DNA of 22,984 nucleotides from a virus. The notes below the pieces were generated by a model. It saw only the letters and a program-made list of their open reading frames with translations, ran no database searches and had not been told where the DNA came from. Numbering within the stretch: position 1 is the first letter of the stretch; the number at the start of each line of letters is the position of its first letter. A program made the position numbers and the translations under genes. The stretch is taken from positions 1-22,984 of the IMG/VR virus record IMGVR_UViG_3300031626_000020. One strand, 5' to 3'. Shown here piece after piece: positions 1 through 22,984 of this stretch.

Positions 1-183
1 GTCCGCTTTATAGGTGCAAACCTTCTTACCATTAATGACACAATCAAACTTTGGCTGTAACTTTAGGTCCTGGATTATCCCATCATCTAATCTTTGTTTT
101 AGATATTTATATCTTTCAGATTCCTTTTTGCTGTCAAACATAATGCCATCGACCTGGGTTCTAATAGCTTTATACTTTGTCAT
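1..183 (-). CDS. DUF1064-like nuclease-fold protein, partial (cut by left edge)
   Basis: I translated this by hand: 61 codons from an ATG whose complement is at 181-183, open to the window edge. The N-terminus has the arrangement I associate with DUF1064 (PF06356), a phage family with a predicted PD-(D/E)XK/RecU-like nuclease fold. The visible parts are VDGIMFDSKKESERY (residues 11-25, with E21 as the candidate first acidic residue), then LQPKF near residue 45 and GKKVCTYKAD at the edge. The remaining nuclease motif would lie just outside the window, so activity cannot be judged. The start overlaps the end of the upstream gene by 14 bp (170-183), so the two are probably translationally coupled in one leftward operon. 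Family membership is from memory of the pattern. Confidence 0.72.
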   Translation of the reverse strand, partial: MTKYKAIRTQVDGIMFDSKKESERYKYLKQRLDDGIIQDLKLQPKFDCVINGKKVCTYKAD

Positions 184-415
184 TTTTGCTACCCACCATT
201 TTATCTAATGCCTGGGCTATTTCATAATCTTTAACTAATAGCTTCTCACTAAATATGTTGTCATCAGATATTGAACCAGGCTGTCTACGTCTAAGAGCTT
301 CTCTTAAAATACTCTCAACTAGCCCAGCCATAGACCATCTTTCCTTCTTAGCCTGATACTTTAACATATCGTAACATTCTCTTGTTAACCTTAAATAAAG
401 TGGCACTACTTCCAT
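170..415 (-). CDS. Ribbon-helix-helix-like DNA-binding protein
   Basis: An 81-residue protein beginning MEVVPLYLRLTRECYD. A short beta-like stretch (VPLYLRL) followed by two helices (CYDMLKYQAKKERWSMAGLVESILREALRRR) is the layout of CopG/Arc-type ribbon-helix-helix proteins, which dimerise and bind operators. An upstream TTG at 436 is also in frame, but I chose the ATG at 415 because AGAGAG sits 8 bases before it. It is the first gene of the leftward operon and faces the early operon across the control region, so it could be an early regulator. The fold is inferred from the pattern only. The C-terminal half (from about residue 47) is acidic and not recognised. Confidence 0.6.
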   Translation of the reverse strand: MEVVPLYLRLTRECYDMLKYQAKKERWSMAGLVESILREALRRRQPGSISDDNIFSEKLLVKDYEIAQALDKMVGSKNDKV

Positions 416-464
416 TGTTATTTTCTCTCTGTACAAATTAATTATTTATTTTTACGTCTAGGTC

Positions 465-493
465 TTGTATTCTATATATCGATGTGCTATCTG
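465..493 (+). promoter_or_regulatory. Possible rightward promoter of the early operon
   Basis: TTGTAT (465-470) and TATCTG (488-493) are separated by 17 bases, and a TG lies one base before the second box (extended -10). The -10 match is weak. If real, transcription would start near 500, exactly on the first GAAC half-site, which fits repression. No better rightward promoter is visible between the divergent genes. Confidence 0.35.
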
Positions 494-497
494 TAAA
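469..497 (-). promoter_or_regulatory. Leftward promoter (sigma70-like)
   Basis: On the minus strand TTTACA (complement at 492-497) is followed after exactly 17 bases by TAGAAT (complement at 469-474). Each matches the sigma70 consensus at 5 of 6 positions, so a start near 462 would drive the ribbon-helix-helix and DUF1064 genes. The GAAC-type sites begin 3 bases beyond the -35 box, so a bound regulator could affect this promoter. Read by eye, without a scoring model. Confidence 0.6.
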
Positions 498-499
498 TA

Positions 500-525
500 G
501 AACATATGTTGAATGTTTGTAGAAC
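500..525 (+). promoter_or_regulatory. Triple LexA-type operator: GAAC-N7-GAAT-N7-GAAC
   Basis: Three half-sites GAAC (500-503), GAAT (511-514) and GAAC (522-525) repeat with an exact 11-base pitch. Alphaproteobacterial LexA is known to bind direct repeats written GTTC-N7-GTTC, which is GAAC-N7-GAAC on the other strand, so each adjacent pair here is a match or near match. The array lies between the divergent genes, next to the leftward -35 and at the presumed rightward start. A protein with a LexA DNA-binding domain is encoded at 5475-5702. A related site is at 2741-2755. Confidence 0.55.
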
Positions 526-540
526 GTATGAATTTTATGA

Positions 541-555
541 GGAGGTAAACTAATG
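541..555 (+). promoter_or_regulatory. Strong ribosome-binding site, recurring module
   Basis: GGAGGTAAACTAATG combines a full Shine-Dalgarno with the ATG of the first early gene. The same tail, AAACTAATG, recurs at the next three gene starts (832-845, 1149-1162, 1451-1464). Confidence 0.8.
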
Positions 556-843
556 AAAAAGACAGTAACAGTATCATTTGAAAATAAAGAATATTGTTTT
601 CCTTATTATAGAGATTTAGATAGTAAGGAAGTTGATTTTTTAAATATTCCTAAAATTACTAAATTAATTAAAACAAAAAGTCGTAATGGCAATGCTTTTA
701 CTAGAAGGCAACCCGTTATGGATAAAACAGTAATTGAAAATATAATTCGATTAGGTACTGAAAAAGTTCATTTGTTGACTAGATATTTAAAGGATGAAAT
801 TTCACTAGAAGAATACAAGCAATATTTAGATGGAGCAAACTAA
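553..843 (+). CDS. Hypothetical early phage protein, 96 aa
   Basis: I do not recognise this protein. It is lysine-rich and markedly AT-rich in codon use, starts MKKTVTVSFENKEYCFPYY, and its second half is predicted helical (from about residue 57, DKTVIENIIRLG onward). No membrane segment or signal peptide is visible. The start is secure because a strong GGAGG lies just upstream at 541-545. It is the first gene of the rightward operon, directly behind the candidate operator array, so it is expected early. Its stop overlaps the next start as TAATG, and its last residues, DGAN, are encoded by the ribosome-binding module of the next gene. Confidence 0.75.
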   Translation: MKKTVTVSFENKEYCFPYYRDLDSKEVDFLNIPKITKLIKTKSRNGNAFTRRQPVMDKTVIENIIRLGTEKVHLLTRYLKDEISLEEYKQYLDGAN

Positions 844-845
844 TG
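832..845 (+). repeat. Coupling module GGAGCAAACTAATG, copy 1
   Basis: The module is at once the C-terminal codons GAN-stop of the upstream gene, the Shine-Dalgarno of the downstream gene and the overlapping TAATG stop/start. Identical copies lie at 1149-1162 and 1451-1464. Confidence 0.85.
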
Positions 846-1160
846 AGAGCAATAGTTAAAAGTGCCATGAAAGTTGGGGAACTATCCAATCAGTTTATAG
901 ATATTGACAACATTACTTGGAAACAAGTTGATGAGTTTGTAACTGATGCTTACATGGTTAAGGAAGCTGAATATCATTTAGAGATAGCTATCGAATGGTT
1001 AGAAGAATTGACTTCTGATGATGAAGATCATGCTATGTGGCTTAAAGATTCCAAGCAACTCAAAAGATTTATCAAGACCTGGAAAGGCAAATGCCAGCCA
1101 CATAAGAATGATGGTGTTGCATGGGAAGAACTAGAACTATTAATAAAGGGAGCAAACTAA
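843..1160 (+). CDS. Hypothetical acidic early protein, 105 aa
   Basis: Not recognised. It is acidic and largely helical in appearance, with a D/E-rich centre (residues about 41-63, including WLEELTSDDEDHAMWL) and a basic patch after it (KQLKRFIKTWKGK). No membrane segments or catalytic motif are visible. The ATG overlaps the previous stop (TAATG) and is preceded by GGAG, so the start is secure. It ends in IKGAN like the next gene, because the following ribosome-binding module supplies those codons. It is co-transcribed with the flanking small genes and the recombinase. Confidence 0.75.
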   Translation: MRAIVKSAMKVGELSNQFIDIDNITWKQVDEFVTDAYMVKEAEYHLEIAIEWLEELTSDDEDHAMWLKDSKQLKRFIKTWKGKCQPHKNDGVAWEELELLIKGAN

Positions 1161-1162
1161 TG
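1143..1162 (+). repeat. Coupling module, extended 20-bp copy 2
   Basis: ATAAAGGGAGCAAACTAATG is identical base for base to 1445-1464. It encodes the IKGAN-like end of one protein and carries the Shine-Dalgarno and start of the next. Confidence 0.85.
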
Positions 1163-1462
1163 AAACTAGCCTTCATAATCATTCCACATGAAACTAAGCT
1201 GGGCAGTATGAAAAATCTGCTCAGTAAAACCATTGAGGCATTTTATATGCAATTTGGTGGATGTACACATTATCCGGTGACCGGCATATGGAAAGGTCAT
1301 TTAGATGGTCTTCCATGTGAAAAGATCGAGGTGGCTTTAGAAGATAATGAGCAAAGCGAGTTCACAGATATCTGCACAGATGTAGCTATGAAATGTGGAT
1401 CTCTATATGTCATGGTCCAATATCCTGGTGGTGACATACAATTTATAAAGGGAGCAAACTAA
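1160..1462 (+). CDS. Hypothetical small alpha/beta protein, 100 aa
   Basis: A longer reading from an ATG at 1121 is possible, but I chose 1160 because GGGAG (1148-1152) and the overlapping TAATG match its two neighbours exactly. The protein begins MKLAFIIIPHETKLGSM and has alternating hydrophobic strands and helices. The pieces FGGCTHYPVTGIWKG and SLYVMVQYPGGDIQFI recall small stand-alone proteins of unknown function in which an FGG-x-T-x-x-P-x-x-G-x-W stretch precedes a C-terminal strand pair. That resemblance is from memory and weak. No catalytic residues can be named. It is translationally coupled on both sides. Confidence 0.75.
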   Translation: MKLAFIIIPHETKLGSMKNLLSKTIEAFYMQFGGCTHYPVTGIWKGHLDGLPCEKIEVALEDNEQSEFTDICTDVAMKCGSLYVMVQYPGGDIQFIKGAN

Positions 1463-1464
1463 TG
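1445..1464 (+). repeat. Coupling module, extended 20-bp copy 3
   Basis: The same 20 bases as 1143-1162, here forming the junction between the 100-aa protein and the serine recombinase. Confidence 0.85.
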
Positions 1465-2208
1465 GCAGTCAAAACGACAGCCGGGCAAGAACACACCGGC
1501 ACATACTTTGCTTATGTCCGAGTATCAACAGATGACCAGGATGTAAGAAGACAAGAGATGGAGATCCTCAAATGGCTCAATGGTGGTAATCATTCAGTCG
1601 TTTGGTTTAAGGAAGAGGGTGTGTCAGGCACAATAGATCCGGAGCATAGACCAAAGCTTAGTCAATGCATTGAAACAGCCAAGGCTATGAATGGCACTAT
1701 TATTGTAGCTGACTTGGACAGATTCAGTCGTACCATGTGGCATACTTTAAAATTCTTTGAAACTATTCTTAAAAAGAATGCTGTTAAACTTATCGTCTGC
1801 GATGATCCGACCTTGTCTGACAATAAAGAAAGATTTTATATGAAGGCATTATTCGCTGACTTTGAACGTGATAAGATTTCTAAAAGAACCAAATCAGGTC
1901 TTGCAAGAATAAAAGGGGAGCTAATAGAGAAGGGCAGTATTATCTCATCTAATGGCAATCGTATCACTAAGCTTGGTATTCATAATGAAATGGACAAGGC
2001 TAGAGCTTCAGCTTCGACAGCCGTCAAAACCATTGCTGATAACTTTGCGACTAAAATAGCTCCTACAGTTAATAAAAGATTAAAAGCTGGTGAAAGCTAT
2101 AGAGAAATTGCCCAGGAACTAAATGAACTTGGTGTACCGACTGCAAGAGGCGGTAACTGGCACGCATCATCGGTCAGAAACATAGCAAAAAGATTGGGAA
2201 ATAAATAA
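1462..2208 (+). CDS. Serine recombinase (resolvase/invertase family)
   Basis: A 248-residue small serine recombinase, a family that cuts and rejoins DNA through a phosphoserine link. The catalytic domain is intact: YVRVST carries R20 and the nucleophile S22, and DLDRFSR carries D86, R87 and R90. FADFERDKISKRTKSGLARIK (about residues 131-151) is the usual start of the long E helix. The C-terminal part (about 205-245), with SYREIAQELNELGVPTARGG and WHASSVRNIAKRL, is the DNA-binding helix-turn-helix region. The size excludes the large serine integrases, so resolution, inversion or accessory recombination is more likely than classical integration. It looks richer in GC than the gene at 553, which could mean a separate origin. 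Coupled by TAATG at both ends. Confidence 0.93.
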   Translation: MAVKTTAGQEHTGTYFAYVRVSTDDQDVRRQEMEILKWLNGGNHSVVWFKEEGVSGTIDPEHRPKLSQCIETAKAMNGTIIVADLDRFSRTMWHTLKFFETILKKNAVKLIVCDDPTLSDNKERFYMKALFADFERDKISKRTKSGLARIKGELIEKGSIISSNGNRITKLGIHNEMDKARASASTAVKTIADNFATKIAPTVNKRLKAGESYREIAQELNELGVPTARGGNWHASSVRNIAKRLGNK

Positions 2209-2690
2209 TGAATGATATCAAAGTACATGAAAATTCAGTTAAAGAAATACATCAGCATTTAATACGAAAATATAACCAAGCTATTATTCAAGTTGAAATG
2301 ACTTTATATCAAGGTCGAAAAACTCGTAATAAAACTAAAATACAAGCTTATATAAATTCAACTAGCTTGCGTTATGGTTTTTGCTTTTGGATGATGTCAA
2401 GTTACTATGCCAACCAACATTACACGATTGGTTATCTTGTAAAAGAAATGCACTCAACACGTCAGTCAATTTCGACTGTGATTTCAGAGTGTGAAGCTGA
2501 AGGCTGGATAGATGTTATTCGCACAAAAAATTCGGTCAAATGTACAGCATCACAGCCAATGATAGAGGTTTTTGAGGAGTTCATGCTTTTTAGACGAAAC
2601 GAGGTTAAAAGTGTGATTGGTTATGCTTTTCAAAATCTTACCAACTTTGAGAAATTGATGTCAAAGGACTTTACACAAGAAGATGAATAG
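2208..2690 (+). CDS. Winged-helix DNA-binding protein (MarR-like)
   Basis: A 160-residue protein with a central winged-helix region (about residues 55-125). YTIGYLVKEMHSTRQSISTVISECEAEGWI reads as a helix-turn-helix, and IDVIRTKNSVKCTAS as the wing. This arrangement recurs in MarR-like phage regulators that include the SRQSIS-type recognition helix. The basic N-terminal part (GRKTRNKTKIQ, near 36-46) may contact DNA. The ATG overlaps the recombinase stop, and GGGA upstream is a modest ribosome-binding site. It is the last gene before a 91-base intergenic region with a second operator, so it closes the first early sub-operon. Its target is unknown. Confidence 0.65.
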   Translation: MNDIKVHENSVKEIHQHLIRKYNQAIIQVEMTLYQGRKTRNKTKIQAYINSTSLRYGFCFWMMSSYYANQHYTIGYLVKEMHSTRQSISTVISECEAEGWIDVIRTKNSVKCTASQPMIEVFEEFMLFRRNEVKSVIGYAFQNLTNFEKLMSKDFTQEDE

Positions 2691-2740
2691 GTATCAAACT
2701 AGTATGCATTGTTAGATGTTTTTTTTTGTGTTTAGCTATA

Positions 2741-2755
2741 GAACATCTTACGAAG
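2741..2755 (+). promoter_or_regulatory. Second LexA-type operator: GAAC-N7-GAAG
   Basis: GAAC (2741-2744) is followed after 7 bases by GAAG (2752-2755). The context ATAGAACAT is identical to the left part of the 500-525 array. The site lies 26 bases before the start of the gene at 2782, in the only sizeable gap of the early operon. Its left part also belongs to an inverted repeat, AGATGTT (2714-2720) with AACATCT (2742-2748). Confidence 0.45.
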
Positions 2756-2781
2756 AAAGATAGATAGAGAGGAGAAGATTA

Positions 2782-3309
2782 ATGAAACCTTATGTAAACA
2801 AATATAAAACGAATGACCCGGTAAAAGATCCAAACGATCTTAGAGGTCATAACCAACCACCAGGAGCCGGTGTTCCTGAATACGACAGTAAGATTGCTGA
2901 TGATTATTTTGATAAAATGCCGGTTGGTGCAATTATGAAAAAACGTATTAAAGAAACGGGCAAGTTCACCGGCAAGGAACTTAAAGATGGGTTAGTGTTT
3001 CCAACCTTAACTGGTCCTCAAAAAGAAAAGCTTGCAAGAATGCTTCTCGATGGAAAGGATTATCTTCAGTATCGTGATTTAAGAGTGGCTTGCCGAATGA
3101 CTATCCCAATCGTTGATATCACTATGATTGCTTCAGCTTCACGAATTTTTATGGAGCTTGGTCGCACCTTACGAGAAATCAAAAGGGATACAACCAAGTC
3201 AAAATTTGAACGGGTTATAAAAGCCCAAGAAGCGATAGTAAGTGCCAATGGTACAATTAAGTTTAAACATGGATTATATGAAATGTTAGGTGTACATTCC
3301 CTAAGATGA
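2782..3309 (+). CDS. Hypothetical early phage protein, 175 aa
   Basis: Not recognised. The first 45 residues look unstructured and polar, with RGHNQPPGAGVPEYDSK, a proline/asparagine-rich leader often seen in phage proteins. The rest is basic and helical, with KERIK/KREIKR-like stretches (FMELGRTLREIKRDTTKSKFERVIKAQEA near residues 121-149), consistent with nucleic-acid or protein binding. No catalytic motif or membrane segment is visible. The start is supported by GAGAGGAG (2767-2774). It is the first gene after the second operator and is joined by an ATGA overlap to a very short gene. Confidence 0.75.
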   Translation: MKPYVNKYKTNDPVKDPNDLRGHNQPPGAGVPEYDSKIADDYFDKMPVGAIMKKRIKETGKFTGKELKDGLVFPTLTGPQKEKLARMLLDGKDYLQYRDLRVACRMTIPIVDITMIASASRIFMELGRTLREIKRDTTKSKFERVIKAQEAIVSANGTIKFKHGLYEMLGVHSLR

Positions 3310-3449
3310 CCTATTTTTTACAACCAACTATCAATGACTTAAAGATCGCAAAACTAGATATGGTATGCATTCTGCCTGACCCGTCTAGAGCTTGCACATT
3401 AAAAATAAATAATGGAGAAAATAAATATGAAGTTATATCAACACGTTAG
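3306..3449 (+). CDS. Tiny hypothetical protein, 47 aa
   Basis: Translated by hand. It starts with an ATG that overlaps the previous stop as ATGA (3306-3309) and runs to TAG at 3447-3449. The product begins MTYFLQPTINDLKIAKLDMV and contains two cysteines. Its 3' end overlaps the start of the next gene by 23 bases. The ATGA coupling and the fact that it fills an otherwise empty gap in a tightly packed operon are the only support. No family is recognised. Confidence 0.45.
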   Translation: MTYFLQPTINDLKIAKLDMVCILPDPSRACTLKINNGENKYEVISTR

Positions 3450-3675
3450 GGAAGACCTTTTTTTAAATTATAGTGTTTGTCGCATAATATATACTAAGTC
3501 AGACCCAGCGACTCGGCTTTTTGCTATCACCCCTCTAGCTCTTATAATGCTAACTAAGCTATTTGGTTATGCTTTACTCACCTTTATGGCATTGGCTACA
3601 ATCTACTACACACTACATATGGTATGCCTTATAGACGATGCGTGCTTTGCCCTTAACTATGGAGTGAAGCTATGA
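3427..3675 (+). CDS. Small membrane protein, 82 aa
   Basis: An ATG at 3412 is also in frame, but I chose 3427 because GGAG at 3414-3417 is then correctly spaced (9 bases). The protein has a short basic, polar start and then a long hydrophobic region (about residues 32-68), ALIMLTKLFGYALLTFMALATIYYTLHMV, that could form two closely spaced membrane helices. It is cysteine-containing near the end (VCLIDDACF). Function unknown. Its stop overlaps the start of the exonuclease gene (ATGA at 3672-3675), so the two are probably coupled. Confidence 0.65.
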   Translation: MKLYQHVREDLFLNYSVCRIIYTKSDPATRLFAITPLALIMLTKLFGYALLTFMALATIYYTLHMVCLIDDACFALNYGVKL

Positions 3676-4595
3676 AGTGGTCTAATGATGCAGACGAATT
3701 AGGAGCTTCTAAAGTAGGGGCTATCGTAATGGGTGAAACACCTTTCCAAACTAACGAAGCCGTCAGGCAAATCGTTTTAAATGCTAAAGCTGGTGTTCAA
3801 TCTATTGATGATGGTCTTTACCAGGATGCTAAAGATAGAGGTAACTATCTAGAACCAACCTTAACTGAATGGGCAAGTGACAAGTTAGATAATCTATGCC
3901 CGGATAATGTGGTTTGTAATTACACTCCGCCAATTGATGCCCATCGTATAAAAGAAATGAGGCTGTGTGCTTCTCTTGATGGTATATTAGAAGTGGTAGG
4001 CGGAGAACTTACTATTCCTAATCCTCAAGGTGATGACATAAGTGTATCAGGCTTTGGTGCATTAGAAATAAAAACTGATGGCTGGGATGATGGACCGCCA
4101 AGAGCCGACCAGGTGATTCAGTTACAAACTCAGATGTTATGTGCCGGTTTTAAATGGGGAGTTATTGCTAAACTTGGACCAAAATTAAAATTTACCCTTT
4201 TTCCATATAGGCTAAGTGAAAAGCTTGTAGGCATCATAATAGAAAAGGTTGCTGAATTTTGGGATAGGGTTGATAGGGATCTTCCTTACCCACCAATTGA
4301 TAATGGCAAGCCGGACAGCATTTCATTAGATTCAATGGAAACTAGAGATGACGTTATACAAATTATAACCGATTACAATCAATGCAAAGCTGAAGAAAAA
4401 GCCTGGAAATTAAAAAAAGAACAATGCCAGGAAGCCTTGGAGCTAGTGCTTGATGAGGTTGATGCCGAGTATGCAACCATTGGTGAATATAAAATTTCTT
4501 TCCCAATCATTAAACGTAAAGCGACACCGGAAAAAATAGTGCCAGCTAAACCATCAACCGAACATAGACGATTTTCAATTGAGGAGAATAAATAA
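3672..4595 (+). CDS. YqaJ-like phage exonuclease
   Basis: A 307-residue protein with the motifs of the YqaJ/lambda-exonuclease group (PD-(D/E)XK fold), which resects linear double-stranded DNA to feed single-strand annealing. In order: RGNYLEP with E61, CASLDGIL with D103, GALEIKT with E132 and K134, and DQVIQLQTQM with Q147 and Q150, the conserved glutamine helix. The first residues, ASKVGAIVMGETPF, match the usual start in which the enzyme recognises DNA. The C-terminal 80 residues form a charged helical tail. It is followed directly (shared TAATGA) by a RecT-like gene, the standard partner. The sequence shows no broken motif. Confidence 0.88.
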   Translation: MKWSNDADELGASKVGAIVMGETPFQTNEAVRQIVLNAKAGVQSIDDGLYQDAKDRGNYLEPTLTEWASDKLDNLCPDNVVCNYTPPIDAHRIKEMRLCASLDGILEVVGGELTIPNPQGDDISVSGFGALEIKTDGWDDGPPRADQVIQLQTQMLCAGFKWGVIAKLGPKLKFTLFPYRLSEKLVGIIIEKVAEFWDRVDRDLPYPPIDNGKPDSISLDSMETRDDVIQIITDYNQCKAEEKAWKLKKEQCQEALELVLDEVDAEYATIGEYKISFPIIKRKATPEKIVPAKPSTEHRRFSIEENK

Positions 4596-5500
4596 TGAAT
4601 AGTTTTAAAACTAATTTAATACCAACTAACATTGATCAGGCTATGAGGATCTCAGAAATGTTTTCTAAGTCTGACCTTGTGCCTGATAGTTATAAAAATA
4701 AACCAGCTAATATCTTTTTGGCTGTGTCGGCTGGAGCTTCCCTTGGGCTGGCACCTTTCCAGGCAATGCAGAACATAGCTGTTATAAATGGTAAGCCATC
4801 AATATGGGGCGATGCTTTACTGGCTATGGTTCGCAATGATAGAAGGTGTTTATCAGTTAAAGAAACAATTGATGGTGAAGGCAAAGCTAGAACAGCAACT
4901 TGCGTAGTATCCAGGTTAGCCCCTAATGGAGAAACAGAAGTTATTAGTTCCAGCTTTTCTATGGGTCAGGCACAAAGTGCTAATTTATTAAATAGACCAC
5001 CTTGGAAATCCTATCCTGATCGAATGCTTCAAATGAGGGCTAGGGGCTTTGCTTTGCGTGATGCGTTTGCTGATGTTATCGGTGGATTAATTACTGGAGA
5101 AGAAGCTGAAGACTATCCGGTGCCTAAAGGTGCTGTACAAGAGCTAGAGAAGACCTCTAAGTTTGATAAGGATGCTCGAAGCATTGATGATATAGTTGGA
5201 GAGCTTACGGCTCCTGACGAGTCTGAAATCGAGCTTGCATGGATGATCAATACACCAGGCAAAGATCCAGTAAAATTAAATAATAAAAATGACTTTGTTT
5301 TAAAGTACATTGAAATCATGCAGATAGTGGACAGAAGTAAAATGTGGACCGCTGAAATTAAAAGGCAAAAATATTCTGAGCTTAAAACTAAAAACATGGA
5401 GATGTTAGAACAGCTTAGAAATAGTGACTTTGGTTTAATAGAAGAAATAGAAATGGAAGAGGGGAGATTGTTTGATGTCAAAGATGCCATTAACTCCTAA
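4595..5500 (+). CDS. RecT-like single-strand annealing protein
   Basis: A 301-residue protein of the RecT/Redbeta-type recombinases, which coat single-stranded DNA and anneal complementary strands. The conserved core covers about residues 40-175: LGLAPFQAMQNIAVINGKPSIWGDA (49-73), then PPWKSYPDRMLQMRARGFALRDAFADVIGGL with the typical arginines. The C-terminal 110 residues are acidic and helical and less conserved, as usual for the family. GAGGAG lies before the ATG, which overlaps the exonuclease stop. The last 26 bases overlap the mini-LexA gene in another frame. Together with the exonuclease it forms a two-gene recombination module. Confidence 0.88.
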   Translation: MNSFKTNLIPTNIDQAMRISEMFSKSDLVPDSYKNKPANIFLAVSAGASLGLAPFQAMQNIAVINGKPSIWGDALLAMVRNDRRCLSVKETIDGEGKARTATCVVSRLAPNGETEVISSSFSMGQAQSANLLNRPPWKSYPDRMLQMRARGFALRDAFADVIGGLITGEEAEDYPVPKGAVQELEKTSKFDKDARSIDDIVGELTAPDESEIELAWMINTPGKDPVKLNNKNDFVLKYIEIMQIVDRSKMWTAEIKRQKYSELKTKNMEMLEQLRNSDFGLIEEIEMEEGRLFDVKDAINS

Positions 5501-5702
5501 ACAATTAAATGTTTTAAAATTTATAAAATCTTTTTATATAGAGCATGAGTATATGCCAACATACATGGAGATTTGTGAATCATTAAATATGAAATCAACT
5601 AGTTCAGCTTTCCATTATGTCAATAGCCTGGATAAGAAAGGGCATATTAAAAGATTTAAAGAAGGAAAGTATGGAGGCAATAGAGCTATAGAACTTATAT
5701 AG
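5475..5702 (+). CDS. Mini-LexA: LexA DNA-binding domain without peptidase domain
   Basis: A 75-residue protein matching only the N-terminal winged-helix domain of LexA (PF01726). It has the opening LTPKQLNVLKFIKSFYIEHEY, then MPTYMEICESLNMKSTSSAFHYVNSLDKKG as the helix-turn-helix, and a short wing ending in NRAIELI. Full LexA is about 200 residues and has a self-cleavage Ser/Lys domain, which is wholly missing. The stop is clean and the adjoining region encodes the lysozyme on the other strand, so this is not a recent break. I chose the ATG at 5475 (GGGGAG at 5461-5466) over the TTG at 5472. It closes the recombination operon, and GAAC-N7-GAAC-like sites at 500-525 and 2741-2755 are likely targets. 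Confidence 0.8.
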   Translation: MSKMPLTPKQLNVLKFIKSFYIEHEYMPTYMEICESLNMKSTSSAFHYVNSLDKKGHIKRFKEGKYGGNRAIELI

Positions 5703-6135
5703 CTTGCAACCTTGCAATTAATCTATCGGCTCTTGCTGTTACTTGTGTGTAGTAGCGAGAGTTTTTTAATTGGTAACCACATTCAATCCAATCACGATCT
5801 TTTACAGCTTTCCGAAACAAAACAAATTTAGATAAACGAGGTCTGCCCATATTAAACATAAGGTTTCCAATTATCAATTGCACTTCTTCCGGCAACTCAT
5901 CAAAGTCTTCAAATAAAATTTTACATTCATCGATGGTACCATAAACATCCGCCTGGAAACATTGGTTTACTCTGTCAGGAGATACGGCTGTGCCAACCGG
6001 CAGATCGTATTCCTCATCCCATTCGGTGACAAGGTGACCTATCCCGTGCGTTGGCAGACCTAAATGATCTAAGTAAATTTCGTACTTACATCCTTCATCT
6101 TCTTTGAGATCTTCTCGAAGCTTATCAATGTTCAT
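5695..6135 (-). CDS. Endolysin, T4-type lysozyme (GH24 muramidase)
   Basis: A 146-residue muramidase that cuts the glycan backbone of peptidoglycan at lysis. The catalytic triad spacing is exactly that of T4 lysozyme: E14, D23 (nine later) and T29 (six later), in EGCKYEIYLDHLGLPTHGIGH. NLMFNMGRPRLSKF and the C-terminal SRYYTQVTARADRL are also typical of the family. There is no signal peptide or N-terminal anchor, so release should depend on the holin encoded upstream. The start overlaps the stop of the 46-aa gene (ATGA). Its 3' end overlaps the mini-LexA gene tail to tail by 8 bases. Confidence 0.92.
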   Translation of the reverse strand: MNIDKLREDLKEDEGCKYEIYLDHLGLPTHGIGHLVTEWDEEYDLPVGTAVSPDRVNQCFQADVYGTIDECKILFEDFDELPEEVQLIIGNLMFNMGRPRLSKFVLFRKAVKDRDWIECGYQLKNSRYYTQVTARADRLIARLQAI

Positions 6136-6272
6136 GTTTTTTTCTTCTTCTTTATAAAACCAGCTTTCATATTCGCATAGGCTTTACTGCTTATGGTTGA
6201 ATTTTTTTTAGTGCGTGAAATGCCTTTCTTTTTTCGAGCTAAAATATTTGCGTAAAGTCCTGGTTTTGCCAT
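6132..6272 (-). CDS. Tiny basic phage protein (MAKPGLYANI type), 46 aa
   Basis: Translated by hand. It begins MAKPGLYANILARKKKGISR, then contains STISSKAYANMKAGF and ends in a lysine run. I recognise this as a very common short protein of marine podoviruses and other phages, often seen next to terminase or lysis genes, of unknown function. It is strongly basic, so nucleic-acid or membrane-phosphate contact is possible. A clear GGAG lies 6 bases before the ATG. The start overlaps the previous stop (TAATG) and the stop overlaps the lysozyme start (ATGA). Confidence 0.78.
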   Translation of the reverse strand: MAKPGLYANILARKKKGISRTKKNSTISSKAYANMKAGFIKKKKKT

Positions 6273-6373
6273 TAGTTTCTCCTTCGGTTTTTCATTGAGT
6301 TAATATGTTTGTGCCAAAAATAATTAGCTAAAGACGTAAACAGATCGTACATTTTCATATAAAATTTTGTCAT
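6272..6373 (-). CDS. Micro-protein B, 33 aa
   Basis: Translated by hand: 34 codons between an ATG that overlaps the previous stop (ATGA at 6370-6373) and a TAA that overlaps the next ATG (TAATG). The core, LANYFWHKHINSMKNRRR, is aromatic and then basic. It aligns without gaps to the product of the gene just upstream, also 33 residues: F4, F12, N17, F19, K22 and H23 are shared and most other positions are conservative. AAGGA lies about 11 bases upstream of the start. I recall similar short proteins in marine phages, without a known role. Confidence 0.62.
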   Translation of the reverse strand: MTKFYMKMYDLFTSLANYFWHKHINSMKNRRRN

Positions 6374-6471
6374 CGTTTTTGTTTCCTTCTTAGTTCGTAG
6401 ACATGTTTGTAATAAAACCGGTTACCAATTCTATTAAAAAATTTTGATAGACTTAACCAAAACCAAATCAT
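6370..6471 (-). CDS. Micro-protein A, 33 aa
   Basis: Translated by hand: 34 codons, with ATGA overlaps at both ends (with the holin stop at 6468-6471 and the next start at 6370-6373). The sequence has an aromatic hydrophobic N-terminus (MIWFWLSLSKFFNRIGN) and a basic C-terminus (YKHVYELRRKQKR), so it could lie on or insert into the membrane. It has the same length and pattern as its downstream neighbour. Being locked between the holin and lysozyme genes, it may belong to the lysis function, but nothing in the sequence proves this. Confidence 0.58.
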   Translation of the reverse strand: MIWFWLSLSKFFNRIGNRFYYKHVYELRRKQKR

Positions 6472-6860
6472 TTTTTTCCAATCATTTTCATAGCTTGACC
6501 AACACCCTTAATTCCAAACGAACTACTAACAGCTATAAATAAAAGGTACTGATACCAATCCGGGAGAGTGTTTAAAACTTCAAAACCTTTTCTTACATGT
6601 TCTGTCATGCTGGGTATGAAGACTAAAATGGCGGGAGCAAGCAGTACACCTAAAGCAAACTCGTCTTTATAAGATCCATCAGTAGCATCAGCCATCGATT
6701 TTTCCCAGGCAACTTCTCCGGAAGCAACCTTCTCAGCAACTACAGCTTTGGCTTTAGCTTGAGCAACTTTAGCTTGCCCATCAGCTTTAACTTTTTCTAC
6801 TTTACTGTTCATCCAATTACTAGCTAGTGAAGCTATGGGTCCTATGATTGCAGATAACAT
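6468..6860 (-). CDS. Holin, GTA 3TM family
   Basis: A 130-residue protein resembling Pfam holin of 3TMs for gene-transfer release (PF11351), known from alphaproteobacterial gene transfer agents and phages. The first 17 residues are hydrophobic or amphipathic, and residues 20-55 are an alanine/lysine-rich helix. YKDEFALGVLLAPAILVFIP (64-83) is a membrane span. Then LPDWYQYLLFIAVSSSFGIKG (99-119) carries the family's WYQ...SFGI signature and a second span. It should form membrane lesions that release the lysozyme encoded four genes downstream. AAGGAG lies 8 bases before the ATG. The stop overlaps the next start (ATGA). Confidence 0.82.
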   Translation of the reverse strand: MLSAIIGPIASLASNWMNSKVEKVKADGQAKVAQAKAKAVVAEKVASGEVAWEKSMADATDGSYKDEFALGVLLAPAILVFIPSMTEHVRKGFEVLNTLPDWYQYLLFIAVSSSFGIKGVGQAMKMIGKK

Positions 6861-6871
6861 ATTAATTCTCC

Positions 6872-7072
6872 TTAATAGATTTGTACTTTCTTAGGATCGA
6901 CTGTCGGTATTAATTTACACATACATTGGTAAACTTGTGGCTTGTCTTTTTTAATATAAGATTGATTGGTCAATGTGTTTTTGAAACTCATACAATCATT
7001 TACATTTTGAAAATAAATACCGCCTTCGCTAACTGCACCATTTAACGTGCAAATTAAAAGGAAAGCTGTCAT
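6872..7072 (-). CDS. Small cysteine-containing secreted-type protein, 66 aa
   Basis: A longer reading from 7231 exists, but its extra part is a shadow of the neighbouring gene. I start at the ATG at 7072 because it overlaps the upstream stop as ATGA. The protein begins MTAFLLICTLNGAVSEGGIY, a short hydrophobic leader, then has cysteines at 8, 27, 50 and 52, and ends CKLIPTVDPKKVQIY. I recall this layout as a recurring small protein in lysis regions of marine podoviruses. Its role is unknown; an outer-membrane or spanin-like part is one guess. It lies just before the holin. Confidence 0.65.
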   Translation of the reverse strand: MTAFLLICTLNGAVSEGGIYFQNVNDCMSFKNTLTNQSYIKKDKPQVYQCMCKLIPTVDPKKVQIY

Positions 7073-7538
7073 ATCAAACCTTTCTTCTTGGCTAATATAA
7101 AAAGGACAGTTGCTACTCCAGTAAATAATGCTGTAATGAGTATGCCTAATACAATTTTGAGAAACATATCTTGTATATACTGTCTGCGTTTCTGGGCTTT
7201 CACTCGTGCTTCTTTTCGGGATACTCGGCAATCAGCACAAAATTGTATATAGTCTGTGTAGAGGTTGGCTCTCCCAAAAAGTTGCATATACTCCCTCAAT
7301 TTTTCTTGCTTAACTCGTATAGATTCAAGAGCCATAAATTCTTCTAAATCATTGTCGGTCTTGCCTAAGAAATTAGTCCAAAGACTATTCTTTTTTTGTA
7401 TAAATCTTGTTTAAGTTTGTCTTCAGCCCCTATAAAATTGGCAATCGCTGATCCACAACTACTTATTTCCTTACCATTTTCTAGTGTTTCTTTAATTATT
7501 TTAAAAGCAGAATTAGCTACTAAAAGTATCTCAAGCAT
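7069..7538 (-). CDS. Membrane-anchored lysis-region protein made by -1 frameshift (about 156 aa)
   Basis: This is read as one gene in two frames. Frame one runs from the ATG at 7538 (GAGGT upstream) to TAG at 7365 and encodes 57 residues starting MLEILLVANSAFKIIKETLE. Frame two is open without an ATG through NSLWTNFLGKTDNDLEEF into MALESIRVKQEKLREYM and ends at 7069. The frames overlap at AAAAAAAG (complement 7390-7397), and a -1 slip there joins KK to KNSLW. I recall one continuous protein of this layout in related marine phages. The product would have a coiled charged region with GRANLYTDYIQF and one C-terminal membrane helix (last 30 residues). Alternatives are two separate proteins or a real frameshift mutation. 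Confidence 0.6.
7365..7538 (-). CDS. Zero-frame product of the frameshift gene, 57 aa
   Basis: The product obtained if ribosomes do not slip: MLEILLVANSAFKIIKETLE through DLYKKRIVFGLIS. The last eight residues differ from the shifted product. Its start is well supported, with GAGGT six bases upstream and the preceding gene's stop at 7542-7544. Confidence 0.6.
   Translation of the reverse strand: MLEILLVANSAFKIIKETLENGKEISSCGSAIANFIGAEDKLKQDLYKKRIVFGLIS
7390..7397 (-). other. Candidate -1 slippery site AAAAAAAG
   Basis: Seven A residues followed by G on the minus strand. The zero frame reads TAC AAA AAA AGA, the shifted frame AAA AAA AAG AAT. Slippage by the ribosome or by RNA polymerase on the A run would fuse the upstream frame to the frame ending at 7069. 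Confidence 0.5.
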
Positions 7539-7541
7539 GGA

Positions 7542-7703
7542 CTACCTCACTAGCAAACCTATGAGTAACACAATAGCTGTGCCTGAAGTTCCTATCATAA
7601 TATGTTCAATACGTTTGATGCGTAGTATAGTCTCTTTCCATCTCTCAGAACAAACTGCTTCATGAGTATCAATTTGTGCTTTTACTTCAGATGCTTTGAC
7701 CAT
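7542..7703 (-). CDS. Small single-span membrane protein, 53 aa
   Basis: Translated by hand. It starts MVKASEVKAQIDTHEAVCSE, continues with a basic helix (WKETILRIKRIEHIM) and ends in a membrane segment (IGTSGTAIVLLIGLLVR). I recognise this pattern from short proteins encoded between the tail fibre and lysis genes of marine podoviruses; the role is unknown. With the basic helix at the membrane face it could assist the holin. The ATG overlaps the stop of the last fibre gene (TAATG), so translation is coupled. Confidence 0.72.
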   Translation of the reverse strand: MVKASEVKAQIDTHEAVCSERWKETILRIKRIEHIMIGTSGTAIVLLIGLLVR

Positions 7704-8236
7704 TAGCCTTTGATCTCCATGAGAGTTATGTTTGTATCTATTCTAGGGTGCTGAGCATTATCTGTGTCTCTACCAGTTCTTCCTAAATATGATGTTCCAC
7801 TACTGTCATCTCCCATTGCACATAGTCTATATGAAATCTGAGAAGTTGTTTGAGGATCATGTATTGTGTTGTAACCTATATTAGTGCCTTGCCAATTTGC
7901 ACTTGCTTGCCCATTCCAACCAATAGCTCTTTGTCTTGATCCTGCCGAATCTCCACCGCTAACTATTGTATCTGTATTAGCTACAGATGTTCCAGTAGCA
8001 AACCTTAAACCTACTGAACCAGTAACACTAGTACTGCTATAAGAAAAAGTTGCTTGTACTAATATTAAAATTTTACTAGATGTGCTTGTTGGAGTTATAG
8101 TAGCAGTCGGTCCACACATTACGTTTTGTGCTGTCCAATCTTCAGGAGCAGTTACCTTTGCTGTTTTAGTCTGCAACACACTACCTACTGGAAGCCTATC
8201 AATCACGCTTGCTGAATTTAGTTTGGTTAATGCCAT
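7703..8236 (-). CDS. Tail fibre tip/receptor-binding-like protein, 177 aa
   Basis: A serine/threonine- and glycine-rich beta-type protein that begins MALTKLNSASVIDRLPVGSVLQTKT and ends in a strand-like NITLMEIKG. The opening is shared with the 168-aa protein at 9427-9933 (MALSKIQAES), and the ribosome-binding segments of the two genes are nearly the same (TAGGAGCATAGA). LPVGSVLQ openings are familiar from marine phage fibre and tip proteins. The body probably forms a trimeric beta domain that contacts the host surface. It lies directly behind the MPYIG fibre, 11 bases away. No enzyme motif is visible. Confidence 0.62.
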   Translation of the reverse strand: MALTKLNSASVIDRLPVGSVLQTKTAKVTAPEDWTAQNVMCGPTATITPTSTSSKILILVQATFSYSSTSVTGSVGLRFATGTSVANTDTIVSGGDSAGSRQRAIGWNGQASANWQGTNIGYNTIHDPQTTSQISYRLCAMGDDSSGTSYLGRTGRDTDNAQHPRIDTNITLMEIKG

Positions 8237-8247
8237 TCTCTATGCTC

Positions 8248-9135
8248 CTATACTGACGGACAAAGTTTGATGAAATGTATTTTTGTACCATAAATGTCAC
8301 TAGTACCACCTCTTACAATTACAGTATTATTTAAACTTAGTTTATGCCTAAACTTTACATTTGATACATTATTAACATTTAGAGTATATGGTAGTGTGAT
8401 ACCTACATTAGCATTTGTTGCATATCCATGATCTCGTATACCAGTAACATCATTATAAGTATTATTATCTGTTGTTACTTCCATTCTAACACCACTTGCT
8501 CCAGATGCTCCACCACTATGATAAAAGTTTAAAACTAACTCTATTCTCCAAATACCAGTAGAAGGAAATGTCCAAATACCAGTACCATTTGTTCCCGCTG
8601 AAGAAGCATGAGACATACCACCATTCTTATTTGCAGTATTATTAGTTGTTAATCGTGTGTATCCAGCAAACAGTAAGTCAGTATTATTATGTTGAGTAGT
8701 GTTATCGTCATTGTAATACCAAGTTTCTATTACACTATTAGTTTCAACATAGCTTGTTGCACCAGTACCACCATTAGCTATTGGAAGAACTCCACTTACT
8801 TTGCTAGTTAAATTTACTGCACCAGTTCCAATCTTGTTAGCAGTCACACTACCATCAGTCGGTGTAGACACAGTACCAACATTGCCAAACACTCGTACAA
8901 AATCAATCGTATCTGAACTAGATAACGTAGCTCCAACAGTAAGAACTGCACCATTTAAAGACATAGTCGATCCACCTTGGATCACACCATTAATTGATAC
9001 TAATAGATTGTTAACTGTTTCTGGAAAGTAATCAGCACCATTTAGTTTTAATGTATAGTCATCTGTGGCACTAGCTGTAAGTGCATCTAACTCTTGGAAT
9101 AACCCACTACTAGGTTCGCTTCCTATGTATGGCAT
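8248..9135 (-). CDS. Tail fibre-like protein, 295 aa
   Basis: It begins MPYIGSEPSSGLFQELDALT, then has an N-terminal beta domain with LVSINGVIQGG (about 43-54). After it come a linker, DGSVTANKIGTGAVNLTSKVSGVLPIANGGTGATS in pieces around residues 94-128, and a C-terminal beta-rich domain of about 160 residues with TGIWRIELVLNFYHSGG and an ending KIHFIKLC. YIG starts and DGSVT-x-x-K-I linkers are typical of phage fibres. It resembles the 371-aa fibre at 9943-11058 in its first 100 residues. AAGGAG lies 9 bases before the start. The C-terminal domain is probably the host-contact part. Confidence 0.72.
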   Translation of the reverse strand: MPYIGSEPSSGLFQELDALTASATDDYTLKLNGADYFPETVNNLLVSINGVIQGGSTMSLNGAVLTVGATLSSSDTIDFVRVFGNVGTVSTPTDGSVTANKIGTGAVNLTSKVSGVLPIANGGTGATSYVETNSVIETWYYNDDNTTQHNNTDLLFAGYTRLTTNNTANKNGGMSHASSAGTNGTGIWTFPSTGIWRIELVLNFYHSGGASGASGVRMEVTTDNNTYNDVTGIRDHGYATNANVGITLPYTLNVNNVSNVKFRHKLSLNNTVIVRGGTSDIYGTKIHFIKLCPSV

Positions 9136-9141
9136 GGCTTA

Positions 9142-9417
9142 TTACTCCTTTGGATATTTATCTTTAATTGTTTTGATTGTTGCTTTCCAAGCAACTACAC
9201 CATTGTGGTAGATGTCATCTAGTTGGTCTGCTATTGCAGGATATTCTATTGCTCTATCTCTTTGGTATTTCTTAGCTTCCCATTCTGCTTTTAGAGTAGC
9301 CATATGTTTAGTTCTTTTAGCTTCATCATCATAATCTGACTGACCAAACCTAGAAACTATTTCTTTCCAGACAGAACTGTGTTCGTTATCCCATCTTTTT
9401 AATTCTAAATAATTCAT
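9142..9417 (-). CDS. Small tail protein (XkdW-like/fibre chaperone-like), 91 aa
   Basis: An acidic/basic helical protein beginning MNYLELKRWDNEHSSVWKE and ending with YPAIADQLDDIYHNG then AWKATIKTIKDKYPKE. The pattern YP-x-I-x-x-QLD-x-IYH followed by W-x-x-x-I-x-x-x-K-x-x-x-P is widespread in small phage proteins encoded next to tail fibres (XkdW-like). These are thought to help fibre folding or assembly. It lies between the two fibre cassettes and is the only non-beta, non-glycine-rich protein in the block, which fits a chaperone. AGGA precedes the start by about eight bases. Confidence 0.65.
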   Translation of the reverse strand: MNYLELKRWDNEHSSVWKEIVSRFGQSDYDDEAKRTKHMATLKAEWEAKKYQRDRAIEYPAIADQLDDIYHNGVVAWKATIKTIKDKYPKE

Positions 9418-9426
9418 AATATTTTC

Positions 9427-9933
9427 CTATGCCAATCGGCAACCTCCCCAATGACTATGTCCTACATGATAATCTGAAGTGCTTGAAGAACAAACTGCTA
9501 TAGTGTCTCCACTTGCTAAATTGATAATAAGTGACGAAGTTTGAGTGTGGTCTTGATTTCCTTGATCATAAGAAAAATATTCTCCATTATTATGTTGTGA
9601 AGCAACTTTTGCTGAGTTTTTAAGAAAAGAAAAAGCATTACTAGTATCAGCATTAGCCGTATATACAGAATAGTTAAACATATAAACACCATTTGCAGGT
9701 GCTGTAAATTTATAAGTTGATGTGTTGTAACAACTATCTGTGTCAAAACTGTCCTCAGTAGAATCATTATTAAAAGCTAAGATTCCATTATCTGATGCTG
9801 TAGCCCAACTAGTAGAATCATTTCTAGCCATAAATGCAGAACTTCCTGCCACACTAGTACCACTTACAGTTCCACTAAAAGCATATGTGTCTGCTAGGTT
9901 CATTGACTCAGCTTGAATTTTACTTAATGCCAT
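9427..9933 (-). CDS. C1q-like fibre tip protein, 168 aa
   Basis: It starts MALSKIQAESMNLADTYAF, has a short linker, then a jelly-roll-like domain from about residue 38. YKFTAPANGVYMFNYSVYT (73-91) and SSLIINLASGDTIAVCSSS (near 132-150), ending GHSHWGGCRLA, follow the C1q/TNF-like pattern of bacterial and phage tip proteins. In these the start of the domain is an F-x-(A/P)-P-x-x-G-x-Y element and the end is a final G-x-x-L strand. Such trimers sit at the ends of fibres and bind surfaces. It follows the MAYIG fibre by 9 bases and is paralogous at its N-terminus to the 177-aa tip protein. Confidence 0.68.
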   Translation of the reverse strand: MALSKIQAESMNLADTYAFSGTVSGTSVAGSSAFMARNDSTSWATASDNGILAFNNDSTEDSFDTDSCYNTSTYKFTAPANGVYMFNYSVYTANADTSNAFSFLKNSAKVASQHNNGEYFSYDQGNQDHTQTSSLIINLASGDTIAVCSSSTSDYHVGHSHWGGCRLA

Positions 9934-9942
9934 TCTATGCTC

Positions 9943-11058
9943 CTATCCTGCATAAATTCTAATCTTTGTGATTTCTTGGTTTACATTTGCATATTGACCA
10001 CCATAAGATGCAAAGTAAAAATAATACCCAGTACCATCTGCTATAGTAGAATCTATTGTAATTGTCTTTGTACCAGCAGTAGGATTATGTGATGATAACC
10101 CATCAGTATGACCACTACTTGTTCGATTATTCTGAGCCATTCCAAGAGTTGTTTCTGAAAGATAGAAGTTATTATTACTAGTTACAGACCTGTAAATAAT
10201 TTCTATTTTTGTGTACCCAGCTGGTATAACAACTTTATTAGTGCTTCTTATGCCGTAACCAATACCATACCCAGTTTGAGCAGTACCATTAATTCTTGTT
10301 TTAATTCTATCAGCAGTTGCACCTGCCTCTCCACTTGAATTGTGATTATAGCTACTAACAGTCCAACCACCAGTTACAGAACTAATATCGCCACTTCCAC
10401 CAAAATCATCACTATTAAATAGCACTATATCAGGGAGACCTATAGTTATAATTGTAGAATGTATATACTCACTACTATTTGGATTTTGAAAAACAAGTTT
10501 ATAATTTGTTGCTACACTTGCAAACGTACTTGTTGTAGCTATAGTTACACTTTGATCGTTTGTATGTGAAAGATTAGTTCCAACATCACTATTATCAGAA
10601 ACTTTACGAAGCTTAACAGTTGATGCTGAATCCATGTATTGACCTGACAAAGCAATAGTTTGCCCTGTAGCTGAACCAGTTAAAGTTGTAGGTGTAAAAG
10701 AATTAACAATAGCATTTTTGGTTAAACCAGCTTGAAGTTTTGCAGTTGTTACAGAACCATCTGCTAATTTACCTGTGCTTACACTTCCATCAGGAGGAAC
10801 AGTTGTTTGAACTGCTCTTGCTAAATACAAAACATAAATATCATCTGATGTTCCGACACTACCAGTAAGACTAACTGCTGTACCATTTGTACTATATGCA
10901 GAGGTCGGTTCTTGTCTAACATTATTTATGTATAATGCTATGTCATTTGCATTAGCTACTGCATGAGTTAATGTAAGGCTTGTTCCAGAAGCACCAGTTA
11001 AATCTTGCTTGATAAGACTTGTGAATGATGTGTCTACTTGGTTTCCTATATATGCCAT
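9943..11058 (-). CDS. Tail fibre-like protein, 371 aa
   Basis: It starts MAYIGNQVDTSFTSLIKQDL and continues with a beta domain containing IALYINNVRQEP. Linker repeats come at about residues 90-120 (PPDGSVSTGKLADGSVTTAK), then an Ig-like or beta stretch (TPTTLTGSATGQTIALSGQ through ATNYKLVFQNPNS, about 127-190). A C-terminal beta domain of about 165 residues ends EITKIRIYAG. The first hundred residues are shared in layout with the 295-aa fibre. It probably attaches to the tail through the N-terminus and carries a sugar- or surface-binding domain at the far end. Only AAGG is visible before the start. Confidence 0.72.
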   Translation of the reverse strand: MAYIGNQVDTSFTSLIKQDLTGASGTSLTLTHAVANANDIALYINNVRQEPTSAYSTNGTAVSLTGSVGTSDDIYVLYLARAVQTTVPPDGSVSTGKLADGSVTTAKLQAGLTKNAIVNSFTPTTLTGSATGQTIALSGQYMDSASTVKLRKVSDNSDVGTNLSHTNDQSVTIATTSTFASVATNYKLVFQNPNSSEYIHSTIITIGLPDIVLFNSDDFGGSGDISSVTGGWTVSSYNHNSSGEAGATADRIKTRINGTAQTGYGIGYGIRSTNKVVIPAGYTKIEIIYRSVTSNNNFYLSETTLGMAQNNRTSSGHTDGLSSHNPTAGTKTITIDSTIADGTGYYFYFASYGGQYANVNQEITKIRIYAG

Positions 11059-11068
11059 TTAAAAACCT

Positions 11069-11734
11069 TTATGTGCTAATTGAATCAACTCTTGATAACC
11101 AAACATCTAAGCTAGATGCTGTGTTAGATTGAAAAAACATTCTGTCGTTATTTTGCACCACCATCTTAGCTCCACCATCTAGTAACTGTAGTGCTGATCC
11201 ACTAGGTATAGGTGCATCTTTTATTATGTAATGTACGTTTGTAACTGTGATTGAGTTACCCATTCCACTATGTTGAGTGCAATAATAATATAGGGTTGAT
11301 GCTGTTGTTGATGAAGTTGTAATCACAACCTTTGCATTAGCTTGTGAAGGTGTACCAGTTGCAGTTACACCAGCAGTAATAATAGAACTATTAGCACCTT
11401 CAGCTTGCGTAGCAAATCGTAACACATGACCACTATTACTGCTATGGCTTACATCAAATGTATATGTAAAACCTTTGTATAACGTAAGTTGTGGTTTGGT
11501 CTGACCATCTATTAAGAAATTACCACCGACCACAGTAACAACAAATGTAAAATCAGCACCATAACTAAGAACACTTGATGTCATAAAACATGATGCTGTT
11601 ATAGCATTAACACTTGTGTTTGCCATGTTAATCCCAATGATTGTATCATCTGAATTAAAATCAGAACCATCTGGTAAGTCTTGAGCAGTTGTTCCTACTC
11701 CAGTTAAAAAAAGTCTTTCAAAATCTTGAGCCAT
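11069..11734 (-). CDS. Virion/fibre-associated protein with cupredoxin-like domain, 221 aa
   Basis: The central region (about residues 60-168) has a cupredoxin pattern. LTLYKGFTYTFDVSHSSNSGHVLRF contains H103, and TLYYYCTQHSGMGNSITV contains C152, H155 and M158, which together are the ligand set of a type-1 copper site (His, Cys, His, Met). Such YCxxHSGMG domains recur in marine phage structural proteins, where metal binding is not proven. The N-terminal 45 residues (MAQDFERLFLTGVGT) and the C-terminal part (WLSRVDSIST) look like attachment segments. It is encoded right behind the T7-type fibre, so it probably sits on the tail. GGGAG before the ATG supports the start. Confidence 0.7.
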   Translation of the reverse strand: MAQDFERLFLTGVGTTAQDLPDGSDFNSDDTIIGINMANTSVNAITASCFMTSSVLSYGADFTFVVTVVGGNFLIDGQTKPQLTLYKGFTYTFDVSHSSNSGHVLRFATQAEGANSSIITAGVTATGTPSQANAKVVITTSSTTASTLYYYCTQHSGMGNSITVTNVHYIIKDAPIPSGSALQLLDGGAKMVVQNNDRMFFQSNTASSLDVWLSRVDSIST

Positions 11735-11744
11735 ATCTTACTCC

Positions 11745-12992
11745 CTATAAAGCCACAGCCATTGCTGTAGCGAATCCCTTTGATGCTAAAGTTGATGTAT
11801 CAGTTGCTTCTACTGTGTTCCATGCAGAGCCAGTATAAAATTTAAGTACATTAGAACTGCTATTAAAATACAAATCTCCAGCACTAACAGTTCCACCACT
11901 AGGATCACTTGAAGCTGAACCATGATAGATATTAGAAAATTCTGTTTTAGATAAAGCCGATTGAGTTGCCCAATACTTAGCTGAATAAGCTGATCCATCT
12001 ACTGTACCAGCAGTATAAGTTGCCCAATCTTTTGCAGAGTGTTTACCAGTATTTGAACCTCTATCTAAAGCACCTATTGCATAACCTTTAGCTGAATAAT
12101 CATCTGCACTATCTACATGAACTGTTGCATTAGGATTAGTTCCACCACCAATTGCCCATTCTCTAGCTGAACCAGTTACACCAGTTACACCAGTACCACC
12201 AACAGCTTGTGCTTTAGATGAAAAATCAGAAGTGCTTGGAACAACACCATCAACTTTAGTTGCATAGTTTTGAGCAATTGTAGCATTAGCACTAGACGAA
12301 TTAATATTACTTATATTAGAAGCTACTGTAGAAACAGCACTAGAAATGCCAGCTACAGTTGCCACATTAGATGCAACCCCAGCTACAGTTGAAAGATTAG
12401 AGGCTGATATCCCAGCAACACTTGTGATGTTACTTGATATCCCAGCCAACGTAGCAATGTTAGCTGATTGACTTGCTAATGTGTTTCCATTGGTTATTGT
12501 AAATGTGGCTTCAGGATTACCAGTAGAAGCATTAAAACCTAATAACTTTCCTAACCTGGTAGCTTTTACCGGCAAGGTCATGTTAGCACCGGGTATGGTA
12601 TCATGCTCGGCTAGTCTTAAAGATCTATCAATCTCTTCATTAGTCTGCTGATGAATAAACATATTCGTATCAAAGTCATCTTCTAGACTAGCTGATGTAA
12701 GCTGACCACCTGATGTATAAACTGATGTCCTGGCAAAAGGAATATCTGAAAGTAAAGTAACAGTCTGAGAGTTAGTAGGGTGGTTGCCTGAAGTAAAACC
12801 AACAGTACCGGCACCAGTACCTGAATTTAATGTGACAACATAATGAGTGCTTTCTTCTTTTTCGGTACTATCAACATAGACTTTTAATTGTGATGTAGCA
12901 TTTATTTGAAACGCAAAAGCAAAGTTCCCGGTTGTTCCATTGCCGGTATGTTGAACTCTTCTAGTTTGTGCCGTTACATTATAAGTTGCCAT
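11745..12992 (-). CDS. T7-type tail fibre protein, 415 aa
   Basis: Residues 1-140 match the T7 gp17 N-terminal tail-attachment domain (PF03906). The visible signs are TRRVQHTGNGTTGNFAFAFQ, then YVDSTEKEESTHYVVTLNSG, PFARTSVYTSGGQLTSASL and QTNEEIDRSLRLAEHD. Residues 178-230 are a roughly ten-residue repeat of the form N-I-x-T-V-A-G-I-S-S, probably a trimeric coiled coil or beta helix. Residues 256-345 hold five copies of a motif S-A-K-x-W-A. The end, AGDLYFNSSSNVLKFYTGSAW, is a tip segment common in marine phage fibres. It is likely the adaptor fibre on which the smaller fibres are mounted. GAGAGG precedes the start within a small hairpin. Confidence 0.86.
   Translation of the reverse strand: MATYNVTAQTRRVQHTGNGTTGNFAFAFQINATSQLKVYVDSTEKEESTHYVVTLNSGTGAGTVGFTSGNHPTNSQTVTLLSDIPFARTSVYTSGGQLTSASLEDDFDTNMFIHQQTNEEIDRSLRLAEHDTIPGANMTLPVKATRLGKLLGFNASTGNPEATFTITNGNTLASQSANIATLAGISSNITSVAGISASNLSTVAGVASNVATVAGISSAVSTVASNISNINSSSANATIAQNYATKVDGVVPSTSDFSSKAQAVGGTGVTGVTGSAREWAIGGGTNPNATVHVDSADDYSAKGYAIGALDRGSNTGKHSAKDWATYTAGTVDGSAYSAKYWATQSALSKTEFSNIYHGSASSDPSGGTVSAGDLYFNSSSNVLKFYTGSAWNTVEATDTSTLASKGFATAMAVAL
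12309..12461 (-). repeat. Tandem ten-residue coding repeats in the fibre shaft
   Basis: About five degenerate units with consensus N-x-x-T-V-A-G-I-S-S, residues 178 to about 228 of the T7-type fibre. The related DNA pieces are visible as repeated CCAGCTACAGTTG-like segments on the plus strand. Confidence 0.7.
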
Positions 12993-12993
12993 T

Positions 12994-13010
12994 CTAGATT
13001 ACCTCTCTAG
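12994..13010 (-). promoter_or_regulatory. Small hairpin presenting the fibre Shine-Dalgarno
   Basis: CTAGA (12994-12998) and TCTAG (13006-13010) can pair. In the minus-strand RNA the 7-base loop is GAGGTAA, the Shine-Dalgarno of the fibre gene starting at 12992. The stem is only 5 bp. Confidence 0.3.
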
Positions 13011-13020
13011 GTTTTATACA

Positions 13021-15864
13021 CTATTTATTTTCACTCGACAATATCTTTAATCTATCATCAGTACTTAACATAATATTCATTGCACTACTTCTTGCATCAC
13101 CTAATATCACATTTAACATGTTATATTTTTCTTCGTCATCAACCTCTAATTTATAGGCTTCGCTACTAATTGTATTATTTAAAGATGGTAACAAAGCTCT
13201 TGTGGCATCGTATCCGCCATCACCTATAGTAAGGCTGTATTTTTGATTAACTCTATTGGAGTTGTTTAATATAGTAACGTATCTATTAAATTGTTTGTCA
13301 GATAGTTGGACCCCATTATATTTCTTTCTATGTGATTGAAAGACAAAACCTCGTTCAGACAGCCTGATTAATTCTTTGTCTAGGGATGTATAGCCTCCAC
13401 TTTGAATTTTAATAGGGCTGAAATATTCGTAATTTTTACCATTGCCTTGAGTTTTAATGTTGCCCCAAAAGTCTAAAGCTGGTTCCAATTGATTGTTATA
13501 TTTTGCATTGCCTGACTTAGCTCTATTAAGAGCTTCATAAAAACCCTTCATAACTTCAGGAAAGTAAAAGCTGTTAGCATCATCAATTTGTTCAGTTGTG
13601 AGCATTGTATTGTTAGCCATAGGATTACCAACTCTTTCCAAGGTCCTGGTAAATGAACTAGCACCTGGAAGTTCAAACTGTTCCGGAAGATAAGTGTTTA
13701 TTTCATTAGTGACTGTCATTGCAATATCACCACCAATGCCCGATAAAGTTTTAGTCAACCTTTTAAAAAGATCGTCTTTATTACCATATGGATTTCCACC
13801 AGCTTTAAATATTTCTGATACACCTTGAAGAAATGGTAAATTCATTGCGTATTCAGCTATAGCTAAAGATCCGGCTTTAGCTAGATTTTCTATAACAGTT
13901 GAATCATCTTCATTCTTAGAATAATAGGAAAAATCACTTGCCATCGCTAATATACCCGACAAAGGATCTAAACGGCTAAAAGTAATATATTTATATTCGC
14001 CATTTTCTTGTTTAATTCCGATGGAATAAGGTGGAACATTTGAACCCCTCATATATCTCCTGGCTTTCCAATCAGTAGGTCCTGATCCATTTATAACTAT
14101 GTTATCACCAAACGCACCATCAGCAAGCATAACCATACCAAAGAACAATCCATTGCCCATAACTAACTTAGACATAGCTCTATCAAATTCAAGACCTGAT
14201 TGTTTGCTACCACCTTGATCAATGCCTTGTTTGTTGTTTGGCATATTCTGTTTTAAAGCTTTATAAATTGGTGAATAATTAAATGTCCTATCAAACACTT
14301 GCTGAATAATATTAGTTGGTGTTTTAGAAAAGGGAACAATAGTTTTCATACCTGGTAAGTTTGCAACATTAACCAATGTAGCCCATGCCCCTTGGGGATC
14401 ATTTTGAAACGTCATAATTTTGGCTTCGGCTGTCATCTTTTCTACAATGTCTTCAGGTGGGTTTATTATAATATCTGTGTATTTTTTTTGTGCCATGATT
14501 TTAGCTTGGTCTTTGGGAACACCTCCCCTTAAAGCTGTTTCATAAGTTATCATTTGTGATCTGTAAGCTTCTCGATAAAGAACTTTACGTTTAGATATGA
14601 CCTTAAAAAATTCATCTTCTGATGCAAGAAATCTTCCAGGCAACCTAGTTGTGACACCAATCATATTTACAAGCATAGCCCCAAAATCACCTTTAGCCCC
14701 CATTTCCATAATATGGGCAAGGTTATCAGTAGAGCCAATAGATTTAGGTCTTTTTAAATCTATTTTAGATACAAAGTCACCAGCAGATCCAGTTACACCA
14801 AATGATAAGGCAGACGATTTAAAAGCATCACCTAATGCCATCCTTGCTCCATAAGCTTCAGCCGACATCTCACCCATATAAGCACGATCACCAATTTTGC
14901 CTCGTCTTCCACCAAGGGTTCTAACTTCCCCAATTAATCCAGAAAGTCCACTTTCTAGAGTGCTTGAAACCTGAAACATAGAATTACCAGCCATGTTAAC
15001 TACATGAGTAACTCCTGATGAAAGTAGGGCATTGATATATATTTCCATCGCTATATCATAACCTCTAGCCATAAACCCTCTTACTGTGTAATGAGCTTTG
15101 CCAGGATTTTGAAGATTTAAAAAAGCATGGGCATGATAATCAACCATTCCTTCATCCATGTTTTCTACAAAATCAGTAATACTATTTGTGTATTCAGAAA
15201 GATTAATATTATTTAATTTAGCTATGTTAGACACAACAGCTAAACCTCTTCCATATTCAGATACATTCCCGGAAACTTGTGCAGATAGATTTGTTTGTAT
15301 TGTAGCTAAAATCTTTAATTCTCTAAAAGCTTGTAGCTTCTCGCCTTCATCAGAAGACTTAGTTATAGCCAATGCTTTTTTATTTAAATCTTGCCCAATT
15401 TTAAGCATGGCTATTAAACCACCAATTGTTTCTTCGGCTGGCATAATGTTACCAGGTTTTCTATTTAAAAATTTATAGACTATTTCAGAGAACCCAGTTT
15501 GTTCAGCCAGGGCAACCATTCCATCCATTGTCTGTTTTGGTCTTCTTAAAAAAGCAAAGAGTTCTTTGTTATTAGACTTTATATTTACAAGCATGGTTTC
15601 AAGATCAAACACCTCAGTACCATCATCACCAGGCTTGAATAGTAAGTTTATTCTTTTTAAATTTAAACCAGGACCTTTATATCCTTCTTCACTCAAAATT
15701 TTATTTAAAGCTTTTACACCTTCATCATCCATACCTTTTACAGCAAGATCTCCACCAGGAAGCACAGTAACATCATTATCAGGTCTAGTTTCTTTATGAA
15801 TTTTTTGCTGTGCTAAATCCAGCTTGTTTAGTATCTCTGCACCTTTACCAAGTATGTTAACCAT
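13021..15864 (-). CDS. Large internal virion (ejection) protein, 947 aa
   Basis: A very large, mostly helical protein at the position of T7 gp16, just before the T7-type fibre. Visible stretches include THVVNMAGNSMFQVSSTLESG (about 285-306), VPFSKTPTNIIQQVFDRTFN (about 512-531) and MGNGLFFGMVMLADGAFGDN with a possible membrane-active helix. These are familiar from large internal proteins of marine podoviruses. I see no lysozyme or transglycosylase motif. It should be carried in the capsid and ejected with the DNA to build the channel across the envelope. Its start overlaps the previous gene by 8 bases (15857-15864), with GGAGCTAACGATG as ribosome-binding segment. Confidence 0.68.
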   Translation of the reverse strand: MVNILGKGAEILNKLDLAQQKIHKETRPDNDVTVLPGGDLAVKGMDDEGVKALNKILSEEGYKGPGLNLKRINLLFKPGDDGTEVFDLETMLVNIKSNNKELFAFLRRPKQTMDGMVALAEQTGFSEIVYKFLNRKPGNIMPAEETIGGLIAMLKIGQDLNKKALAITKSSDEGEKLQAFRELKILATIQTNLSAQVSGNVSEYGRGLAVVSNIAKLNNINLSEYTNSITDFVENMDEGMVDYHAHAFLNLQNPGKAHYTVRGFMARGYDIAMEIYINALLSSGVTHVVNMAGNSMFQVSSTLESGLSGLIGEVRTLGGRRGKIGDRAYMGEMSAEAYGARMALGDAFKSSALSFGVTGSAGDFVSKIDLKRPKSIGSTDNLAHIMEMGAKGDFGAMLVNMIGVTTRLPGRFLASEDEFFKVISKRKVLYREAYRSQMITYETALRGGVPKDQAKIMAQKKYTDIIINPPEDIVEKMTAEAKIMTFQNDPQGAWATLVNVANLPGMKTIVPFSKTPTNIIQQVFDRTFNYSPIYKALKQNMPNNKQGIDQGGSKQSGLEFDRAMSKLVMGNGLFFGMVMLADGAFGDNIVINGSGPTDWKARRYMRGSNVPPYSIGIKQENGEYKYITFSRLDPLSGILAMASDFSYYSKNEDDSTVIENLAKAGSLAIAEYAMNLPFLQGVSEIFKAGGNPYGNKDDLFKRLTKTLSGIGGDIAMTVTNEINTYLPEQFELPGASSFTRTLERVGNPMANNTMLTTEQIDDANSFYFPEVMKGFYEALNRAKSGNAKYNNQLEPALDFWGNIKTQGNGKNYEYFSPIKIQSGGYTSLDKELIRLSERGFVFQSHRKKYNGVQLSDKQFNRYVTILNNSNRVNQKYSLTIGDGGYDATRALLPSLNNTISSEAYKLEVDDEEKYNMLNVILGDARSSAMNIMLSTDDRLKILSSENK

Positions 15865-18628
15865 CGTTAGCTCCTAATTCTTTTAAAGCTTTATCTTGTA
15901 TTAGTTGAGCTTCACCATATCCATTCGGTCCTTCAAAGATTGGCAAATCATCTATTTTAGATCCACCAAAATAATTTTTGTCATAAACAAATAATACTAG
16001 ATCAGGCTCTCCATTATTATATTTAGCAAATGTTTCCTTGCTCCATCCTTCAGGTGCAAACTCATCACTCCATTTAACCCTTGATACCGGCTTCATTCCT
16101 ACTGTCTGATATATTTTTGGAAGCATTGTATTAAATGCATCTAGCTTGTTTCCGCCTTGCTGGATTGCTAATTGTAATGTTGCATATATTGTTTTAGGTG
16201 GGGCATTTGGTGCTTGGAATACACCTACGATATCACCATCAGGTTTTATGGCAAAACCACCACCATGCTCAGTTCTAAATAATTTTGAATCTAAAAGATC
16301 TTCAGGTTTTTGAATTGTTACTTGTAGACCATAAGTATGCTTAGATACAGCATTAGCCATATCAGTACTGTAAGACTGAGATGATGTTTTGGCATCAACT
16401 TGTTTAACTATAGGTATGGTTAATCCAGCTTTGTTATACTTAGCTAGAACTTCAGGGTTAGGCTCAAATGTTAAGCTCCCAACTCCTCCATCATTTGTTT
16501 GGCTTCCTCCTCCGTAAGGTCCGGATGATCCGCCATCGCTTCCCGAATTATTGAGTTGCTGAAGTCTTCTGTCATTTCTAACTGTTCGCTGTCGGGAACT
16601 GATTTCTCTGTATCCGTCAGGTTTAATTGTTCCCGATTCAATCGCAACTTTGTCAGCATCGCTTGCGAGAATTCCAAATCCTTCTTGTCCACTTACTTTC
16701 TCCACTCCTTCAGAAAATGTTTCCGGTTTTGTTGGCACACCTAAATCGTTTTGTAAGGTCTGCTCTCGAAACCAAAGTATAGCTTGTGCATCTTGTTCTG
16801 ACAAGTTTAAATCTTTTAATTGTGGATCATTAACAATATCTTTAACAAGCTGGTCCATTAGTAATCTTTCACTTTGATTTTTAGGTTGTCCAAGCTCAAC
16901 CATTTTTTCAGTACCTTTATTCTTGTCAATCTTCTTAACCATGTGATCGCCAAAGGTACCTTCACTTCTTCTTATAGTTCTTACAAACCATTTATCTTTT
17001 GTAGTTGTGGGATAACCTTGAATATTAAGCATGAATTTACCAGCCTTATCTCCAAGTATAGTTGCACCTAAATGCTGACTATCACCAGTACCACTCATAC
17101 CAGTTGGACCGGATTTAAAACCAGCTTCTAATCTAAGTTTAGTTAATTCTTTTTTAGTTATTGGTGACAGCATAAAATCAGCAAACCCATCTTCACCAAA
17201 TTTATCCAATAAAAATTGAACCATTTTAAGACCATCGGGATAACCATACTGACCAAAACCAGCCATATTTATATTTTCGACTGATGTTCCTTTAGGAGGT
17301 GCTTCAGTACTAAATTTGCCCGTTCTTAAATATTTAAGATATTGTGCTGATCCTGATTTAGTATTTTGTGCAACTTTCGGTCCAGGTGACGTAGCACCAA
17401 GTATTGCTGAGTATATTACTCTTTGTGTTTCGCTGTTTCCTAGTTTGTCAAAACCTGGCATCTTAGACAACATATTAAACATTTTAAGAACATCTTCATC
17501 ATACCAACCTTTACCGGAAACTTCTTTATTAAGTTGGTTTTTTATAGATGTTATATTTTCATTTTTAATTATTTCATAATCTTTTGGATTAGAAAGAGTT
17601 AATTTTCTGCCATGTTTTTTTAAAGCTAGTTGATCATAAAATTTATGAATATCTTCAACTAGTATTTTAGGCTTATTAATATCCTTAACATTGGGATTTC
17701 TATCTAGTGCTATTTTATTAATTTCTTTTTTATAGTCAGGAGCAAACTTAGCAATTTGCGTTGTAATGAAGTTATCAATTTCACCAGCACCCATGCTAGA
17801 TATAGTTGTAGTTCCCTGATTATTCTCTAATGTTTCTTTTGCATTTATACCTATTTTTTGAAACTGAGATTTTACACCACTTTTTAAGCTTTTAAGCATA
17901 GGGCTGTTCTTTGCATACTTTAACAACAAACCTAAACCTTCAGCTATGCCTTCACCGACAACACCAGCTTCTGTAAACAATAGGGGAGCTTTCTGTAATT
18001 TCTGCAACAAGTAGGGAAGATCTTCATTAGCTTCTAGTGTTTCTAGTACAGCTTTACCAGCTTCAGTATCTCCTGATATCATGGTGATAGCTGTTTCCAA
18101 TAATCCTTTATCTTTAGCCGGAATGACTAGGGCTTCAGTTGTTCCATAACCAAGAACATTTGTAAGAAAACGACTGCCTAAGTTTGCTCCTTGTAAAGAT
18201 TTTGTAGCCATAGCACCAGGAAGAATAATCTGCGTTCCAACTTCACCAACTATGGCTCCTACCTCTTGAGCCGTTCCATCAGGTTTTATAGCTTCATTAA
18301 TAGATTTATTAGCCGATGCCAATCCTGGAATATTATCATTCATCCAAGGAATAGCCATTTGCGAATACCATTGATTAGTAAACGTATCAATTATTTCTGT
18401 GCCAGCTTTAGATCCACCCATTGGCAAACCTTTAACAACACCAGTTGTGAAATCTCCTACAGTTTCAACAACGTCACTTGCTGTATTAACAATGTCTTCA
18501 AATACTGTTGTAGGAAAGTTTATATTAGATTGTTTCCCATCCCAAGTTTGCTCAAACTCTTCACCACTAGATCTAATGTTATTAGATAATAGGATCTGAT
18601 TATATACGTCTATTTCATTCTCTGCCAT
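15857..18628 (-). CDS. Large internal virion protein with polyvalent-type modules, 923 aa
   Basis: The N-terminal 240 residues are helical with glycine/alanine segments (SDVVETVGDFTTGVVKGLPM, and around 120-170). A middle module at about 370-580 begins KGWYDEDVLKMFNMLSKMPG and continues with ILGATSPGPKVAQN, a pattern I associate with modules of large multi-domain phage proteins. A glycine/serine-rich linker lies at about 690-715. A C-terminal module (about 785-885) runs GGGFAIKPDGDIVGVFQ, then LAIQQGGNKLDAFNTMLPKI, FAPEGW and DLVLFVYD. It looks like a small enzyme or toxin-like fold but I cannot name it. Packed into the virion together with its neighbours. The linker region also encodes another gene out of frame. 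Confidence 0.66.
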   Translation of the reverse strand: MAENEIDVYNQILLSNNIRSSGEEFEQTWDGKQSNINFPTTVFEDIVNTASDVVETVGDFTTGVVKGLPMGGSKAGTEIIDTFTNQWYSQMAIPWMNDNIPGLASANKSINEAIKPDGTAQEVGAIVGEVGTQIILPGAMATKSLQGANLGSRFLTNVLGYGTTEALVIPAKDKGLLETAITMISGDTEAGKAVLETLEANEDLPYLLQKLQKAPLLFTEAGVVGEGIAEGLGLLLKYAKNSPMLKSLKSGVKSQFQKIGINAKETLENNQGTTTISSMGAGEIDNFITTQIAKFAPDYKKEINKIALDRNPNVKDINKPKILVEDIHKFYDQLALKKHGRKLTLSNPKDYEIIKNENITSIKNQLNKEVSGKGWYDEDVLKMFNMLSKMPGFDKLGNSETQRVIYSAILGATSPGPKVAQNTKSGSAQYLKYLRTGKFSTEAPPKGTSVENINMAGFGQYGYPDGLKMVQFLLDKFGEDGFADFMLSPITKKELTKLRLEAGFKSGPTGMSGTGDSQHLGATILGDKAGKFMLNIQGYPTTTKDKWFVRTIRRSEGTFGDHMVKKIDKNKGTEKMVELGQPKNQSERLLMDQLVKDIVNDPQLKDLNLSEQDAQAILWFREQTLQNDLGVPTKPETFSEGVEKVSGQEGFGILASDADKVAIESGTIKPDGYREISSRQRTVRNDRRLQQLNNSGSDGGSSGPYGGGSQTNDGGVGSLTFEPNPEVLAKYNKAGLTIPIVKQVDAKTSSQSYSTDMANAVSKHTYGLQVTIQKPEDLLDSKLFRTEHGGGFAIKPDGDIVGVFQAPNAPPKTIYATLQLAIQQGGNKLDAFNTMLPKIYQTVGMKPVSRVKWSDEFAPEGWSKETFAKYNNGEPDLVLFVYDKNYFGGSKIDDLPIFEGPNGYGEAQLIQDKALKELGANDG
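16471..16692 (-). CDS. Embedded out-of-frame gene, acidic helical protein, 73 aa
   Basis: It lies wholly inside the 923-aa gene, same strand, different frame. The start is GTG at 16692 with GGAG exactly 7 bases upstream (complement 16700-16703) and a second AAGGAG before it. The product is non-repetitive and protein-like, with three acidic amphipathic helices. The end, DHPDLTEEEAKQMMEELGA, resembles C-terminal helices of small phage proteins I remember (pattern P-x-(L/I)-T-x-E-E-A). The main frame here is a poor linker (GSDGGSSGPYGGGSQ). Base composition here is richer in GC than the surrounding gene. Possible roles include a scaffold- or chaperone-like helper, but this is unproven. Confidence 0.5.
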   Translation of the reverse strand: MDKKDLEFSQAMLTKLRLNREQLNLTDTEKSVPDSEQLEMTEDFSNSIIREAMADHPDLTEEEAKQMMEELGA

Positions 18629-20487
18629 TATGGTAACCTAGTGTTTGCAATAATAGTGTTAAGTGATTGTATTCCAGCACCAATCATAGATTCATTTCTA
18701 TAATCACCGGCTCGTAACTTTTTTTCAGATTGAATAGCAATTAACAAAGTCTTAACTCTAGTAAATTCAGCCCTTGTATAAACTTTCTGTATTCCTTTAT
18801 TTGGATAAATTCTAGCAAACGTATCCACAGTACTTTTGGCTGATACTAACTGATTATCATATATTTTAATTTGTACTGCTTCGCCTTCAAGTTGTAGAGT
18901 AGATCTAGCAACAGCTTTTGCATCAAAATCTTTTTTGCTTACTTGAGCTTTATCTAATGCATCTCTAACTTTACCTTTTATTCGTATATAAATTTGTTTG
19001 TTTTTAAAATTTTCATCTTGCTCACCTAAAATTATAGCTTCAGGGTCATATTCTAATTCACTAGCTATAATTTGCATTGCACCTTTAAATTCGTCTTCTT
19101 CATTTGCTTCAACCTTTATAGAAAGAGCAGTAAAATCTTTAGAAGATAAAGAGTTAATATGTTTAGCCAACTCACCAAACCCAAGACTATCATTAGCAAT
19201 TAATTCTAATAAATCTTTCTTAACCTCTGAATCACTAACAGTTCGTAACCCACCGGATTCAATCAATTTAATTGAATACTCTTTGGCTTTATCAGGATCT
19301 AATGCTTCTAGTTTTCTTATTTCAGTTTCTATTACATTTTTTGTATCACCAAAGGCTAATTTTTTAGTTATGCTGACTTCTAGACTAGCAATTGTAGCTT
19401 CTGATTTTTCGTCATTTTTTTCTTGTAATGAGTTTTCAAAATTCATCTGAGAGGTTTTTTCGGTTCTTATTGCTTTAGCGACATTCAATCGTTCTTCATC
19501 AGTCATACCATTTAAAATACTATCTATTTTAACATTGCCCGTTTTCTGATTGGTTTGTATTTTTGTAGCTATTGAAGCAGACGTTTCTGTTTCTAATGCT
19601 GTGCTAACAATAACATTGGTTCTGGATTCTAACCATTTAGCATCCCAATCTTTCATAGAGGATTCAATCATAGTCCTGGTGTATTTAGATTTAGTTGCTT
19701 TATGAATGTAGTCACGTTTTTTAGTAATTGAAAAACCAGGTTGTTTTTGTAATTCAACTAAGTTAACAGCCTTACTATTTAATCTTTTTCCATTTTGATA
19801 TAATCCAGCCCCATATATTTTAGATGTCAATGCATCCTCATTACCTTCAAAATTTAATAAAGCATCTAATTCTATAGTCATATTATTAAGATCAAGGTTA
19901 AGGGATAAAGCACCTCTAGTCTGAATAAGATCTATCTGTCTTTTTGCATAGACTTTAGAATAAGCATTATAATGAGCCGAAGAAGTAACACCTAATTCTG
20001 CATATAATTTCCTACCAAGTATAGGGGAGGCTTCTTGAGCCAATGTTACATACTCATTAGTTATAGCTCTTAAATCTGCACTTACGTCAGTTAGATCAGT
20101 ATCTCTTGTAGAAGCTTGAGTAATTATATTTGACATGTGCCTTTTAGCAGATAAAGCAAGATCAGATCCTAAACTTTCAAGAGCAACTTTTTTAGCCGAT
20201 TTGCCAAAAATTGTATCATCATCAAACTTTTCAGTTACATCAGTACCAAGTAAAGCACTTTCCTTAATTTGACCTACTGTTATAGGGTTCTCAGCACCAT
20301 ACTCAGCACCTTCTATTACCGCTTGCTCACCAGCCTTTTTAAAGAAATAACTAGACATATCATTTAAGGCACTAGTAAGCATCTGTGACGTTCTTTGAGC
20401 TTCACGCATACCAATGCCGGAAGGACCTCGATAGCCACTTGTACCGACTTGACGTTGTATACCTAAATATCTAGAACGAGGTGCCAT
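18628..20487 (-). CDS. Internal virion protein (T7 gp15-like position), 619 aa
   Basis: A large helical, charged protein at the place of T7 gp15, between the gp14-like and gp16-like genes. It begins MAPRSRYLGIQRQVGTSGYR, a basic opening, followed by long helices, for example SQMLTSALNDMSSYFFKKAGEQAV (about 34-57) and coiled stretches at about 330-440 such as EKNDEKSEATIASLEVSITKK. No catalytic motif or membrane span is visible. It should form part of the ejected core with its neighbours. Identification rests on position, size and composition rather than on recognised motifs. Its stop overlaps the next start (TAATG). Confidence 0.62.
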   Translation of the reverse strand: MAPRSRYLGIQRQVGTSGYRGPSGIGMREAQRTSQMLTSALNDMSSYFFKKAGEQAVIEGAEYGAENPITVGQIKESALLGTDVTEKFDDDTIFGKSAKKVALESLGSDLALSAKRHMSNIITQASTRDTDLTDVSADLRAITNEYVTLAQEASPILGRKLYAELGVTSSAHYNAYSKVYAKRQIDLIQTRGALSLNLDLNNMTIELDALLNFEGNEDALTSKIYGAGLYQNGKRLNSKAVNLVELQKQPGFSITKKRDYIHKATKSKYTRTMIESSMKDWDAKWLESRTNVIVSTALETETSASIATKIQTNQKTGNVKIDSILNGMTDEERLNVAKAIRTEKTSQMNFENSLQEKNDEKSEATIASLEVSITKKLAFGDTKNVIETEIRKLEALDPDKAKEYSIKLIESGGLRTVSDSEVKKDLLELIANDSLGFGELAKHINSLSSKDFTALSIKVEANEEDEFKGAMQIIASELEYDPEAIILGEQDENFKNKQIYIRIKGKVRDALDKAQVSKKDFDAKAVARSTLQLEGEAVQIKIYDNQLVSAKSTVDTFARIYPNKGIQKVYTRAEFTRVKTLLIAIQSEKKLRAGDYRNESMIGAGIQSLNTIIANTRLP

Positions 20488-21026
20488 TATCTAACATTCC
20501 CATATCTTGCAGTTTGATAACCAGGAGAACCAGGACTTGAATTAGAAATGGGAGTAGTACCAGTTCCACCGGCTGGAGCAGATCCTATAGAATTATAACT
20601 AACCATAGCACTACCCATAGTTGTTAATGCTCCAATATATCCAGCTTTTTTAGCTTGCCTTCCAGCAAACCTTTCATCTTGAGCTTGGGCATTAGCCGAG
20701 CTAATAGCTAAAAACTCATTATCTTTAGATGTAATAAAATCATTTAATCCTGGATTAAGTATTCCAAAAGTTCCTATATCTTGAGGAGTTCCAAGAGTAG
20801 GCTCTAAGCCACCAGCCGAAGCGACTGCATTGACAGTTGATAAAGCTTTATATGTAGCTTTTAAAACCTGAACTCCTTGTTCTTTAGCTTTAGTTGCTTC
20901 AACTCTTCCAGCTAATGTTGTATGTTTAGCCTTATTATACATAGCCTTTTTAGTTGCTTCACCTTGCTTAATTTGTGCGTAAGCACTTACCCCAGCTAAA
21001 ACTAACCCAGCGACTGCCATAGTCAT
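20487..21026 (-). CDS. Internal virion protein (T7 gp14-like), 179 aa
   Basis: The short alanine/glycine-rich opening MTMAVAGLVLAGVSAYAQIK (possible membrane-active helix) is followed by a long basic helix (QGEATKKAMYNKAKHTTLAG). A GGLEPTLGTPQDIG turn comes next, then a second helix with ISSANAQAQDERFAGRQAKKAGYIGALTTMG and a disordered tail. This helix-turn-helix hairpin layout is that of T7 gp14 and its relatives, which form the outer-membrane part of the ejection channel. It lies directly downstream of the nozzle gene, as in T7, and upstream of the gp15-like gene. GGGGC before the ATG is a modest ribosome-binding site. Confidence 0.68.
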   Translation of the reverse strand: MTMAVAGLVLAGVSAYAQIKQGEATKKAMYNKAKHTTLAGRVEATKAKEQGVQVLKATYKALSTVNAVASAGGLEPTLGTPQDIGTFGILNPGLNDFITSKDNEFLAISSANAQAQDERFAGRQAKKAGYIGALTTMGSAMVSYNSIGSAPAGGTGTTPISNSSPGSPGYQTARYGNVR

Positions 21027-21027
21027 A

Positions 21028-22984
21028 TTATTGCCCCGTAGAAAGTTTGTACTCTACAGCTAAAACAGTAGCAAAGAGAGGTTGTGTCATAGTGAATGTT
21101 AATTGTGCTGTATCACTATAACCTAATAAAGGAGCTAATCTTTTTCTCCCGGTGAAAGATATTGGAGCAGAACCCAAAGTATATGGCAAAGATTTCAAGG
21201 GGAGTTCAAAACCATTTACTGCCAGGTTTTGGGTTCTATCTACTAAAGTGGTGGCTTCTAAAATTCTACGTTTTCGACTAACCACAACACCTGAACTTAA
21301 CTTAGGTTCTGCCGGCAATGTCTTTACTTCTACAGCATAAGACAAACCAACCTCAACGTATGCTGAAGGCACAGCATCTATAGTAATAGCCCCGGATGAA
21401 ACAGTCTTATCAGTTAAAACAAAATCATCTCTAATAACGTCTACAGTTTTACCTTCTAAATGAGCTAAGTTAGAGCAAGTTGTATTAGAAGGTTTTGCCC
21501 GATCAGGTAAAGTTGCGTTTGCAAAATATTGAATATTACTATCAGTTGTCCTTTGATCGTCAAACATCTCAACATAGTATTTTGTAGCACTACCAATAGT
21601 TCTTTTAACTATAGTATAAATATCAGGACCATCAACAGACACATCCAGGAAAGATCCGTCTGTTATAAATTCAGCCGGGGCAACTACATTTTGAGATCTA
21701 AGAATAGAAAAGACAGCCATTGAGCCATCGTCATCGTTAGGTATTAAAAGAAGATCTCCATCATCAGTAGACGTTGCAACTCGTAAAGCCATAGATCTAG
21801 GTGTTTTTAATAAATGACTAGCTAAAAGGCTCATATTGTTAGACTGATAGTTTAAATCAACATCACTAAATAAATACTCTCTAATAGCTTTACCTTCTCT
21901 TTGAATAAACAAAGTTCCACCTTCAGCCATTACTGGTCTTATTCCTTCTTTTGATCCTCTACGAGTAGCATTTTTAATAACTATATTAGAAGGAGTGATA
22001 GGATCTAAATCCGCTTGAGGAACAAAGAACTCAGCATCATTAGTAAAGATTTGTAAATCTCTACCGGACCTCATTGCATTAATAGCATTGACTGAATCTG
22101 TGTTCATCGTAACTAATATGGCATCATCGTCTAAAGCTTCAGCACTTTTAAAATTAAAAAAATCAACCACCTTAGATCCAAAGAGAGTGTTTGGCATTGC
22201 CTTGCTCCCCCCAAAATAAAGTCTTCCCTCATGGAAAGTACAAGTGCGGGGATATCCACGGGCATCAGACCAGGCATCTTCATACCCCGTTTCTAATTCC
22301 CATGCACCATTAGCTATAGCCTGGTCTTTTTTAAAGAAGGGCAACTCAGTTATAACCTTAACAACAGTCGCTGATTCTCTTTCTATAATTCTAGCCCTAC
22401 CAAATCCACTTAATACATTTATATATTGATCAACATGATTAGTAGTAAAGACAGAAGCTGAAGCCGTAATTGTTACAGTTCCATCTATGGCATCAGGTGT
22501 TATTGTACCGGATGGGTTACTAGTCGCTAAAGTAAAAGCAACTTTAGGATCAGTTAAAGATAATGTAGAAAATGTCCAAGTCGTATTATTGGCACCTCTA
22601 ACAATAGATTTAGGTGACATATCTTCATGGACTAAAATTAATGTATCGGCATTCTGAGTGAAATACATCCGATCTAAATCTATATCACCTAATGCACACA
22701 CTAAGTAATCAGCACCTGATCCATTAATATTTAATAATTGTACACCATTGGCAAAAAAGAAAACCCTGGTGTTTGTTGTATCTTTTTTAACAAAGACAAG
22801 CATGAAAGCTTGTGTCGTACTAAATTCAAATGGCACCAACCTTATGCCGTCTAAGGTAGTAAATGAACCTAAATGAGAAGTTATATCTGCCATAAATCTT
22901 AGACCAGGTCTTCTCTCAAAACCACCTTGAGGAAGTATAACTACGTTCTGAGCTTTACTTAAAGCTGAAGCATATTGCTGAATA
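21028..22984 (-). CDS. Tail nozzle/tubular protein, partial (cut by right edge)
   Basis: An internal Met lies at 22893, but the frame stays open to the window edge, and the added residues (QNVVILPQGGFERRPGLRFMA) are part of the fold. The true start is therefore outside. QGG-x-x-RRPG-x-RF followed by RLVPFEFSTTQAFMLVF is the N-terminal signature of podovirus tail tubular/nozzle proteins (T7 gp12 type). Later parts are beta-rich: CTFHEGRLYFGGS, FNFKSAEALDDDAI, SGRDLQIFTNDAEFFV and a C-terminal beta domain. 652 residues are visible. The protein forms the end of the tail through which DNA leaves. Portal and capsid genes are expected to the right. Confidence 0.82.
   Translation of the reverse strand, partial: IQQYASALSKAQNVVILPQGGFERRPGLRFMADITSHLGSFTTLDGIRLVPFEFSTTQAFMLVFVKKDTTNTRVFFFANGVQLLNINGSGADYLVCALGDIDLDRMYFTQNADTLILVHEDMSPKSIVRGANNTTWTFSTLSLTDPKVAFTLATSNPSGTITPDAIDGTVTITASASVFTTNHVDQYINVLSGFGRARIIERESATVVKVITELPFFKKDQAIANGAWELETGYEDAWSDARGYPRTCTFHEGRLYFGGSKAMPNTLFGSKVVDFFNFKSAEALDDDAILVTMNTDSVNAINAMRSGRDLQIFTNDAEFFVPQADLDPITPSNIVIKNATRRGSKEGIRPVMAEGGTLFIQREGKAIREYLFSDVDLNYQSNNMSLLASHLLKTPRSMALRVATSTDDGDLLLIPNDDDGSMAVFSILRSQNVVAPAEFITDGSFLDVSVDGPDIYTIVKRTIGSATKYYVEMFDDQRTTDSNIQYFANATLPDRAKPSNTTCSNLAHLEGKTVDVIRDDFVLTDKTVSSGAITIDAVPSAYVEVGLSYAVEVKTLPAEPKLSSGVVVSRKRRILEATTLVDRTQNLAVNGFELPLKSLPYTLGSAPISFTGRKRLAPLLGYSDTAQLTFTMTQPLFATVLAVEYKLSTGQ

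Follow-up and report, generated by a model that had tools for sequence, protein, structure and literature searches.

A LexA DNA-binding domain without peptidase and a conserved three-unit, 11-base array as a candidate early switch in a phage family

We analysed a stretch of 22,984 nucleotides from a virus (IMGVR_UViG_3300031626_000020, positions 1-22,984; "the window" in the following), in which the last gene of the early operon encodes a bare LexA DNA-binding domain (mini-LexA) and a tandem array of three 11-base units lies at the start of the same operon. On balance, we consider it probable from the sequence comparisons that the mini-LexA is the phage's own early regulator, which would bind the array units side by side and thereby shut off its own operon. 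The phage family that carries the mini-LexA together with the array is probably marine. The early region of the window comprises the following features:

170-415, minus strand: small divergent protein with a weak Arc-like/ribbon-helix-helix match (ATG likely at 415; 170-424 scanned)
453-499, no strand assigned: conserved promoter core between the divergent genes (9 representatives aligned)
465-470, rightward: TTGTAT (by eye)
485-493, rightward: extended -10-like TG-C-TATCTG (by eye)
497-469, leftward: sigma-70-like pair TTTACA-N17-TAGAAT (promoter scan, 10/12)
498-530, plus strand: tandem array of three 11-base units (11-base periodicity, conservation)
553-2690, plus strand: first part of the early operon, with small genes at 553, 843, and 1160
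1462-2208, plus strand: serine recombinase, in the first part of the operon
2208-2690, plus strand: HTH-like gene (weak), at the end of the first part
2741-2766, plus strand: possible degenerate second array GAAC-N7-GAAG-N7-GATA, before the gene at 2782
2782-5500, plus strand: second part of the early operon, opening with the gene at 2782
3672-4595, plus strand: RecE-like exonuclease, in the second part
4595-5500, plus strand: RecT-like annealing protein, in the second part
5475-5702, plus strand: mini-LexA of 75 aa, consisting of the LexA winged helix alone; it closes the early operon and overlaps the end of recT

A search of the 75-aa protein against LexA families agreed with the sequence-only reading, according to which 5475-5702 encodes the LexA DNA-binding domain alone. 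PF01726 was matched with 2.2e-13 and 50.2 bits (cut-off 23.7), while the full-length model TIGR00498 (LexA SOS repressor) was not reached, with 40.9 bits under a cut-off of 110.95. The mini-LexA ends past the wing and is without the C-terminal S24 peptidase/dimerisation domain, and its predicted structure superposes on LexA 3jso with a TM of 0.85 over the query. PF00717 (S24 peptidase) was matched in none of 8 phage records and in 10 of 14 control genomes, and all 16 members of the mini-LexA alignment A1 matched PF01726. The promoter core occurs in 29 records, counting the window and near copies. All 16 of them that reach past recT, the window among them, encode a LexA domain without peptidase; five of these records had been found by LexA queries, so that the unbiased count is 11/11, and the remaining 13 do not extend that far. 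A further lineage, D (L034, L035, L037, and L050), carries a diverged LexA-like gene after recT, but is without the promoter core and was therefore excluded from every count. Inspection by eye of L035 and L037 showed GTAC repeats with 11-base spacing near the operon start.

The array in the window consists of the units 498-508, 509-519, and 520-530 (TAGAACATATG TTGAATGTTTG TAGAACGTATG). As had been read from the letters alone, the three half-sites GAAC (500-503), GAAT (511-514), and GAAC (522-525) follow each other at a pitch of exactly 11 bases. It had also been considered that such sites might be common by chance elsewhere in the genome; the triple pattern GAAY-N7-GAAY-N7-GAAY turned out to be unique in the window, where 0.03 occurrences are expected from first-order shuffles, and shuffling the intergenic stretch by itself produced it in 17 of 100,000 rounds. 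The array is the top triplicated 33-mer among the 22,951 of the window. With a matrix built from the arrays of 9 relatives, from which the window and L005, a near copy of it, were excluded, the site 500-525 scored 26.5 bits and the runner-up in the window 9.5 bits. On the shuffles, matrix scan, and 33-mer ranking, a chance origin of the 498-530 array was rejected.

An array was found at the equivalent place in all 29 core records, and its distance to the core is equal in all of the four array types A, B, B', and C. Types A and C consist of GAAC/RAAC units and types B and B' of GGT units, in the same geometry but with other letters. Significant 11-base periodicity was obtained for each type, with 0/20,000 for A (11 distinct arrays), 0.00025 for B (3), 0.0038 for C (2), and 0.0001 for B' (3). 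In the 11 type-A arrays, the identity at lag 11 is 0.606 compared to 0.278 ± 0.062 in joint column permutations (0/10,000). GAAC-N7-GAAC-N7-GAAC occurs in 4 of these 11; in L036 the middle GAAC is off by one base, and in type C the middle unit is AAAC. Across the lineages, the half-site pattern is retained in its place and its 11-base pitch, with GGT units instead of GAAC in B and B'. The change from GAAC to GGT may have been a single event.

In the 9 aligned representatives the array lies directly behind TGnTAT(A/C)TG, at which position L005 reads TGATATATATG. A promoter scan of the region returned the leftward pair and no rightward promoter; we infer the latter from the conservation of the core. 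The array begins at the predicted rightward start and adjoins the leftward -35-like hexamer on its upstream side. In the relative G001 it is located at the sole divergent point of the record, with the early operon that ends in the mini-LexA running in one direction and all other ORFs, among them terminase, capsid, and tail genes, in the opposite one. If the mini-LexA is the binder, it would be the final product of the 5-kb early (recombination) operon, and its monomers would line up on one helix face over the three 11-base units. Units bound at the predicted transcription start would block further early transcription, which would amount to delayed negative feedback. That a bare LexA domain can act on a phage promoter is known from GIL01 gp6, which binds and activates one. 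The idea that tandem half-sites replace the lost dimerisation domain finds partial backing here, in that the element is conserved and its pitch of one turn would fit side-by-side binding. Without an S24 domain, the mini-LexA should respond neither to RecA nor to DNA damage. Bound mini-LexA may also favour the leftward promoter, because the array sits just upstream of the leftward -35-like hexamer.

It could also be that activation of this leftward promoter, and with it of the rest of the genome, is the main function of the mini-LexA and early repression a secondary one. The position of the array immediately upstream of the -35 of TTTACA-N17-TAGAAT would fit this, as would the leftward side of G001 with every non-early ORF. 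Activation is also the function of GIL01 gp6, a truncated LexA homologue of a Bacillus tectivirus that is primarily a DNA-binding domain (PMC6182141). Its binding site is a palindrome, GaCACAnnTGTGaC, with its centre at -43.5, from which it activates the late phage promoter P3, which is under host LexA control. However, promoter-like pairs are not above chance in the scan (12 sites compared to 9.5 ± 2.9 in shuffles), and protein bound at the array, which also opens at the predicted start of rightward transcription, should block it; we regard a primarily activating role as unlikely. If the predicted start is correct, the array falls in the 5' leader of the early transcript, and the repeats might then act in RNA, or they might be a by-product of promoter conservation. 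But folding of the leader in the window gave no advantage over shuffled sequences (z -0.62), and period 11 is retained while the letters change, which makes this the least probable of the explanations considered.

A serious rival to the mini-LexA, though one that we hold to be rather improbable, is the small divergent protein, which might bind the array in its place. Its likely ATG is 82 bases from the array, and its gene is present in 28 of the 29 core records, the 29th (L065) starting at the core. Divergent autoregulation is usual, and a spacing of roughly one helical turn between half-sites is also what dimers of the Arc type recognise. The tentative assignment to the ribbon-helix-helix family comes from weak matches to PF07878 (0.0092, below the cut-off) and to Arc-like PHROGs (0.014), and the structure model is of low confidence (pLDDT 63.6) with no strand assigned. 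Gene presence cannot tell which of the two proteins binds, since the LexA and ribbon genes co-occur wherever the record reaches. The window and L005 share a nearly identical array, with LexA proteins that are 65% alike and ribbon proteins that are 95% identical; this reflects either linkage or a point in favour of the ribbon protein. Between lineages, however, the array letters do not follow the predicted DNA-contacting strand of the ribbon protein. The ribbon proteins of types C and B are 75% identical and have the same EIEIVPFYCRLS strand, yet the array letters differ, with 18 of the 20 promoter-array differences inside the array. Conversely, the ribbon protein of L059 is only 54% identical to that of C, yet just 2 of the 78 promoter-array bases are changed. 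For the ribbon protein, the invariant core would be the more plausible site. As regards the mini-LexA, one position of the predicted recognition helix splits the array types: the A and C proteins have F or H there, and those of the B and B' proteins that were aligned or translated have Q. Identity across the 14-residue helix as a whole shows no such grouping. C matches proteins of type A at 2-5 residues and those of type B at 4-5, and 6 residues are common to L029 (type A) and L046 (type B). The HTH gene at 2208 was set aside as an array binder, as it gave no tblastn match in L005, which retains the array.

The sequence-only reading had compared the half-sites to alphaproteobacterial LexA boxes and had suggested that the mini-LexA could hold host SOS promoters off. 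In such a scenario the early genes would be under host SOS control, and the mini-LexA would compete with or replace host LexA. In its favour, 4 of the 11 distinct type-A arrays read, on the opposite strand, as GTTC-N7-GTTC, the alphaproteobacterial box given in PMC3323433 and PMC8565304. However, exact GAAC-N7-GAAC, i.e., GTTC-N7-GTTC, does not occur in the whole window, GGT arrays occupy the same place in B and B', and the closest relative in culture infects OM43 (TerL 65% and capsid 58% against G001, tail tube 48% against the window). E. coli-type boxes (CTGT-N8-ACAG with at most one mismatch) are not enriched either, with 6 in the window compared to 9.0 expected. PMC8565304 also lists GGTT-N10-AACC and TTAC-N3-GTAA LexA boxes, which the B arrays resemble faintly in letters and not in spacing. 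Host SOS control is thus unsupported, and we consider it very unlikely. In the OM43 phage MEP301, no mini-LexA was found among the translated early-region ORFs, and MEP301 was not among the 11 records matched at E 0.01 (tblastn). The sole match of a prophage search was the phage contig L089 in a Flavobacteriaceae MAG, which is probably mis-binned and was given no weight as evidence on the host. A literature search for OM43 together with LexA gave a single match, which concerns Staphylococcus phages.

A second pair of half-sites had been proposed at 2741-2755, together with the statement that the early region holds no other such pair. GAAC-N7-GAAG is indeed present there but is unremarkable in the window, where 7 GAA[CTG] pairs of this spacing occur on both strands compared to 6.7 expected; the statement itself did not hold, since GAAT-N7-GAAT is present at 4586. 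The array matrix puts the site at rank 207 in the window with -5.6 bits. In relatives, GAAC is conserved and the second half-site reads GATC or GATT; among 9 distinct sequences, GAAC is found in 9, GA at +11 in 9, and GA at +22 in 8, and the period-11 signal emerges only across these 9 sequences (permutation p 0.0011). Possibly, the site is a weak, degenerate copy of the array. In several relatives it resembles an inverted repeat (ATCAAG...CTTGAT). In the window it folds weakly (z 0.32); of the three references folded, two are cut inside the element.

Truncated phage LexA regulators are already known from GIL01 gp6, and the mini-LexA with its array adds a variant. In the open-access literature on truncated or phage-encoded LexA, covered mostly as titles and beginnings of abstracts, GIL01 was found, but no description of the array reported here. 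Both gp6 and the mini-LexA are phage-encoded and primarily LexA DNA-binding domains; unlike the palindrome of gp6, the site here is made up of three 11-base units in direct orientation, at the start of the early operon and beside recE/recT-like genes. The alphaproteobacterial box shares with type A the direct repeat, the 11-base pitch, and the GAAC/GTTC half-site; there, two half-sites suffice, whereas here three units occur whose letters vary by lineage. Alphaproteobacterial LexA is full length, whereas the mini-LexA is without the dimerisation domain. The pelagiphages HTVC103P, HTVC104P, and HTVC106P encode small LexA-domain proteins with 37-46% identity to the mini-LexA (tblastn), annotated in HTVC104P and HTVC106P as (putative) transcriptional repressor LexA, but their gene neighbourhood differs. 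The small divergent gene beside the array and the half-site pitch of about one turn resemble the arrangement of Arc-like repressors, but between lineages the array does not track the sequence of this protein.

A bolder version of the mini-LexA as early regulator, which we put forward tentatively and hold to be possible rather than probable, would seat three LexA-domain monomers on a DNA ruler of 11-base steps, at the single point from which the genome is switched divergently. The small protein would turn the early genes off and all others on, and ruler and position would have stayed fixed during a recoding of the letters from GAAC to GGT. If the mini-LexA does bind the array, it would stand beside GIL01 gp6 as an SOS-repressor DNA-binding domain that phages have turned into a private, damage-blind switch, and it would mean that a monomeric winged helix can recover operator affinity via tandem geometry. 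Natural protein-operator pairs for testing how LexA specificity changes would then be available in the four array types.

By its sequence, the array at 498-530 of the window (site 1), next to the start of the early operon, is a real, conserved and well-ordered operator-like array of three 11-base units, with the half-sites GAAC (500), GAAT (511) and GAAC (522). The sequence-only reading had claimed tandem half-sites at 500-525 with an 11-base pitch, and the counts bear this out: GAAY-N7-GAAY-N7-GAAY occurs once in the window against 0.03 expected, the same triple appeared in 17 of 100,000 shuffled intergenic stretches, and the 33-mer at 498 ranks first of 22,951 window 33-mers by three-unit 11-base identity (25 matches, no tie). 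When the window was scanned with a matrix built from nine other arrays, as that reading had proposed for a LexA-type matrix, site 1 scored 26.5 bits and the next place 9.5.

The window is an IMG/VR virus record of 22,984 bases, and the early operon fills its left part.

Features of the early region
553-1460 region, +, three small genes, early operon
1462-2208, +, serine recombinase, early operon
2208-2690, +, weakly HTH-like gene (gene 2208), early operon
from 2782, +, gene 2782, early operon
3672-4595, +, RecE-like exonuclease, early operon
4595-5500, +, RecT-like protein, early operon
5475-5702, +, mini-LexA (LexA DNA-binding domain), 75 aa, early operon
170-415, -, small gene with weak Arc-like matches (ribbon protein), pointing away from the early operon
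5695-6135, -, lysozyme-like gene, named from sequence, converging on the early operon end

Relatives vary in the small genes that separate the array from the recombinase (553-1460), a hot spot for such early genes. The mini-LexA of the longer relative G001 (35,862 bases) is identical to that of the window. When its ORFs of at least 80 aa were listed, minus those inside longer ones, the ORFs at 12,599-17,543 all shared one strand and the remaining ones ran the other way, which gives a single divergent point, at the array (17,571), and a single convergent point, between the mini-LexA and the lysozyme-like gene. G001 also carries the start of a 947-aa protein at both of its ends (35771-35862 and 2231), and the preceding large virion protein has 1006 aa near the G001 end versus 923 aa in the window; this may reflect terminal redundancy or a strain variant.

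Relatives were collected via the mini-LexA, the ribbon protein, gene 2208, the promoter-core pattern and one genome-contig match; the array letters played no part in this choice, and the core was used for one search and for array placement. The core, TCTAGR-CTTGTAT..TAnATATC....TGnTAT (window 457-493), was found in 29 distinct records, counting the window and near copies, and is nearly invariant across differing array types (nine representatives). It probably combines overlapping divergent promoters with a ribbon-helix-helix protein site. From its conservation, TG-C-TATCTG (485-493) is a candidate rightward -10; a promoter scan of the region returned a leftward pair only, within chance level, and not the rightward promoter. 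The 29 records carry 19 distinct 33-mers of four types.

Array types among the core-bearing records
A, 11 distinct arrays, e.g. TTGAACGTTAG ATGAACGTTCG TTGAACAAGGA
C, 2 distinct arrays, TAGAACAGTAA TGAAACATAGG GGGAACATATG
B, 3 distinct arrays, TAGGTAAGGCA TAAGTCTTACA TCGGTAATAAC
B', 3 distinct arrays, TAGGTAAGGCA TCGGTCTTACA TCGGTATTAAC

Joint column permutations, which preserve row relatedness, supported the 11-base periodicity in each type (A, 0 of 20,000; C, 0.0038; B, 0.00025; B', 0.0001). In type A the first half-site is always GAAC (11/11), the third GAAC in 10 and GAAT in one, and the middle one GAAC (4), GAAT (3), GAAA (3) or shifted by one base (L036). Seven of 12 records scanned whole contained the exact GAAY triple, six of them at the array and one, the type-B record G006, away from it; the exact pattern misses G003, where the middle half-site is GAAA. 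Searching for a strict triple GGT pattern gave a single match in L100 (14.8 kb), which is the array itself, and none in L043 or L046, where the middle unit is AGT. Type-B arrays such as that of L043 also contain TTAC-ATCG-GTAA, faintly like the Bdellovibrio LexA box, given as TTAC-N3-GTAA in PMC8565304, but one base wider. One record, L089 (CAKZOO010000071.1), contains both array and mini-LexA; this phage contig is assigned to a Flavobacteriaceae MAG, probably by mis-binning. A fourth lineage, D (L034, L035, L037, L050), which lacks the core, has a diverged LexA-like gene downstream of recT; L035 and L037 have another small divergent gene and GTAC repeats at 11-base spacing near the operon start, and in L035 the first gene shares 97% identity with window gene 553 but stands behind an unrelated promoter.

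The mini-LexA accompanies the array: all 16 core records that extend past recT encode it (the other 13 stop earlier), and since five of them (L089, L093, L094, L096, L100) came from the LexA search, the count free of that bias is 11/11. The ribbon gene is present in 28 of 29 records, the 29th starting at the core, so that presence cannot settle the binder. The ribbon proteins of types C and B share 75% identity and an unchanged EIEIVPFYCRLS strand, but 18 of 20 promoter-array differences fall in the array; those of C and L059 are 54% identical, with 2 of 78 promoter-array bases changed. Thus, the array does not track the ribbon protein. That it follows the LexA sequence is less clear. At one recognition-helix position the A and C proteins have F or H and the B and B' proteins Q, but identity over the whole 14-residue helix is not sorted by array type (C-A 2-5, C-B 4-5, L029-L046 6), and the window and L005 have a common array with LexA proteins just 65% identical. 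Mainly by setting aside the ribbon protein and gene 2208, and from the LexA precedent, we infer the mini-LexA as candidate binder.

A second pair, GAAC-N7-GAAG at 2741 (site 2), had also been proposed. It does not stand out within the window; across nine distinct sequences including the window, GAAC is constant, +11 reads GATC or GATT in eight (GAAG in the window), GA at +22 is kept in eight, and lag-11 identity is 0.487 versus 0.290 ± 0.061 (p 0.0011, strings cut by eye). Site 2 is a possible weak second operator. Several relatives have in this region (window 2741-2766) an inverted repeat, ATCAAG...CTTGAT, downstream of GAAC and ahead of the ribosome-binding site; it may serve as an operator or form an RNA hairpin.

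The suggestion that the protein holds host SOS promoters off during DNA damage is unsupported, and its premise of an alphaproteobacterial host is less likely, the nearest cultured relative being the OM43 phage MEP301 (identities: TerL 65% and capsid 58% with G001, tail tube 48% with the window). MEP301 gave no mini-LexA match at E 0.01 or among the translated ORFs of its early region, and the main text of two OM43 phage papers (PMC8024684, PMC10580990) uses neither 'LexA' nor 'repressor'.

The loss of the peptidase domain held up: the mini-LexA ends where the wing ends, and no S24 gene was found in eight phage records. With units about one helical turn apart, three monomers could sit on one DNA face. 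If TG-C-TATCTG is the -10, the array would begin at about the transcription start, and because of this position the mini-LexA would repress the early operon, of which it is the last product; when bound, it may affect the leftward side too. As described in PMC6182141, gp6 of phage GIL01 is likewise a phage-encoded LexA domain alone that binds and regulates a phage promoter. A bare LexA domain regulating a phage promoter is therefore already known, and array and mini-LexA are a variant of it, in which the mini-LexA would plausibly serve as a private phage regulator.
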